From: Planktothrix paucivesiculata PCC 9631
GTDB lineage: Bacteria > Cyanobacteriota > Cyanobacteriia > Cyanobacteriales > Microcoleaceae
Reading direction: 5' to 3'
Assembly: GCF_900009265.2 (NCBI RefSeq)
Contig: NZ_LR735002.1
Location: 76,632-140,631 of the forward strand
Length of the DNA: 64,000 bases
Of the stretch, positions 1 through 64,000 are shown piece after piece (the first letter of the stretch is position 1; every line of letters begins with the position of its first letter). The position numbers were made by a program, and so were the translations under genes. The notes under the pieces were generated by a model, which saw only the letters and a program-made list of their open reading frames with translations, had not been told where the DNA came from and made no database searches.

Positions 1-754
1 ATACTGAAGAACCAAAAATATCAGAGCAAGTAGAAAAACAGTTAGAAAACGCCAAAGCATCGCTGCGAAAGCTATCGAAACAAGAGAAGAGTATGCCTGC
101 ATAGCCGATGCAGAGATAGGGATAAAAATATTATCAGAATCGTGGAAATATCACCAAATAAAAGAAATAAAATGCACAGAAAAAGCCAGTAAGAAAAGCC
201 AAAGTAAAACTGAAAAAGCCAACAAAGAAAAGACAATAGTTTATCAAGTTACAGGGGAGATAGAACCTAGAGAATTAGTGATAGAAGCGGAAAAAATCAA
301 AGCAGGAAGATTTATATTAGCGACAAATATATTAGACAAGAAAGAGGTGAGTAATGAAAAGCTATTAGCCGAATATAAAGCGCAGCAAAGTAACGAGAGA
401 GGATTTAGATTTTTAAAAGATCCGTTATTTTTCACAGCGAGTGTATTCGTGAAAAAACCAGAGAGAGTAGAAGTAATAGCGATGATAATGGGATTGTGTT
501 TGTTAGTGTATAACCTAGCCCAAAGAAAATTGAGAAAACAACTAGAAACAGCCCAAGAAGGGGTGAGAAATCAGGTCAAAAAATTAACGAATAAACCGAC
601 GATGCGGTGGATATTTCAAATGTTCCAAGCAGTGCATTTAGTCAGGATAAATGGAGAGAAACAAGTGAGTAACTTAACCCAAGAGCGTCAAGAAATATTG
701 CAGCATTTAGGGAAATCTTGCTGTGAATACTATTTAATGATTTCCGGGGGATAA
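1..754 (+). pseudogene. IS1634-like transposase, C-terminal part, frameshifted and cut by the window edge
   Basis: Reading from base 3, one frame gives TEEPKISEQVEKQLENAKAS and then stops at 102-104. Another frame is open from about 92 to the stop at 752-754 and continues the same protein (YACIADAE, then ATNILD and RGFRFLKDPLFF). The two halves join with about one base missing near 85-95. The ERGFRFLKDPLFF and MGLCLLVYNLAQR stretches are typical of cyanobacterial IS1634/IS4-type DDE transposases, and the visible part holds the C-terminal catalytic region. The start lies outside the window. Either the copy is dead or there is a sequencing error. Confidence 0.75.
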
Positions 755-1063
755 AGATTGAGAGAAAGGGGAAAATAGTTGTAAACAAATCTAAGTTATG
801 AGTCAAGATGAGAACTCTTGGCTGGAACGAACTTGGTTATAAAATACAAATATGTTAAAAAAAGAGGATTCTATTTCTATGAAAAAATAGCAATTATTTA
901 TGTTTAGTTAAATAGCGGTAAATTAGCTATAAAATCTGATAGTAAAGCCTCGGAAGTTCAGCGAAGAACTGTAAGAATTTTCAATTTTTTAGAATTAGTG
1001 GAAAATTTAGCCCCCATTTGCGGAATGTGGGATATAACCATTTAATCATAAATATTGAACAAC
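755..1063. other. Intergenic region between the transposase relic and psbA
   Basis: About 300 bases of AT-rich DNA without a credible reading frame. The right inverted repeat of the transposase relic should lie here, but its left partner is outside the window and cannot be matched. Apart from the psbA terminator at its right edge I see no conserved element. Confidence 0.5.
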
Positions 1064-1091
1064 AAAAAACGCCCCCCTTTCGGAGAGCGTA
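1064..1091 (-). terminator. Rho-independent terminator of psbA
   Basis: On the minus strand ACGCTCTC pairs with GGGGGGCGT (some G-U pairs) around a CGAAA loop and is followed by TTTTTT. It lies about 25 bases after the psbA stop codon. Confidence 0.8.
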
Positions 1092-1114
1092 TTTTGGAAT
1101 ATTGAGGTTAAAAA

Positions 1115-2197
1115 TTAACCATTAATTTGAGGAGCAACCAAAGCCACAGGAGCGGACTCACCAGAAGCTAAGTCTAAGGGGAAGTTGTGAGCGTTGCGCT
1201 CGTGCATAACTTCCATACCCAGGTTAGCCCGGTTTAACACATCAGCCCAGGTATTAATCACCCGACCGGTAGAGTCGATGATTGACTGGTTGAAGTTGAA
1301 ACCGTTCAAGTTGAATGCCATGGTGGATACACCTAAAGCGGTGAACCAAATCCCGATTACCGGCCATGCGCCTAACAGGAAGTGTAAGCTACGGCTGTTG
1401 TTGAAGCTGGCATATTGGAAGATTAAACGACCAAAGTAACCGTGGGCTGCAACGATGTTGTAGGTTTCTTCTTCTTGACCGAATTTGTAACCGTAGTTTT
1501 GTGACTCGGTTTCGGTGGTTTCACGCACCAAGGAAGAGGTAACTAAAGAACCGTGCATGGCGGAGAACAAGCTACCACCAAAGACTCCAGCAACTCCCAA
1601 CATATGGAAGGGGTGCATCAAGATGTTGTGCTCAGCTTGGAACACTAACATGAAGTTGAAGGTTCCAGAGATCCCTAGGGGCATACCATCAGAGAATGAA
1701 CCTTGACCGATGGGGTAGATTAGGAACACGGCGGCTGCTGCTGCAACGGGTGCAGAGTAGGCGACGCAGATCCAAGGACGCATACCTAAGCGGTAGGACA
1801 ATTCCCATTCCCGACCCATGTAGCAAAGAATCCCAATCAGGAAGTGGAAAATCACTAACTGGTAGGGGCCTCCGTTGTACAGCCACTCATCTAAGGAAGC
1901 TGCTTCCCAGATGGGGTAGAAGTGTAAACCGATGGCGTTAGAGGAAGGAACAACGGCACCAGAGATGATGTTGTTTCCGTATAGCAGTGAACCAGCAACG
2001 GGTTCACGGATTCCATCGATGTCTACGGGGGGAGCCGCGATGAAGGCGACGATGTAGCAGATGGTGGCGGTTAATAAGGTAGGGATCATCAGAACACCGA
2101 ACCAACCGATATAAATCCGGTTGTTGGTGGATGTCACCCAGTTACAAAACCGTTCCCAGATAGAGGCGCTTTCGCGCTGTTGAATCGTGGTTGTCAT
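1115..2197 (-). CDS. psbA: Photosystem II D1 protein
   Basis: The 360-aa length matches D1, the thylakoid membrane reaction-centre subunit that carries Tyr-Z, pheophytin, QB and most ligands of the Mn4CaO5 cluster. Counting residues gives Tyr161, Asp170, Glu189, His190, His198, His215, Ser264, His272, His332, Glu333, His337, Asp342 and Ala344, all as expected, so the protein should be functional. The 16-residue tail after Ala344 is what CtpA removes. Residue 130 is Glu (YMGREWELS), the form linked in other cyanobacteria to high-light D1 copies. Ser264 predicts ordinary sensitivity to QB-site herbicides. The gene is single here with its own promoter and terminator. Confidence 0.98.
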
Positions 2198-2251
2198 GTT
2201 GGTTATGATTGCTATGTATTTGTCGAGGTACGTTTGGTATCTATGTCTACT

Positions 2252-2280
2252 AGATTAACGGCTTTGTTACGGTTTGTAAA
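2252..2280 (-). promoter_or_regulatory. psbA promoter (-35/-10)
   Basis: On the minus strand TTTACA (2275-2280) and TAATCT (2252-2257) are separated by exactly 17 bases. This predicts transcription starting near 2245 and a leader of about 50 bases, similar to known cyanobacterial psbA leaders. No other gene lies between it and psbA. Confidence 0.7.
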
Positions 2281-2389
2281 GTCTTTTAACATCAGGGTTT
2301 TGGATGACCAATATAAGTTCTACTTATATATTTAGGGCTGTTTTGCTCCATTCAGATCCAGTATCTATAGATATGGAGGAGGATTGAGT

Positions 2390-3265
2390 CTAGGAATCGG
2401 ATACTATCGGCAGTTCGATGATAAATTCCGTTCCGATCCCTAATGATGACTGACATTTAATTTTCCCTTGATGTCGGTCTTCAATAATTTGACGACTCAC
2501 CGATAAACCAATCTCGCTTCCTTGTAATACAGGTTTTGTAATTAATAAATCCTCAAAAATTGTATTTTGAACGTCTTCAGATAGACCTAAACTGTTGTCT
2601 TGAAGGGATAGAATTACAGAGTCTTGATTTAAGTCAGTTTTAATTGTGATTGTCGGTTTAAATTCAGGATCGGACGGGTGCGCTTCTGCTTTTTTATCTA
2701 AAGAATTAATTCCATTATTAATTAAATAAGATATAGCTTGATTAAAATGCCCTGGATAACAATTAATTTCAGGAATATGCCCATAAATTTTAACAATTTC
2801 AATCGGAGACCTAATTTTAGTTCCTTTGAAACGACTTTTCAACATTAATAACACACTATCAATGCCATCATGAATATTGAATAAAACTTGGCGATCGCCT
2901 TCAAACCTCCCAAAAGTCCGTAAAGAATTACTAATTTGATGTAACCTTTCTGCCCCATTTTCCATAGCGGCTAATAATTTTGGCACATCTTCAATTAAAT
3001 ATTCTAAATCCATAGAATCAATTTCATCGGTAATTTCATCCCCCGGATTGGGATAATGTTCTTGATACAATTCAATTAAATTCAATAAATCTTTAACGTA
3101 ATCTTTAATATAAGTAATATTTCCAGCAATACACCCCAAGGGATTATTAATTTCATGAACAACACTAGAAACTAAATGACTCAAAGTTGCTGTTTTTTCC
3201 TGTTGTACTAACTGCAAAATCTCCGCCGCATTTAATTGGTTTTCAGACGGGTTTGTTGGACTCAT
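2390..3265 (-). CDS. Sensor histidine kinase-like protein with degenerate ATP-binding motifs
   Basis: The H-box SSVVHEINNPLG is intact, as is an N-box-like YLINNGINSLDKK. The G1 box usually reads DNGPGIP but here is DNSLGLS; the F box is FEDLLITK instead of FDPFFTTK, and G2 is GSEIGLSVS. ATP binding may therefore be weak or lost. The domain closely resembles the C-terminal kinase of the 1810-aa protein at 14867-20299, suggesting a shared family. I chose Met at 3265 (291 aa), preceded by AAGGAGA. A longer frame reaches 3301 but begins inside a palindromic repeat. There is no sensor domain, only a short N-terminal region. No response regulator is adjacent. Confidence 0.75.
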   Translation of the reverse strand: MSPTNPSENQLNAAEILQLVQQEKTATLSHLVSSVVHEINNPLGCIAGNITYIKDYVKDLLNLIELYQEHYPNPGDEITDEIDSMDLEYLIEDVPKLLAAMENGAERLHQISNSLRTFGRFEGDRQVLFNIHDGIDSVLLMLKSRFKGTKIRSPIEIVKIYGHIPEINCYPGHFNQAISYLINNGINSLDKKAEAHPSDPEFKPTITIKTDLNQDSVILSLQDNSLGLSEDVQNTIFEDLLITKPVLQGSEIGLSVSRQIIEDRHQGKIKCQSSLGIGTEFIIELPIVSDS

Positions 3266-3286
3266 ACTCAATTTCTCCTTATAATT

Positions 3287-3367
3287 GTAGAGACGTGCCA
3301 TGGCACGTCTCTACGCTGTTACAGACGTGCCAATAGCCCACGGCATCGCTGCGCTCACCGCACGTCT
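3287..3367. repeat. Dispersed palindromic repeat plus a second inverted-repeat copy
   Basis: 3287-3314 is a perfect 28-bp palindrome whose left arm is GTAGAGACGTGCCA. A second, longer hairpin follows at 3323-3367, with arms AGACGTGC and GCACGTCT. Relatives occur at 60440-60467 (one G-U change) and near 28915-28957, so this is a dispersed family. It sits between chlP and the upstream end of the kinase gene. Confidence 0.75.
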
Positions 3368-3383
3368 AGCCACTAATAACTAA

Positions 3384-4607
3384 TTAGGGGGCTAAGGCAT
3401 TGCCTCGTAACAAACTCGCCAGGGTTTTGGCGGTAATTTTCATCTGAATTAAAGGATTTGCCGGAACCACGGTTTTGTACAAATAGCTATCAAAAGTTAA
3501 CTTCTGCACATCCCGATCCGAACACATCTCCACAAAAGCTTCCCGGGTGGCATCCGTCCGATAGAAGACCCGTTGCAAAATATCTAACACCAGATAAGTA
3601 ATGCCATATTTCTTATCCCAGAGTTTGATATAGTCCTTCAGATCCGCTTCTGTCGGGATGCGTTGACCGCTATTGCTGCGTTCCACAATAGTTTCGGCGC
3701 ACATCCGGCCAGACTTGGCGGCGAAGTAAATCCCTTCTCCCGAAGACTTAGTAACTGTCCCGGCGGCATCTCCCACCAAAGCCACTCGTCCCACAACCCG
3801 ACGGGGACGGGGATGTTCGGGGATGGGGTGAGCTTCCACCTTAATAATTTTACCGCCTTCGATCCGGTGGGCTGCCCGGGCACGAATACCCGCTTGCAGT
3901 TGTTTGATCATGGCTTGGTTGGGTTTCATTGTCCCCGTTCCGACGGCTACGTGATCGTATTTGGGGAATACCCAAGCGTAGAAGTCCGGGGAAACATCGT
4001 TACCCACATACATTTCCGCCCGATCTTCGTAATAGGCCATTTTGTCGTCGGGAATGCGGATGCGTTCTTGGAAGGCGATCGCATAATTATAATCCCCAGC
4101 ATCAATGGCTTTGGCAATGCGGGAATTCGCCCCATCCGCCCCAATTACCACATCCACTTCTAGGGTTTTGGGTGTACCAACGCCACCCTCTCCCGTACCG
4201 TGATCGTGATAGTGCAGCACATAGGGTGCGGAACTGGTTTGAGGAATTTTTAATTGATGAACAGTACCGTTTATTAAAATTGCTCCTAAGGAGACAGCGC
4301 GATCGCGCATAAACCCATCGAGAATTTCCCGACGGCACATTCCAATATATTCGTCTTCTTTTTCAATGAAAATATCGACCTCACGGTTCGAGGGAGAGAT
4401 CATTTTCATTTTTCTCACCCGCCGATCAATGACGTGAGCCGGTAAGTCAAACTCACTCACCATACAAAGCGGGATCGCCCCACCACAGGGTTTGGCGTTA
4501 TCCAGCTTGCGTTCAAACAGGTAAGTCTCAATCCCTGCTTTAACTAGCGTCTCGGCTGCGGAAGAACCCGCAGGGCCAGAACCAACAACAGCAACCCGTA
4601 GTGTCAA
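3384..4607 (-). CDS. chlP: Geranylgeranyl reductase (geranylgeranyl diphosphate/chlorophyll)
   Basis: The 407-aa protein begins MTLRVAVVGSGPAGSSAAET, an FAD/NAD(P)-binding Rossmann motif, followed by CGGAIP, VIGADGANS and VALVGDAAGTVTKSSGEGI, the second FAD-contacting segment. This combination is characteristic of ChlP, which reduces the geranylgeranyl group to phytyl for chlorophyll a, and in cyanobacteria also supplies phytyl for tocopherol and phylloquinone. It probably acts at the thylakoid membrane. The length matches the family. It is transcribed in the same direction as its neighbours, but the gaps of over 100 bases argue for its own promoter. A more distant FAD oxidoreductase lies at 53623-54849. 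Confidence 0.95.
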   Translation of the reverse strand: MTLRVAVVGSGPAGSSAAETLVKAGIETYLFERKLDNAKPCGGAIPLCMVSEFDLPAHVIDRRVRKMKMISPSNREVDIFIEKEDEYIGMCRREILDGFMRDRAVSLGAILINGTVHQLKIPQTSSAPYVLHYHDHGTGEGGVGTPKTLEVDVVIGADGANSRIAKAIDAGDYNYAIAFQERIRIPDDKMAYYEDRAEMYVGNDVSPDFYAWVFPKYDHVAVGTGTMKPNQAMIKQLQAGIRARAAHRIEGGKIIKVEAHPIPEHPRPRRVVGRVALVGDAAGTVTKSSGEGIYFAAKSGRMCAETIVERSNSGQRIPTEADLKDYIKLWDKKYGITYLVLDILQRVFYRTDATREAFVEMCSDRDVQKLTFDSYLYKTVVPANPLIQMKITAKTLASLLRGNALAP

Positions 4608-4776
4608 CGGTCTTCTCCCAATCTATCTTGTCTTTTTATTCATGAGTGATGGTATCACAGTCCCTCACCCGGAAACCATTTTTCCCCCCTCAGTTGTGAC
4701 GCTTTGCAATACAGCTTAATATTTTGTAATCTATTGCCGATTTGGGGATGATCGTGTAAGGTGCTCGCAGCCTTGA

Positions 4777-5778
4777 TTAATCAACAACCCCAGCCCGAAA
4801 AACCCGGCCAATCACATTTTCAATCGGAGGATCACTGACGGTTAAATCCAAGATATTGAATTCCGCTAATATTTTAGCCACCGTCGTCGTTAAGGTGTCC
4901 CGCTTGACTAATAAGCGCACCACTTGACCCTCCATAGATTCAATTTCTGCATAGGTTAATAATTTCTGACGACAACTTTCTAAGACTTCAGCAGAATAAT
5001 GTTCTAATTCAATTGTAACTTCTCTATAGGGAGAAAATTGTTCTAATAACCCATCTAAACTGCCATCATAAATCAATTGTCCTTGATGAATTAAAATCAC
5101 CCGTTTACACAATGCCGTAATATCAGCCATGTAGTGACTGGTTAACAAAATTGTAGCTTGATAACGGCGATTATATTCGGCTAAAAACTCCCTGACACTG
5201 ACTTGAGCATTCACATCTAATCCCAAGGTGGGTTCATCTAAAAATAACACTTGAGGACGATGTAATAAAGCTGCCATTAATTCCGCTTTCATTCGTTCGC
5301 CTAAAGACAGTTTTCTGACGGGTTGTTTTAACTTTCCTTCTAGGGATAACATCTCGCTTAATTCCCCGACCCGTTGACGATATTCACTATCAGAAATTCC
5401 ATAAACAGCGGCGTTAATTCTCAAAGAATCTAAGGCGGGTAAATCCCAAATTAACTGTTGTTTTTGCCCCATAACCAGGGTAATTTTTTGTAAAAACTTA
5501 GGCTGACGTTTAAAGGGAGTGTGATGGGCAACTTCCAAAAATCCCCTAGAGGGATAAATTAACCCTGTTAACATTTTTAAGGTGGTGGTTTTTCCGGCTC
5601 CATTGGCTCCTAAAAATCCCACAACCTCCCCCGATTCAATTTTAAAAGAAACTTCTTTCACCGCTTCTATATTCTGATAGGTTCTTTGGAAAAAATGGCG
5701 AATGGTTCCTTTAAATCCAGGTTCTTTGATGGCGACGGGATAAACTTTACTTAACTGTTCAGCAATAATAATAGACAT
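4777..5778 (-). CDS. ABC transporter ATP-binding protein (ABC-2 type export, COG4586-like)
   Basis: 333 aa with Walker A GANGAGKTTTLKMLTGL near residue 60, signature LSLGERMKAEL, Walker B VLFLDEPTLGLD and a switch His (LLTSHY). The N-terminal insert (GFKGTIRHFFQRTYQNIEAVKEV) is typical of the uncharacterised exporter ATPases that pair with two DUF990-like permeases. No permease is adjacent here, so its partners must be elsewhere. A cytoplasmic protein acting at the plasma membrane is expected; the substrate is unknown. Confidence 0.9.
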   Translation of the reverse strand: MSIIIAEQLSKVYPVAIKEPGFKGTIRHFFQRTYQNIEAVKEVSFKIESGEVVGFLGANGAGKTTTLKMLTGLIYPSRGFLEVAHHTPFKRQPKFLQKITLVMGQKQQLIWDLPALDSLRINAAVYGISDSEYRQRVGELSEMLSLEGKLKQPVRKLSLGERMKAELMAALLHRPQVLFLDEPTLGLDVNAQVSVREFLAEYNRRYQATILLTSHYMADITALCKRVILIHQGQLIYDGSLDGLLEQFSPYREVTIELEHYSAEVLESCRQKLLTYAEIESMEGQVVRLLVKRDTLTTTVAKILAEFNILDLTVSDPPIENVIGRVFRAGVVD

Positions 5779-5792
5779 AATAGGGAACAGGG

Positions 5793-5827
5793 AATGGGTA
5801 ATGGGTAATGGGTAATGGGTAATGGGG
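5793..5827. repeat. Tandem heptamer repeat
   Basis: Five consecutive copies of AATGGGT (the last reads AATGGGG), immediately upstream of the ABC ATPase gene start. This is short-tandem-repeat DNA that could vary in copy number between strains. Confidence 0.9.
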
Positions 5828-5926
5828 ATTGATTTATAGAGTGTTCTAAATTTCCTTTTTTCTAAAATCTATTGTTCATTGCCCATGGGCTATGCACTAT
5901 TTTCTATTACTTTAAAACCAAAATTA

Positions 5927-5959
5927 TAGGGTGCGTCAACATTTATTTAACGCACCCTA
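5927..5959 (-). terminator. Hairpin downstream of the DUF3318 gene
   Basis: TAGGGTGCGT (5927-5936) pairs perfectly with ACGCACCCTA (5950-5959) across a 13-base loop. On the minus strand it is followed by TATAATTTT, a weak U-tract. A similar GGTGCGT hairpin lies at 59191-59216, so it may also belong to a dispersed repeat family. Confidence 0.55.
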
Positions 5960-5983
5960 GAAAGAATGATTAGTATTAATCAA

Positions 5984-6652
5984 TTAATTAAATACATTTT
6001 CTGAACCCGAGGATGCGGTATCACTTCCCCCTTTGACTCTAGCTTTGGCTTTAGTTGCACTACGTTTGAGAGCTTGTAAGCGAGCTTCATAACGGGATTT
6101 TTGGCGTTTTTTAGGGGTTTGATCCACTAGGGTTTTTAAGGCACTTCCTAGGCTTTTATAGGCGTTGGGTAAGGTATAACCGAAACGGGTGGCTAGAGAA
6201 ATTGCTTTCTCATCGGCGTCTAAAGATTCCTGTAATGTGCGTTCTCCGTTATTTTTTTGATAGAGACGAAAACCGGAAACCCCACATAATGCTAGGGCTA
6301 ATAAGAGTAGTAGTCCGTCTTGTACCCAAAGTTCTCCGACGGCTCCCCCTAAACCAATGGCGAGGGCGGCCATTTCCCAGCCATCTCTAGGAATCGTATC
6401 ATTTTGAATGCGGGCGACTTCATGCCAAAATAGCAAATTGCGCTGATCCATTGCCAACTGTTCCCAACGAACCAAGTCAATTTGAATTTCAACTTGATCC
6501 TTGCCAATTTCTTCGCAACGGACGAGGGGTGGGTTAACTTCAACGGTTTTTTCCACCATTACCCAACTCTGCAACTCAGGAGGAAGTAAGCCTTTTAATC
6601 GCCGGAGTTCGCTCATTTCGGCTCTGGCAGTGGAGGTTGCATAGGATGTCAT
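5984..6652 (-). CDS. DUF3318 domain protein (cyanobacterial, function unknown)
   Basis: 222 aa starting MTSYATSTARAEMSELRRLK, which I recognise as the start of the cyanobacterial DUF3318 family. A conserved FWHEVARIQND segment is followed by two hydrophobic stretches near residues 95-130, probably membrane segments, then a Lys/Arg-rich tail (KKRQKSRYEARLQALKRS). It is probably a membrane-anchored protein with a basic cytoplasmic end. The function is not known. It is a single gene on the minus strand with its own downstream hairpin. Confidence 0.75.
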   Translation of the reverse strand: MTSYATSTARAEMSELRRLKGLLPPELQSWVMVEKTVEVNPPLVRCEEIGKDQVEIQIDLVRWEQLAMDQRNLLFWHEVARIQNDTIPRDGWEMAALAIGLGGAVGELWVQDGLLLLLALALCGVSGFRLYQKNNGERTLQESLDADEKAISLATRFGYTLPNAYKSLGSALKTLVDQTPKKRQKSRYEARLQALKRSATKAKARVKGGSDTASSGSENVFN

Positions 6653-6768
6653 AGTTCCGGCTCAACTAAGTTTTTAACCAAAAACAGGGTTTTTTTATAT
6701 TTTAATGTATTCTAATCCGTTTGCAACAACCGCAAACTCGAAACTAGCAAACTTGACAGCCCTGAGAA

Positions 6769-7641
6769 TTAAATGTCTAGGAATTTTCGCAGGTTTTCTA
6801 AGTAGGTTTCGGGATCTTCTAACATCGGAAAGTGAGCCGTATCTTTGAGAATTGCTAACTTAACGTTAGGGTTTAAACGGGCGGCTTGTCGTCCCATTTC
6901 TGCGGGAATAATTTGGTCGTATTCTCCGGCCACTAATAGGGTGGGAACGGTTAATTTTTGAAATTCTGCGGGGAGCCATTCCGTGGCTTCTTTAGAAACA
7001 GAGGTTAATACGGTTCCATAGGCGGCATCAAAATCCGCTAAGAGAAAATCTTCTAAAAACGCTTGACTCAAGGGGCGAGGAATTGGACGGTGGAGAAACC
7101 GAGCCATAAACATTTTATCCATCCCAGGAATTAAGGTTAACCATTTAGGCCGAAACATGACAACATAACGACTAAATTTGTGAAAGGTATTAAAGGTTTT
7201 TTCGTCATATTCAAAGATACCACTACAGGTTAAAATGGCTCGTTCAACTCGCTGGGGATATCGATTTAAAAATAACATGGCAATGGAGCCGCCCATGGAG
7301 TGAGCATTGATATAAACTTTGTCTAAATTTAACTGGTCTAATAAAGTGACTAAATCTTCAGCATATTCTATTAATTCATAACGTTCTGATGCGGGTTTAT
7401 CCGTGACTTCTGGCACATTAGACCGTCCAAACCCGCGTAAATCATAAATTAAACAATCAAATTCCGAGGATAATGCCTGGGCGGTGCTTTCCCAATAGCG
7501 TCCCGAACCGCCCCAACCATGAATAAACACCATTACCGGTTTTGAGCCGGGTGCGGAGTTGGCCGTTGTCACCCACTCACAATAATGATCGACTCCATTA
7601 ACAGAAATTACGGTTTTATTTAGGTTTGTGGCTACAGTCAT
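6769..7641 (-). CDS. Alpha/beta hydrolase
   Basis: 290 aa with HGWGGSGRYW (oxyanion region), nucleophile elbow AHSMGGS, a likely acid Asp in GEYDQIIP and catalytic His in DTAHFPMLEDPE. All triad residues are present, so an active hydrolase of the haloperoxidase/epoxide-hydrolase-like class is expected. The substrate cannot be read from the sequence. It has no signal peptide, so it should be cytoplasmic. Only 24 bases separate it from the upstream 7666-8211 gene, which is also hydrolase-like, so the two are probably cotranscribed. Confidence 0.88.
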   Translation of the reverse strand: MTVATNLNKTVISVNGVDHYCEWVTTANSAPGSKPVMVFIHGWGGSGRYWESTAQALSSEFDCLIYDLRGFGRSNVPEVTDKPASERYELIEYAEDLVTLLDQLNLDKVYINAHSMGGSIAMLFLNRYPQRVERAILTCSGIFEYDEKTFNTFHKFSRYVVMFRPKWLTLIPGMDKMFMARFLHRPIPRPLSQAFLEDFLLADFDAAYGTVLTSVSKEATEWLPAEFQKLTVPTLLVAGEYDQIIPAEMGRQAARLNPNVKLAILKDTAHFPMLEDPETYLENLRKFLDI

Positions 7642-7665
7642 CTTTCTAAATGTTGAATTTTCTCT

Positions 7666-8211
7666 CTATTTTAAACGATTAAATACATTTTGAATAAATG
7701 TTGTTGCGCTGCTGGGAGTTAAGGTTTTTAATCCCGTTGATGTTTCGTGTATCCACCATCCTTTTGTGGTTTGGGGCGATCGCCATAATTCTAAATGTTC
7801 AACCGCAGGATCGGCATAAAAACTTTCTGTTCCTCCTCCTAATAAAGCGGAACTCCAGTGAGTAAAATAATCATGACTGATGCGATAAATCGGGAAATTT
7901 CCCCCTAAAGGAACGCCCCAACCATCAATGGCAATCAATCCTTGAATTTTCCCCCCCAATTGTTGCCAAGCTAAAGCCGCCCCTATTGCTCCCACAACTC
8001 CAGCACTAAAAGCTATAATCATTATAGCAGATTTGGGCTTATTTTTATATATAAAATTAAAAATATCAAAACTTGAATAAGCAGGATAATCTTGAGTTGG
8101 AAAAATCAATAATTCTCCCAATTGTTGTTGATTTTCCCAATTTTCCAAAACTCCATTTAAAAAACATTCCGTTAATTCCGGTGCATGAATTCCAGGACAA
8201 ACTAATAGCAT
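7666..8211 (-). CDS. Small alpha/beta-hydrolase-like protein
   Basis: 181 aa. It starts MLLVCPGIHAPELTECFLNG, and has an AFSAGVVGA segment that resembles a nucleophile elbow (G-x-S-x-G with the first Gly replaced by Ala), followed by AIDGWGVPLGGNFP and WIHETSTG. I recognise it as a cyanobacterial hydrolase-fold protein without an assigned role. A His that could complete a triad is present in WWIHETS. It lies directly upstream of the larger hydrolase gene and probably shares its transcript. Confidence 0.6.
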   Translation of the reverse strand: MLLVCPGIHAPELTECFLNGVLENWENQQQLGELLIFPTQDYPAYSSFDIFNFIYKNKPKSAIMIIAFSAGVVGAIGAALAWQQLGGKIQGLIAIDGWGVPLGGNFPIYRISHDYFTHWSSALLGGGTESFYADPAVEHLELWRSPQTTKGWWIHETSTGLKTLTPSSATTFIQNVFNRLK

Positions 8212-8288
8212 TGTTTGATAGTTGCTAATAAGTGAATACTCCCCCTAACTCCCCTACCTTCCCTACCTCCCCTGCCCCCCCTGCCTCC

Positions 8289-9711
8289 CAGGGCTGTTTC
8301 ATGTTTGAAAATTATAGCCTACTTTTGGGCCATAATTCTCAAACATGATAGCTATTTTCCGAATAATTAATATTTCATATAATTGCTATATTAATATTAA
8401 TTATAGGAGATATCATCTAAGCAACATAAATATTCTTATTCCCTATGGAGTAAGACTTACATTCCCGATTTTTATCTATTTTTCCTAAATTAATTGCTCT
8501 ATTTTTTAATTTTTAACTATCGGATTAAGAGATAGCCACTAATTTCTCCCAATGATTTCCTAACCACCTTCTTCCCTCTGTTATTGACCAAAATCCTAAA
8601 CCTCTGAAAATATTCAATCCTAGGGTGTTGAGCAGTGCCCAATTAGTCGCCGCTTGTACTTGATGAATTTTCATACTATCCTCTTTAAATAACACATCTT
8701 TTACCCAATGAACTTGATTCTCAATCCCCCAATGCCCTTTAATCTTTTGGGCAAAAAAATCTGCCTTTTCCCAGATACTACTTATATAATAAACCGTTTC
8801 TTTATAAGGCTTTTTTCCTCTATATCCCCACCGTTCTACCTGAATTATACTTTCAATATGTTCCCAAGGGCTTTCAAATTTTATTGATTTTTTAAACACT
8901 GATACCCGACGAGTTGTTTCTCGTCCATGACCCCGCTCTTTTTGAGTATCTATACTTTCAGCTTTCGTCGTCTTTGTGATTTTTTCAATTTGATTATACA
9001 GTTTGATTTGATTCTTCTTAACCGCAATTAAATAATCGTTTTCACTCTCGATAATCTTTCGGGCTGTGGTGACATTACAATGTAACGCATCCGCAGTTAT
9101 TAACTTTCCTTTTAGACCACATTCTCCTATTATACATTGGGCTACAGCTTGTTCTGACCCGGTTTTACTCTCGAACTTTTCCGTCGCTAATACTAATCCG
9201 GTTTCTTGACTAAATAGAGATACCATTATTACCATGTTTTGCTGCTGATTTCCTGGGTCTTTTACCGTACTTCTTAAACTTTTTCCATCTATTGCTAATC
9301 CCTCTATTCCCTTTAATTTAGGAGAATTCTCTCTTGACCATTCTTTTACTATTTTGCTTAAATCCTTCTCGTCTACTCCTCTCATCACTCTCCTTCTTGT
9401 TGAATAAGATGGCATTCCTTGGCTATAGATATTGAATGTTCTTTTCAGGATAACTTCGTTGGCTTTGACAAAATATTCCATCTCTCGATATCCTTGATGC
9501 CCTGACATCACCCCTAAAACTACTACTAATAGCACTTCCCATAAACTATACCTTTTTCCCTGACTTTTTCGGAAATCCTTGACTTCTTTTAAATTTTCTA
9601 TTAAACTTGTTAGCATCTTTATTTTAGAAAAAAATGGCGATCGCTCTCCATTTTATCAGGTGGCGATCGCTCTTTCTTTACTCTTTTTCACCTGACTTTG
9701 AAACAGCCCTG
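8289..9711 (-). mobile_element. ISAs1-family insertion sequence (1423 bp) with 9-bp target duplication
   Basis: The ends are perfect 13-bp inverted repeats, CAGGGCTGTTTCA at 8289-8301 and its complement at 9699-9711. CCTGCCTCC occurs directly outside both ends (8280-8288 and 9712-9720), matching a 9-bp target duplication, although the flanks are C-rich and repetitive. It encodes one transposase on the minus strand and carries two HIP1 octamers near its right end. A second element of nearly the same length and end sequence is at 38236-39660. Confidence 0.9.
8525..9616 (-). CDS. ISAs1-family transposase
   Basis: 363 aa beginning MLTSLIENLKEVKDFRKSQG, with DDE-type catalytic context in AIDGKSLRST, ITADALHCN and the C-terminal HWGIENQVHWVKDVLFKED. 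The length is normal for ISAs1 and there are no internal stops, so it may be active. It resembles the transposase at 38472-39563 but differs at many positions, so the two copies come from different elements of the family. Confidence 0.92.
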   Translation of the reverse strand: MLTSLIENLKEVKDFRKSQGKRYSLWEVLLVVVLGVMSGHQGYREMEYFVKANEVILKRTFNIYSQGMPSYSTRRRVMRGVDEKDLSKIVKEWSRENSPKLKGIEGLAIDGKSLRSTVKDPGNQQQNMVIMVSLFSQETGLVLATEKFESKTGSEQAVAQCIIGECGLKGKLITADALHCNVTTARKIIESENDYLIAVKKNQIKLYNQIEKITKTTKAESIDTQKERGHGRETTRRVSVFKKSIKFESPWEHIESIIQVERWGYRGKKPYKETVYYISSIWEKADFFAQKIKGHWGIENQVHWVKDVLFKEDSMKIHQVQAATNWALLNTLGLNIFRGLGFWSITEGRRWLGNHWEKLVAIS

Positions 9712-9871
9712 CCTGCCTCCCCTGCCTCCCCTGCTCCCCCTGCCTCCCTTTCCCTATCCCCCTGTAAGGGATGTTAAACTATCTGGGAGAGTCGTTTTAT
9801 GGAATATCCCCCTGAGAGGGACAGTTTCATCGGAGGACTCGATAGTAGCACTTAAACGTGAGGACAAAAAT

Positions 9872-11044
9872 GTGGTTGCCACTCCTGAAAAACTCGAAAT
9901 AATTAATTCAGCACCGACCCATGCAGAGGGTAAAAATCGAGTTGCGGTTTTGCTGATGGGGTATGGTGAAGTCGAAAGTTATGAAGACTTTGCCAATTAT
10001 AACGAACAGGCTTTAAACCTTTTAACGGCTAAATTTGCCCCCGTTCCCACTTGGATTTATCCACCTTTGGCTAAACTTTTAGCGATGTTTGATCTGCATG
10101 AGTGGAGTCATCAACATGGGAATTTTATTTCTCCCCATAATGCCATTTTTGAGAAACAACGGGCGGGAATTGAGGAACATTTACAAGAAAAATGGGGCAA
10201 CCAGATTAAAGTGTTCAAAGCCTTTAACTTTTGTGCTCCTTTCCTTCCTGAACAGGTTTTAACTCAAATTCAAGCCGAAGGATTTGATAAACTGTTAATT
10301 TATCCTCTGTTAGTGGTTGATTCTATTTTTACCAGTGGAATTGCCGTGGAACAGGTGAATTTAGGCCTGGAAAAATTAGCAGATGAAGGTGAACATTGGG
10401 TAAAAGGTCAACGGTATATCCCCTCTTTTTATAATGAACCTGCCTATATTCAACTGCTAGGAAAGTTAGTAGAAGACAAAATTCAAAAAGACCTGATTCA
10501 ATCCTGTCTCCCCTCTCAAATTGGGATTGTTTTAATGAATCATGGTTGTCCCCACAAAGCCAAAGGGTTTACCTCGGGAATTGATGAAAGTCAAGCCCTT
10601 TATGAGCAGGTTCGGGAAAATTTAATTAACCGTTATCCGTTAATTTCTGTGGGTTGGTTAAACCATGATACCCCGTTAATTGAATGGACACAACCTAACG
10701 CCAAACTGGCAGCGAATAATTTAATTGAATTAGGGGCGAAAGCGATTGTCTTTATGCCGATTGGATTTGCCACCGAAAACCATGAAACCCTGTTAGATGT
10801 TGAGCATATTATTGAGGGTTTACGTCGGAAATATTCTGATGTTCAATATGTGCAAATGGAGTGTGTTAACGACCATCCCGAGTTTCTAAAAATGGCCGCA
10901 GACTGGGCAAATCCCCAAATTGAAGCGCTATTGAATGAAATGGCTTTGGCGGTCAATCCTTCCTTGGTGAGTGTTCATAGCCATGACGATCACCACCACA
11001 GTCATGATCACGATCATGATCATGGTCATCACCACCACCATTAA
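9872..11044 (+). CDS. Ferrochelatase-family protein with His-rich C-terminal tail
   Basis: 390 aa from GTG at 9872, preceded by GAGGA at a 7-base spacing. An upstream frame reaches back to 9698 but reads C-rich intergenic DNA and the end of the inserted ISAs1 element, so I reject that start. Features include VAVLLMGYGEVESYEDFANY, FISPHNAIF, LLIYPLLVVDSIFTSG and VLMNHGCPHKAKGF, matching the chelatase fold (HemH/CbiX-like). The last 22 residues are mostly His and Asp (HSHDHDHDHGHHHHH), a likely metal store or sensor. It lacks the membrane CAB domain of the main cyanobacterial HemH, so it may insert another metal or be a paralogue. Confidence 0.75.
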   Translation: MVATPEKLEIINSAPTHAEGKNRVAVLLMGYGEVESYEDFANYNEQALNLLTAKFAPVPTWIYPPLAKLLAMFDLHEWSHQHGNFISPHNAIFEKQRAGIEEHLQEKWGNQIKVFKAFNFCAPFLPEQVLTQIQAEGFDKLLIYPLLVVDSIFTSGIAVEQVNLGLEKLADEGEHWVKGQRYIPSFYNEPAYIQLLGKLVEDKIQKDLIQSCLPSQIGIVLMNHGCPHKAKGFTSGIDESQALYEQVRENLINRYPLISVGWLNHDTPLIEWTQPNAKLAANNLIELGAKAIVFMPIGFATENHETLLDVEHIIEGLRRKYSDVQYVQMECVNDHPEFLKMAADWANPQIEALLNEMALAVNPSLVSVHSHDDHHHSHDHDHDHGHHHHH

Positions 11045-11052
11045 AACAGGTA

Positions 11053-11073
11053 GGGGCGAGGATACCTCGCCCC
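11053..11073. terminator. GC-rich hairpin between convergent genes
   Basis: GGGGCGAGG and CCTCGCCCC form a perfect 9-bp stem with an ATA loop, between the chelatase gene and the convergent glycosyltransferase gene. There is no U-tract on either strand, so it may be a dispersed repeat unit rather than a true terminator. Confidence 0.45.
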
Positions 11074-11085
11074 CAAGGTCAAGGG

Positions 11086-12675
11086 TTAATTAATAGCCTC
11101 CTTGCTGGTTGAACGAGGTTTAACTAAAAAGACATATTCATCATCATTAACCGAGTTAGGAAACATTTGCATATCTAGCACTTCAAATCGTTTGTTGATT
11201 AAACTTTGAACAACTTCCATCCCCCCACCCCAGGGTTCATAAAAAACTAACCAATACCGGGAATCTGTGGGCGGTAAAGTGTCTAATGCTTTAGATACAA
11301 AAACGGGGGTTTCTTTTGGAGGACGAGGTAATTTTTCCCGTCCCATGATGTGGAAGGGTGCAGACCCTTTGTAATAGCGAGGGAGAGTTAAATGGGTTTC
11401 CCAATCAACAATATACAATCCAATTACATCCCCGGGTTTTTCATTTTTTTCAATCAGTTGAGCAATTCCTTTCCAATCATCATGATAGGTTGTGGTGTAA
11501 TAGTGAGTTAGTCCGCCACTCACGGCTACAAAATAAACAGCCATAATCCCTAAAGCAATGACTCGATAGTGATGCCAAACTTCCCGAAAGCCAACGGCAA
11601 GTAAAATCAGATAATAAGGCGCCACAAACATTAAATAGCGATCGCGCCAAATCGGGCTTCCAAGATGGGAAATCATAATGATTACCAAGGAAGGGAGTAA
11701 GGCCCAAAGTGCTACCCAGACTAATTTAGGGGGGTTAACATTTTTTTGGATTTGATTCTTGGCTTGAAATAATCCAATGGTGAATAAAAATACGGTGAGA
11801 AGGGTATAACCCATATAAAATAACATCACCGTTTCGTTCCATCCCCAAGCTGCCAAACTGAAGTTTAATTCACCCATTTTAGGTAAATCACTCACGGGCC
11901 AGAAAGCAGTAAATACAGTGAGAATGGAGGGAATTAATAAAATATCTGGTTTGGGTTTATTGGCGACCCAACTGCTCATAAACTTGGGGGTAGCTTTCCA
12001 GAGAACATAGGCAAAAGGTAACCAAAATAAGCCAATTAATATTAAGCCTTTTCCTAATCTCCGAAACTGATGTCTTTGCTCTCGAAATTTCCATCCTAAT
12101 AGGATTAAATCCACGAACAAAATCAATATATTTAATGGAGTGGTTAACAGGGCTAAACCTCTGGCGAGAATCCAAGGACGAAAAGAATATTTCGTGGTTT
12201 CTTCTAAAATATTAACTAGGGCTAAGGTTCCCCATAGGGTTAAAAAGGTACTCAAGGAATACATCCGAATTTCTTGAGCATAACCCACAAATAAAGGAGA
12301 AACTGCCATCATAAAGGCTGCTATTAAAGCAACCGAACGAGATGCAACTTTTAACCCGACTAAATAAGTTAGAAAAACACAGCCCAAACTAAAGGGAACA
12401 GATAATAATCTTAACCAAGTATCATTGGTTCCGAAAATCATCCAAAACCGCAGTAATAAATAATAAAGGGGACGAGTTCCTAATCTAAGTTGTTCTGCAT
12501 CTCGAATACTGAAATTTTCATCCACCCAAAGACTTTCTGTACCAATCTGATATAAGCGTAACCCCAGGGATAAAATTAAGATTAAAATAATCGGAATCCA
12601 AGGGCGATAACTGGGTTTTGCTACTCCTTCAGTCAAGGATTGAGTTTTCGTTATTTCGGTAGTTGATGTTTTCAT
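11086..12675 (-). CDS. Glycosyltransferase family 39-type membrane protein
   Basis: 529 aa with about ten hydrophobic helices. Near the N-terminus GLRLYQIGTESLWVDENFSI matches the first loop of GT39/ArnT-like enzymes, with the catalytic Asp-Glu pair (DEN), and RPLYYLLLRFW follows. The protein probably transfers a sugar from a polyprenyl phosphate donor to a target on the periplasmic side. The acceptor is unknown. A soluble C-terminal part of about 150 residues (TYHDDWKGIAQLIEKNEKPGD) should face the periplasm. No other glycan gene is adjacent. Confidence 0.8.
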   Translation of the reverse strand: MKTSTTEITKTQSLTEGVAKPSYRPWIPIILILILSLGLRLYQIGTESLWVDENFSIRDAEQLRLGTRPLYYLLLRFWMIFGTNDTWLRLLSVPFSLGCVFLTYLVGLKVASRSVALIAAFMMAVSPLFVGYAQEIRMYSLSTFLTLWGTLALVNILEETTKYSFRPWILARGLALLTTPLNILILFVDLILLGWKFREQRHQFRRLGKGLILIGLFWLPFAYVLWKATPKFMSSWVANKPKPDILLIPSILTVFTAFWPVSDLPKMGELNFSLAAWGWNETVMLFYMGYTLLTVFLFTIGLFQAKNQIQKNVNPPKLVWVALWALLPSLVIIMISHLGSPIWRDRYLMFVAPYYLILLAVGFREVWHHYRVIALGIMAVYFVAVSGGLTHYYTTTYHDDWKGIAQLIEKNEKPGDVIGLYIVDWETHLTLPRYYKGSAPFHIMGREKLPRPPKETPVFVSKALDTLPPTDSRYWLVFYEPWGGGMEVVQSLINKRFEVLDMQMFPNSVNDDEYVFLVKPRSTSKEAIN

Positions 12676-13216
12676 ATTTTAAGTTAATGACATAAGGACT
12701 TAAAAGCGACACCAATCAATGCGCCGATGATCAGGAAATTCCGCTCTGCAATGAATTAATTAGAATCTAAACAAAAATTTTTGAAGAAATTTTGATTTTT
12801 TAAACCAAATTGGGCAAAATTTTAGAGCCAAAAGGTACAAGATACTTAAGTATTTTGATCGGTTTTATCAAAACACTAAGCATAACTTTATACTGGCTTT
12901 AGGTAATGCCTGTGAGAATATAGGAATCGGGCAAACAGTGATTGAGTCAAATTGATTAATCTGGTGCTGTAAAATTATGAATCCCTAAGTAGCTAGGTAG
13001 AATTTTTGTGCACCCTTGCGCCACAACATAACATAGTTGTTCAAATTTGACAAATAGTTTTTTCTGATTAACTTAGATCTCAGTATTCACGGATTGTTTT
13101 AATCAAAATCAAGTATATTTTTTGACCTAATTATTGACAAGATTACCTAGAGCTTGATAGTTCCAAGGCTATCTGTTTAGGCTTTTTTTGTTAAATTCAT
13201 GATCTGTAAGCTCGGG
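12676..13216. other. 540-bp gene-free region with a plus-strand terminator-like hairpin
   Basis: AT-rich, with no credible protein frame. The only structured element is at 13146-13189: GATAG...CTATC nested in CCTA...TAGG, followed by CTTTTTTT on the plus strand. No plus-strand gene precedes it, so the region may encode a small RNA. I saw no known RNA motif. Confidence 0.45.
13146..13189 (+). terminator. Candidate rho-independent terminator without an upstream gene
   Basis: A stem-loop (GATAG, 8-base loop TTCCAAGG, CTATC, with flanking CCTA/TAGG pairing) is followed directly by GCTTTTTTT on the plus strand. Both neighbouring genes are on the minus strand, so it serves neither of them. Confidence 0.45.
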
Positions 13217-14695
13217 TTAAAATTGTCGTGACCAGTCAGATAACCACCGTTCGACGACGACTTTAGTTTGGGTAAAAAACTCAACGGCCTGCTGTCCTTG
13301 ACCGTGTAAATCGCCGAAAAAGCTATTTTTCCAACCGCTAAAGGGAAAGAACGCCATCGGTGCGGCGACACCAATATTAATCCCAATATTTCCCGCTTGA
13401 GCTTGATACCGAAACTGTCGCGCCGCCGCCCCACTGCGGGTAAATAGACAGGCCATATTGCCATATTCACTTTGATTAATCAATGCGATCGCTTCTTCTA
13501 GGGTATTCAGATGAATTAAACTTAATACGGGGCCAAAAATTTCAGTACGGGCAATTTCTCCCCGGGGGTTAATGTCTTGTAAAATAGTCGGGCGGACAAA
13601 ATAACCCCGTTCATAGCCGGAAATTGTAGGATTTCTACCATCAACTAAAATTGTGCCTCCTTCCTCTTTTCCCTGTTGAATTAATCCTTCAATTCGAGTT
13701 TTACTTTCGGCGGAAATCACGGTTCCCATTTGGACATTTTTATCTAATCCATAGCCAACAATTCGGGTTTCCGCAGCAGTGACGATCGCATCGGTAAAAT
13801 TCTGTTTAGCCTGACCAATGGTAATAGCAATCGACGTGGCTAAACACCGTTGTCCGGCACAACCAAAGGCACTATCAGCAATAATTTTTGTGGTCATTTC
13901 TAAATCAGCATCGGGTAAAATAATCGCCGGATTTTTTGCCCCGCCCTGACATTGTGCCCTTTTGCCATTAGCAGCAGCCCGACTATAGACATATTTAGCA
14001 ACGGCAGTGGAACCGACAAAACTAATCGCTTTAATATCAGGATGATCTAAAATAGCATCAACGGTTTCTTTGCCTCCATTGATTAAGTTAATCACCCCTG
14101 GGGGTAATCCTAATTGATCAATTAAAGCAAAAACCTTTTGCATCGTTAAGGGAACTTTTTCCGAGGGTTTAATAATACAAGTATTACCACAGGCGATCGA
14201 GTATGGAAAAAACCAAAACGGAATCATCCCCGGAAAATTGAACGGGGAAATAATCGCCACAACTCCTAGGGGTTGACGAATCATCATTTCATCAATTCCC
14301 CTAGCAATATCTTCAGAATTATAACCCTGAATTAAGCTAGGAACACCACAAGCCACTTCCACATTTTCAATCGCCCGTTGTAATTCTCCTAGAGATTCAG
14401 CCCAGGTTTTTCCGCATTCTAAGGTAATAGTTTCCGCTAAATCCTGTTGATTTTGTTCCAGTAATTCTCTGAGTTTAAATAGATAACGAATCCTTTCTGT
14501 AACCGGAGTCCGTCGCCAGGAATCAAACGATTGTTGAGCAATTTCTGCCGTCTGATTCAGTTCAGTCGCTGGAGAAAGAGGAACTTTTGCTAATACCTCT
14601 AAGGTCGCTGGGTTAATGACATCTAAAGTATCTATTGTCTTGGATAAATGCCATTGTCCATTAATATAGTTAGGTAAAATTTTAACTGTTTTCAT
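13217..14695 (-). CDS. mmsA: CoA-acylating methylmalonate-semialdehyde dehydrogenase-like
   Basis: 492 aa of the aldehyde dehydrogenase superfamily. [23 protein letters not shown] and [10 protein letters not shown] (catalytic Cys) are signature stretches of MmsA, which converts methylmalonate or malonate semialdehyde to propionyl- or acetyl-CoA with NAD and CoA. The Glu general base of ordinary aldehyde dehydrogenases is absent around [11 protein letters not shown], as expected for this CoA-dependent class. It is a soluble enzyme. Its role in a cyanobacterium (valine, inositol or beta-alanine breakdown) cannot be decided because no partner genes are nearby. Confidence 0.85.
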
Positions 14696-14866
14696 CTTGG
14701 CTATTTCCTAAAAAATCTTACTTTCGACTGAGGTTTTTTTTGTAAAAGCTGTTAAAATGTTCAATAGAATACAGCAAGCTCTACTACTTTAGGCATAATT
14801 TATCACAATCATCGGATTACCCCTCCACTCGGTCAATTGCTACCTAACCTACTTTTAAGTTTCACT

Positions 14867-17800
14867 ATGATAACTCTTCCTGGCTACCAAAATTTATCCT
14901 TAATTTATGAAAGTAATAAATCCCTGGTTTATCGCTGTACTCGCGAGTCCGATCAATTAAGTGTTATTCATAAGGTTTTGCGAGTTGATTATCCCACCGC
15001 AGAAGAACAAACGCGCTATCAACAAGAATATGAAATCCTCAGCAATCTAAGTTTAGAAGGGGTAATTAAGGTTTATGATTTACAAAAATATCAAAATAAT
15101 CTGGTCTTAGTTTTAGAGGACTTTGGAGGTAAATCTTTAAAAAAGTTGATCACGGAGCAGAAGCTAAATTGGCTAGAAGTCTTGAATTTGGGAATTAAAA
15201 TTATTGAGAGTTTAAAGCAAATTCATCAATGTAATATTATTCATAAAGATATTAATCCTTCTAATCTGGTTTTTAATCCTGAAACTGAACAAATTAAAAT
15301 TATTGATTTTGGCATTTCTACCCGGTTAAAGCAAGAAAATCCCATCTTAAAAAATCCTGATATTTTAGAGGGAACCCTTGCCTATATATCCCCCGAACAA
15401 ACGGGAAGAATGAACCGTTGCCTCGATTATCGAACCGATTTTTATTCCCTGGGAATTACATTATATGAATTATTAACCCAACAGGTTCCATTCCCATCCT
15501 TGGACGCGATGGAATTAGTCCATTGTCATATTGCAAAAAGACCGATTCCTGCCTGTGAAATTAATCCAGAAATTCCCCCTGCTATTTCTGAATTAGTCAT
15601 GAAACTATTAGCAAAAAGTGTAGAAGAACGTTATCAAAGTGCATTAGGAATTCAAGCGGATTTAGAAAAATTTCTCAGCCAATGGCAAACTCAAGGAAAA
15701 ATTACTCAGATTTCTTTAGGTGAACAGGACATTACGGATCAATTTCAAATTCCGCAAAAACTCTATGGCCGAGAACACTATATTGAGACCTTATTAACAG
15801 CCTTTGAACAGGTGAGTGAGGGTCAAACTCAGATGATGTTAGTATCCGGTTATTCAGGAATTGGAAAATCTTCCTTAGTTCAGGAAATCTATAAACCTTT
15901 AACATATCGCAAAGCCTATTTTATTTCTGGAAAATTTGATCAACTAGAACGAAATGTTCCCTATTCAGCGATTGTAAATGCGTTTCAATTCTTAATTCAA
16001 CAACTGTTAACAGAAACTGAAGTCCAACTGAATGAATGGAAAGAAAAACTATTATTGGCTTTGGGTGCTAATGGAAAATTAATCACAGATGTGATCCCAG
16101 AATTGGAACTTATTATTGGCGCGCAACCTGAAATTCAAGAACTGGGAAGAACCGAATCTCAAAACCGTTTTAATTTAATCTTTCAAAAATTTATTAGAGT
16201 CTTTTGTCAACAGTCCCATCCCCTGGTGATTTTCTTAGATGATCTGCAATGGGCTGACTCCGCCACCTTAAATTTAGTTAAATTAATGATGATCGATACT
16301 GAAACCCAATATTTATTTTTAATTGGTGCTTATCGAGACAATCAAGTGAGTGGAACCCATCCTTTAATTAATACGATTAATGACTTAAAAAAAGCAGAAG
16401 CCATCCTAAAAACTATTCATTTGGTTCCTTTAACCCTTGAATATATTAGTCAAATTGTAGGGGATACCTTAAAGAAAAGTTCAGAAACCGTTGAACCGTT
16501 GGCTGCTTTAATTGAACAAAAAACATTAGGAAATCCTTTTTTTATTAGCGAATTTTTAAAATATTTATATCAAGAAAAAATTATCCAATTCAACAATAAT
16601 CAATTAAGCTGGCAATGGAGTATTGAAGAAATTAAAACCTTAGATATTACGGATAATGTTGTGGAGTTAATGCTCAAAAAATTAAAAAAATTATCCAAAA
16701 AAACTCAAGAATTTCTGTGTTTTTGTGCTTGTATTGGCAATCATTTTGATCTAAAAACTCTCTCGGGTATCTGTGAAATACCTATACCCAAAATTTACTC
16801 TATTTTATCCCCCGCCATTCAGTTAGGGTTAATTATTCCTACCTCTGAGTTAGAAAATACTGATATTCAGGATATTAAAGCACCTCTGTTAATTTTTAAC
16901 TATAGATTTTTGCATGACCGTGTACAACAAGCAGCCTATTCCCTGATTGAGCAAGCTGATAAAAAATCAATTCATCTCAAAATTGGTCGGTTAGTGGTAA
17001 GTCGGATGACACAGACCGAAAAAAATGATCAGCTATTTCAATTTATTGATCATCTAAATATGGCTTGGGAATTAATCACCGATGAGCCAGAAAAAATCCA
17101 TCTTGCTAAACTCAATTTAAAAGCGGGTCAGAAAGCGAAAGAAGCCACGGCTTATTTAGCGGCACAAGCCTATTTTCAGATAGGAATTAAACTGTTACCG
17201 GAAAGTCGGTGGACACAGCAGTATAACTTAACCTTTACTCTTTATAAAGAATTAGCAGAAGTTGAGTTTATAGTCGGTGATTCTCAAGAGGCTCAAGTCT
17301 TAGCTCAAATTACCTTAGAACAGGCAAAAACCAACTTAAAAAAGGTAGAAATTCATCGAATTTTAATTACTCAATATAGTTTAACGGGTAAACCAGAAAA
17401 AGCGATTCAAGAGGGAAGAAAAGCCCTAGAACTTTTAGGAATTGACTTCCCCGATTCAAATTTATTAACTGTCATTCAGAAAGAACGGAAAAAAGCAATT
17501 AAAAATTTAGGTTCAAGATCTATTTCGGCTCTGATTGATCAACCTAATATTCCGAATGATCGTGAGAAAATGGCAGCTAAATTATTAGTAGATATTGATC
17601 CTGCTGCTTATTTTACTGATCAGAATCTCTATGCAGTGATTGTACTCAAATCCGTCAATTTATATCTACAATATGGGAATGTGCCAGAATCAGCTAAAGG
17701 ATATTCAACCTACGGAATTTTATTAGGTTCTGATGGGGGAGATTATCAAGGTGGCTACGAATTTGGGTTACTGGCTTTAAAAATTAGTGAGAAATTTCAT

Positions 17801-20299
17801 AGTTTAGGTCAGAAATGCCAAGCTTGTTTTATTCTTGCTAACTTTTTACATTCTTGGGTTAAACCCCTTCAAGGCACAGAAGCAATTAATAACGAAGGAT
17901 ATTTAGCGGGAATGGAATCCGGTGATATTCCCTTTGCTGGTTATATTTTGATGTTTAAACAGATTAATAGTTTTTATCAAGGTCTGGAACTCAATCAATT
18001 ATTAGCCAAAGTATTAACCACCTTAGATTTTTTTAAAAAATACAAAAATCAGTGGGGTAATGATGCTATTTTAGGGCTTAAAATGGTGTTGTTAAATTTA
18101 GTAGAAATTACGGAATCTCCGTTAAATTTTGATCTTTCCGAATTAACAGAAGCTGAATATTTAGCAGATTGCTTTTCCCATAATAGTTTGGTTTGGGTGG
18201 CTCAATTTTATATTTTTAAAAGTCAAGTGCTATTTCTATATGAACAACCGGAAGATGCTTTGAAATTTCTGGATGAAGCCGAACAATATCTACCTTATAG
18301 TTTAGGGATGCTGATTATTGTTGAACATCATTTTTATACGGCCCTGTGTTTAATCGCCCTGTATCCCCAAGGGTCTTTATCCCAGAAACAGAAATATGAA
18401 GAAAAACTCGCCCTACTTCAATCTAAAATGCAGGAATGGGCGGATAATTGCCCGGAAAACTTTTTACATAAAGTGTTATTAATTGAAGCTGAAAAAGCTC
18501 GAATTGAAGGAAATATTGTCCAGGCTATTGATTATTATGAACAGGCTATTGAGTTAGCGAGAATTAATGGATTTATCCAAAATGAAGCCTTAGCCCAGGA
18601 ACTAGCTGGGAAGTTTTGGATGGCTCAAGGTAAGGAGAAATACGCTAAAGTCCATATCGTGGAAGCCCATTATCTTTATCAACGCTGGGGGGCAAAATAT
18701 AAAGTTAAAAATCTTGAAGAAAAATACTCGTTTTTATTAGTAAAAACTTCCTCAAGTCGCATCACAGAAACAACCCATTCTACTCATAGTTCTTCCAGTA
18801 AAAATTCTTCTAGTGTATTAGATTTAACGACAATATTAAAAGCATCCCATACCCTTGCTAGTGAAATTGTTCTCGATCAACTTTTGGCTTCACTGATGAA
18901 AATTTTAATGGAAAATGCCGGGGCAAGGCGAGGTTTATTATTATTAAATCAACGAGGAGAATTAACCATTGAAGCATCGGCTTCCGTCGATTTAGAACAG
19001 GTAATTGTCGGAGAATCAATTCTAATTAATTCCTATAATGATTTGCCTATTAATATAATTAATTATGTGCAGAGAACCCTTTCTAATCTGGTTTTGATGG
19101 ATGCCAAACTTGATGAACGCTTTGCTGATAATATTTATATTACTTCTCATGAATTAAAGTCGGTTTTGTGTACTCCAATTGTTAAACAAGGGAAACTAAT
19201 AGCAATTCTTTACTTAGAAAATAACTTGACCGTAGGAGCATTTACCCCGGAACGATTAGAGGTTTTAAAATTATTATGTTCTCAAGCTGCAATTTCCTTA
19301 GAAAATGCTTTACTTTATAACTTAATGGAGCAAAAAGTTCAAGAAAGAACTCAAGAGCTAAATGCTAAAAATATTGATCTTGAGCAAACTTTACAAGAGT
19401 TAAAACACACCCAAACCCAGTTAATTCAAACGGAAAAAATGTCGAGTTTAGGTCAATTAGTAGCTGGGGTTGCCCATGAAATTAATAACCCGGTTAATTT
19501 TATTTCAGGAAATTTAACCTATGCGACTGAATATTTTAATCAACTGTCAGAGTTATTATTACTCTATCAACGGGAATATCCCCAAGCTAATAACACAATA
19601 GAAGATTATATTCAGGAAATCGAATTAGATTTTTTAACTGAAGATCTCAGCAAATTACTGTCTTCAATGCAACTAGGGGCAAAACGAATTTGTGAAATTG
19701 TTTTGACTTTACGAAACTTCTCGCGTTTGGATGAAGCGGAAATGAAACCCGTCGATATTCATGAGGGAATTGAAAGTACCTTACTAATTTTACAACATCG
19801 TTTTAAAGAGAGGCCTAATTATCCATCTATTCAAGTCGTAAAAACCTATGGAAATCTTCCCTTAGTTAACTGTTATGCTAGTCAATTAAATCAGGTTTTT
19901 ATGAATATTATTAGCAATGGTATTGATGCTTTACAAGAAAGCATAAACCAATCCTCTATCCCTACTGATCCTAAAATTTATATTAGTACAGAAATCATAG
20001 ATTTAGTTAATGAAAATACTCCTGAAAAAATGGTAATGATTCGGATTGCGGATAATGGCCCGGGAATCCCTCCAGAAATCCAGCAACGATTATTTGATCC
20101 CTTTTTTACCACCAAACCCATTGGGACGGGGACGGGTTTGGGATTATCCATTAGTTATGCCATTGTGGTGGATAAACATGGCGGTCAATTGACTTGCAGT
20201 TCTCTCCCCGGAAAAAGAACGGAATTTACCATTAAAATTCCTTTAATTTGTGATGAGAGTTCCGAGGAAAATCAACCGCTATTATTTAGTTCCAAATAG
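14867..20299 (+). CDS. Ser/Thr kinase - AAA ATPase - GAF - histidine kinase, 1810 aa
   Basis: In order: a protein kinase ([11 protein letters not shown] near residue 126, DFG near 146), an AAA/STAND-type ATPase ([11 protein letters not shown] near 330, [10 protein letters not shown]), a long helical repeat region with TPR-like segments, a GAF domain (about 1340-1510), a coiled linker and a histidine kinase with phosphorylatable His near 1536 ([12 protein letters not shown]) and an intact ATP-binding domain ([29 protein letters not shown]). This is the trifunctional sensor architecture common in filamentous cyanobacteria. I prefer ATG 14867 (MITLPGYQ) over an upstream TTG at 14837. The 3' end overlaps the convergent upp gene by 18 bases. 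The signal and partner are unknown. Confidence 0.93.
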
Positions 20300-20917
20300 G
20301 CGATCGCCCGCATCCCCTAACCCCGGAATAATATACCCATGTTCATCCAAATGATCATCAATAGCAGCCGTATACAGGGGAACATCGGGGTGATAGGAAT
20401 GAAAATGTTTAATCCCCTCGGGCGAGGCAATTAAACACAGAAACTTGACTGAAAAAGGATTAGTTTGTTTTAATCTTTGAATGGCAGCAACGGCCGTATT
20501 TCCCGTGGCAATCATCGGATCAACTACTAAAACTTCCCGTTCTTCTATATCATCAGGAAGTTTAAAATAATATTCAATGGGGATAAATGTTCGCGGATCT
20601 CGATATAAACCAATATGTCCGACTCTAGCCGAAGGAATCAATTCTAAAATCCCATCTAAAATCCCCTGACCTGCCCGCATAATCGACACAATCACCATTT
20701 TTTTCTCCGAGGCTAAAATGGGTGCTTCCATCGTAGATAGGGGGGTTTTAATTAACTCTTTGCGGAGGGGTAAATCCCTGGTAATTTCATAGGCTAATAA
20801 CATACTAATTTCCCGCAACAATTGACGAAATTTAGCGGTACTGGTTTGCTCTCGTCGCATCAAGGTGAGTTTATGTTGAACCAAAGGATGTTCAATAATC
20901 GTAACGTTAGGATACAT
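20282..20917 (-). CDS. upp: Uracil phosphoribosyltransferase
   Basis: 211 aa, matching the family length. [17 protein letters not shown] is the PRPP-binding motif, and the C-terminal [17 protein letters not shown] is the uracil-binding segment. It makes UMP from uracil and PRPP in pyrimidine salvage and is cytoplasmic. Its last 18 bases overlap the end of the convergent sensor kinase gene. Confidence 0.95.
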
Positions 20918-20948
20918 AGATTAAGCGGTAATAAAATCTTAATTAGAA

Positions 20949-21494
20949 TTAGCTTACTGTCAATGATTTGAAACAATAATCAATAGCTTGGCTAACACGA
21001 GACAGATGACGACGAGTATTTAACTGTCTGATAATTTGATAATTAATCAGTTTTAAAGATTCGGTTTGAGATTGCGCTAAATTCCGAGGCATAACATCCA
21101 TAACGCATAGAGTTCCAAGGGCAAAACCTTGATCATTGATTAAGGGAAAACCCGCGTAAAAACGGATTTTAGGTTCGGATATAACCATGGGATGATCAAT
21201 AAATCGTTCATCTTTTAAGGTGTCAGGAACAATCATTAAATCCTGTTGTAAAATACAGTAAGAACAAAAGGCACTATCTCGACTAATTTCAGGCGGTATC
21301 GGGCCAATAATTGATTTAAACCATTGGCGATCGCGATCGAGTAAACTAATTAAAGCAATGGGTGTTTTGCAAATATAGGTCGCCAGCAGGGTCAGTTCAT
21401 CAAAAGAAGGTTCCGCCTCGGTATCGAGAATCTGATAGTCATAGAGGGCCTCTAATCGTTGTTTTTCGTTGTCTGGGATCGGAGCAGGTATCAT
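20949..21494 (-). CDS. GAF-domain protein
   Basis: 181 aa consisting of one GAF domain: PDNEKQRLEALYDYQILDTE, then FDELTLLATYICKTPIALIS, DRQWFKSIIG and FYAGFPLINDQGFALGTLCV. These are hallmarks of the stand-alone or N-terminal GAF modules found in cyanobacterial diguanylate cyclases and kinases. There is no output domain, so it may act by interaction. It lies 32 bases upstream of upp on the same strand and could be cotranscribed. The ligand is unknown; the Cys residues in SAFCSYCILQQ are not enough to call a bilin-binding domain. Confidence 0.8.
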   Translation of the reverse strand: MIPAPIPDNEKQRLEALYDYQILDTEAEPSFDELTLLATYICKTPIALISLLDRDRQWFKSIIGPIPPEISRDSAFCSYCILQQDLMIVPDTLKDERFIDHPMVISEPKIRFYAGFPLINDQGFALGTLCVMDVMPRNLAQSQTESLKLINYQIIRQLNTRRHLSRVSQAIDYCFKSLTVS

Positions 21495-21568
21495 AGAGGA
21501 GATTAAGTTAACGTTTACAGTTACTATTGTATCTTAATTTGAGTTTTTAATGGCAACTATCAAGTTTT

Positions 21569-22222
21569 ATGATATTAAAAAAGGTGGGGTTTTTCAAGTC
21601 ATCGGCGATGGTCTTGACGGGATTTTTGAGTAGTTTAATTTGGGTTAATTATTCCTTAAATCCGGTACAAGCTGAGGTGATTTTTGCATCCGGTGAAGGT
21701 AATGGTTCCTTTGGACTTCTGAGTGATTTTGATGGTCAATATTTTTCAGGACAACAACAAATTGGCTATGAATTTATTATTCAAGAAACCGTTGAAATTG
21801 ATCAAATTGATTGGAATGGTCAATATTTCCCCGACGGTCAACCTTCAAAGCCTCAATTCTCTCTGAGAATTTTTAAAATTGTTGAGGGAAAACCGGAAAT
21901 TAAACCTCATTTTCAGGTACAATTAAGGGAAGTTCGTCAAACTAAAACTAATATTGAAAGGTTCTCCCATCCCGTATTTAATTATGGGGGTTCGGTGATC
22001 CCGTTTAAATTAGAAGCAGGACGGTATATGCTATCAATTGTTAATAATACCCAGGGTCATACAGATGACTGGTTATGGATGACCACTGACCCTAAAACTC
22101 AGTTACAGGATGGGGATCTAAAAATATTTTTTAGAGATCGGGATGATTTGGCTTGGAAAAGTGGCTTAACCGGAAAAATGTCTTTTACAATTTTTGGCAA
22201 CCCCACATCTAATTCTAATTAA
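21569..22222 (+). CDS. Secreted protein of unknown function
   Basis: 217 aa. An N-terminal basic segment (MILKKVGFFKSS) is followed by a hydrophobic stretch and a likely signal-peptidase site near NPVQAEV, so export is expected. The mature part is rich in beta-like, polar sequence (EQQ, GQYF repeated twice) and contains LEAGRYMLSIVNNTQGHTDDW. I do not recognise a family. It stands alone upstream of the sulfite-oxidase-like gene, 50 bases apart, and may be cotranscribed. Confidence 0.6.
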   Translation: MILKKVGFFKSSAMVLTGFLSSLIWVNYSLNPVQAEVIFASGEGNGSFGLLSDFDGQYFSGQQQIGYEFIIQETVEIDQIDWNGQYFPDGQPSKPQFSLRIFKIVEGKPEIKPHFQVQLREVRQTKTNIERFSHPVFNYGGSVIPFKLEAGRYMLSIVNNTQGHTDDWLWMTTDPKTQLQDGDLKIFFRDRDDLAWKSGLTGKMSFTIFGNPTSNSN

Positions 22223-22272
22223 AATTAGGCGTTTAATAGTAAAATTATAAAAGTGGTCGTTAGGAGTTAATC

Positions 22273-22866
22273 ATGTTAGGTGAATTTTTTAGTAAGCCAA
22301 CTTCTGATCAGAGCGATCGCGTTCCACCCAAACAACATCTTAGCAAAGGATTTCCGGTTTTAACCTATGGGGAAACGCCCCAGGTTTCTATCGAGAATTG
22401 GGAGTTAAAAGTTTGGGGTTTAGTTCAGCCAAAAACTTTTAATTGGTCGGAGATCATGGCCATGCCTAAAACTAACTTTACTGCGGATTTTCATTGCGTT
22501 ACCCATTGGTCAAAATTAGATGTGCAGTGGACAGGAATCAAGGTGACAGACTTCATGCAGTTTGTGGAAGTTGATCCCCAAGCAATTCATATTATGGAAC
22601 ATTGCTATGGCGGTTATACAACTAATATTTTAATGGCGGATTTCTTACGCGAAGAAAACTTTTTTGCCTATCAACTCTTTGATGAACCTTTACCCGCCGA
22701 TCATGGTGGCCCCCTGCGGTTAGTAGTTCCCCATTTATATGCTTGTAAAAGTGGAAAATGGATTAACGGGTTAGAGTTTTTGGAGCATGAGCAATTGGGA
22801 TTTTGGGAACTAAATGGTTATCATAAAAGAGGAGAACCTTGGGCGGAAGAACGCTATAGTAATTGA
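22273..22866 (+). CDS. Sulfite-oxidase-like molybdopterin oxidoreductase
   Basis: 197 aa with the oxidoreductase molybdopterin-binding fold. FTADFHCVTHWSKLDVQWTG contains the Cys expected to bind molybdenum, and LPADHGGPLRLVVPHLYACK is the second pterin-contact segment. The length fits short YedY-like or cyanobacterial sulfite-oxidase-like proteins without the dimerisation domain. No twin-arginine signal is present, so it is probably cytoplasmic. The substrate is unknown. Confidence 0.85.
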   Translation: MLGEFFSKPTSDQSDRVPPKQHLSKGFPVLTYGETPQVSIENWELKVWGLVQPKTFNWSEIMAMPKTNFTADFHCVTHWSKLDVQWTGIKVTDFMQFVEVDPQAIHIMEHCYGGYTTNILMADFLREENFFAYQLFDEPLPADHGGPLRLVVPHLYACKSGKWINGLEFLEHEQLGFWELNGYHKRGEPWAEERYSN

Positions 22867-22959
22867 GTCTAAAAGTGGGGTTGTATCTTCTGTAACCCAA
22901 CTCATAATCATAATTTGATATGATACTTAAAGTGCCCATCTGAATAATTTTGAATAATT

Positions 22960-23178
22960 ATGACCCTGAGTAAAACCGAAGCCAGACAACTTTTAGAACG
23001 GATGATTTTTGATGATGAACTCCCCCGAGACTGGGTGCAGGATGTCTGGGATATGAGCCCGATTTTAGGGGAAAATGCCGCTAAACTGCTGGATGCTTTT
23101 GATATGTTAATTGACTGTTGTTCTGAAGAAAAATTAGAGAATTTAGTTCAAAGTTTATATGCAGAAAAATTAGAATAA
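22960..23178 (+). CDS. Small conserved-looking protein of unknown function
   Basis: 72 aa, acidic and helical: LSKTEARQLLERMIFDDELP, then WVQDVWDMSPILGENAAKLL. It starts with ATG 22960 and has typical codon use for the window. I see no catalytic motif or membrane segment. It is likely a small cyanobacterial protein, but the family is not recognised. Confidence 0.55.
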   Translation: MTLSKTEARQLLERMIFDDELPRDWVQDVWDMSPILGENAAKLLDAFDMLIDCCSEEKLENLVQSLYAEKLE

Positions 23179-23261
23179 CTCAGGTTAGGATTAACCTTTG
23201 TCCATCATCCTTTGGCGATCGCCTACCCCGGTTTCTAGCGTCCTTCATGGAAAAAAACAAT

Positions 23262-23279
23262 GCGAGCGTCCTCGCTCGC
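23262..23279. terminator. Hairpin between convergent genes
   Basis: GCGAGCG and CGCTCGC pair around a TCCT loop between the 22960-23178 gene and the convergent YqeG gene. There is no U-tract, so termination is uncertain. Confidence 0.35.
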
Positions 23280-23307
23280 CGGTACATATACGGGTTTTCC
23301 ATGCCCA

Positions 23308-23820
23308 TTAGTGTAAAGATGCTCCTAATATTTTGGAGAGCAAAACCTCAAAATTACGCACAGAATTAAATGAGGGTGTGATTTCTGGATCAACCATCGG
23401 TTCCACCAAAATCGTAAACATTCCTAAACGGTTTCCCGCTAATACATCGGTAAATAAGCGATCGCCCACCATCGCCACCTGTTCAACTGGTAAATCCATG
23501 GCTTCCACCGCCCGCTTGAGTTTGCGCCGGGAGGGTTTAGCCGCCGAGCTAATATAGGGTAAATCCAAGGTTTCGGCAATATTGCCAATGCGAGTTTGAC
23601 TAACATTGTTACTGACCAACCATAGACTCAGATCGGGTTTGAAGGTATCGATCCAACCTTTGAGATCTTCAGAAACCGACTTTTCTGTAATCGGAACTAA
23701 GGTTTCATCCACATCTAGCACCATACCCCTAATCCCATGTCGGCGCAATAGTTCCGGTGTCAAATGCAAAACGCAATCCCCAAGGACTAAATCAGGCTGT
23801 AAGAGTTTCCCCCAAGACAT
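23308..23820 (-). CDS. YqeG-family HAD phosphatase
   Basis: 170 aa with HAD motif I LDVDETLVP (Asp nucleophile), motif II WLVSNN, Lys in AAKPSRRKLK and motif IV MVGDRLFTDVLAGN. All catalytic groups are present. The order and spacing match the YqeG IIIA-type HAD subfamily; in plants and cyanobacteria a relative acts as phosphatidylglycerophosphate phosphatase, which makes this the likely role, though not shown by the sequence. Cytoplasmic or membrane-associated. Confidence 0.85.
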   Translation of the reverse strand: MSWGKLLQPDLVLGDCVLHLTPELLRRHGIRGMVLDVDETLVPITEKSVSEDLKGWIDTFKPDLSLWLVSNNVSQTRIGNIAETLDLPYISSAAKPSRRKLKRAVEAMDLPVEQVAMVGDRLFTDVLAGNRLGMFTILVEPMVDPEITPSFNSVRNFEVLLSKILGASLH

Positions 23821-23974
23821 AATAACCGTAGAATTTTAGCCCTTTGATTGTAGCGGAAAACGCGGCTATTTGGAAAAATCTTTGCTCAAAAAGTCAGTTC
23901 CCTAGGCAATTGGGGGCAAATAAATCAGAATAAATATACCAATCCCCGCCCAGGTTGTAATATTTTAATACTGA

Positions 23975-24660
23975 CAGGACTTACGCAATTACGCTATATA
24001 TAGCTCAGAGAAAATCGGGCAATTTTCGGCGTTTTAGCTCAGAGAATCGCCAGACACCCGGATTAAATTAGTCTCAATTCATGAGTTTTAAAGCTCAATA
24101 AATTTTAGCTTCAAAGACGGATATTTAAGTTCTTGACTGAGGTATTTAGACAATAAATTACCTTTTAATTCATAAACAGTTTGAGAAACTTTCCTCGCCA
24201 TTGTTGAGAGAAATGTCCAAACTAATAAAGCGCAAGCAATATGGTTTTTTGAATCCTCGCTTGGCGACATTGACAAGATTCTATCCCAGTTAACTGTTTG
24301 ATTTCAAGGGTGGAATTCCTCAATTTTCCACCGAGCATGACATTGATTTTTTACCTCATCCGTTGACGATTGACTTAAATCATTAGTTGCTATATATTCC
24401 GTTCTGTTGGCTGAAACAGTTACCCGAAATAACTTCAAAGTTAGTTAAGGTATAATTGATTTGACTACTTAGGAGATATTGACAATAGTCTAAATAATTT
24501 ATACTCATTTTTTTCAAGAATATATTATCTTCCTATTTTAACATTGATTATTGTCTGTTTTTAAATTGTTCAGTTGGGTTCCATACCCGCCGAGTGTGAA
24601 AACGCGATTTTCTATACACGGCTACGCTACGCTACGCATAGCGTAGCTGCGTAAGTCCTG
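23975..24660 (-). mobile_element. Internally deleted IS701-family relic (686 bp)
   Basis: Both ends carry the 13-bp inverted repeat CAGGACTTACGCA (23975-23987 and complement 24648-24660), identical to the ends of the intact element at 50128-51407. Inside, the start of the transposase is joined directly to its last third, so about 600 bp are missing. Near its right end is a GCTAC-rich hairpin (24621-24646). The copy cannot move itself but keeps both ends, like a MITE. I cannot see a clear target duplication. Confidence 0.85.
24088..24508 (-). pseudogene. IS701 transposase remnant with internal deletion and frameshifts
   Basis: On the minus strand ATG 24508 gives MSINYLDYCQYLLSSQINYT, nearly identical to the start of the intact transposase at 50250-51263. 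After TLTNF it jumps to the segment LFRVTVSANRTEY in another frame, then needs further frame changes near WKIEEF and CRQARI. The final part NHIACALLVWTFLSTMARKV reads in frame to the stop at 24088. Confidence 0.85.
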
Positions 24661-24665
24661 ATTAT

Positions 24666-24711
24666 CTAAAAAGCACACGCCCTACAATTTAAACGAAGGG
24701 TGTGCTTTTTT
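24666..24711 (-). terminator. Bidirectional terminator downstream of pyrC
   Basis: AAAAAGCACACGCCCT pairs with AGGGTGTGCTTTTTT around a short AT-rich loop. On the minus strand it is the first structure after the pyrC stop codon; the plus strand also has a T-run. A second small hairpin (AAGCCCT/AGGGCTT, 24742-24757) lies closer to pyrC. Confidence 0.7.
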
Positions 24712-24769
24712 ATGGGAAATATATTATTATCTTAATAGACAAAGCCCTAAAGGGCTTACTACGGTTTTT

Positions 24770-26107
24770 CTAAGAAGCATCAAACCTTAACGCCTGACCC
24801 CGAACTTCTGGATTAACTTTTCGATTTGCATAAACAACTTGACCCCCAACTAGGGTATATTCTGGCCATCCAGTTAACTCCCAACCTTCAAAGGAACTCC
24901 AACCACATTTACTTAACACTTCCTCCCGCAATACCGGACGATAATTGTTTAAATCTACTAAGACTAAATCTGCATCATAACCTACTTCTATTTTACCTTT
25001 ATTGGGGATTTTATAGGCTTTTGCCACGGCGGTAGACATCCAATTAGAAACTTGTTGAACCGTACATTTTCCGGCGATCGCTTGTGTTAACATTAAGGGT
25101 AAAGAAGTCTCAACTCCCGGCATTCCTGATGGTGTATTCGGATACTCCTTCGCCTTTTCTTCTAAGGTATGGGGGGCGTGATCGGTAGCAATAAAATCAA
25201 TCACGCCATCTAATAACGCTTGCCATAATATTTGATTATCTTGGGGCGATCGCAAGGGGGGATTCATCTGGGCTAATGTGCCAATTTTCTGATAATCTGT
25301 TATATTTAATAATAAATGCTGAGGCGTGACTTCTGCTGTCACCCAGTCGGGTTTTTCTTGACGTAATAACTCCGCTTCTTCCCCCGTTGACAGATGGAGA
25401 ATATGTAACCGTCGCTGATATTTTTTAGAAAGTTTTAAGGCGAGTTGAGTGGCTTCTAATGCCGCTTGATTATCTTGAATCGTAGAATGAATCGCTGGAT
25501 CTGTGATTCCGGCAAATTCCTGACGGCGTTGATTAATTCGGGCTTGATTTTCTGCATGAACTGCAATTAAGCGATCGCCCTTGGCAAAAATAGTTTCTAA
25601 TATTTCTTCTTGATCAATTAATAAATCCCCGTGCATTGACCCCATAAATATCTTAATTCCTGGGGTGGGATTTGCCTCTAATAAATCCGGTAAATTCTCC
25701 GCCGTTGCCCCCATAAAAAAGCCATAATTAACAAGACATTTTTCCGCAGCCCGTCTTAATTTATCATCCAAAAGAGCCTGGGTGGTGGTTAAGGGGCGAG
25801 TATTGGGCATTTCCAAAAAAGAAGTCACGCCCCCTCTTGCACAGGCACAACTAGCCGTATATAAATCTTCTTTATATTCTAAACCCGGTTCTCTAAAATG
25901 TACCTGGGGATCAATCACACCGGGTAACAACGTTAACCCTTGGGCATCAATAATTTCCCAATCCTCTCCCCCTAGCTCCTGATGATCAATTTTTGGAGCA
26001 ATCTTGACAATTTTACCGTGAATAATAGCAACATCTCCGAGTAAAAAATCACCATTGGGTAACAAAATCCGAGCTTGATTAATCAATACACTGTATGAAT
26101 TAAACAT
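24770..26107 (-). CDS. pyrC: Dihydroorotase (class I)
   Basis: 445 aa amidohydrolase. GVIDPQVHFREPGLEYKED carries the metal-binding His pair region (HFR) and substrate Arg, EMPNTRP is the conserved strand, HILHLSTGEEAE carries further metal ligands and IATDHAPHTLEEK holds the catalytic Asp. It makes dihydroorotate in de novo pyrimidine synthesis. A cytoplasmic zinc enzyme is expected. Upp, of the salvage branch, lies about 4 kb away, not in the same unit. Confidence 0.9.
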   Translation of the reverse strand: MFNSYSVLINQARILLPNGDFLLGDVAIIHGKIVKIAPKIDHQELGGEDWEIIDAQGLTLLPGVIDPQVHFREPGLEYKEDLYTASCACARGGVTSFLEMPNTRPLTTTQALLDDKLRRAAEKCLVNYGFFMGATAENLPDLLEANPTPGIKIFMGSMHGDLLIDQEEILETIFAKGDRLIAVHAENQARINQRRQEFAGITDPAIHSTIQDNQAALEATQLALKLSKKYQRRLHILHLSTGEEAELLRQEKPDWVTAEVTPQHLLLNITDYQKIGTLAQMNPPLRSPQDNQILWQALLDGVIDFIATDHAPHTLEEKAKEYPNTPSGMPGVETSLPLMLTQAIAGKCTVQQVSNWMSTAVAKAYKIPNKGKIEVGYDADLVLVDLNNYRPVLREEVLSKCGWSSFEGWELTGWPEYTLVGGQVVYANRKVNPEVRGQALRFDAS

Positions 26108-26235
26108 TATTACCTTGATCTAATCTGTTATAAAACTATTTAACCGCGAATTGTCACTGGTGGGAACTATCACCCCCCAATTGTAGACAAATTTGATATG
26201 ATGAATATAGTTTTTTGTTCTGTGACCACCCGCCT

Positions 26236-26838
26236 ATGAGTAGCCTACCCAATCAAGAACCAGATCCCGTTAAATCTTCTCCTCAACCGGAAGAAAACCC
26301 CTGGGTAGAAATCCTGAAAACCGTTAGTTTGAGTATCTTTTTAGCCCTAGGGATTCGGACATTCGTTGCAGAAGCTCGCTATATTCCCTCTGGGTCAATG
26401 TTACCGACTTTAGAAATTAATGATCGATTGATTATTGATAAGGTCGGCTATAAGTTGGTCAACCCCCATCGGGGTGATGTCGTGGTCTTTAACCCCACAG
26501 AGGAACTGAAAAAACAATATAAAGATGCCTTTATCAAACGAATTATCGGATTACCCGGTGAAACGGTGGAGGTGAAAAATGGCTCGGTGTTGATTAATGG
26601 CCAACCTCTCCCAGAAAAGTATATTGCCGAACGACCTGAATATAACTGGGGGCCGGGGACTGTTCCCGACGGCCAGTATTTAGTTTTGGGAGATAATCGC
26701 AACAATAGCTACGATAGCCACTATTGGGGGTTTGTCCCCCGGGAAAATATTATTGGTCGGGCAACGGTGCGGTTTTGGCCCCCTGACCGGGTGGGTGGAC
26801 TTGGTGATCCTGATTATCCCCTAAATGAACAGCAATAG
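26236..26838 (+). CDS. lepB: Signal peptidase I
   Basis: 200 aa from ATG 26236; an upstream TTG at 26215 is less likely. The catalytic Ser lies in [11 protein letters not shown] and the general-base Lys in [11 protein letters not shown], and [14 protein letters not shown] is the third conserved box. One N-terminal membrane segment ([20 protein letters not shown]) anchors it with the active site outside. It removes signal peptides of proteins exported across the plasma or thylakoid membrane. Confidence 0.94.
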
Positions 26839-26856
26839 GCACAATTTTTGATCTTT

Positions 26857-26878
26857 TCCCTCAGTGTTTCCTGGGGGA
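26857..26878 (+). terminator. Weak hairpin after lepB
   Basis: TCCCTCAG pairs with CTGGGGGA (one G-U) across a six-base loop, about 20 bases after the lepB stop. There is no U-run. Confidence 0.35.
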
Positions 26879-26934
26879 TTGACAAATCTCAAAAACCATG
26901 ACAGGATTAATAATTGTGCAATTGAATAAAAAAA

Positions 26935-27018
26935 GCGGAACTGGCGGAATTGGTAGACGCGCTAGATTCAGGTTCTAGTGTTTGCAAAGACTTCCGGGTT
27001 CAAGTCCCGGGTTCCGCA
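26935..27018 (+). tRNA. tRNA-Leu(CAG)
   Basis: Acceptor GCGGAAC pairs with GTTCCGC; the anticodon stem CTAGA/TCTAG encloses the loop TTCAGGT with anticodon CAG. There is a long variable arm as expected for tRNA-Leu, and the T-loop is GGTTCAAGTCC. CCA is not encoded (ends A at 27018 followed by TT). Confidence 0.95.
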
Positions 27019-27028
27019 TTGAACGGTT

Positions 27029-27051
27029 AGGGGTGTGATTTTCGCGCCCCT
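27029..27051 (+). terminator. Terminator of tRNA-Leu
   Basis: AGGGGTGTG pairs with CGCGCCCCT (two G-U pairs) around ATTTT and is followed by ATTGTTGTTT, 10 bases after the tRNA. Confidence 0.6.
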
Positions 27052-27075
27052 ATTGTTGTTTATCCATCAGGTCTT

Positions 27076-27855
27076 ATGTTAACGAGTCTGCAAAATCCAT
27101 TGGTGAAGCAAATTCGCAAGCTGCATCAAGCCAAGGGACGCAAGGAACACCAGTTATTTTTACTCGAAGGAACCCACCTAGTAGAAGCAGCCTGTGAGGT
27201 GGACTATCCCTTAACAACGGTGTGTTATACCTCCTCCTGGCAAGGGCGTCATCAACCGCTCCTGGAACGTTTAAGCCAGCATACCCCCCGATGTGAATGG
27301 GTGAGTCCCGAGGTACTGGAGGCGATGGCGACCACTGTTCATCCCGATGGCGTGATCGCCCTGGCTCCTCGAATACTCCCCCAGCCCCAGACCCTGGAAA
27401 GTTTGGGCATTGTTTTAGAAACCTTGCAAGACCCGGGTAACTTAGGAACTATTATTCGGACAGCAGCAGCCACGGGGGTAGAGGGTTTATGGTTAAGTTC
27501 CGATAGTGTAGATTTAGACCACCCGAAAGTTTTAAGAGCTTCTGCGGGGGCTTGGTTTCGTTTAAATAAAACCGTTAGCCCTAACTTAGCCACGGATATT
27601 AGCCATTTTCAGCAACAGGGATTACAAATTGTAGCGACAGTCCCCCAGGCTTCGATGTCCTATTGGGAATTAGACCTAAGCCAACCGACCCTGCTGGTAT
27701 TTGGGAATGAAGGGGCTGGACTTTCTCCCGATCTTCAAGCTTTAGCAGACTATCAGGTTCAAATTCCATTACGGCCAGGGGTGGAGTCCCTGAATGTGGG
27801 TATTTCCGTCGCGCTGATGCTCTATGAAGCCCAACGCCAACGCCAAGGAATTTAG
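27076..27855 (+). CDS. TrmH/SpoU-family RNA 2'-O-methyltransferase
   Basis: 259 aa. The N-terminal part LVKQIRKLHQAKGRKEHQLF is a substrate-binding domain. The SPOUT methyltransferase domain contains LQDPGNLGTIIRTAAATGV (motif 1, Asn and Arg), VFGNEGAGLS (motif 2) and IPLRPGVESLNVGISVALML (motif 3), which form the knot that binds S-adenosylmethionine. It is most like 23S rRNA methyltransferases of the RlmB/TsnR type, but the target nucleotide cannot be read. Confidence 0.92.
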   Translation: MLTSLQNPLVKQIRKLHQAKGRKEHQLFLLEGTHLVEAACEVDYPLTTVCYTSSWQGRHQPLLERLSQHTPRCEWVSPEVLEAMATTVHPDGVIALAPRILPQPQTLESLGIVLETLQDPGNLGTIIRTAAATGVEGLWLSSDSVDLDHPKVLRASAGAWFRLNKTVSPNLATDISHFQQQGLQIVATVPQASMSYWELDLSQPTLLVFGNEGAGLSPDLQALADYQVQIPLRPGVESLNVGISVALMLYEAQRQRQGI

Positions 27856-27861
27856 GATAAG

Positions 27862-28128
27862 TTATTCTTGGGGTTCGTCCGAAGTGGGAGGATGTTGATC
27901 ATGTAGATATTGTTCAATATCGGAGATCGCGGCTTCCAAATCCGATAAGCTAATGGCTTCGGGGGTTTTGGCAGGACGGGGAACCGAAACAGCTTGTTCT
28001 GGGGGGGCCGGCTGAAGGTTAGGAGTCACTGCATCCGACTCTTGGAATGCGCGCAATAATTCTTGATCAAAGGACTCAATAAATTTTTCGGCGGCACTAC
28101 GACGGAGATCCTGGGGTTTTTGATTCAT
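27862..28128 (-). CDS. Small hypothetical protein, Pro-rich middle
   Basis: 88 aa from ATG 28128, preceded by AGGAG at a 10-base spacing. The frame is open to 28323, but those upstream codons look non-coding. Sequence: helical N-terminus (QDLRRSAAEKFIESFDQELL), Pro/Ala-rich middle and an acidic end (LSDLEAAISDIEQYL). It converges on the SpoU gene, whose stop is only 7 bases away. No family recognised. Confidence 0.55.
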   Translation of the reverse strand: MNQKPQDLRRSAAEKFIESFDQELLRAFQESDAVTPNLQPAPPEQAVSVPRPAKTPEAISLSDLEAAISDIEQYLHDQHPPTSDEPQE

Positions 28129-28453
28129 GACGGGGTGACTCCTGAAACGGTGAATCTTGGCTGGTACAAAACACAACCTGATGAACTCAGATGCGGAAAG
28201 ATACAACGGTCGGGGAACAGCAAAGCTAGGGAACGAGTTACAAACAAGCATATCGCCTAAAACTAACCTAGCACGTTTATCTAGGCAAATTTCTTTTGTG
28301 TGTATATTCAAGATAGACCCCATATATAATTGGGGGCACGGGCGGAGGGCAAAATCCTCGATTTCTTAACAATTGGGGTTTTTTGTCCGTGTTTGTTGGA
28401 TTAGAATGTTGATCTGAACCCCCGATATCCAATTTTGATGGAGCCGTTTATTC
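28129..28453. other. 325-bp divergent intergenic region
   Basis: No credible gene. It lies between the minus-strand 27862-28128 gene and the plus-strand 28454-28843 gene, so both promoters should be here. GACCCC...GGGG pairing occurs around 28316-28335, and there is an AATTGGGGTTTTTT run near 28370-28385. Confidence 0.45.
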
Positions 28454-28843
28454 ATGGATGAGAAAACTCCGGCAATTATTAAACCGAAACCGGCCGCGGA
28501 GATTCGATTAACACCCGCCGGAAGTGAAAAGTCTATCAGTCGGGCCCATTCGCCGTCTGATCGGGATAAACCTTCGTTTAGTAAACCCCGTCGCCCTGAT
28601 GTCACCCCGCCTAAACCTTGGGTTGAACTCCAAGAAGCCCAAAACCAAGGGGGTGAGGTGTTTAATTTAGGGGATCTGATTCAAGTAAGAGCGCCCTGGG
28701 GAGATGTGGCGATCGCAGAAATTCAAAATTTCTATGAAGTGTCTCCGGGTAGTCTGTGGGCCTGTTTTGTCCCCACCGAAGAACGGGAGGACTGGACATG
28801 GAAAGGGGGCTCAATTCGGACAGAACTCTTAAAAAAAGCCTAG
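28454..28843 (+). CDS. Hypothetical protein with a C-terminal SH3-like domain
   Basis: 129 aa. The first half is low complexity, rich in Pro, Lys and Ser (IIKPKPAAEIRLTPAGSEKS). The second half (LGDLIQVRAPWGDVAIAEIQ and WACFVPTEEREDWTWKGGSI) looks like a small beta-barrel. It is probably a cyanobacterial conserved protein, but I cannot assign a family or role. Confidence 0.55.
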   Translation: MDEKTPAIIKPKPAAEIRLTPAGSEKSISRAHSPSDRDKPSFSKPRRPDVTPPKPWVELQEAQNQGGEVFNLGDLIQVRAPWGDVAIAEIQNFYEVSPGSLWACFVPTEEREDWTWKGGSIRTELLKKA

Positions 28844-28849
28844 CATCAG

Positions 28850-28990
28850 TTATCAGTTATCAGTAAACAGTTATCAGTTCCAGAGTTGATCACTGATACC
28901 TGATGACGGGTAAAGACGGGCCAATGGCAGCATGAATGTGCTCACCGCACGTCTACCAAATGATCACTGACTGATGACTGATAACCGATT
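28850..28990. repeat. Composite inverted-repeat element upstream of the hybrid kinase gene
   Basis: Outer arms of CAGTTATCAGT units (28851-28887) face ACTGATGACTGATAAC (28968-28986). The middle (28915-28957) carries a degenerate copy of the AGACGTGCC...GCACGTCT repeat seen at 3323-3367. The structure suggests a MITE-like or nested repeat. It sits directly before ATG 28991, so it is part of the leader of that gene. Confidence 0.6.
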
Positions 28991-31900
28991 ATGGATACTA
29001 CTGAATATCAAGCACTTAATATCTTAATTATCGATGATTCCCCGATTAACCTTAAATATTTGGGGAAACTTCTCAGTTTGCAAGGATATCAAGTTCAACT
29101 GGCAACTTCTGGGGAATTGGGCTTAAAGATGGCTTTAGATACCCTACCCAATTTAATCATATTGGATATTATGATGCCAGTTATGGACGGGTATGAGGTC
29201 TGTCAAAGGCTGAAAGCCGATGTTAGGACTCAGTATATTCCTGTGATCTTTGTGAGTGTGATTGAAGAAATCTCGGAAAAAGTCAAAGCCTTCCGAATGG
29301 GCGCGGCGGACTATATCACTAAACCGTTACAAAAAGATGAAGTTCTAGCCCGAATTCATCATCAACTCACGATCCAAGGTTTACACCATCAATTTAAACT
29401 TCAAAATCTCCAACTTCAAGCTGAAATTCAAACTCGTGAACAACTGGAAGAAAAATTTTCTAAGGTATTTTTAAATAGTCCGAATCCGATTAGTTTGAGA
29501 ACCTACAAAGAGGGATATTTTATAGACGTTAACCCCAGTTTTCTCAAGGTTTTTGGTTATCAAGAATCTGAAGTGTTGGGCAAACAAGCGACGGACTTAA
29601 ATTTGTGGGTCAATTCCGAAGACGAACAGGAGTTAAAACAACAAATTAAACTGGGAAACCCCATTCATAATCAGGTTGTCGAGCAACGAACTAAAACCGG
29701 AGAAATCAAACGATTATTATTGTCAGAAGAAATCATCTTTTTAGAAAAAAAAACCTATATTTTATCGATTATTAATGATATCAGCGAAAAAGAATTATCC
29801 CCAAAAGATAAAGAAAAAATTGCAGATGCCTTAATTAAAAGTGAAAAAAAATATCGAAATTTAGTTGAAACGTCTCAGGATATTATTTGGTCAGTAAATT
29901 TAGAGGGATATTATACTTTTGTGAGTCCGGCGGTGAAAACCATTATGGGATATGAACCCGAAGAAGTGATCGGCAAGCTATTTTCATATTTTGTTCCCCT
30001 GGATCAAGTTTCTGAGGTGCAGAAAATCTTTCAACCCATTTTAGCAGGTCAATCTTTAGTCAGAAATCATCTAATTAATATGTCCAAAGAGGGAAAATAC
30101 GTGCATCTGTTAGTGAATGCTTTTCCCCTGTATAGTTCCGAGGGAGATTTGATTGGAATTAGAGGCACAGCATCGGATATTACGGAACAAAAAACAACAG
30201 AAAGAGCGTTACAACTGATTGTAGAAGGAACCGCCGCCAAAACAGGTCAAGAATTCTTCCGTTCCTGTGTTTACTATTTAACTGAAGTCTTACAAGTCCG
30301 CTATGCTGGATTTTTTAAACTCTTAAAATCTTCCCCCTTAAAATTAGAAACCTTAGCCTTTTGGAATGGAGAAAACTGGCAGGAGCATTTAATGTATGAG
30401 CTATCAGGAAGACCTTGCGATCAGGTAATTAAAATGGCTCAACCCTGTCATTTTAGTGAAAATGTCCAGATTTTATTTCCCAATGACCTAGAGTTAAGGG
30501 AATTAAAAGCCCAAAGTTATTGGGGAATCCCTTTATTTGATTCGACTCGAGAGGTGATCGGCATATTAACAATTATCGATACCCAAAATAAAGAACTGAA
30601 TTTGAGTCAAGAATCCATTTTAAAAATTTTTGCAGATCGGGCGGGTGCGGAACTAGAACGCCAAATAGCGGAGGAATTGCTGAAATACCGATCGCGGGTG
30701 GATCATCTGCTCAGTCATATTTCTCGGCTATTTATTAATGATAAAATAGAAAATGCGATTCGTTTGACTCTGCAAGAAGTCGGTCAATTTCTTGACGCTG
30801 ATTGGGCTTTTATTTTTAATTTTCAGACTGAACCGATGCCTTGGAAAATTACAGCCCAATGGCAAACAACAGACCGACAAATTGAACATAACTATTGTCC
30901 GATTTTATCCGGTCAAACTCTCCCCAAGATTCATCAACACTTACAACTGAAAAAGACTGAAATTTTAGCGATTTCCGACCTCGATCAGTTTTTTGATTTA
31001 CTCCCCCAGGATCAAAGAACTCTCTGTCGCCTCAATTGTCGATCTCTGATTTTTATTCCCTTAATTAAAGGTAGAAAAACTAAGGGATTTATGGGAATCA
31101 TGAACTTTCATGCTGCCCAGGAATGGACAGTAGAAACCCAGAATTGGTTAAAACTCGTAGGAGAATTAATTGCCATTCGTCAAACCACCGAAGAAACCCA
31201 ACAGGCTTTAGAACGCAGCAAAACCCGCTATCAAAATTTAGCGGATAATATACCCGGGATGATTTATCAATTTGTCCTACATCCCGACGGTTCTATGAGT
31301 TTACCCTATGCCAGTTCAGGCTGTTGGGATTTATACGGGGTTTCTCCCGCCCAGGCGATGATTAATGTGCATCAATTATTTGAAAAAGTTCATCCTGAAG
31401 ATTTTCAAGGAGTGTTCAATTCCATCTGTGATTCGGCTGAAAGTTTAATGCCTTGGAGTTATACCTGGCGGATTATTAATCATGAAGGTCAGATCAAGTG
31501 GTTACAGGGAAATGCTCGTCCCGAAGCGATGGCGGATGGGAGCATTTTATGGGATGGTTTAATTATTGATATTACCCAAACCAAACAGGCAGAAATTCTC
31601 TTACGCGAAATAACCCGACGTCAACAAACCCAAGCTCGAATTATTGGTAGAATGCGTCAAACCTTGGATGCAGAGACGATTTTTTCCACGGCAACTCAAG
31701 AATTGCGTTATGAATTAAATAGTGATCGGGTGGGAATTTATCAGTTTAATTCCGATGGTCAAGGTCAATTTGTGGCGGAATCTTTGGCATCGGGTTGGGA
31801 ACCCTTAATCTATCAATCGATTCAAGACTTACACTTTGATCCGTCTAGTTTTGAACCGGAAAATTGTGTTTTATCGAGTTTAAATCAGGAAGATAAAATT

Positions 31901-33829
31901 CAAGATACCTACGTCCGAGATATTCAGGAAGGAGTTCATCGAGATGGTTTGAGTTATTTATGTATTTCTGATATTTACCAAGCGGGATTTCCCGATTGTT
32001 ATTTACATTTATTAGAACGGATGCAGGTTAAAGCCTATTTAATTGTGCCGATTTTTTGTCAAATGGTTTCACCTACAGTAGACGTTACACTCGAAAGTTC
32101 TACCTCGGTTCGGGCTAAGTTAAAATTATGGGGACTGTTGGCGGTCTATCAACATTCAAGTCCCCGTCAGTGGCAAGAATCAGAAATTAATTTAGTGGTA
32201 CAAATTGGCTCCCAATTAGGAGTGGCATTGCAACAAGTGGCTTTATTAACCCATACTCAACAACAATCGGAAGAACTGTCTCAAGCTAAGGAAGCTGCCG
32301 ATGCTGCGAACCGAGCTAAAAGTGAATTTTTAGCTAATATGAGTCATGAATTACGCACTCCTTTAAATGCAATTTTGGGATTTACACAACTGATGAACCT
32401 CGATTCGAGTCTGGGTTCGGAACAACAAGAACAGATCCGAATTATTCATCGGAGTGGTAAACATTTATTGGCTTTAATTAATGATATTCTGGAGATGTCT
32501 AAACTAGAAGCCGATCGGATTAGCCTAAGTCCGACTCGCTTTGATTTATTCCAAGGGTTAGATTATATTCGAGATTTACTCAGGACAAAAATTAAAACCA
32601 GGCAATTAGAATTTGAGTTAGAACGGGCTGAAAATCTACCCCAATGGATTATTACCGATGAAAATAAATTCCGACAAATTCTGTTGAATTGTTTGGGACA
32701 TTTGATGAGTTGGATAGAAGGAGGGAGGCTGCAAGTTAGAGTTAAACCCCTATTTCCTCCTCGGGAATCGTCAGGTTTGGAGTCCAATTCTTCTACCCAA
32801 AATATTCAACTTGAATTTGAAATTGAAACCACCCGATCAAATAGACAATCCTTAGAAATTCAAGATTTATTTAAGCCCTTTACATCGATTCAACGTAGTC
32901 TCACCTTGCACCATACAGAAAATTTAAGTTTACCCATTAGCCAACAATTTCTACACCTGATGGAAGGAACAATCATGATCGAACATTCCTCAAATCAGGG
33001 GATAAAATTAAAGTTAGTGATTCCGGTTCAACTCGCAGAAATTCAACCGCCCTACCCAGTATTTTCCTCGGAGAAAATTATCGGTCTATCCCCCAATCAA
33101 CTCAACTATCGCTTGTTGGTGGTTGAGGATCAAATTTCCTGGCGTTCCCATTTGACTGAATTTCTGGAACAGATGGGTTTTACAGTTAGGGAAGCGGAAA
33201 ATGGGGATCAGGCTTTAACCCTTTGGCGAGTGTGGAAACCCCACTTAATTCTGATCAAAATAGGGATGCCGATTTTGAAGGGTTATACTATTCAAAAAAT
33301 TCGTCAGGAAGAATTTGCGGATGAAAATCTTGGCGAGGGGTTAATCAAGTCGGAAGCTGAATTTGAGGGCATGAGCCCCCATCAAACCATTATTCTGGCG
33401 ATGATTCCATCGGGGTCGGAGAAGGATAAACTGTTGGCTTTATCGGCTGGTTGTGATGACTTTTTGTATACGCCTTTTCCAGAGGATGAACTTTTGAACA
33501 AAATAGGTGAATATTTAAAAGTACAGTATGAATACGCGGCCCCATTGTTATCTCAATCATCGGGATTCGGTGACTCATGCGATAGTGTTACTATGACTCA
33601 ACCTCTGGTTACTGCTACGGCTCTGGTAATGCCCCCGGAATGGGTGGAACAACTCTATCATGCGGCGGCTCAATGTAGCGATCGCTTATTACTCCAGTTG
33701 ATTAGTCAAATTCCTTCTGAACATGAAGCAACGGCTCAATATTTGAACCATTTAGTGGATAATTTCCGCTTTGATCAAGTGATGGAATGGGCGAAACAAC
33801 CTGAAGATTCTGCGAAAAATACACAATGA
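28991..33829 (+). CDS. Hybrid sensor protein REC-PAS-PAS-GAF-...-HisKA-REC, 1612 aa
   Basis: Domains: an intact receiver (LDIMMP near residue 58-62, Lys in TKPLQ), two PAS domains, GAF domains, another PAS ([15 protein letters not shown]), a phytochrome-type GAF ([20 protein letters not shown] near 905-930) and HisKA with His near 1118 (SHELRTPLN). The following ATP-binding domain lacks a recognisable N-box Asn run and G1/G2 Gly motifs. The last receiver reads LIKIGMP where the Asp nucleophile should be. So phosphoryl input may come from another kinase and the output may be structural. The stop overlaps ATG of the next gene (ATGA, 33826), so translation is coupled. Confidence 0.9.
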
Positions 33830-35616
33830 TTGAGAACCAACCTGATATTTCTAAAGGCAATATTCTGATTATCGACGATAATCCTGAAAATTTGCGCTTA
33901 TTATCCAGAATGTTGATCCGTCGAGGCTATGAAGTGCGTCAAGCTTTGAATGGAATAATTGCCTTGAGGGCGATTGAAATTCAACGACCTGATATTGTTT
34001 TATTAGATATTATGATGCCTCAGATGGATGGGTATGAGGTGTGTAAACAGATTAAAAAAAATCCTGAAACCGCAGATATTCCGGTGATTTTTTTAAGTGC
34101 TTTGGACGAAGTTCAAAATAAAATTAAGGGCTTTGCAGCCGGGGGATCGGATTATATTACTAAACCGTTTCAATTTGATGAGGTTTTAGTCCGGGTTCAA
34201 AATCAACTATCGTTACAATTTGCTCGACAAAGAATTGTAAAATTGAACATGGAATTGGAACAAACGGTGAAAGAACGTACCCAAGAACTGGAAGATGTTC
34301 ATGCTCAATTACTGAAAAAAGCTCTCTATGATGAGTTGACAAACCTCCCCAATCGGTTGTTATTTATTCAACATTTGGAATCGACTATTAACCAGTTAGA
34401 AGATCATCCTAAACATCAGTTTGCGGTGTTGTTTTTGGATTGCGATCGGTTTAAAGTGATTAATGATTCCTTGGGGCATTCCGTCGGTGATCAATTATTA
34501 GTTTCCATTGCCCAACGGTTACAATCTACCGTATCTAATATTGATATTTTATCCCGATTTGGCGGAGATGAATTTGCGATTTTATTAAGGGATTTAACTA
34601 AGCCGGAAATTGCGATTCAAACGGCGGAGAAAATTATTAATATCTTGGCTGAACCCTTTTCTATTCTCTCCTATCCGATTTATATTAATGCCAGTATTGG
34701 GGTGGCCTATAGTCAACCGGACTATACCCGACCGGAACAAATTTTACGCGACGTGGATACGGCCATGTATCGGGCAAAATCCCGAGGCATTTCCTGTTAT
34801 CAAGTTTTTGATCCCACTATGTATAAAAATGCTTTATCTTTTTTACAGCTTGATGCGGATTTACGCACGGCTATTAAAGAACAACAACTGGGGGTGAATT
34901 ATCAGCCTATTATTGCTTTAAAAACTGGAAAAATTGTGGGATTTGAAGCCTTAGTTTGTTGGGAACATCCCCAACGGGGTTTAATCTCTCCTAATGAGTT
35001 TATTCCCGTCGCTGAAGAAACGGGTTTAATTACGGAAATTGGTAACTGGGTTTTACGACAAGCGGGGGAACAAATCTATCGTTGGCAACAACAATTTCAG
35101 GAGATTCCCTTAACTATTAGTATTAATCTCACCCCTCGACAATTTAGCCAAAATAACTTAATTGCTCAACTGGATGAAATTGTTGAACAAACCCATCTGA
35201 ATTATAACTGTTTAAAATTGGAAATCAAAGAAAGTGCCATTATGAATAATGTTAAAACCGCACAAATTATATTAAATCAGTTACGACAACGGGAAATTCA
35301 ACTCAGTTTAGATGATTTTGGCACGGGTTATTCTTCCTTGAGTTATCTGCATTCATTCCCCGTTGATACGTTAAAAATTGACCATTCTTTTATTCGGGAA
35401 TTGGATGAAAATCCTCAGCAATTTGGCTTGGTTCCCGTGATTATTAATATTGCTCAAAAAATGGGGATGAATGTGATTGCAGAAGGCATAGAAACCGCCC
35501 AACAATTAAAAAAATTAAGACAGTTAAATTGTGATTTTGGCCAGGGGTATTTCTTCTCAACCCCACTCAACCCCGAACAAGCCGTTAAGCTACTCCTATC
35601 ATCGCCCCAATGGTAA
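33826..35616 (+). CDS. REC-GGDEF-EAL protein (c-di-GMP turnover)
   Basis: 596 aa. An intact receiver (VLLDIMMP, Asp near residue 60; Lys in TKPFQF), a coiled linker, a diguanylate cyclase domain with GGDEF intact ([10 protein letters not shown] near 245-255) and a phosphodiesterase domain with EAL ([11 protein letters not shown]), [26 protein letters not shown] and AEGIET. All catalytic motifs are present, so both making and degrading c-di-GMP are possible, with one domain perhaps allosteric. It overlaps the upstream hybrid sensor by 4 bases, and the two should form a signalling pair: the sensor phosphorylates or binds this receiver (inference). Confidence 0.93.
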
Positions 35617-35743
35617 TCAGTTCCTTGATCAGATTTTCGATTACCCATTCCCTTGTCTGGATAAATAACTGGTAGGGGCCAGTTCTTTTACATCTTTGTT
35701 AATCACCGCGCATCTTGATCAACCCGCCCCTATAACTGATGAC

Positions 35744-36103
35744 TTAACGGGTGATATCAATTTTGATTTTGCCACTAAAATCAGGAATGGGGGGGGCGGG
35801 TTTGGTTAACTGCACCCGGACTTTTTCAACTAAGGGTTGTTGTAATAGGGTATCGGTAATTTCCGTAGCCAATCGTTCTAAGAGGGCAAATTTGCTGGTT
35901 TTAATCACGTTCTCAACGGTTTTGATGGTCTGGCGGTAGTCCAGGGTATCGGCGATCGCATCACTACTACCCACGGGTCTTAGATCTAACCATAGGGTGA
36001 TCTCGGCTTCAAACCATTGTCCCAAAACCTGTTCTTCGGGTAAATATCCGGTATAACCGTAGCTGCGAATCCCTGAAATGTGGATTGAGTCCATAATTCC
36101 CAA
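35744..36103 (-). CDS. folB: Dihydroneopterin aldolase
   Basis: 119 aa, the usual length. MDSIHISGIRSYGYTGYLPEE and VLGQWFEAEITLWLDL, then LLERLATEITD (catalytic Lys is replaced by the family-typical region) and VRVQLTKPAPPIPDFSG match FolB. It cleaves 7,8-dihydroneopterin to 6-hydroxymethyl-dihydropterin and glycolaldehyde in folate synthesis, as a cytoplasmic oligomer. It is followed on its upstream side by tRNA-Arg on the other strand. Confidence 0.9.
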   Translation of the reverse strand: MGIMDSIHISGIRSYGYTGYLPEEQVLGQWFEAEITLWLDLRPVGSSDAIADTLDYRQTIKTVENVIKTSKFALLERLATEITDTLLQQPLVEKVRVQLTKPAPPIPDFSGKIKIDITR

Positions 36104-36149
36104 AATAAAATGATATTTTCTCCAGAATATGCTATATTAATAAAAGTTT

Positions 36150-36222
36150 GGGTATGTAGCTCAGTGGATAGAGCATCAGGTTCCGGTCCTGAGGGTCGGG
36201 GGTTCGAGTCCCTCCATACTCG
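36150..36222 (+). tRNA. tRNA-Arg(CCG)
   Basis: Acceptor GGGTATG pairs with CATACTC (one G-U); the anticodon stem TCAGG/CCTGA encloses TTCCGGT with anticodon CCG; the T-loop is GGTTCGAGTCC. The 3' end of this gene is the attachment site of the element that follows, and the tRNA remains complete. Confidence 0.95.
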
Positions 36223-36239
36223 TTACAAGGAAAGTGTTA
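36200..36239 (+). repeat. attL, 40-bp direct repeat (tRNA side)
   Basis: Identical over 40 bases to 47547-47586. It starts GGGTTCGAGTCCCTCC within the tRNA T-arm and ends AAGGAAAGTGTTA beyond the tRNA. The bases just outside differ (G at 36199, A at 47546), so the borders are sharp. Confidence 0.92.
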
Positions 36240-36304
36240 GAACGTATATATAAAGGTAGTTGTAACCTTTAGTATTCAGTTAAGACTTAGCACTTGATCC
36301 CAAA

Positions 36305-36324
36305 TCACTCAATAATCACTCAAT
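36305..36324 (+). promoter_or_regulatory. Candidate arm-type integrase sites, left end
   Basis: TCACTCAAT occurs twice, at 36305-36313 and 36316-36324, spaced 11 bases, one helix turn. The same nonamer occurs twice at the right end, in inverted orientation (47468-47476 and 47498-47506), as expected for arm binding of a tyrosine integrase. Confidence 0.6.
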
Positions 36325-36547
36325 ACCCTATTAGTCTAACGGGTTGAATGAGTAATAACACTATTCGGTTATATAGATAATTGTTATAGGTTTGAGAGCG
36401 ATCGCTAAAGTAAAACTTATGACCCGTAAATAGGTGGTATTAGTGGAAGGATTAGCTTATTCTCTCCAATCCAGAGACTTAGATATTTACTTCCCTAAGT
36501 ACATACAATGGGATGTAAGTAAAACTTTTTTAGGAACGGTAAAAATT

Positions 36548-36766
36548 ATGAGTAAGCTAGACAACTTAGAGAAGGGTAGGGTTAAACGGTATATAGGATC
36601 GGATGAGAAGGTAAAGACTACCCTGTCATTATCACGCTCTACAAGGGACTACTTGAATCAGTACGGTAATGGTATGAGTGAAACGATAGAGTACCTAGTA
36701 TGGTTACACAGTAAAGGAAAAGCAGGTTTAGTAACACAGAAATTTGAGATGTTAAAGATTAGGTAA
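36548..36766 (+). CDS. Ribbon-helix-helix-like DNA-binding protein
   Basis: 72 aa from ATG 36548, preceded by AGGAAC; a longer frame starting at 36434 lacks a ribosome site. The segment KVKTTLSLSRSTRDYLNQYG reads as one beta strand followed by helices, with a NGMSETIEYLVWLHSKG second helix, the pattern of MetJ/Arc-type regulators. Small, basic (KGRVKR). It is the first gene inside the left end, so it may regulate excision or copy control (inference). Confidence 0.55.
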   Translation: MSKLDNLEKGRVKRYIGSDEKVKTTLSLSRSTRDYLNQYGNGMSETIEYLVWLHSKGKAGLVTQKFEMLKIR

Positions 36767-36774
36767 TAATAGAA

Positions 36775-36816
36775 TCTACATTGTAGATTTTACAATGTAG
36801 ATTACAAAGTAGAAGT
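36775..36816. repeat. Palindrome and first copy of an element-specific repeat
   Basis: TCTACATTGTA and TACAATGTAGA form a perfect 11-bp stem with a GATTT loop directly after the 36548-36766 gene. The part 36788-36816 is repeated with few changes at 41884-41912, also directly after a gene. It may serve as a terminator or protein-binding site. Confidence 0.6.
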
Positions 36817-36834
36817 AGCAGTTAACCATTAAAA

Positions 36835-37896
36835 TTATACGAATTTATAAACTACATAGTCTTCTAAGATATCTCTAATTTCATCGGTAAACCCTTCAAA
36901 AAACTGTTCGATAAAATTCCCGATCTGACTACCATAATTTTTTTTGATATCTTCAAATTTGTTTTCCACCCATGTACTGACACGCCAGTCCTTGACTTCT
37001 GACTCTTTTGTGAGTGTGTTTTCTTCATCTCCCCATTCTTTAGCGAAAGCAGCAATTTTAGGGTAATTTTTCTCGATATCGGGAGTCTTTAATATAAAGT
37101 CTCTAAATGCAGTCCGACCGCGCATAAACGCGAACAAGAAACCGACTCTCTGACTAACAACTACACCCTGATATGCAAACGCACTAACACCGCTTAATAA
37201 ATCCTCTCTCTTATCTTCTGCAAATTCAGAATAAGTAATAGCAAGTCCTCTAATATCTACCTCTATTTTCGGCGGTTCTAAACTACCGAGTAATAATAAT
37301 CGAGCGAAACTACTACCTAAAAAGTCGCCCGCTTGTCCATATAACCCATCGATCAACCCCTTGATTTGTTTCCAGATCTGACTATCCGGTATATCCCAGT
37401 TAAAATCATATAAAAAGTCTGTCTGATTCAAGATTAAACCGAGTGCCGATCCTAAACCGTTTTTAGCAGCGATAAACCCAGCGCCGCCAACAATAGCGGT
37501 GATAGATATGTCTTGTACAAGGCTTTGAGCTTGACTACCTTTTGATCCTATGAAGTTTACCAAAGCGGTGATCGGTTGAAACAGGCTACCTGCTACACCT
37601 CCGACAATAGCACCGCCTATTGCTCCTATCGGCCCGCCTATAGCGCCCAGTCCCGCGCCTATTGTTGCAGATGTAGCTATATTTAATAAAAACCCTTTTA
37701 ATTTATCCCAAAAACCTTTGGGAGAGTTTAACTGTTGCCCTAAAGTAGATATAAAATCACTCTTTCCTTGGAACCAATTTGGATCGGGTGCTATATCCTT
37801 TGTTGACCATGCCTCCGATAACGTTTCTAAAAAAACGCTTGTTACGTCTTTATCGTTTGACGCTTCAAATTCATAAGATTGTGTACTTGTAACCAT
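36835..37896 (-). CDS. Unknown 353-aa protein with a glycine-zipper membrane segment
   Basis: Residues about 70-105 read TIGAGLGAIGGPIGAIGGAI followed by VGGVAGSLF, a long glycine-zipper pattern found in membrane-inserting or self-assembling proteins. There is a second hydrophobic stretch near 125-150. The rest is soluble and acidic, with a C-terminal amphipathic end. No signal peptide. I do not recognise a family. It is the only large minus-strand gene of the left half, divergent from 38046, with operator-like DNA between them. Possible roles are a membrane-active exclusion or defence protein (speculative). Confidence 0.65.
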   Translation of the reverse strand: MVTSTQSYEFEASNDKDVTSVFLETLSEAWSTKDIAPDPNWFQGKSDFISTLGQQLNSPKGFWDKLKGFLLNIATSATIGAGLGAIGGPIGAIGGAIVGGVAGSLFQPITALVNFIGSKGSQAQSLVQDISITAIVGGAGFIAAKNGLGSALGLILNQTDFLYDFNWDIPDSQIWKQIKGLIDGLYGQAGDFLGSSFARLLLLGSLEPPKIEVDIRGLAITYSEFAEDKREDLLSGVSAFAYQGVVVSQRVGFLFAFMRGRTAFRDFILKTPDIEKNYPKIAAFAKEWGDEENTLTKESEVKDWRVSTWVENKFEDIKKNYGSQIGNFIEQFFEGFTDEIRDILEDYVVYKFV

Positions 37897-37993
37897 AATA
37901 ATTTAATTGTTTTTGCTGTGCGTTCTAATCCGATTATAATACAAGCTCATCCAGAAAAGGCACAGGCTACTAAAATAAAAAAGCGATCCTATT

Positions 37994-38010
37994 GAATCAG
38001 TGTTACACTG
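37994..38010. promoter_or_regulatory. Operator-like palindrome in the divergent promoter region
   Basis: GAATCAGTGTTACACTG contains the palindrome CAGTGTTACACTG (37998-38010). The 11-mer GAATCAGTGTT recurs at 47522-47532 and, inverted, at 41359-41369, and GGTGTTACACTG at 46032-46043. Confidence 0.55.
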
Positions 38011-38235
38011 ATATTAGCAAACAGTAGTAAACACTGAAAAAAGTCATGCCTAACTACAATCCGAATACTGAAGGATTAAGTCAACCAAAATGGGTTAATA
38101 AACCCGTGAAAATTTACCGTTTACCTGAACCCATAGCAGATGACGTACTAGCCTATGCTCATCTACTGGACAAGGGTGATGTTGCTCCTATTGTCATCAT
38201 CCTGAACCATGCACTAGGTTTACCTGCTAACAAAG

Positions 38236-39660
38236 CAGGGGGTTTTCATTTTCCCAAATGCGATCGCTATCTTCAAAAAAAATTATCAATTTTTCCGATC
38301 AAATTCTCTCTAATTTTCATCAGATAAGTGGGAAATATTAAGAATGAACAATTTTCATATTTATTAACAGCAAAAGATAGCCATTGTCTTGATTAATAAG
38401 ACTTTATGACTATTTATTATTAAATATTTTGAATGTTTTTTTAGAAAAATAGTTTTAAAAACTTAATTAATTCAGGCGATCGCTAAAATCTTTTCCCAAT
38501 TATTTCCCAACCATGACTGTCCCTCTTTTATTGAGCTAAAACCCAAACTTCTGTATATATTCAAAATTAATGTTACTAATAACGAGAATTTTCCGGCTAC
38601 GTCTATGCCTTTTATTCTTGATTTATCTTCATTAAAATTCACATCTTTGACCCAATGTACTTGATTTTCAATTAACCAATGTGCTTTAATTTTTTCTGCA
38701 AATGTTTTCGCACTTAATTTCTGACTACTAATATAATATAAAGTCTCATTATATTCTTGATCACCCCGAAAACCCGTTCTTTCTACCTGAATAAAACTTT
38801 GAAGATGAGGATAATTTTTATGGTTGACATTTTGGCTATCAAATACTGATACTTTTCTGCTAATATTTCGCCCATGACTGACATCTTTTTCTTCATATAC
38901 CGTTAAAGGTTTTTCGATTTCTGCTAAAATCTTGATCCGATTGTGCAATTTAATTTGATTCCCTTTTACCGTAATTAAATAATTATTTTTGCTCTCAATT
39001 ATTGCCTGAGTTGTTTCCTTACTACAATGGAGAGCATCGAGGGTAAATACTTTATTTAATAACCCGCATTTTTCTATCATAGACAGAACTTTAGCGTTTT
39101 CAGAACTTTGTTTACTTTCAAAACTTTCCGATTTAATTACTAACTTTGTTTCTTGACTAAACCAAGATACCATAATTAACATATTTTGTTTCTGATTTTC
39201 ATAGTTAGTCAGGGTGTTTTTTAAAGATTTTCCATCGATCGCAATCCAATCAACGCCTTCTTGTTGCCAATAATATTCCTGGACTATTGACTGAAAAACC
39301 AACTGAATTTCTATTGAATTTATTCCGAGCATTACTCGTCTTATGGTACTATAAGACGGCAATTTTTTAGTGTTAGTTTCTAATAATTTAATTAGCTTAT
39401 TTTCTTCATTTTTTCTAAAATTATCTATTTGCTTATAAGTAACATTGCCAGTTAGCAGTGCTAAAACAATGATAGTCAACACTACCCATAATTCATGTCT
39501 TTTACCACGATTTTTCCGAAAATCCTTGACTAACTTCAGTTGTTCGATTATACTGTTTAACATAGTTTTTTAAAATCAAATAAAAGTGATCTTTCTTTGA
39601 TTTTACCAAAAAAAGATCACTTTTATTTTCTTTTTTACCCCCGACAATGAAAACACCCTG
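38236..39660 (-). mobile_element. ISAs1-family insertion sequence (1425 bp) with 9-bp target duplication
   Basis: The ends are CAGGGGGTTTTCATT (left) and, on the other strand, CAGGGTGTTTTCATT (right). CTAACAAAG flanks both sides (38227-38235 and 39661-39669). Same architecture as the element at 8289-9711, but a different, diverged member of the family. Confidence 0.93.
38472..39563 (-). CDS. ISAs1-family transposase
   Basis: 363 aa: MLNSIIEQLKLVKDFRKNRG, AIDGKSLKNTL, FTLDALHCSKE, and HWLIENQVHWVKDVNFNED. Full length with no internal stop. It shares order and spacing of motifs with the transposase at 8525-9616. Confidence 0.92.
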   Translation of the reverse strand: MLNSIIEQLKLVKDFRKNRGKRHELWVVLTIIVLALLTGNVTYKQIDNFRKNEENKLIKLLETNTKKLPSYSTIRRVMLGINSIEIQLVFQSIVQEYYWQQEGVDWIAIDGKSLKNTLTNYENQKQNMLIMVSWFSQETKLVIKSESFESKQSSENAKVLSMIEKCGLLNKVFTLDALHCSKETTQAIIESKNNYLITVKGNQIKLHNRIKILAEIEKPLTVYEEKDVSHGRNISRKVSVFDSQNVNHKNYPHLQSFIQVERTGFRGDQEYNETLYYISSQKLSAKTFAEKIKAHWLIENQVHWVKDVNFNEDKSRIKGIDVAGKFSLLVTLILNIYRSLGFSSIKEGQSWLGNNWEKILAIA

Positions 39661-39764
39661 CTAACAAAGGGGGCGCGATTAAAACAGATATCAAAAAAGT
39701 GTTAGAGATACTAGAGAAGTCTAACCGTTAATTTTTCCCTTATATTTAGTCAAAAGCAGGTATA

Positions 39765-40035
39765 GCTGGTAAAGACTCCCTCTATATAAGGGTTTAAGCT
39801 GGTACACTACCCCCTAACAAGCTGGTAACTAACCTGGTAAAGCTGGTAAAAAAATAAATTTAACTAAAATAGCTGTGTAGGCTGTGTAAGGAAATTGAAA
39901 GTATTGATATATAAGGGTTAGAGGTTTACACAACCCCCTTACACAACCTTACACAACCACCCTTAGCAGTTTTATCCTAAATAGCTTGTAACCATTACCC
40001 CATAAGCATTACAACACTTACACAGCCTACACGGT
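39765..40035. repeat. Iteron-like repeat cluster, candidate replication origin
   Basis: Five GCTGGTA-type units (39765, 39798, 39821, 39833, 39842) are followed by two tandem 9-mers GCTGTGTAG/GCTGTGTAA (39872-39889), three TTACACAACC units (39926, 39939, 39949) and a TTACACAGCCTACACGG pair (40018-40034). GCTGTGTAA is the complement of TTACACAGC, so both orientations of one motif are present. A second cluster with an identical 18-base stretch lies inside the VapE gene. Confidence 0.7.
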
Positions 40036-40052
40036 GAAAATAATCAAAAAAT

Positions 40053-40081
40053 AACCCCTGATAGATAGTTAGTCAGGGGTT
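40053..40081 (-). terminator. Terminator of the XRE regulator gene
   Basis: AACCCCTGA (40053-40061) pairs with TCAGGGGTT (40073-40081). On the minus strand it is followed by ATTTTTTG; on the plus strand by TTTAATG. Confidence 0.75.
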
Positions 40082-40106
40082 TTAATGTTTGGGGGGTGAT
40101 GGTGGG

Positions 40107-40319
40107 TTAGTCTACTTGCTCTACCCATTCTAATAACTCGCTAGGTTGGACTCTGTATCTATCACAGATTCTACTTAACACGGATGACGAGGGTAGCTGT
40201 TCTGGGTTGTTGTACAGATCGTAAGCTGTTTTAGGAGCAAGCCCTACGTCCTTCCAGAGTCGGTAAGGGGTAATCTCCCTGTTATCACAAAAATGTTTGA
40301 TTTTATTTATCACTGCCAT
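40107..40319 (-). CDS. XRE/Cro-type helix-turn-helix regulator
   Basis: 70 aa consisting of one HTH domain: ITPYRLWKDVGLAPKTAYDL with recognition helix PKTAYDLYNN, then SVLSRICDRYRVQPSELLEW, the classic C-terminal helices of the Cro/C1 family. It is minus-strand and divergent from the 40549 gene cluster, which is the position of a phage-like repressor. A palindrome at 40358-40371 lies in its promoter. It is the most likely binder of the repeated operator-like motif. Confidence 0.85.
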   Translation of the reverse strand: MAVINKIKHFCDNREITPYRLWKDVGLAPKTAYDLYNNPEQLPSSSVLSRICDRYRVQPSELLEWVEQVD

Positions 40320-40357
40320 ACCTCAACTTTACCATTAACAGTATCCTAGCAGTTATT

Positions 40358-40371
40358 ACTATATATATAGT
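40358..40371. promoter_or_regulatory. 14-bp palindrome upstream of the XRE gene
   Basis: ACTATATATATAGT, a perfect palindrome 39 bases upstream of the regulator start. It could be an autoregulatory operator or the -10 region. Confidence 0.4.
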
Positions 40372-40477
40372 AGTTATATCTAATTAGTATTACTTATCCG
40401 ATAGCAGTAGGTAATAAGTATATTGTATTAATAAAGATAGCATTAATATTCAAATAGTAGTAATCTGTTAATAAATA

Positions 40478-40516
40478 ACCCACTGGCGAAAAGTTTGGCG
40501 ACCGACACCAGTGGGT
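40478..40516 (+). promoter_or_regulatory. Leader hairpin upstream of 40549
   Basis: ACCCACTGG (40478-40486) and CCAGTGGGT (40508-40516) form a perfect 9-bp stem with a 21-base loop, just before the AGGAG ribosome site of the next gene. It could control translation or mark a transcription start. Confidence 0.45.
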
Positions 40517-40548
40517 ACTCACCCCTAGTTATTAGGAGCATTTCAATT

Positions 40549-41253
40549 ATGACACTGACAGAACTTAAAGCTAAAGCTACTGAATTAGGGTTAACCCCTG
40601 ATGAAGTGCGTCAACACGGTAGCTTATCCAAAAAGGCAACCTGGGAGAGTGCTATTGATAATATTGAAACCGTTGAAGTTGAAACGGTAGAAAATATCGC
40701 TGTAACAGTCAATCAACCTACCGTTGAATATTTGCCCTTTGACAACCCTACCCATACCTTGATTGATGGGGAATGGGTGCTATGTTCTGAAACCGTTGAC
40801 CCTAGCAAACTCCCAGAACTTGCAGAAACCGATCCACGTTTTGAAGCGTGGCAACCTTGGATGATACCCGGCGCGAACTTTACCGGAGCATGGCAAGTTT
40901 ATGAAATTCTCTACTTTGATGTTTGGGGTAACTGCAACGCTAAAGGAGCCGATACCAAAGGATACTCGTTCCGAATTGAGAGTATCGTTAACACCGCAAC
41001 GGATGATTATGTCCAAAAGTCCGAACCCATCCCGCCGTTAACTCCCCTAGGTGAAGCTAACCAGTTATCCGATTGTCTTGAATCCGATACACCCATTCGT
41101 GATCAACTGCTTTTAAAGATGATGGACAAAGGCTTGTCATTGCCAGATTTAGAGGAACTTGAGAACGCGCCCTTGGATGAAGATACCGCCGTTGTTTTCT
41201 TAACTCTATTAGAAGAAAGTGATCGGATGTTATCGGAGGCATTGGCACTATGA
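40549..41253 (+). CDS. Unknown 234-aa element protein with an N-terminal SAP-like segment
   Basis: Starts at ATG 40549 with AGGAG 10 bases upstream; an earlier TTG lies inside the leader hairpin. The first 35 residues (MTLTELKAKATELGLTPDEV) look like a SAP or Rho-N type helix-extension-helix, found in DNA/RNA-binding proteins. The middle contains a Trp-rich GEWVLCSETVDPSKLPELAE and WQPWMIPGANFTGAWQVYEI. No known enzyme motif. Its last codon overlaps ATG of the 36-aa gene (ATGA at 41250), so the two are coupled. Confidence 0.65.
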   Translation: MTLTELKAKATELGLTPDEVRQHGSLSKKATWESAIDNIETVEVETVENIAVTVNQPTVEYLPFDNPTHTLIDGEWVLCSETVDPSKLPELAETDPRFEAWQPWMIPGANFTGAWQVYEILYFDVWGNCNAKGADTKGYSFRIESIVNTATDDYVQKSEPIPPLTPLGEANQLSDCLESDTPIRDQLLLKMMDKGLSLPDLEELENAPLDEDTAVVFLTLLEESDRMLSEALAL

Positions 41254-41360
41254 AACCCACAGGGATAATTGATTATTTGTTCCCAGGTTTGTTGTACCTA
41301 CTTTGCTTCTTAGCAGGTTTCTATTTAGCAACTCACATCACTATCACAATATCGCTGTAA
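41250..41360 (+). CDS. 36-aa single-pass membrane protein
   Basis: ATG 41250 overlaps the stop of the previous gene (ATGA), with GGAGG about 10 bases upstream. Translation: MKPTGIIDYLFPGLLYLLCF then LAGFYLATHITITISL, i.e. one hydrophobic helix of about 20 residues. It is short but well supported by its start context. The function is unknown; small phage or plasmid membrane proteins of this kind can be lysis, exclusion or regulator peptides (inference). Confidence 0.5.
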   Translation: MKPTGIIDYLFPGLLYLLCFLAGFYLATHITITISL

Positions 41361-41369
41361 CACTGATTC
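41359..41369 (-). promoter_or_regulatory. Operator-like 11-mer upstream of 41386
   Basis: AACACTGATTC, the exact complement of GAATCAGTGTT found at 37994-38004 and 47522-47532. It lies 17 bases before the start of the next gene. Confidence 0.5.
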
Positions 41370-41385
41370 ATAAGGAGATTAAGCT

Positions 41386-41880
41386 GTGCTCGGATTCTTA
41401 CGCGGAGATGATTTAAAATCATCAACAATCGCACCCGTTGACGGTTCGCATAAAGGCATTGCTAAAGACAATGTTTTTAAACTTTCAGCTAGTAACGCAA
41501 TTACACCCGATAACCCACCGGAAACAATTTTTGACACTTATCGGACAATGCCAGTTTGTGACCGAGTGAGGGAGTTTACCCCAGAAGAAGCGGACGGCCT
41601 GAGCGAGTTAGCACGGGTCAAAAAACAGAATGCTAAGGCTACTAAAAAAGCAGCTGATCAGCATGAAATCATCCTTAACAGTGAGGCGAAAATCAACCGA
41701 CATGGGCAACGGATGATCCGTAATGAAGCTGAATTTGAGGTTAAAACTCAAGGCTATAAAGGCACAACCGCCAAAGCCTTGCAAGCAAAAAGACCGCGTT
41801 ATGCAGCTATGGGTAAAGGTTTAGAAAAGTCTGAACAGTTAGCTGACCAAGCAATCGCTAACTTAATGGCTCAATTGTAA
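41386..41880 (+). CDS. Unknown basic 164-aa element protein
   Basis: GTG start at 41386 supported by AAGGAGA at an 8-base spacing. Charged and helical, with a Lys/Ala-rich stretch (ARVKKQNAKATKKAADQHEI) and a basic region (KINRHGQRMIRNEAEFEVKT). No membrane segment or known motif. It could bind nucleic acid or act as an assembly or scaffolding protein. It sits in the middle of the plus-strand run 40549-43207. Confidence 0.6.
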   Translation: MLGFLRGDDLKSSTIAPVDGSHKGIAKDNVFKLSASNAITPDNPPETIFDTYRTMPVCDRVREFTPEEADGLSELARVKKQNAKATKKAADQHEIILNSEAKINRHGQRMIRNEAEFEVKTQGYKGTTAKALQAKRPRYAAMGKGLEKSEQLADQAIANLMAQL

Positions 41881-41883
41881 CTG

Positions 41884-41912
41884 TTTTACATTGTAGATTC
41901 TACGAAGTAAAA
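41884..41912. repeat. Second copy of the element-specific repeat
   Basis: TTTTACATTGTAGATTCTAC and the following GAAGTAAA resemble 36788-36816 closely, with both copies directly after a stop codon and able to fold. Confidence 0.6.
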
Positions 41913-41925
41913 CTCAAAAACATAA

Positions 41926-41951
41926 ACCCGTCCTTTCATGCCGGGACGGGT
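41926..41951 (+). terminator. Hairpin ACCCGTCC/GGACGGGT
   Basis: An 8-bp perfect stem with a 10-base loop between the 41386 and 41998 genes. There is no long U-tract; it may attenuate or stabilise the transcript. An apparent ATG at 41938 lies in its loop. Confidence 0.5.
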
Positions 41952-41997
41952 CAAATCAAAATGTACAACTACTGCACTAACTAAAAAGAATTGTAAC

Positions 41998-42264
41998 ATG
42001 ATTGTAACACAAATTGAAAGACGCAAAATTGAGTTTTTCGTGTCAACAGATATCCCATTACCTGAATATTGTATCGGTCAACTGGTAGAGGTTTTTTCAT
42101 CAGTTAGCTGGGATAACCCTAGTGAAAAGCGTTGGTTCCCAGCAAGGGTGACAGGCATGGAACACAGCCACAGCAAGTGGAGTTATCAAGTTCAATTCCT
42201 AAACTGTAGCGGTCAAGGTATTGAATGGGTCAACCCTCAAGATATGTGGCTATTAGAACCTTAA
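41998..42264 (+). CDS. Small SH3-like protein, 88 aa
   Basis: From ATG 41998 (MIVTQIERRKIEFFV). The region CIGQLVEVFSSVSW and KRWFPARVTGMEHSHSKWSY, then YQVQFLNCSGQGIEWVNPQD, resembles Tudor/KOW-like beta barrels. The C-terminal end of the VapE protein (VGDKVIEVFQQTVDGYKWFG, YKVRWDNAHTTG) has the same pattern, so both may bind the same partner. No recognisable enzyme motif. Confidence 0.6.
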   Translation: MIVTQIERRKIEFFVSTDIPLPEYCIGQLVEVFSSVSWDNPSEKRWFPARVTGMEHSHSKWSYQVQFLNCSGQGIEWVNPQDMWLLEP

Positions 42265-42269
42265 CCAAA

Positions 42270-42536
42270 ATGATCCAATTTTATCGCGTTGTCGGGTTCT
42301 TTTTATTGGTAGCTAGTGGTGCAAGTTTAGTTAGTTTACTGGCATTATTAATTACTCAATTGAGAGAACTCTTTTTTATTATTTCCTTACTGTGTTCTAT
42401 TGGTTTAGGAATCGCAGGAACGGTTATCTATTACCGTAAAACCGATGATAAAGAATGGGTCTTGGGTTTAGTTTTTATTATCGGTTTAGCTACCGCCTTA
42501 TCATTAGGGGGTGTCATTCAATGGGTTACTCAGTAA
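42270..42536 (+). CDS. Small membrane protein, 88 aa
   Basis: From ATG 42270, with three hydrophobic segments: VVGFFLLVASGASLVSLLAL, FFIISLLCSIGLGIAGTVIY and VLGLVFIIGLATALSLGGVI. There is a short charged loop (YYRKTDDKEW). It overlaps the next gene by 16 bases, so the two are coupled and perhaps form one complex. Confidence 0.65.
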   Translation: MIQFYRVVGFFLLVASGASLVSLLALLITQLRELFFIISLLCSIGLGIAGTVIYYRKTDDKEWVLGLVFIIGLATALSLGGVIQWVTQ

Positions 42537-43207
42537 TCAATCCATCTAGTAACGTAGAAGCAATTAAACAGAACTGGAAAACCCATCACTTAATTAACAT
42601 TTTCCTGTTAACTACCTCACTCCCATTCTGGATTGCTACCCCGTTTTTAACCCGCGACGTAAACGCTAACAATTGGCATAAGTTTTTTAGATTTACCTCT
42701 ATAACCTACGCAATTTTAGCGAGTGGCACATCACTCTACTTAACAACAAAGTTAGGAGAAATTAAGCCTAAAATTGACGCGATTAAAAAACGTGAACAAG
42801 CCGAATTTAAACACAGTTTAGCTAGTGACTTATTCTTGGCACAGGGTACGAATACCGCTATCGCCCAATATTTACTCACTGAGCGGGGTACTTCCCTGAC
42901 TTCCCAAGGTGTAAGTGACCCGGAAGTGACACTAGAAGCCGATACTACCGTTTTTGATGAGGAAACTTCCCACACTTCCCAAACACCGGAAGTACCCACT
43001 TCCGACATTCCCGTAAGTGGAAGTAAACCGGAAACTGGGTTAAGTGTAGAAGCTGAAGAAATGTTTGAACTTGTAATTGATGCCTTAGAGGATGGTTACT
43101 CAGATACCAAAATAGTTGAGGAGTTAATGGGGTATAAAGGGAGAAGCTACAAAAAGGGTAAAAACGTATTAAACGAGATTAAACGTTTTATTGAGTTAAA
43201 CGATTAA
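42521..43207 (+). CDS. Membrane-anchored protein with a low-complexity linker, 228 aa
   Basis: From ATG 42521 (MGYSVINPSSNVEAIKQNW). Two membrane helices (INIFLLTTSLPFWIATPFL and SITYAILASGTSLYLTTKL) lead into a Thr/Ser/Pro-rich linker (TSHTSQTPEVPTSDIPVSGS) and a helical C-terminal domain (ALEDGYSDTKIVEELMGYKG) with an HTH-like pattern. The linker DNA holds repeated ACTTCCC/GGAAGT units. It may be a sensor or tether that links the membrane to DNA. It is cotranslated with the 42270 gene. Confidence 0.65.
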   Translation: MGYSVINPSSNVEAIKQNWKTHHLINIFLLTTSLPFWIATPFLTRDVNANNWHKFFRFTSITYAILASGTSLYLTTKLGEIKPKIDAIKKREQAEFKHSLASDLFLAQGTNTAIAQYLLTERGTSLTSQGVSDPEVTLEADTTVFDEETSHTSQTPEVPTSDIPVSGSKPETGLSVEAEEMFELVIDALEDGYSDTKIVEELMGYKGRSYKKGKNVLNEIKRFIELND

Positions 43208-43569
43208 TCATTTTTCGCGAAAAACCCGTTAATTAGTTTTTTACTCTAAATCAGTTATCAGTTTTTATTTGATTAAAAGTTAAAAGTGTACAGCAAGTGG
43301 AGTTAGCGAGAGTGTAATAGGAAACCTTAAAGGTTTCGTTTATCTTTCCCTAAACTTACACCCCCTAAAGTATTGATACAGAATGCCTAAACCCTAGGGT
43401 TTCCCTGTTCAAAAATAAATCTTTTTATTGTTGAAATTCTCTCGATAGTTGTGCTACTTTCAGAGAGTACCTTCTTACAAACGAAAAAGAGGCAACCCGT
43501 AAAAGCTACCTCTTTGAAGATATAAATAGAAATTCAAATAGATTAACCGTATAAAGGAATATTGATGAT
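43208..43569. other. 360-bp leader region of the VapE gene
   Basis: No credible gene. It contains several small stem-loops: GAAACC/GGTTTC (43321-43339), the palindrome AACCCTAGGGTT (43390-43401) and AAAGAGG/CCTCTTT (43486-43515). The last ends about 55 bases upstream of the gene start. It may be an attenuator or promoter region for replication functions. Confidence 0.5.
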
Positions 43570-45999
43570 ATGAACACCTCCACCAAGAATGTAAACAAAA
43601 CACCGATGAGTAGTGCTGATACAAATAATTATAGTACAACTCACCAAAAAGCACAACCTTTAGGGGAACTCAAAAAAAATACTCGGTTAACCGTTACCCA
43701 TTGGGACTACTTGGTTACAGAACGGGGTTTGCCGTTTGATTGGGTTATAGATAACTGCGAGTCAATGACTGCGGAGACCGCCACGGGGTATCTAGGATAT
43801 GCACCCCCATCTAACGGGATTATGATCCGTAGCAGTAACGGTCAATGGCAGTTTAAACCGGATAGCCCAAAGGTCACAACTAAAGATGATGGGACTAAAA
43901 AGGTTTTAAAATACTTAACCCCTAGGGAAGATCAAGGGTATGATGCAATGCTCCTAACTCATCCTGATTATTCCGATTACTGGACTAACCTTGATAAGTT
44001 GAAGGAACGGGCTTACAAGATAAACGGTGTACCCTGTATTGCTATAACAGAGGGTGCGTTTAAGGCAATGGTGGTAATGGATAACGGTATCCCCTGTGTG
44101 TCTGTGCTAGGGGTTGAAATGGGTTTAACTCCTAAGAAAAATGACCCGCAAGAGAAACGATATTTAGTTCACGCCCTAGAAAAATTCGCTAAAGCGGGTT
44201 TTGGGTTCTTAATGATGTTTGACGGTGATAGCGCTACGAATATAAATGTTAAAAATGCGCTAAAAAAACTCGGTCATCAACTAGGATTGTTTAATAATCC
44301 TGTTTATGTAGCTAGTTGGAATATGACAAGCGAAAAAGATAAGGGTGTAGATGATTACATCCTTAACCACGGGTTCCCACAATTCCAGAGCGAGGTTTTA
44401 TCAAAGGTTCAATCTTTTGCTGAATGGTTAACTAAGGTTGATCAGGAGTTTAAGGATAATGGGATTAATGCAGATGACTTACCTCAAAAAATAGGTAAAC
44501 TGGGAGCGCAACGCACACAATTAAAACTAGTTGTTGGCAATAGACTCCGGCACAACGAATTAACCAAGGAAATTGAATTAGATGGGATATCAATAGGGTC
44601 TGATGACTTTAAACTTGAGTTAGATGAAACCTTTGGGCTTGAGTTAAAATGTACCGAGAGAGACTTAAAAGCTATCGTCATTAAAACCGCAAAGGAGAAT
44701 AGTTATCACCCCGTTAGAGAATACCTTAGTCAATGCAATGAAAAGCATTCTGATACATCTATTCTTAACGGTTTTGCTAAACGGTATTTTGGAGTAAGTA
44801 ACCCGTTATATGAAACGTTTGTTAGAAAGTTTTTGACTGGTGCTGTGGCAAGGGTTTTTGAGCCGGGATGTAAACTAGATACCATGCTAGTTTTACAAGG
44901 GGAGCAGGGTGTCGGTAAGTCTAGTTTCTTCAAAACTTTGGCAATAAAAGACAACTGGTTTTGTGACAATATAAGTATTAAAGATAGGGACAAAGATGAA
45001 TTGTTAAAACTTCACCAAACATGGATAGCTGAAATTGCCGAATTAGATTATACATTCAGTAAGACAGATACAGGTAAAATCAAGTCATTTCTATCGACAT
45101 CATCCGACAAACTTAGAACACCTTACGCCGTCAAAACAGAGTCAATGCCTCGTATGTGTGCTATGGCAGGCACAACAAACAGCTTAGGGGTGCTTAATGA
45201 CCCGTCTGGTGCGCGGAGGTTTCATATAATTTCTGTTACTAAAGAAATCCCTATAGACTTACTAGAAAAAGAGTGTGACGCGATTTGGGGTGCTGCCGTA
45301 CAATGCTATAAAAACGGTGAACTTTGGTGGTTAAATCGTGAGGAGCAAAAACAATCTAATGTTAATAATGAAGCGTATTCAAGGGATTCTCCCTGGTTAG
45401 ATGACATTGAGAACTTCGTAGAAGACAAGATAAGTGTCGCTACCGATGATTTACTGAACGTGATGGGAGTTCAAAAAGACAACCTGAGTCAAACCAAGAG
45501 GGCTGAAATAGAGATAGCTGACATCATGCTAAAACTGAAATGGGTTAAAGCTCAAGGGATTAAAGATGACAACGGTATTCGTAGGCGTGGTTATAAGCGC
45601 CCTGTTGTAACGGTTCCCGATACGGAATCATCAGATACACAACCCCCTTACACGGCCCCCCCTAGTTGTGTAGATAGCTGTGTAAACTCAAACCCTGACA
45701 CAGAGGGGGATACACAGTTTACACGGCCTACACAGCAAAATTGTCAAACTTCAGAAAATGTAAAATCAGAACCCATACCGACACCAAAACCAGAAGGGTT
45801 TAAGGTTGGTGACAAGGTGATAGAGGTGTTTCAACAGACTGTTGACGGGTATAAGTGGTTTGGTGTCGTTGTCACGATAGAGGAACCCAGAAGGGGAGAC
45901 ATGGGGGGTATCTACAAAGTCAGATGGGATAACGCACATACTACCGGGTTAATGAGCGATGTGTATGAGCATCAGATAGAACCCTACCAAGGGCATTAA
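43570..45999 (+). CDS. TOPRIM/VapE-type primase-helicase, 809 aa
   Basis: The N-terminal half resembles DUF3854: ITEGAFKAMVVMDNG (TOPRIM acidic residue near 160), SVLGVEMG and MMFDGDSATNINVK (DGD near 218). The second half is VapE/D5-like: LQGEQGVGKSSFFKTLA (P-loop near 443-455), IAEIAELDYTF (Walker B), STSSDKLRTPYAVKTESMPR and AGTTNSLGVLNDPSGARRFH. A flexible linker (QPPYTAPPSCVDSCVNSNPD) joins a SH3-like end. The architecture is that of replication initiators of satellites and plasmids. It should unwind and prime at the element origin. ATG 43570 is supported by AAAGGAAT. Confidence 0.9.
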   Translation: MNTSTKNVNKTPMSSADTNNYSTTHQKAQPLGELKKNTRLTVTHWDYLVTERGLPFDWVIDNCESMTAETATGYLGYAPPSNGIMIRSSNGQWQFKPDSPKVTTKDDGTKKVLKYLTPREDQGYDAMLLTHPDYSDYWTNLDKLKERAYKINGVPCIAITEGAFKAMVVMDNGIPCVSVLGVEMGLTPKKNDPQEKRYLVHALEKFAKAGFGFLMMFDGDSATNINVKNALKKLGHQLGLFNNPVYVASWNMTSEKDKGVDDYILNHGFPQFQSEVLSKVQSFAEWLTKVDQEFKDNGINADDLPQKIGKLGAQRTQLKLVVGNRLRHNELTKEIELDGISIGSDDFKLELDETFGLELKCTERDLKAIVIKTAKENSYHPVREYLSQCNEKHSDTSILNGFAKRYFGVSNPLYETFVRKFLTGAVARVFEPGCKLDTMLVLQGEQGVGKSSFFKTLAIKDNWFCDNISIKDRDKDELLKLHQTWIAEIAELDYTFSKTDTGKIKSFLSTSSDKLRTPYAVKTESMPRMCAMAGTTNSLGVLNDPSGARRFHIISVTKEIPIDLLEKECDAIWGAAVQCYKNGELWWLNREEQKQSNVNNEAYSRDSPWLDDIENFVEDKISVATDDLLNVMGVQKDNLSQTKRAEIEIADIMLKLKWVKAQGIKDDNGIRRRGYKRPVVTVPDTESSDTQPPYTAPPSCVDSCVNSNPDTEGDTQFTRPTQQNCQTSENVKSEPIPTPKPEGFKVGDKVIEVFQQTVDGYKWFGVVVTIEEPRRGDMGGIYKVRWDNAHTTGLMSDVYEHQIEPYQGH
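45636..45736. repeat. Iteron-like cluster inside the VapE coding sequence
   Basis: TACACAACCCCCTTACAC at 45636-45653 is identical to 39927-39944. GTTGTGTAG (45665), GCTGTGTAA (45677), GATACACAG and TTACACGGCCTACACAGC (45719-45736) follow. The DNA codes for a low-complexity linker, which could tolerate such repeats. Confidence 0.7.
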
Positions 46000-46006
46000 C
46001 AAAACT

Positions 46007-46023
46007 AGGGGGATAATCCCCCT
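46007..46023. terminator. Hairpin between convergent VapE and integrase genes
   Basis: AGGGGG and CCCCCT enclose ATAAT. It is followed by TATGAAACGGTGTTACACTG, which contains the operator-like motif again (46032-46043). Confidence 0.5.
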
Positions 46024-46030
46024 TATGAAA

Positions 46031-46043
46031 CGGTGTTACACTG
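46031..46043. promoter_or_regulatory. Operator-like palindrome between VapE and integrase
   Basis: CGGTGTTACACTG differs at one base from the palindrome at 37998-38010. It is in a convergent intergenic space, so it is not at a promoter of either flanking gene. Confidence 0.4.
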
Positions 46044-46057
46044 TTAAAACTACTCTA

Positions 46058-47464
46058 TCAGCAATTTTGATAGATAATCCTTAAAATATTATCAATATCA
46101 GTTAAACTAAAATTATTGTCAATTAACCGTTGTTTGGCTGTATCTATATCTAACGGTTGTTTTTTTGTTGAATTATTAATAATATCTAATTCAGTTTTTA
46201 AGTTTCTACGCTTCTTATATGTACCTGTATTCGTGGTTTCACTGTGTCCCATTAAACGCGATCTGATAGTAGTATTAATCCCACACATCTCTAATAATTG
46301 ATTGTATAAATGTCTGAAAGCATATTTTTGAGTTATCGGACAATTATAACTATTCATACGTTTACTGAAGTTTAAATCAAAACCATTGGTTATAGTTTCG
46401 GGTTTACTATCTTTTTTAGGGTTATAAATCGGTAATAACGGATCACGTATTTTTAAATCATCCCAGAGGTATTTTAACGGTACTGGGTTAATGACTCTTA
46501 ATCCTGTTTTAGTGCTAGTTCCAAAGTAAGTAAACTCACCGATTACCAAAGTACACTCAGGGTTATTGATTTTATCAGTTATCGGGTGAACCGTTACATT
46601 ATCTTTAGTGTATGATTTATCTAAATTTAAACTAGCTGCAATCTCAGAGGGTCGTAAACCGTATAGTACGCACATAGCAGAAACCCACAACCAAGATCGC
46701 TTAGGGAGTATCCGATCCTCTCTCTCTAATAATTCAATACTTTTATACGCTTCTTTATACCAGATCAAAAAATCATCTAAGCTGATAGATTGTTTTTCAT
46801 TAAAAATTGTTTGCTGCGAATTAACGTTTTTAATCTGTTTAATTAATTTAGTATTATTCGGGGTTAACTCAGCAATAGCTAACATTACCGACTTAACATC
46901 TTTATACGACTTAGTACCTACAATGAAACTATCCCAAACTGTTTTTATCTCATCCCAAGTAGGGTAACTATCCCAAGCGGTAAACCGATGAAATACCACA
47001 CCATAGACACGGTTAAAGCTACTCCAATCATTTACACCACCGGGCGTGTTTTGATCCTCCGTGCGTTGTCTACCAGTGTTTCTATGCTTACCTTTAAAAT
47101 AGTTGTCTTTAATAATCTCGAATATTTGCTTGTAAGTTAGCCTATCACTCTCTAAAGTATTACTTTTAACCTTTATATTGTCGTCATACCAAGCCCAGAA
47201 GTCTGATGATGTATTGTAGCGTTTTAACGCTTCTGATACCTTATAGGCTTTATCAAGTGCGTCCAGCAATCCCCTTCGAGTAAATTGTAAGGATAACCCT
47301 TTAGTTGTACGATTCCCGGTGTCAGGGTTAACGAATTGCAAAGATAGTGTTTTTCCGTTTTCTAGTTTAATCCTTACACCTTTGGGACATTGTTTCTGGG
47401 TACGCTTTAAATCTAGGAGCAAATCGGAATACTCATCATACACACCGCCAGAATTGTCACTCAT
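46058..47464 (-). CDS. Tyrosine recombinase (integrase)
   Basis: 468 aa. Catalytic residues can be placed: Arg271 (YGLRPSEIA), Lys319 (STKTGLRV), Arg384 and His385 (KYAFRHLYNQLL), His407 (LMGHSETT) and Tyr416 (NTGTYKKRR). The long N-terminal part (about 230 residues) has SAM-like core-binding and extra segments, probably an arm-binding domain. It faces left with its start 83 bases from attR. Candidate arm-type sites and a copy of GAATCAGTGTT lie between its start and attR, so its promoter may be repressed. Confidence 0.93.
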   Translation of the reverse strand: MSDNSGGVYDEYSDLLLDLKRTQKQCPKGVRIKLENGKTLSLQFVNPDTGNRTTKGLSLQFTRRGLLDALDKAYKVSEALKRYNTSSDFWAWYDDNIKVKSNTLESDRLTYKQIFEIIKDNYFKGKHRNTGRQRTEDQNTPGGVNDWSSFNRVYGVVFHRFTAWDSYPTWDEIKTVWDSFIVGTKSYKDVKSVMLAIAELTPNNTKLIKQIKNVNSQQTIFNEKQSISLDDFLIWYKEAYKSIELLEREDRILPKRSWLWVSAMCVLYGLRPSEIAASLNLDKSYTKDNVTVHPITDKINNPECTLVIGEFTYFGTSTKTGLRVINPVPLKYLWDDLKIRDPLLPIYNPKKDSKPETITNGFDLNFSKRMNSYNCPITQKYAFRHLYNQLLEMCGINTTIRSRLMGHSETTNTGTYKKRRNLKTELDIINNSTKKQPLDIDTAKQRLIDNNFSLTDIDNILRIIYQNC

Positions 47465-47467
47465 TAT

Positions 47468-47506
47468 TCACTCAATCCTTATATTCGGGTTAGGTATATT
47501 GAGTGA
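47468..47506. promoter_or_regulatory. Candidate arm-type integrase sites, right end
   Basis: TCACTCAAT at 47468-47476 and its complement ATTGAGTGA at 47498-47506 form an inverted pair. They lie directly upstream of the integrase start and mirror the two direct copies at 36305-36324. Confidence 0.6.
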
Positions 47507-47521
47507 TAGCGATCAACGACA

Positions 47522-47532
47522 GAATCAGTGTT
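47522..47532 (+). promoter_or_regulatory. Operator-like 11-mer upstream of the integrase
   Basis: GAATCAGTGTT, identical to 37994-38004. It lies 58 bases upstream of the integrase start codon, between the arm-type sites and attR. Confidence 0.5.
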
Positions 47533-47546
47533 GTAGGCTGTACCTA

Positions 47547-47586
47547 GGGTTCGAGTCCCTCCATACTCGTTACAAGGAAAGTGTTA
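47547..47586 (+). repeat. attR, 40-bp direct repeat
   Basis: Identical to 36200-36239. Only the 3' end of a tRNA is copied here (T-arm and acceptor strand), so this copy makes no tRNA. Confidence 0.92.
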
Positions 47587-47602
47587 TTAAAATGGGTGGG
47601 CC

Positions 47603-47830
47603 TCAACCCAGAAAAGTTTGTTCAGTAACGCCAAAGCGAAAGTTGTTACCACTAATATTAAACACGGTATATGGTCTAACATAATCAGCCGTAGGAAAAA
47701 TAGAGATTAAATTAGGGAAAGAATCAAAATCGTTTTCTGTGATTAAAACTACCCATCTTTCTAAGGAAGCTTTCGCATTAGGGTGTTTTCGGATGAATTT
47801 GGCTATTTTCCTTTGTCCGATCAAAAACAT
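47603..47830 (-). pseudogene. HigB-like toxin, probably truncated
   Basis: 75 aa, with FIRKHPNAKASLERWVVLIT and FPTADYVRPYTVFNISGNNF, which match the HigB family (KHPDAK...L..W...FPSADFV...VFNIGGNKYRL). After NNFRF the sequence (GVTEQTFLG) departs from the family and stops about 20 residues early. No HigA-type antitoxin lies beside it. The truncation is outside attR, so it was not caused by element insertion. Confidence 0.6.
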
Positions 47831-48001
47831 TTAGCTTCTTTGATTTTTTCCTTAAACTCATTTCAATATTATTGATAGTTTATACCGCCACCCTTCTACC
47901 CCTCTTTTGTTTGGGCGATATGGGGGAAATGACACCCTTGCAAACAATTAATCAAGGTTGTCCTTTCCTACTACAAAAGAGGGTTAATATCAATAAATGA
48001 A

Positions 48002-48346
48002 TTAACGACCTCTGGGTAAAGTAAACCCTTCCGCCGCAGCCCGATATTCCTCAACATCTTCATTAAAATCAATCGGTAAAACAGCGACCACATTTTCATG
48101 GGGACGGGGAATAATCACCCAGGTTTCTAATGCCGCACCATAGGCTTTATCGACGGCTGCAATTCCGGCATCCATGGCGGTTTTTACTTCGGAAACATCG
48201 CCCCGAATCATAATTGTAAACCGTGCACTTCCTGCCCGAATATAGCCCACCAAGGTCACTCGACCCGCCTTCACCATTGCATCGGCGGCGGCTAAAACCC
48301 CAGGAAATCCTTTCGTTTCTAACGCTCCAACTGCTTGTTCTGCCAT
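48002..48346 (-). CDS. ccmK4: Carboxysome shell hexamer protein CcmK4-type
   Basis: 114 aa, one BMC domain: ALETKGFPGVLAAADAMVKA, RFTIMIRGDVSEV, PRPHENV. The longer C-terminal part (EDVEEYRAAAEGF) is typical of CcmK4. Downstream of ccmK3, gap 71 bases, so cotranscription is likely. Together K3 and K4 form heterohexamers and a shell facet subset in beta-carboxysomes that adjusts permeability. The pair lies apart from the main ccm cluster, as in many beta-cyanobacteria. Confidence 0.9.
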   Translation of the reverse strand: MAEQAVGALETKGFPGVLAAADAMVKAGRVTLVGYIRAGSARFTIMIRGDVSEVKTAMDAGIAAVDKAYGAALETWVIIPRPHENVVAVLPIDFNEDVEEYRAAAEGFTLPRGR

Positions 48347-48417
48347 TGAATTTCTCCTAAATTAACTAGACTTTAAAAGTGTGGAAATTGAATATTTTTC
48401 GCAAAATAGAAATTATC

Positions 48418-48726
48418 TTAAGTGCGAAAACGTTCACTCAGTTCTGTGTAGCCAATAGACATAACATCTACAATGTTCTCAGGGGGGTTGGGAACAACGT
48501 AGTAAGTAATCACTGAACAGCCAAACGTCTTTTCTGCCGCTTCAACACCAGCTTTTACAGCAGGAACCACCTCCGATGTTGGGCCACGAACTGCTACTAT
48601 AAACTCACCCCGTTCTGCTAAATCATAGTAAACCAGGGTAACTCGCGCAGCCTTGACCATCGCATCTGCTGCGGCTAAAATCCCCGGAAAACCCAGGGCT
48701 TGTATGACACCCACTGCCTCTGGCAT
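48418..48726 (-). CDS. ccmK3: Carboxysome shell hexamer protein CcmK3-type
   Basis: 102 aa BMC domain: VIQALGFPGILAAADAMVKA, EFIVAVRGPTSEV and PNPPENIVDVMSIGYTE. Sequence divergence from the CcmK4-type protein (VYYDLAERG in place of VGYIRAGSA) is what separates CcmK3, which assembles only with CcmK4. Preceded by an AGGAGAC ribosome site. First gene of the pair. Confidence 0.88.
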   Translation of the reverse strand: MPEAVGVIQALGFPGILAAADAMVKAARVTLVYYDLAERGEFIVAVRGPTSEVVPAVKAGVEAAEKTFGCSVITYYVVPNPPENIVDVMSIGYTELSERFRT

Positions 48727-48851
48727 TGAAGTCTCCTAGTAAAAACGAAACCGATCAAGATCATTGTACGACTCAATGGCACGTCAAGATAGGTTTACTG
48801 TTGTTAGCTATCCGGGGGCTATTGAGCGTAAAATGGATATTATGAAGTAAT

Positions 48852-49859
48852 AGACATCTCCGAAAATCCTCAAACGCCCTCTATCGCTACTTTTTGAGCC
48901 TCTAGCACTCCTGTGCCGGGTTCTCCTAAAGTAACGGATTCATAGGCTTTTTCAGTTACATTAATAATAATTAATGAATTTTATTTCTGATATTCAATCA
49001 TTTTTCAAAAGTATTCTGGGCAATTCTTAGATGATAATACAATCGCTCCTATTCGCCATCTTATTAGTCCACATACTGTCAAGATTACTGCTTCATAATT
49101 TTGGCTCTTTAACCGAAATCTTTCGGAAGCAACTCGATAAATTTTTATCAGTCTTATTAAATGTTCGACTACAATCCTTTGTTTGGCTTTTAACCGATTT
49201 TCTTCTCGATGTTCAAGGGATATTTCTTGATTCCTCGGTTTCTTATGTGGTGTATTAATTGCTGTTTCCCCTACATAAGCTTTATCCCCCCTGTATTTTT
49301 GATGATTCCCCAATTCCTCCCTTCTTTCTCTCCACAATTTCAGATCGCTTGTTGCTCCGGTATAACCCACAGCTACATCCACTATTTCTTTCCCGCTCGG
49401 CATGACAATGACTTGATTTTTAAACGTATGTGTTTTTTTCTTTCCTGAGTAATATTTTTTCTGCTCTTCGTTGTCTATTGGTCTTTGCATGGGCTGTTCA
49501 TAGCTATCTACTATTAACTCAAATTCCAGCAGAATTTCTTCTACCCACTCCCAATCACTCTCGTTTTTTTTTACTTGCTCAACTAAACTGGCTGGCAGTA
49601 ATTCTCTGAAGATTTTTATCCAGTTATGGAAAATATCATTCGCTGTTGATTCACTCACTTCAAACTGTAACCCTAACATTTGAAATGTGGGCATCTGATG
49701 CAGATAAATTAGAGTTAGTAAGATTTGTTCATCGACAATAGCCTTTTTGTTTGCTGGGGATTCTTGTCCAGATAGCCTCTTAATTTAGTCATCTCTCCTT
49801 GGGGTAAAATCTAATTTTACCATCAAGTATCCCTCCCCATTTTTATTTCGGAGATGTCT
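48852..49859 (-). mobile_element. IS5-type element with degraded transposase
   Basis: Inverted ends: AGACATCTCCGAAA at 48852-48865 and its complement at 49846-49859. AAT is present outside both ends (48849-48851 and 49860-49862), consistent with the 3-bp ANT duplication of the ISL2 subgroup. About 140 bases lie between the transposase stop and the left end, more than usual. The right end directly abuts the split Uma2 gene. Confidence 0.8.
49005..49792 (-). pseudogene. IS5-type transposase with an N-terminal deletion
   Basis: The start reads MTKLRGYLDKNPQQTKRLLS from ATG 49792, and the later part continues in another frame with DEQILLTLIYLHQMPTFQML, then the catalytic domain (VDSYEQPMQRP, VDVAVGYTGATSDLKLW, DKAYVGE, RIVVEHLIRLIKIYRV). 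From memory of the family, about 60 residues with the helix-turn-helix should lie between the two parts. The open frame 49005-49694 covers the catalytic part only. Confidence 0.65.
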
Positions 49860-50127
49860 AATGATCAATTGAATATGACTCAAGCTCAAGTAAGATTTCA
49901 AAATTTTGAAGACTACTTATCTTTTGATGATGGTACAGAAAACTTGTATGAACTATTCAATGGAGAATTAATTCAAGTGCCTCCCGAGTCGGGAAAAAAT
50001 GTTGCAATTGCTGGATTTTTGTTTGTACAATTTGCCTTGCTAATCGGTCATTTAAGAGTCAGAGGACAGGGTTTAGAACTAGAAGTCAGAGGAGAACCAA
50101 AAAACCGCTATCCAGACCTAACAATTA

Positions 50128-51407
50128 CAGGACTTACGCAGTGACGCTATATGTAGCGTACTAAGGAGTTAGCGATCGCTAACCCAAAAGAAATCTGGAA
50201 ACGGAGAATAAGGAATGTTAAAATAGCATCAGAATCTATGCCCAAAAATATGAGCATCAATTATCTATACTATTGCCAATATCTCCTGAGTAGCCAAATC
50301 AATTATACTCTAACCAACTTCGCTGAACATATTCAAGAGTTTAGCCATGATACAATTAATCGTTACTTGAATTCAGAAAACTTAACACCCGAAGTGATTT
50401 GGGAAAAAGTGCATTCAGAACTTCAGAGCCATCCCGAAGCTTGTTTAGTTTTTGATGATACGGTACTCGACAAAAGATTTTCCTCGAAAATTGAACTTGT
50501 CCGCCGTCAATATAGCGGCAATGAACATCGAGTGATTCGAGGAATTGGTTTAATAAGCTGTATTTATGTAAATCCTGAAACCGGATCCTATTCAGTGATT
50601 GATTATCGAATTTACGATCCAGATGGGGATGGTCACACCAAGCTAGATCATGTAGCAGATATGCTGAATGATGTCGTCTTTAAAAAAAAGATTCCTGTAG
50701 CGAAAGTGCTTATGGATAGTTGGTACGCAGCCCAAAAGCTAATGGCTTTGATTGATAATTTAGGGAAAATTTATTATGTTCCGCTCAAAAAAAACCGGCT
50801 GGTTGATGATACAGGAGGTCAAAAAAAATATCAGCCTATTGAACAGTTAATTTGGTCTGAAATTGAAGAAAAACAGGGAAAGCTAATCAAAATAAATAAA
50901 TTCCCTAGAGATAAAAAAGTTAAACTATTTCGGGTAACTGTTTCTGCCAACAGAACGGAATATGTAGCTACAAATGATTTAAATCAGTCTTCAATAGATG
51001 AAGTCATCTCTCAATGTAAACTGCGATGGAAAATTGAGGAATTTCACCGAGAAATTAAACAATTAACGGGGATAGAATCTTGCCAATGCCGTAAAGCGAG
51101 TATTCAAAAAAACCACATTGCTTGCGCTTTATTAGTTTGGGTTTTTCTGACTCGTATGGCTAAGAAAGTTTCTCAAACTGTCTATCAGTTAAAAGCTAGT
51201 TTGTTAGCAGATTACCTGAGCCAAGAGCTTAAACATCCCTCTCTCAAGCTTTCTTTTATTTAGTTTACTTATCAATTCAAACACAGATTAATTCTCTTTT
51301 TATAAGCGCGCTCGCGTAGCGTGCCGGACGCATATCGCCCTTCTGTCTGAATCAAGCGATCGCCTGATCCTGAATGCGCTATATATAGCGTCCTTGCGTA
51401 AGTCCTG
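50128..51407 (+). mobile_element. IS701-family insertion sequence (1280 bp), intact
   Basis: 13-bp inverted ends CAGGACTTACGCA (50128-50140) and complement (51395-51407). AATTA is duplicated outside both ends (50123-50127 and 51408-51412). Subterminal CGCTATATGTAGCG and CGCTATATATAGCG palindromes are present near each end. The relic at 23975-24660 has the same ends. Confidence 0.93.
50250..51263 (+). CDS. IS701-family transposase
   Basis: About 337 aa from ATG 50250 (MSINYLYYCQYLLSSQINYT); an ATG four codons earlier at 50238 is also possible. Catalytic context: CLVFDDTVLDKRFS, KVLMDSWYAAQKLM, and WKIEEFHREIKQLTG. The C-terminal CQCRKASIQKNHIACALLVW matches the relic copy. No internal stops, so it is potentially active. 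Confidence 0.92.
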   Translation: MSINYLYYCQYLLSSQINYTLTNFAEHIQEFSHDTINRYLNSENLTPEVIWEKVHSELQSHPEACLVFDDTVLDKRFSSKIELVRRQYSGNEHRVIRGIGLISCIYVNPETGSYSVIDYRIYDPDGDGHTKLDHVADMLNDVVFKKKIPVAKVLMDSWYAAQKLMALIDNLGKIYYVPLKKNRLVDDTGGQKKYQPIEQLIWSEIEEKQGKLIKINKFPRDKKVKLFRVTVSANRTEYVATNDLNQSSIDEVISQCKLRWKIEEFHREIKQLTGIESCQCRKASIQKNHIACALLVWVFLTRMAKKVSQTVYQLKASLLADYLSQELKHPSLKLSFI

Positions 51408-51742
51408 AATTATCCGAGAGGAACATATCGAACAATTAGAAAAGCGCAATACATTACGTTTTTTTATGGCTCCTCCTTTAGTTGTTATGGAAGTAGTTAG
51501 TCCTGGGGAATTACAAAGAGATAGAGATTATATTGCCAAAAGAATGCAATACCAAGATCGAGGAATTCCTGAATATTGGATTATTGATCCACAATTACAA
51601 ACCGTATTAGTATTAAAATTGGTCAATAATTTTTATACGGAAATCGGCACATTTCAAGGAAGCGATCGCATTTTTTCCTCACAATTCACCAACATCAACC
51701 TAACCGCCGACCAAATCTTTATTGCTAGTTATCAATAAAAAA

Positions 51743-51770
51743 ATAGACGGTAATATTAACAACCATCTAT
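51743..51770. terminator. Hairpin between convergent Uma2 and mtnA genes
   Basis: ATAGACGGT pairs with ACCATCTAT (one mismatch) over a 10-base loop between the two stop codons. A-rich before and AACTCTTTAA after; weak terminator. Confidence 0.4.
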
Positions 51771-51805
51771 AACTCTTTAATACCCCTTAGTGCCTTTGTG
51801 GTTGA

Positions 51806-52858
51806 TTAACTCATAGAGAATTGTTTCAATTCCCCGGGAATAACCGCCCCTTTTTCTGTTATAATAGCGGTAATTAATTCCGCCGGAGTCACATCAAAAG
51901 CCGGATTAAAAAATTCCACTCCTTCGGGACAAATTCGAGTAGTTCCTACCTGATAAAGTTCCGTAGGATCTCGTTCTTCAATCGGAATTTCATCCCCGGT
52001 TGCTAATTTAAAATCAACCGTTGATAAGGGTGCAGCTACAAAGAAAGGAACGTGGTGGGCTTTAGCCACAATTGCTAAACTATAGGTTCCAATTTTATTC
52101 GCCGCATCGCCATTAGCTGTAATTCGATCAGCCCCCACAATAACGGCATGAATTAACCCCTGTTTCATACAATGGGCTGCCATATTATCGGAAATTAATG
52201 TTACTGGAATTTGATCTTGTACACACTCCCAAGTGGTTAATTTAGCTCCTTGTAACCGGGGGCGAGTTTCATCAGCATACACTCGATTTAACCGTCCTGA
52301 ATTCCATGCTGAACGAATCACCCCTAAAGCGGTTCCATATCCTCCCGTGGCTAAAGAACCCGTGTTACAATGGGTAAGAATATTTAGTTTTTCTGGGGTT
52401 TTAGGTAATACAATTAAACCCGCTTCTCCAATAGCAAAACAGGTTTTAATATCGTCTTCCCGAATCGTATTTGCTTTTTGTAATAAAGCTGTTTTAATCT
52501 CCTCAATTGTGCCGGGGGTTTCGGTTGCGGTTTGCAACATTTGATCAATTGCCCAAAATAAATTGACCGCCGTGGGACGGGTTGCCCGTAGGACTTGGGC
52601 TATGGTTTCTAGTTGGTTAAAAAATTCCTGACGGTCTGAAGTTTGAATCTCCCTTGCCCCTAAATATAACCCATAGGCGGCGGCGATCCCAATGGCGGGA
52701 GCCCCCCGAACAATCATGGTTTTAATGGCTTCTGCCATTTGTTGATAGGTGGTAATTTCTACCCGGGTATATTCATCGGGCAGACGGGTTTGGTCGATGA
52801 GGGAAGCGCGATCGCTTTCCCAAATAATCGGATAAACTTGAGTTAGAGTTGAGGTCAT
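51806..52858 (-). CDS. mtnA: S-methyl-5-thioribose-1-phosphate isomerase
   Basis: 350 aa, matching the family. [33 protein letters not shown] (catalytic Cys), [20 protein letters not shown] (catalytic Asp) and [12 protein letters not shown] are the signature stretches. The enzyme converts methylthioribose 1-phosphate to methylthioribulose 1-phosphate in methionine salvage. Related to eIF2B-like proteins. No other salvage gene is adjacent. Confidence 0.95.
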
Positions 52859-52946
52859 TTTTAGAGTTAAAGTTGATAGTAGAATATTGTTGCCAGTTAT
52901 TTAATTATAAGTCTAAATTGAGCTTTAATAATGTAAAACTGACTCG

Positions 52947-53543
52947 TTAATTTTGTGTTTGTAATAGCTGTGATGCCCTCAAAGGAGAGGGCTGATTATA
53001 GTCTGATAAGAAGGCGGAATTTATGACCATATCCCCTGTAAAAATAGCCTGTTCATAGAGTCCCGTTACTAAACTAAATACGGTAATCTGTTGTTGGATG
53101 GGGTCAATAATCCAATATTCAGGAATTCCTCGGGCTTGATATTGTGATCGTTTATAACGATAGTCTCGCTGTTGATTTTCCTGACCAGGACTGACAACCT
53201 CCACCACCATTTGAGGGGGTGGCATATCTAGGGTAATTAAGGAGCGACTTGCCCCCTCCATCATCTGTACTAAGGTTTCTGTTAATACCATTAAATCAGG
53301 AATTCGTACCGTAGTTCGACTTCCCATCATGACCAATTCAGTTTTTAGGGTTAACCGAGAAAAGGAAACACCTAATTGCAGAAAATAGGCAAACAAAAAA
53401 CAAGCAATACGTCGATTAATTTCGCTTTCAGTCGGCATTAATAGAAGTCTCCCATCCTCTAGCTCATAACCAGCATCGGTATCCTGATCATAATTGAGAA
53501 ACTCCTGCAAGGACATGATTTTTTCAGTCGTTGCATGGGTCAT
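52947..53543 (-). CDS. Uma2-family protein
   Basis: About 198 aa from ATG 53543 with GGGAGGA upstream; a longer frame starts at 53564. GYELEDGRLLLMPTESEINR, VRIPDLMVL, VVEVVSPGQENQQRDYRYKR and RGIPEYWIIDP are conserved in DUF820/Uma2. The fold has acidic residues suited to a PD-(D/E)XK nuclease, but no activity is established. The copy is intact and near the split copy at 49875-51738, with the same motif order but diverged sequence. Confidence 0.85.
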   Translation of the reverse strand: MTHATTEKIMSLQEFLNYDQDTDAGYELEDGRLLLMPTESEINRRIACFLFAYFLQLGVSFSRLTLKTELVMMGSRTTVRIPDLMVLTETLVQMMEGASRSLITLDMPPPQMVVEVVSPGQENQQRDYRYKRSQYQARGIPEYWIIDPIQQQITVFSLVTGLYEQAIFTGDMVINSAFLSDYNQPSPLRASQLLQTQN

Positions 53544-53622
53544 CCTGGCTTGTCCTCCCATCAACCTATCGGGTGATCTTGATCTATTATAATCAAAATT
53601 AATCCCATAATCCCAAACAAAA

Positions 53623-54849
53623 TTAGGTTAAATTGAGTTTAAGTTTTAATCTTGTCCAAATCTTACTAATTTTATACCGCAAATATTTGAACCCGGCTTT
53701 ATATAATCGTTTAAAATCATAGTCAAATAAAATAGCCATTATATCTTCTGAAGATAAATCCTTCAGATAATAGACTCCCTTATCAATAGATTGATCACTA
53801 TATTTTAAATATTTACTCAAACCCATTTGTTCTGACCAGTTCCAAGTTTGAGTATAGGTTTGTTTGATTTCTTGACGGTATCCGGCAAAATTAGTTATTT
53901 TTCCCGATAGATAATCTTGAATATATCCGGCAGCAATATTTGCATTTTGCATTCCGTGACGAATACCCTCTCCGCCTAACATATTCACCATAGAAACCGC
54001 GTCCCCAATGGCAATAATATTATCCTGATAATAAATATCTTCTAAACCACTAGAATATTTTAACATTCCCCCATGATGATTAATAATTTTATAGGGAATT
54101 TCTGTTAAATAATCCGTTAATAATAATTCCACATAGGAACGTAAAGTCTGAGTTTGATTGACCCATTCATGGGAACGATTTAATTGAGCAGACCCCACTT
54201 TTAAGCGATTATTTCCCATGGGAAAAATCCAAGAATATCCCCTGGGCATCCAACGATGACCTAAAAAGAAAATTAGATCTTGAGAATAGTTTTGATAATC
54301 CGTTTCTGAAAGTTCAATTAAATATTCAATTCCTGTTCCCGTTAAATAATTAGGTTGGGGTGCTTTTTTAGTATACATCACCGCCCGAGTCGGCCCGGTT
54401 GCATCTACTAAAACTTGAGTTTCTACTAAAATAATTTCCCCGGTAGACCGTTGTTTTAATTCAACCATTGTATTTTGATTCTCTTTAAAATGCCTAAGAT
54501 AGCGATATCCCATCCAAACCTCGCCGCCATGGGTAGTAACTTCTGTGGCTAAAAATTCCCGTAATTTGGTAAAATCAAGAACAGCCCCCAAAGGTGTTGG
54601 AGACTGCCATTTTTGATGAACATTGGTAGTAATAATCACTAAATTTTGCCAAAAACTCCCGACCACAGTTTCCGGTAAATGGAAGTTTTCCAAAGTTTCT
54701 AACGGTGTAGCGGCACTGGAAAAATCATTTTTAGAAAAAGTTTCATGTTGTTCGACTAATAATACTTGCTGACCCGCCTGGGTGAGTTTTCTTGCACATT
54801 GACCTCCGGCTGGCCCCGCACCAATAATCACAACATCGAAACGTTTCAT
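53623..54849 (-). CDS. FAD-dependent oxidoreductase of the geranylgeranyl reductase family
   Basis: 408 aa with an N-terminal FAD motif (VVIIGAGPAGGQCARKL), VLVDATGPTRAVM and IAIGDAVSMVNMLGGEGIRH, the second FAD segment. The architecture matches ChlP-like and lycopene-cyclase-like flavoproteins, but the sequence differs clearly from the chlP product (for instance SAATPLETLENFHLPE instead of CGGAIPL). It may act on an isoprenoid or lipid. The C-terminal end is basic (KYLRYKISKIWTRLKLKLN). Confidence 0.85.
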   Translation of the reverse strand: MKRFDVVIIGAGPAGGQCARKLTQAGQQVLLVEQHETFSKNDFSSAATPLETLENFHLPETVVGSFWQNLVIITTNVHQKWQSPTPLGAVLDFTKLREFLATEVTTHGGEVWMGYRYLRHFKENQNTMVELKQRSTGEIILVETQVLVDATGPTRAVMYTKKAPQPNYLTGTGIEYLIELSETDYQNYSQDLIFFLGHRWMPRGYSWIFPMGNNRLKVGSAQLNRSHEWVNQTQTLRSYVELLLTDYLTEIPYKIINHHGGMLKYSSGLEDIYYQDNIIAIGDAVSMVNMLGGEGIRHGMQNANIAAGYIQDYLSGKITNFAGYRQEIKQTYTQTWNWSEQMGLSKYLKYSDQSIDKGVYYLKDLSSEDIMAILFDYDFKRLYKAGFKYLRYKISKIWTRLKLKLNLT

Positions 54850-54954
54850 CGGAATAAAATCTCAAGTTTAAAGAGCTATTATAGTTTAACAAATTACTGT
54901 TAATTTGATCCGATGATTGGGGGTAGATGCCCAGAGGTCAATATTTTGCCCCGT

Positions 54955-55491
54955 TTAATTTTTAGAATTGATTTCTCCTTTGGGTTGAGGACTTTCTGAG
55001 GAGGTTACACTCGATGAAGATTGTAATATTATTGGGTTGAAAGCAGGAACTTGACAGGTGGCCGTATTGGTTTTTGGTAAACAAGCAATAGGTTGAGTCA
55101 AAATCGAAGGAATAGAAACAAATTCTCCTTCTAAAACAAAATCATCGGCATTCAAGACGACCCCTAAAATTTCTTGGGTGGATTTGATTTTAATGACAAC
55201 ATCATCAACCCTTCCATCTCCATCAAAATCCATTAATTCCTTATAGTCTAAATCGGTTTCACCAATGCCATCGGTTAACCCAATTTTATCCCCATCATTA
55301 AACCAATCAAAATCAGAAATCACAGAAACATGAAACATATTATGGCTGGCATCTTGGGTTTTTAGGATAAATATATCGGTATTGCCGTTACTACTGGGGG
55401 TTTGGGCATTTCCCGACATCGGCATGAACACACTAATCATAAAAGGAATAATTGTGGCAATTAAACAGGTGCGAACTCGATTTGAAATCAT
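54955..55491 (-). CDS. Secreted protein with a calcium-loop-like motif
   Basis: 178 aa. An N-terminal signal sequence (RTCLIATIIPFMISVFMPMS, cleavage near GNAQT) suggests export. The mature protein contains DFDWFNDGDKIG and LMDFDGDGRVDDVVIK, the DxDxDG pattern of EF-hand or dockerin-like loops. A Ser/Pro-rich tail follows. No enzyme motif. A role at the cell surface or in the periplasm is possible. Confidence 0.65.
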   Translation of the reverse strand: MISNRVRTCLIATIIPFMISVFMPMSGNAQTPSSNGNTDIFILKTQDASHNMFHVSVISDFDWFNDGDKIGLTDGIGETDLDYKELMDFDGDGRVDDVVIKIKSTQEILGVVLNADDFVLEGEFVSIPSILTQPIACLPKTNTATCQVPAFNPIILQSSSSVTSSESPQPKGEINSKN

Positions 55492-55891
55492 ACATTTTCC
55501 TCATGCTTTGATTTCAGTCTACCGAGGAGTTTAATAGTTTCGGTGGTTAGTGAGTGCTACTATTCAAAGTTCTACAAGGTTGAGAGAAAATGGGGGGTCT
55601 ATTTAAACGTAAAACCCTGATTAACTCAAGAAAAATCAGGGGTTTACGGGTTGTGTCCGTTGGTTGTAAAATGGACAGTTGGGAAATTGGAAAGTACACA
55701 AATATTGTACAACATACACTAATCGCTCTTTTTTTAAGACTGCGATGGGGTAGCCGCCGCCTGTCGGCATCGCTCTCCCTACAATTATCACGAATAAAAT
55801 GCGATCATAGTTTCTTGTTGTGGGACGATAGATTTTCTTGCCGTATCACTTGCAGATCAGGTAGAATGACTAATAGTTTCTGAAGTCTAAA
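55492..55891. other. 400-bp intergenic region with a strong hairpin and dispersed repeats
   Basis: 55608-55622 (CGTAAAACCCTGATT) pairs with 55634-55648 in 14 of 15 positions. Dispersed repeat units follow at 55722-55746 and 55769-55807. A short open frame (55590-55883) crosses these and is unlikely to be coding. Confidence 0.5.
55722..55807. repeat. Dispersed repeat units A and B, left of the toxin-antitoxin pair
   Basis: Unit A (ATCGCTCTTTTTTTAAGACT, then GCGAT) at 55722-55746 and unit B (ATCGCTCTCCCTACAATTAT, ending AATGCGATC) at 55769-55807. Both recur on the other side of the gene pair, in the order B then A. Confidence 0.7.
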
Positions 55892-56116
55892 ATGGAAACC
55901 ATGCTGAATATTGAATATCTGACGAGCCAAGATGGAGAGGCGATCGCCGTGGTAATTCCTATTGCTCTATGGCGACAACTTTTGCCTGATGAAGAATCTT
56001 CCTTGGAGGAACTTGGGGAAGCGGTAGAAGACTATTGTTTGAATAAAGCGATGAATGAAGCTATTAATACTCCCTTACTTGATCGAGCGATGGCTTTGGC
56101 TTATCTTGAGGAGTAA
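55892..56116 (+). CDS. Antitoxin of a RelE/ParE-type module
   Basis: 74 aa, acidic: EYLTSQDGEAIAVVIPIALW, LPDEESSLEELGEAVEDYCL. The position and small size, with a 1-base overlap (TAATG) with the toxin gene, identify it as the antitoxin rather than sequence alone. It probably binds and neutralises the toxin and represses its own promoter. Confidence 0.7.
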   Translation: METMLNIEYLTSQDGEAIAVVIPIALWRQLLPDEESSLEELGEAVEDYCLNKAMNEAINTPLLDRAMALAYLEE

Positions 56117-56391
56117 TGATCTTGGAAGTTCAATACCGTCAGGCTTTTTTAAAAGACTTGAAGCAACTTAAGAGTTCCACATCATACCAACGCATCTATG
56201 AAGTTGCGTTTACAACTCTAGCAGCTATCAACAGTTTGGAGGAGATTTCTGACATTAAATCCATGAAAGGTTACAGTCATCGGTATCGTATCCGCATCGG
56301 CGATTACCGTATTGGAATAGAGGTTAATGATGATTTTATAGAAGTGATGCGAGTTTTATATCGTCGAGAATTTTATCGTTATTTTCCGTAA
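56116..56391 (+). CDS. RelE/ParE-family toxin
   Basis: 91 aa: ILEVQYRQAFLKDLKQLKSS, then SIKGYSHRYRIRIGDYRIG-like sequence (MKGYSHRYRIRIGDYRIGIE) and EVMRVLYRREFYRYFP, matching RelE/ParE toxins in fold order (beta-alpha-alpha-beta-beta-beta). Translation overlaps the antitoxin stop. Whether it is an mRNA interferase (RelE) or a gyrase poison (ParE) cannot be decided by eye. Confidence 0.82.
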   Translation: MILEVQYRQAFLKDLKQLKSSTSYQRIYEVAFTTLAAINSLEEISDIKSMKGYSHRYRIRIGDYRIGIEVNDDFIEVMRVLYRREFYRYFP

Positions 56392-56426
56392 GTTTTGGGA
56401 ATTAAAATTTGTTCATGAGAAACGAG

Positions 56427-56483
56427 ATCGCTTTCCCTACAATTATCATAAGAATGCGATCGCTCCTTTTTTAAGACTGCGAT
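56427..56483. repeat. Dispersed repeat units B and A, right of the toxin-antitoxin pair
   Basis: Unit B at 56427-56460 and unit A at 56459-56483, sharing GCGATCGC at the joint. Both are close copies of the units at 55722-55807. Confidence 0.7.
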
Positions 56484-56566
56484 CAATTAGATTTATAAAG
56501 TAAATCAAAAAAGGTAGGATAGACGATTACCTACCCTACCTAATTTTGTACTGACTAAGGATTTAA

Positions 56567-56776
56567 TTAGACAGAAATGCCATTTCCTCCAAGTGCTGTA
56601 CCAGTCGTGGCTCCTATTTTTGCACCAACAGCGGCTCCTGCTGGGCCTGCAACTACCCAACCAATAGTTCCAGCTACAAGGGCTCCTGCAAGACCTGTTC
56701 CCAAAGCCTTTGCTCCTGCAATTACAGCAGCCTCTCCTGCGTTTTTCACAAGTTGAATCCAGTAATCGTCTCTCAT
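56567..56776 (-). CDS. Small glycine-zipper membrane peptide, 69 aa
   Basis: From ATG 56776, preceded by GGGAGA; an earlier TTG lies in the ribosome site. After a short polar N-terminus (MRDDYWIQLVKNAGEAAVIA) comes a Gly/Ala-rich hydrophobic segment (GTGLAGALVAGTIGWVVAG, GAAVGAKIGATTGTALGG). This is typical of bacteriocin-like or pore-forming peptides and of glycine-zipper membrane proteins. No leader cleavage site or transporter lies beside it. It diverges from the STAND-type ATPase at 57067. Confidence 0.6.
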   Translation of the reverse strand: MRDDYWIQLVKNAGEAAVIAGAKALGTGLAGALVAGTIGWVVAGPAGAAVGAKIGATTGTALGGNGISV

Positions 56777-57066
56777 TATTTCATCTCCCAGCAATATAAT
56801 TATCGATTTAGATTGTAACTTTGATCTAAATGGAGGGTATAAAACGACAAGCGTTTAATCCCAAAATTTAGTTAAGTAGTAATACTTTCTATATGATGAT
56901 TGAGAAATCTGATGTTTGTCTAGCTCAAAAATGTTCAATTTTGTCAACAACTTTTACTGTCTTTCAAACTATTTAATCTAGTTTTATACAAAAATATACA
57001 AAAATGTCTAAAAAAATCAGCCCATGTACGCTATAATACACAAAACTCTCCCATCTCCTAGCCCAA

Positions 57067-58449
57067 ATGAACCTTAAAGAAATGTTAAAAGTGGCTGATA
57101 AAATAGTATTTGCTAAAACGGGTAGGCATCTTGATGATTTAGAGGAAGCGGTATTGCGGGGAACACTGGAACGGGAGACGTACAAACAAATTGCTAGGGA
57201 TTTTGATTGTTCGGAGAGTAATGTGAGAAATACAGGATCAAAATTATGGCAGATTCTCTCAGAGAAGTTGGGGGAAGATGTTAATAAATCTAATTTTAAA
57301 TCTGCAATAGAGAGGTTACAAGACTCTAATCTTTTCAACTTTGCACAAAATAATAATAATGTTAGTCATAGTTTTAATATTTGTGGAGAAAGTAGACATC
57401 CGCCTGATATACCCAACCCCTATCACCAAAATGAGAATATTTCTCAGTCTAAATCAACTGAAACTCTACATAATGATTTAAGTGAAATGCCTGATTTGGG
57501 TGCTTTTTACGATCGCACTCCTGAATTAGAAACCCTGACAAATTGGATTTTACAAGAACAATGTCGTTTGATTGCAATTACGGGTATTAGTGGTATTGGG
57601 AAAACGGCGTTAACGGTGAAACTGGTTCAACAAATTAAGGAGGAATTTGAGTCTGTAATTTGGTGTGATTTTGACTCATCGCCGACTTTAGCGGAATTTC
57701 AAAGTAACTTGATTCGGATAATTTCTCAGTCTGAACAGTTAGATTTATCTGCCAATAATCAGAAATTTTTACCTCTAATTAAATATTTACAAAAGTATCG
57801 CTGTTTAGTTATTTTAGATAATATTCAAAATCTTTTTAGTAGCGGCGAATTAGCGGGAAAATATAAACCAGAATATGAAGACTATCGCACTTTATTTAAA
57901 CAAATCAAAGAATTACATCATCAAAGTTGTGTTGTGTTAACAGGTTGGGAACAACCTAGAATTGTAACTGAGGTTAAAAGCGAAAATTCTTTAATTCGGA
58001 CTTTACGACTGACGGGTTTAGATATTGTAGCTGCACGGGAAATATTGAGCGATAATGGGTTAACAGAAATTACTCACTGGGATGCAATGATTCAACACTA
58101 TCAAGGCAATCCCTTCTGGTTAAAAAGTATAGCAAATTTGATGCAGGATTTGGGAAAATGTGAAATTGAGGTGTTACTGAATAATACTCTATTGTTACCT
58201 GAAGATGTGAAAGAGAGTTTACAGCAACAGTGCGATCGCTTATCGGAAATAGAAAAACAAGTGCTATCTTTATTGGCGGAAGAAAGCTATCCTGTTAATT
58301 TAGTTAAACTGTTAGAAAATAGCAGAATTAATTCATCGGATTTAATTAATGCCCTACAGTCTTTATTAAAACGGTGTTTAATCGAACAACAAGGAAATTT
58401 TTATACTGTTTTACCTTTAATTAAGCAATATATAACGAGTACAAATTAG
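57067..58449 (+). CDS. STAND-type ATPase with vMAP-like N-terminal HTH
   Basis: 460 aa. Residues 1-85 (MNLKEMLKVADKIVFAKTGR, EAVLRGTLERETYKQIARDF) match the HTH domain at the start of vWA-MoxR-associated proteins. Then a disordered linker and an NB-ARC/NACHT-like ATPase: P-loop GISGIGKT at 173-180, Walker B LVILDN at 247-252, sensor LTGWEQPR. The C-terminal part (LSEIEKQVLSLLAEESYPVN) is a winged helix. No repeat sensor (WD40, TPR) or effector domain follows, so it may work through partners. Such proteins often act in conflict systems (known for the class, inferred here). Confidence 0.8.
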   Translation: MNLKEMLKVADKIVFAKTGRHLDDLEEAVLRGTLERETYKQIARDFDCSESNVRNTGSKLWQILSEKLGEDVNKSNFKSAIERLQDSNLFNFAQNNNNVSHSFNICGESRHPPDIPNPYHQNENISQSKSTETLHNDLSEMPDLGAFYDRTPELETLTNWILQEQCRLIAITGISGIGKTALTVKLVQQIKEEFESVIWCDFDSSPTLAEFQSNLIRIISQSEQLDLSANNQKFLPLIKYLQKYRCLVILDNIQNLFSSGELAGKYKPEYEDYRTLFKQIKELHHQSCVVLTGWEQPRIVTEVKSENSLIRTLRLTGLDIVAAREILSDNGLTEITHWDAMIQHYQGNPFWLKSIANLMQDLGKCEIEVLLNNTLLLPEDVKESLQQQCDRLSEIEKQVLSLLAEESYPVNLVKLLENSRINSSDLINALQSLLKRCLIEQQGNFYTVLPLIKQYITSTN

Positions 58450-58479
58450 TTTTAAATAATTTAGTGGGTGATGGGTATC

Positions 58480-58866
58480 TCACGGATATTTCCATAAATT
58501 GAGTTCTGATATAAACCGATAATCTCGTTGGTTTTTACTCAGTAGGGGAATTTTGTACTCAATAGCTGTGGCAGCAATTAGAGCGTCTGGTATTAAGAGT
58601 CCATGACTAAGATAGTAATAATTAATCAGTTGTTCTGCTCTAATAGATATCTGTTGGTTTAGTTGGAGAATAATAAACTGTTTAAGGAATTTTTCTAAAG
58701 ATTCTAATTCTCTTTTATTACGACATCCAACCATTAATTCTAATTTAGTAATTATACTAATTGTTAGCAATAATTTTTGCGATTCTTGCACAAGACGTTC
58801 TTGAGCAATTATGTCGTTATTTGCGAAATCAATTAAAATATCTGTATCAATTAGAATAGATTTCAT
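58480..58866 (-). CDS. PIN-domain toxin (VapC-like)
   Basis: 128 aa: ILIDTDILIDFANND (acidic residues 1 and 2), ITKLELMVGC, LLIPDALIAATAIEY (acidic residues 3 and 4). These four acidic residues form the Mg-dependent RNase site of PIN toxins. The gene starts 1 base from the end of the antitoxin gene, so the two are coupled. Confidence 0.85.
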   Translation of the reverse strand: MKSILIDTDILIDFANNDIIAQERLVQESQKLLLTISIITKLELMVGCRNKRELESLEKFLKQFIILQLNQQISIRAEQLINYYYLSHGLLIPDALIAATAIEYKIPLLSKNQRDYRFISELNLWKYP

Positions 58867-58867
58867 G

Positions 58868-59110
58868 TTACTGATGCCAATGTTGTTGTCGGATATTTCT
58901 CACCCATTGCGTACTATTTTGAGTCTCTGGGCGATCGCTCCACATTCCAATAAAAGGTTGATCTTCTAATTGCAGAGAATTAATCGGGGGCTTTTGTTCT
59001 ATTTCATAGCGTCTTTTTAAAACAGCGACCAGATCAGCAATAATTTCTTGAGCTTCTTCTGGTAGTTCTTGAATATCTATCAGTAGTTGTTCAGAAGAAA
59101 AGAGAGTCAT
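58868..59110 (-). CDS. Antitoxin of the PIN-domain module
   Basis: 80 aa, directly upstream of the PIN gene. LIDIQELPEEAQEIIADLVA and LKRRYEIEQKPPIN resemble the DUF2281/VapB-like short antitoxins of cyanobacteria. Identified mostly by position. Confidence 0.7.
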   Translation of the reverse strand: MTLFSSEQLLIDIQELPEEAQEIIADLVAVLKRRYEIEQKPPINSLQLEDQPFIGMWSDRPETQNSTQWVRNIRQQHWHQ

Positions 59111-59190
59111 ATTAATTTTCGGGAAAATACAATGATTTGATGTTTAGATTATATTATAACAAATATAACCGATCATTAATGTAGTGGGGT

Positions 59191-59216
59191 GGTGCGTGAT
59201 ATACATCTGACGCACC
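59191..59216 (-). terminator. Hairpin downstream of the aminotransferase gene
   Basis: GGTGCGT and ACGCACC form a 7-bp stem around a 12-base loop. Same core as the hairpin at 5927-5959. Located 8 bases after the stop of the 59225-60400 gene. Confidence 0.45.
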
Positions 59217-59224
59217 GTAGGGGT

Positions 59225-60400
59225 TTAAGGAACAGCAATAAACTGGTTAATGGCGTCTATAAGTTGATCAATTTCTGAGGAGAGGGTAAGGTAATGAACA
59301 CAAGCTCTAACGCAGTTAGGATCGAGGAGAGTTCTCAGGAAAATACCTTGGTTTTCTAAAGTATTAACTAAGGATTTATGGGATTTTCCATCAGTGAGTT
59401 GAAAGGAAACTAAACCCGCTTCTGGGGGAGAAGTTCTTAAACATTGAATTTGGGGAATTTCTGATAATTTTTGCCATAAATATTCACTATTTTGACAAAT
59501 TTGTTGATAGCGTTCTGTTGCTGTTCCCTGTTGATGATGGAGAGCGATCGCCTGGCGTAAAGCCGCATATAATGGAGAAGCGGAAGTTGCCACTTCATAG
59601 CGTTTTCCATCCGGTGTCCAAGCGATGGGTTTTCCCTGTTCATCCCCCATAATACTCCGCCATCCGATAAAGGTTGGAGATAATTCTGATAAAGATTCAG
59701 CGCTAACATATAACCCCCCCAATCCATCGGGCCCACAAAACCATTTATGACCGGTAAAGGCATAAAAATCAACCCCAGTTTCTGTTAAATTGAGCGGTAA
59801 AACTCCTACGGATTGAGCCGCATCTACTAATACTTTTGTGTTATAATTATTGTGGCAAAGGTTAACAATTTCTGTCAAGGGCAATACTTGTCCTGTATTC
59901 CATAAAATATGACTAATGACTAATAGACGAGTATGGGGTTTTAAATACTTAGAAATCATCGCTACCGGATCACCTTGGTTTAAGGTTTCTCTCAAGGGAA
60001 AAAACGAAACTTCCAGATCAAAACGACGTTGAATTTCTTGAATAATCGCTAAAATTCCGGGGTGTTCACAATCAGAAATCAACAGATGATCTCCGGGTTG
60101 CCAATCAATTCCCCAGAGGGCAATATTGCAGCCTACAGTAACATTTTCGGTAAAAGTTAGGGTTTCTGGTGAGATGCCTAATTCCGTAGCCAGCAAATGG
60201 CGAGTTAATTGGGTTTCTTGGTTTTGCCATTGGTTGACTTTCCCCGAAAACGGGCCAGAGAATTGCATATATTTATACCCCTCAACAATAGCATCCATCG
60301 ATATTTGGGATAATGGCCCTTGTCCGCCATAATTAAAATAGGCTTTATTCGTTAATGCGGGAAAATTTTGGCGATGGGTTTCTAGGGAAGGAATTGTCAT
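59225..60400 (-). CDS. Class V aminotransferase-fold PLP enzyme (cysteine/cystine lyase-like)
   Basis: 391 aa. RQNFPALTNKAYFNYGGQGP at the start is the substrate-side segment, TENVTVGCNIALWG the PLP-phosphate region, LVDAAQSVGVLPL the Asp that holds the pyridine nitrogen and FTGHKWFCGPDGLGGLY the Lys that binds PLP. The close spacing and GPDGLGGL favour the C-DES (cyst(e)ine lyase) branch known from Synechocystis over SufS, but this is a family-level judgement. It may supply sulfide or persulfide for Fe-S clusters. Confidence 0.8.
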   Translation of the reverse strand: MTIPSLETHRQNFPALTNKAYFNYGGQGPLSQISMDAIVEGYKYMQFSGPFSGKVNQWQNQETQLTRHLLATELGISPETLTFTENVTVGCNIALWGIDWQPGDHLLISDCEHPGILAIIQEIQRRFDLEVSFFPLRETLNQGDPVAMISKYLKPHTRLLVISHILWNTGQVLPLTEIVNLCHNNYNTKVLVDAAQSVGVLPLNLTETGVDFYAFTGHKWFCGPDGLGGLYVSAESLSELSPTFIGWRSIMGDEQGKPIAWTPDGKRYEVATSASPLYAALRQAIALHHQQGTATERYQQICQNSEYLWQKLSEIPQIQCLRTSPPEAGLVSFQLTDGKSHKSLVNTLENQGIFLRTLLDPNCVRACVHYLTLSSEIDQLIDAINQFIAVP

Positions 60401-60439
60401 AATATTGAAGGTTAGTTATTTTTCGTTAAGGAAGACGCT

Positions 60440-60467
60440 GTAGAGATGTTCCATGGAACGTCTCTAC
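60440..60467. repeat. Dispersed palindromic repeat (second copy)
   Basis: Arms GTAGAGATGTTCCA and TGGAACGTCTCTAC, 28 bp with one G-U mismatch. Same family as 3287-3314. Lies between divergent genes 59225-60400 and 60526-62076. Confidence 0.8.
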
Positions 60468-60525
60468 TAAGTTTAATCTGAAGGGGATATCTGATGTACA
60501 ATTAATCATTGACACTTAAATAATT

Positions 60526-62076
60526 ATGTTAATCACCGATAAACAACTGTTACTTTATCAACGCTGTCAGAGGCGGGCATTTTTAGATCGTTATGGCGAT
60601 ATTTCTCAACAAGATCCTCCGAGTGATTTTTTACTGAAACTAATCCAGGATAGTTTTGCCTATCAGCAAAGTATTTTATCAAATTATCCCTATTCTAAAC
60701 TCAATTCTTTTTTTAAAAATTGGGAGTTGGGGGCAAAACAAACGATAGAATTAATGCAGCAAGGAGTGGAGCGAATTTATCAAGGAGTTTTACTTAAGTC
60801 CGAGGTAATTAATACTTCTGATTTCAGTTTAGATGGGTCATCTATAGAATCTGATGAGATGATTCAGATCAGATTATTGAGTTCTCCTGAATTATTGGTT
60901 AAACAGCCAGGAACTTCTGAATTTGGAGATTGGATTTATGTTTCCCAGGATATTAAGTTAGGTAAACGTCCTAAACTCGATTATCAAGTGATATCGGCGT
61001 TTCATGCTTATTTATTAACAGATATTCAAGGAATACAGCCAGAAACAGGCTGGTTAATTTTACGCGGAAAAGCACCTTATGCGGTTAATTTAGAGCAACG
61101 TCTGCCGCAGATGCAGAAGGTTTTAAATAATTATTTAATCATGGTGTTATCTCGTCAGGAACCGGAGGTTTTTATTGCGAGACAAAAATGTAATTTATGT
61201 CAATGGCATAGTTATTGTTTGGGTGTAGCGCGATCGCAAAATCATATTTCTTTAATTCCCGGGGTGACTCCAACCCGTTATTTACGGTTACAAGAACTTA
61301 ATTTAACTACGGTTGAAACCTTAGCTAAAGCCACCCCTGAACAATTAGAAGTCTATCCCGAATTTGCCGAGGGAATTGCTTTACAAATTATCAAACAAGC
61401 AGAATCAAATTTAAGGAATAAAGCGATTAAACGTCGGGAAGAATTTATCAGTTTTGAACAAAATTTTAATTCTAGCGAATGGATTGATATTTTTAATGAT
61501 AACTCTCAAACAAAATTAAAAAAATTTCCCGTTGAGATTTATTTTGATATTGAAGCTCAACCGGAATTAAACTTGGATTATCTTCATGGAATGCTGGTTG
61601 TAGATCACCGTTCAAATCAACAAAAATTTTATCCCTTTTTGGCAGAACATCAGAACCAAGAGGAACTAATTTGGAAACAGTTTTTAGAATTAGTTTGGAT
61701 GTATCCCATCGCCCCTATTTTCCATTTTTGTGACTATGAACCTAAGACGATTAAACGATTGGCAATGGTTTATAATACGCCAGATTATTGGTGGAAACCC
61801 GTGTTAAAACGATTTATTGATCTCCATGCCAAAATGACGGAAACTGTGACCCTTCCGGTGGAAAGTTACGCCCTGAAACCCGTGGCGAAATGGTTAGGAT
61901 TTGAATGGCGTGATCCGAAAGCAAATGGTGCTCAATCTGTTTGTTGGTATGAACAATGGTTAAAAACAGGCGATCGCAAATTATTGGATGCAATTGTTCA
62001 ATATAATGAAGATGATTGTCTCGCTACATTTCATGTTAAAAAATGGTTAACAGAGTTTCTCAATGATTCGATATAA
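60526..62076 (+). CDS. TM0106-type RecB-like nuclease
   Basis: 516 aa. N-terminal part: LYQRCQRRAFLDRYGD, a RecB-like PD-(D/E)XK region with KLDYQVISAFHAYLL, and a Cys cluster (QKCNLCQWHSYC) suited to an iron-sulfur cluster. Then a helix-hairpin-helix-like segment (PGVTPTRYLRLQELNLTTVE) and a C-terminal RNase H-like exonuclease: VEIYFDIEAQPEL, FIDLHAKMTETV, QYNEDDCLATFHVKKWL. This is the order seen in TM0106 proteins. The role in DNA processing is inferred. Preceded by the palindromic repeat. Confidence 0.85.
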   Translation: MLITDKQLLLYQRCQRRAFLDRYGDISQQDPPSDFLLKLIQDSFAYQQSILSNYPYSKLNSFFKNWELGAKQTIELMQQGVERIYQGVLLKSEVINTSDFSLDGSSIESDEMIQIRLLSSPELLVKQPGTSEFGDWIYVSQDIKLGKRPKLDYQVISAFHAYLLTDIQGIQPETGWLILRGKAPYAVNLEQRLPQMQKVLNNYLIMVLSRQEPEVFIARQKCNLCQWHSYCLGVARSQNHISLIPGVTPTRYLRLQELNLTTVETLAKATPEQLEVYPEFAEGIALQIIKQAESNLRNKAIKRREEFISFEQNFNSSEWIDIFNDNSQTKLKKFPVEIYFDIEAQPELNLDYLHGMLVVDHRSNQQKFYPFLAEHQNQEELIWKQFLELVWMYPIAPIFHFCDYEPKTIKRLAMVYNTPDYWWKPVLKRFIDLHAKMTETVTLPVESYALKPVAKWLGFEWRDPKANGAQSVCWYEQWLKTGDRKLLDAIVQYNEDDCLATFHVKKWLTEFLNDSI

Positions 62077-62128
62077 TATAGATTAATTCGTTATGAAAAT
62101 TATAGCGTTTTAAAAGAAAGTTAGATCT

Positions 62129-62602
62129 ATGACTCAAGAACAAAAAACTGATCGTCAACGAGGACATCAAGCCAATGAACGGACGTTTTTAGCCTGGTTA
62201 AGAACCTCTATTTCATTAATTGCTTTGGGATTTGCGATCGCTCGCTTTAGTTTGTTTTTAAATCAATTAGAGATTTCCTTAACTCAACAAAATACTAGGA
62301 TTCATCCTGTTTTTAACTCTAATAATATTGGAATTATTCTAGTAATTACCGGAATGATTATTATTGTAATTGCAGCTTGGAATTATAATCAAGTTTTTTG
62401 GCAAATTGAACAGGGAAATTATCAACCCAAGCGTTTATCAATCTGGATAATCACAGCTATTGTAGTCATTTTAGGGTTGATTAGCTTACCGTTATTTTTC
62501 CGTCGAGATTTACCTCAAAAAAATGCTCCTAATTCTTTGGACTTACAAAGTAATCGATCTTTACCTTTTATTGCCAATATTTTAATTGGGCTTCGATATT
62601 AA
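62129..62602 (+). CDS. DUF202 membrane protein (YidH-like)
   Basis: 157 aa with the N-terminal signature RGHQANERTFLAWLRTSISL followed by three membrane segments (LIALGFAIARFSLF, IGIILVITGMIIIVIAAW, IWIITAIVVILGLISLPLF). Small inner-membrane protein of unknown function. Separated from the nuclease by 50 bases. Confidence 0.88.
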   Translation: MTQEQKTDRQRGHQANERTFLAWLRTSISLIALGFAIARFSLFLNQLEISLTQQNTRIHPVFNSNNIGIILVITGMIIIVIAAWNYNQVFWQIEQGNYQPKRLSIWIITAIVVILGLISLPLFFRRDLPQKNAPNSLDLQSNRSLPFIANILIGLRY

Positions 62603-62652
62603 TTTCCTATCCCTTAGATTATCTCGTAAAAATAAAAGCATAGGTGAATTTT

Positions 62653-63780
62653 ATGCGAATTCTATTATCTATTTTATTCATAGTTTTAACCCTAACCTTC
62701 TTCTTGATTTTTAGTACCTCTAGTGTGGCGATTTCCACAATAATTGATTTTATGGGACAAGGGAATTTATCCACAGGATTGATCTATAATAATACAGAAG
62801 TCGGTGGTTTATCAGGAATAACCTATGACCCCGAACAACAGGTTTATTATGCCATATCCGATGACCCCAGTAATATAAATAAAGCTCGATTTTATACCCT
62901 AAAGATTGATTTAAGTTCCGGTTCCCTGGCGGAAACAGGGATAAGTGTAATTGGTGTAACTCCGTTATTAACAGAAACGGCAGAACCCTTTCTTAAGGAT
63001 AGTCTTGATCCTGAAGGAATTGCATTTTCTGGAAATAGTGTTTTTATTGCTTCCGAAGGGAATTTTTATCAAAATATTCCAGCTTTTATTACGGAGTTTT
63101 CTTTGGAGGGTCAACTATTACGTTCTTTACCTATTTCTGATAAATTTATGGATGAGAATGGGAATAAAAATCAAGGACTCCGTTCTAATTTGTCCTTAGA
63201 AAGTTTAACCATAACACCGGATAAAAACTATTTATTTACAGCTACAGAAAACGCCTTAATTCAAGATGGAGACAAGGCGAGTTTAGATCGGGTAACTCCC
63301 TCTCGAATTTTGCGCTATAATTTGCAAACAAATCAACCGGATCGAGAGTATTTATATCTCACCGACCCCTTAGCCAATTCTTCTTTTATTGCAGAACAGT
63401 ATAATAGACAGGGTTTAGTTGATATATTGGCAATTGACGATCAGCATTTAATTAGTTTAGAACGATCTTTTTCCTTGGGTTTAGGATATACGATTAAATT
63501 ATTTTTAGTTAACTTAGAGCCAGCCGATAATATTCAAGAATTGGAGAGTATAAAACAAGCAAAATCAGCAATTATACCCGCAGAAAAAACATTATTACTC
63601 AATTTAAACCGTTTAAATATTTTGATTGATAATATAGAAGGATTAACGTGGGGTTCTCCCTTACCTGAAGGTGGGCGATCGCTCATTCTCATCAGTGATA
63701 ATAACTTTATGAGTTTACAAACCACCCAAATTATCGCATTAAGAATCAATCCCAACGTAGTAAGCCCTTCAGGGCTTTGA
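62653..63780 (+). CDS. Secreted phytase-like esterase-like domain protein
   Basis: 375 aa from ATG 62653 (a GTG three codons earlier at 62644 is less likely). A signal sequence (MRILLSILFIVLTLTFFLIF) leads to a beta-propeller-like domain with VGGLSGITYDPEQQVYYAIS, GIAFSGNSVFIASEG and NLSLESLTITPDKNYLFTAT, as in the phytase-like esterase family. Export to the periplasm is expected. The last codons (VVSPSGL and the stop) are contributed by a palindromic repeat at 63757, so the original C-terminus may have been replaced. Confidence 0.82.
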   Translation: MRILLSILFIVLTLTFFLIFSTSSVAISTIIDFMGQGNLSTGLIYNNTEVGGLSGITYDPEQQVYYAISDDPSNINKARFYTLKIDLSSGSLAETGISVIGVTPLLTETAEPFLKDSLDPEGIAFSGNSVFIASEGNFYQNIPAFITEFSLEGQLLRSLPISDKFMDENGNKNQGLRSNLSLESLTITPDKNYLFTATENALIQDGDKASLDRVTPSRILRYNLQTNQPDREYLYLTDPLANSSFIAEQYNRQGLVDILAIDDQHLISLERSFSLGLGYTIKLFLVNLEPADNIQELESIKQAKSAIIPAEKTLLLNLNRLNILIDNIEGLTWGSPLPEGGRSLILISDNNFMSLQTTQIIALRINPNVVSPSGL

Positions 63781-64000
63781 GGCGTGAAGGGCTCACTACA
63801 AGAGGTAGTAAGCCCTTCAGGGCTTTGAGGCATGGCTTTGAGTCCTGAAGGGCTCACTACAAGAGCATAACCAAATCTTAACCTTAGAACCCTTGACAAC
63901 TGATTGGGGTGATCGGCTATCTTTGAAGTAGAAACATCTGTAATCCGTCCCGCGCTCTCAAATGGAATCGTCCAGCCTGCAATTGTTGGGTCTGAGAGGG
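63534..64000 (-). CDS. Possible partial gene entering from the right edge
   Basis: The minus strand from 64000 is open: SDPTIAGWTIPFESAGRITD, VSTSKIADHPNQLSRVLRLR, FGYALVV and then the palindromic repeat read in frame (SPSGLKAMPQSPEG). The part 63870-64000 looks protein-like; the part left of 63757 is antisense to the esterase gene and probably not native. No family recognised; the true end is uncertain. Confidence 0.35.
   Translation of the reverse strand, partial: LSDPTIAGWTIPFESAGRITDVSTSKIADHPNQLSRVLRLRFGYALVVSPSGLKAMPQSPEGLTTSCSEPFTPQSPEGLTTLGLILNAIIWVVCKLIKLLSLMRMSDRPPSGKGEPHVNPSILSIKIFKRFKLSNNVFSAGIIADFACFILSNS
63757..63860. repeat. Two tandem copies of a palindromic repeat
   Basis: Copy 1 (63757-63799) starts GTAGTAAGCCCTTCAGGGCT and ends TGAAGGGCTCACTAC; copy 2 (63805-63860) has the same ends with an insertion in the middle. 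A shorter relative (AAGCCCTAAAGGGCTTACTA) lies at 24742 beside pyrC. Confidence 0.85.

What the first reader, a model, noticed from the sequence alone, without database searches (positions are those of the whole stretch)
36200..47586. An 11.3-kb integrative element in tRNA-Arg(CCG) with a primase-helicase but no virion or conjugation genes
Seen: perfect 40-bp direct repeats, one in the tRNA 3' end, a tyrosine integrase with all catalytic residues next to the right end, an XRE regulator and a TOPRIM/VapE protein. Known: VapE-type initiators with integrase and no structural genes are typical of phage satellites and integrated plasmids. Inference: it is a replicating, excisable element, perhaps mobilised by a helper phage. 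Its small genes (36835, 40549, 41386, 42270, 42521) have no family I recognise.
Basis: partly seen in the sequence, partly recalled or inferred. Interest (0 to 1): 0.85.

Follow-up and report, generated by a model that had tools for sequence, protein, structure and literature searches.

The report
Small tRNA-gene-hopping replicon in Planktothrix
This is a small piece of mobile DNA that inserts itself into a tRNA gene of a cyanobacterium and carries its own copying gene; it belongs to a scattered cyanobacterial family whose cutting-and-joining enzyme is missed by a standard protein search.

Summary
A Planktothrix-genus genome carries an 11,347-bp element between perfect 40-bp repeats, one completing tRNA-Arg(CCG). 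Genus mate G260 has the empty site: flanks adjacent, one core copy, 39 of 40 bases identical. The integrase keeps R, K, R, H and Y; Tyr replaces the box-II His.

The small genes do have family: orf93, orf234, orf164, Agenet-like, TM and orf250 recur, mostly in this order, in other elements, several beside tRNA genes. Rep joins a DUF3854 half, as in CyRepA plasmid initiators, to a VapE helicase; a sister has a D5-type helicase instead.

The integrase belongs to a cyanobacterial family found at 13 tRNA isoacceptors and not in the plasmid or phage records searched. Of 52 non-redundant genes, 44 have an 11-bp-spaced repeat around the start, read as arm-type sites; in 32 it overlaps an in-frame start codon. 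Control genes: 23 and 5 of 368.

Helper-phage mobilisation is neither supported nor excluded. Function is inferred; nothing was tested at the bench.

The parts
36149..36223 (+). tRNA-Arg(CCG), the integration target; its 3' 24 bases lie in the left repeat
   Evidence: ARAGORN and Rfam
36200..36239 (+). left attachment core (40-bp direct repeat)
   Evidence: single copy, 39 of 40 identical, at the empty site of G260
36303..36370 (+). putative left arm: ACTCA at 36307 and 36318 (11 bp apart), TGAGT at 36349
   Evidence: same pattern in 5 of 9 left ends looked at
36434..36766 (+). small protein next to the left end; ribbon-helix-helix-like by eye only; candidate excision or directionality factor (inference)
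   Evidence: no Pfam match; relatives 57-80% in G239, G245 and G273
36835..37896 (-). orf353, glycine-zipper-like protein (by eye); accessory cargo found in some elements
   Evidence: no Pfam family
38046..38235 (+). 5' part of small conserved gene orf93, interrupted by the IS (remainder starts near 39661)
   Evidence: relatives in other genomes align only up to residues 46-67, near the IS point
38236..39660 (-). ISAs1-family insertion sequence (transposase 38472-39563), 9-bp flanking repeat CTAACAAAG
   Evidence: NCBIfam NF033564, 245 bits; ends read by eye; second copy in the genome
39662..40110 (.). region with iteron-like repeats (AGCTGGTAA; TTACACAACC), densest about 39740-40030: candidate replication origin
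   Evidence: 35 repeated 9-mer pairs against at most 13 in 200 dinucleotide shuffles
40107..40319 (-). HTH_26 (XRE-type) regulator
   Evidence: Pfam 7.1e-13
40549..41253 (+). orf234, conserved in sister elements (open frame from 40495)
41386..41880 (+). orf164, conserved into Microcoleus and Tychonema elements
41998..42264 (+). Agenet/Tudor-like small protein (open frame from 41938)
   Evidence: Pfam PF05641 1.3e-4, below cut-off; relatives 47-93%
42270..42536 (+). small protein, membrane-spanning by eye (TM103 in the listings, open frame from 42225)
   Evidence: relatives 38-96%
42521..43207 (+). orf250, conserved hallmark next to Rep (open frame from 42455)
   Evidence: relatives 25-94%; distant relatives on two Crinalium plasmids
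43570..45999 (+). Rep: DUF3854 (157-268) + VapE helicase (388-603) + conserved C-terminal tail
45630..45760 (.). second iteron-like cluster inside the 3' part of rep
   Evidence: rep 45251-45999 shares 15 10-mers with the intergenic region; at most 7 in 300 mononucleotide shuffles
46058..47464 (-). tyrosine-recombinase-type integrase, 468 aa
47459..47546 (-). putative right arm: ACTCA at 47459 (overlaps the start codon) and 47470, TGAGT at 47500
47547..47586 (+). right attachment core (40-bp direct repeat)

Best explanation
A tRNA-targeted integrative replicon: a small integrated plasmid that keeps an integrase and an initiator and has no recognised transfer genes. SHOWN by sequence: bounded insertion in tRNA-Arg(CCG), an empty site in G260, and relatives, one with the same gene order, in other tRNA genes. 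INFERRED: the integrase binds 11-bp-spaced arm-type sites on both sides and recombines the core with the tRNA T-arm, so the tRNA stays whole. Because one arm site covers the integrase start codon in much of the family, bound integrase should shut off its own expression (autoregulation, as shown for KplE1 IntS). Different cores behind similar arms let the element change its tRNA target. After excision Rep would act as initiator: its VapE helicase and DUF3854 domain work at the iteron-like repeats (intergenic, plus a second cluster inside rep, P4-like ori/crr). The HTH protein would hold it silent and the 36434 protein may direct excision. Route between cells unknown. My estimates: integrative element that has moved 0.97; replicates after excision 0.8; integrase autoregulation 0.6.
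For: Repeats and tRNA. Empty site. Sister G273 element: 24-bp repeat at tRNA-Gly(CCC), nominally 9,665 bp, same order of small genes and integrase. Arm sites: 44 of 52 non-redundant genes with an 11-bp repeat, 32 with an in-frame ATG in it; control gene starts 23 and 5 of 368 by the same test. Of 56 unique arms with a start-codon repeat, 27 have a T-loop motif, 19 of these 79-84 bp from the start codon. Rep: VapE 2e-71, DUF3854 4.5e-24; relative of solved chain 7pds, 'Similar to D. nodosus vapE'. Iterons. DUF3854 proteins support plasmid replication in cyanobacteria (PMC10079941, passages). Autoregulated integrases: PMC2951348 (abstract and passages).
Against: No joined junction in 10 same-genus assemblies, up to 3 mismatches, nor in IMG/VR, exact. 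Sister elements look decayed or incompletely assembled: G239 integrase in two frames; G273 Rep matches only residues 13-169, but an unread base lies in it, perhaps an assembly join, so truncation and length are unsure. The IS splits one conserved gene of this copy. Four of nine left ends lack the ACTCA arm pattern, 8 of 52 genes lack the 11-bp repeat, and 29 of 56 unique arms have no T-loop motif. In one stretch (G245:C2) orf93 lies on the far side of Rep. Origin, arm sites and autoregulation are sequence inferences without a bench test.
Confidence: 0.82

Rival explanations
1. A phage satellite of minimalist (PICMI-like) type: induced and packaged by a helper, probably virulent, phage, with Rep amplifying it during infection.
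For: Parts match in kind: integrase, HTH regulator, primase-helicase and no packaging genes; PICMIs have int, alpA and a primase and no capsid-remodelling genes (PMC10803314, passages). The VapE domain's only solved relative found is 7pds, which I recall as a SaPI Rep.
Against: Integrase absent from 50,697 phage records and from pattern scans of IMG/VR; no DNA match of 39662-47546 in phage records. No Terminase_6N in the window's genome; 2 of 10 genus genomes have one, G245 and G273, which do carry related elements. Rep and orf250 have plasmid relatives, though Rep also matches 644 phage records, over the VapE part in the rows listed.
Confidence: 0.3
2. A mobilisable integrated plasmid carried by conjugation: a helper relaxase acts on an oriT in the element.
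For: Distant relatives of orf250 (26% and 25%) lie on two Crinalium plasmids typed mobilizable, MOBP; Rep relatives lie in 144 plasmid records, cyanobacterial ones among the best, none covering 80% of Rep.
Against: No relaxase family among the element ORFs scanned; the integrase is absent from 72,556 plasmid records; no oriT search was made.
Confidence: 0.25
3. A decayed, now immobile island: it once moved but the IS and loss of partners have fixed it.
For: IS inside a conserved gene; a sister with its integrase in two frames; no junction seen.
Against: The 40-bp repeats are perfect; Int and Rep frames are intact.
Confidence: 0.15

Closest known systems
Tycheposons (Prochlorococcus and others)
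   Same: tRNA-bounded, tyrosine recombinase, 4-200 kb (as described in PMC10872708, passages)
   Different: This family's integrase matches no Pfam integrase model; no nutrient cargo was recognised; the primary tycheposon paper was not read and no tycheposon sequence was compared
PICMI and other PICI-type satellites, P4
   Same: Integrase + HTH regulator + primase-helicase; VapE or D5-type helicase; integrated state; two iteron clusters as in P4 ori/crr (recalled)
   Different: No packaging or capsid genes found, no helper known; Rep has a DUF3854 half; PICMI sits next to fis and its search model uses PF00589-type integrases
CyRepA cyanobacterial plasmids (pSYSA, pCC5.2)
   Same: DUF3854 at the N-terminal side of a helicase-bearing initiator
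   Different: CyRepA is described with a DEXDc domain; here VapE (window) or D5_N/DUF5906 (G239, G075); here the element is integrated in the chromosome
KplE1 prophage intS
   Same: Integrase promoter and ATG region inside the attachment region, with arm-type sites; negative autoregulation shown there
   Different: Here a putative arm site itself covers an in-frame start codon in 32 of 52 non-redundant genes; regulation not tested
Heterocyst excision elements (nifD/XisA type)
   Same: Cyanobacterial element with its own recombinase between direct repeats (PMC4874684, passages)
   Different: Those interrupt functional genes; here a tRNA gene is kept whole; the integrase was not compared with XisA

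Membership tests
tRNA-targeted integrative element | direct repeats, one completing a tRNA gene, integrase at one end | tested here: met
tRNA-targeted integrative element | empty site in a relative | tested here: met
   G260
Active mobile element | excised circle or joined attP seen | tested here: inconclusive
   0 of 10 genus assemblies, 0 exact in IMG/VR; no reads available
PICI/SaPI-type satellite | VapE/pri-rep replication protein | tested here: met
PICI/SaPI-type satellite | packaging-hijack genes (terS, cpm and the like) | tested here: not met
   no such family among the element ORFs: 12 of 12 scanned in Pfam, 10 of 12 in NCBIfam and in PHROGs
PICI/SaPI-type satellite | induction and packaging by a helper phage | not testable with these tools
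   needs infection experiments
PICMI | integrase by PF00589, PF00239 or PF07508 | tested here: not met
   0 of 12 integrases of A1 at E 0.01; PF00589 does ring in an unrelated integrase
PICMI | AlpA by PF05930 or PF12728 | tested here: not met
   HTH_26 instead; PF12728 only 0.12 and below its cut-off
PICMI | primase with DUF3987 and DUF5906 | tested here: not met
   DUF5906 26.7 bits, just under its cut-off of 27.6; no DUF3987 listed
PICMI | integration next to fis | tested here: not met
   site is tRNA-Arg(CCG); folB and a BMC-domain gene are near neighbours
Tycheposon | tRNA boundary, tyrosine recombinase, 4-200 kb | tested here: met
   definition second-hand from PMC10872708
Tycheposon | kinship of integrase or replication gene with Prochlorococcus tycheposons | not tested
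   no tycheposon sequence was fetched
CyRepA plasmid initiator | DUF3854 domain | tested here: met
   4.5e-24
CyRepA plasmid initiator | C-terminal DEXDc helicase | tested here: not met
   VapE-type domain instead
ICE or IME | relaxase or conjugation gene | tested here: not met
   element ORFs in Pfam, NCBIfam and PHROGs

The most novel reading that the evidence does not exclude
A cyanobacteria-wide class of minimal integrative replicons, built from a divergent integrase not recognised by Pfam and a swappable Rep module, in which the integrase start codon is written inside the integrase's own arm-binding repeat, so that expression and attachment-site occupancy are one switch, while the core is free to change and the element moves from one tRNA gene to another; one branch in Arthrospira may have left tRNA genes and spread to 9 dissimilar, non-tRNA-like sites.
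Probability: 0.45. Interest if true: 0.68.

Novelty: new variant of a known kind. Interest (0 to 1): 0.55.

Why it matters
Annotation that relies on PF00589 would not see the 12 integrases tested here, so such elements are likely to be unlabelled in cyanobacterial genomes; Arthrospira sp. PCC 9108 alone has 26 loci, several of them interrupted. The start-codon repeat gives a simple DNA signature by which new members can be found and their ends placed, and makes integrase autoregulation directly testable. Rep proteins with like ends and a replaced helicase (VapE or D5) show initiators being rebuilt by domain exchange. Close integrases with different tRNA targets make retargeting of site-specific recombinases open to study.

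Tried and rejected
Rejected: heterocyst-type excision element (a tRNA gene kept whole is the site); prophage remnant (no virion family among the element ORFs apart from weak tape-measure hits to orf353; integrase absent from phage records); ordinary ICE (no conjugation family found). CRISPR evidence: searches of 10 genus genomes with the element list several short matches outside or at the edge of sister elements. Only one was followed up, a 45-bp exact match in the own genome (G000:C145), which proved to be an orf93 remnant beside a second IS copy; no other match was checked for being a spacer. PADLOC gave only weak hits for 10 of 12 element ORFs (LeoB 1.2e-4 on the glycine-rich part of orf353). 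The PDB profile hit of the integrase (Hemolysin BL, 5e-4) covers 80 profile positions outside the catalytic part and is taken as chance. orf353 gave no convincing PDB relative. Viral-contig scans for integrase, Rep, orf353, orf250 and the integrase alignment found no relative. Structure prediction of orf353 did not finish, so its fold is unknown. The first control of the start-codon test (21 of 300 with a repeat, 1 of 300 at the ATG) used a narrower overlap test; it was repeated with the same test (23 and 5 of 368). Papers: the listings of searches show no title or abstract start that describes this family; most subscription journals are not in that library.


Full report
THE OBSERVATION. The window belongs to a genome (G000) of the same genus as Planktothrix sp. 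PCC 11201: the contig of that strain (921,973 bp) has the length of the contig of genus mate G239. tRNA-Arg(CCG) lies at 36149-36223. A perfect 40-bp direct repeat lies at 36200-36239 and 47547-47586. In genome G260 the left flank (to 36239) and the right flank (from 47587) follow each other without a gap, with one core copy differing at 1 of 40 bases. This is an empty site. In the other 8 genus genomes the tRNA gene has different sequence behind it (for 7, for G291), so G260 is the one clean case.

WHAT IS IN IT. Left to right: a small protein (36434), orf353 (36835, minus), orf93 (38046) split by an ISAs1 element, iteron-like repeats, an HTH_26 regulator (40107, minus), orf234 (40549), orf164 (41386), an Agenet-like protein (about 41998), a small membrane-type protein (42270), orf250 (42521), Rep (43570) and the integrase (46058-47464, minus). 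The IS is about 1,425 bp, so the element would be near 9.9 kb before it (arithmetic only). Pfam and NCBIfam give matches over a curated cut-off only for the transposase, the HTH protein and Rep. PHROGs adds helicase and primase families for Rep, a repressor family for the HTH protein and weak tape-measure hits for orf353; PADLOC gives weak hits only.

THE INTEGRASE FAMILY. R271, K319, R384, H407 and Y416 are invariant in 12 aligned proteins; the box-II His position is Tyr in 10 and His in 2 (roles recalled). None of the 12 hits PF00589 at E 0.01, while an unrelated integrase in a genus mate does, which serves as a positive control. None in 72,556 plasmid records, 50,697 phage records or pattern-based scans of IMG/VR.

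SITES. Of 100 stretches examined, 19 have a repeat of 18 bp or more that ties the integrase side to a tRNA gene (several stretches are duplicates of one contig and many are too short to hold both ends). With G273 (24 bp, tRNA-Gly(CCC), nominally 9,665 bp) that is 20 loci and 13 isoacceptors: Arg-CCG, Arg-TCT, Gly-CCC, Gly-TCC, Thr-CGT, Val-GAC, Leu-CAA, Asn-GTT, Pro-TGG, Pro-GGG, His-GTG, Met-CAT and Lys-CTT, at spacings of 1.7-13.6 kb. On a tree of 19 of these integrases (L160, cut short, was left out), 4 of the 6 well-supported end pairs join different targets: window Arg-CCG with Gly-CCC, Gly-TCC with Arg-TCT within one strain, Val-GAC with Arg-CCG, and Pro-GGG with His-GTG. Arg-CCG recurs in three places on the tree.

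ARM SITES AND THE START CODON. Around the integrase start lies a repeat spaced 11 bp. In 52 non-redundant genes (of 86), 44 have a match of 7 of 8 or better at offset 11 in the 125-bp region searched; no other offset from 6 to 25 exceeds 10. In 32 of the 44 the downstream copy overlaps an in-frame ATG; the repeat differs by lineage (TGAGTAA, GGATAG, GAGAGAAA, GAGCGAAA), so the proteins begin MSN, MDR, MRE, MSE. The start codon was taken from that overlap, not from an annotation. By the same test, 23 of 368 control gene starts from the same stretches have such a repeat and 5 have an in-frame ATG in it (an earlier, narrower control is). Of 56 unique arms with a start-codon repeat, 27 have a T-loop motif: 19 at 79-84 bp from the ATG, 7 at 91-92, 1 at 122; 29 have none. 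The left ends of 5 of 9 elements carry the same ACTCA pair and TGAGT; the other 4 do not. I read these as arm-type integrase sites; that is inference. Autoregulated tRNA-linked integrases are known (PMC2951348, abstract and passages); the start-codon overlap as a family trait is what I add.

THE REPLICATION MODULE. In G273 the order tRNA-Gly(CCC), 36434-like, orf93, orf234, orf164, Agenet, TM, orf250, start of Rep, integrase is that of the window. Parts of the same row lie behind tRNA-Val(GAC) in G239, tRNA-Ser(TGA) in G200 and tRNA-Arg(TCT) in G075 and tRNA-Thr(CGT) in G245; in G245:C2 orf93 lies on the far side of Rep. Microcoleus and Tychonema elements keep integrase and orf164 with a large frame, recognisably Rep-like in L147 and L157, and in L147 also orf250. 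Distant relatives of orf250, each preceded by a small overlapping gene, lie on two Crinalium plasmids. The Rep of G239:C19 is 47% and 44% identical at its ends to the window's, but its middle is D5_N/DUF5906 instead of VapE. A G075 element, apparently between tRNA-Arg(TCT) and a short copy of a tRNA end, has an ordinary PF00589 integrase and a D5-type Rep. So initiator and integrase are exchanged as blocks. Iteron-like repeats are dense in 39662-40110 (35 9-mer pairs; at most 13 in 200 dinucleotide shuffles) and recur in the 3' part of rep in three elements (15, 20 and 25 shared 10-mers; maxima 7, 8 and 8 in 300 mononucleotide shuffles each). Two clusters recall P4 ori and crr (recalled).

AGAINST. 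No joined junction was found. The G239:C19 sister has its integrase in two frames. The G273 Rep looks cut short, but a single unread base lies there, and some G239 stretches hold runs of N, so decay and poor assembly cannot be told apart. Transfer between cells has no direct evidence; the one terminase family tried is missing from the own genome and present in 2 of 10 genus genomes.

VERDICT. A real integrative replicon that has moved and probably still can. It works like PICMI or tycheposon islands and like a CyRepA-type plasmid, but fails defining tests of PICMI and CyRepA, and kinship with tycheposons was not tested. New variant of a known kind.

Noticed in passing
L107, L108, L109, L112, L113, L114, L125, L131, L150 (Arthrospira sp. 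PCC 9108, CP066886.1), near 9870: Nine of 26 integrase loci end in TATGTAGACGC or TATATAGACGC followed by different, non-tRNA-like DNA each time: dispersed, perhaps transposon-like insertion sites. The far ends were not located.
   Followed up: partly
G239 contig C21 (L065, L066): tRNA-Arg(CCG) with its folB neighbour is duplicated, and more than one element seems to stand in tandem behind it; one has a left arm like the window's. The stretch holds a 1,089-base run of N.
   Followed up: partly
L196 3930-5304 (G000:C145): A second, identical copy of the ISAs1 transposase next to a 45-bp remnant of orf93, with the other IS end adjoining it than in the window.
   Followed up: partly
window 47603-47830: HigB-like toxin fragment (profile 1-49 of 74) just outside the right repeat; G260 matches it only in two short pieces.
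   Followed up: no
window 42170-42190 and 43290-43310: 21-bp repeat, 90% identical, once in the Agenet-like gene and once between orf250 and rep; no explanation.
   Followed up: no
L116 13083-13796, L102 18972-19613: Other elements of the integrase family carry a tail-fibre-like and an endolysin-like gene.
   Followed up: no
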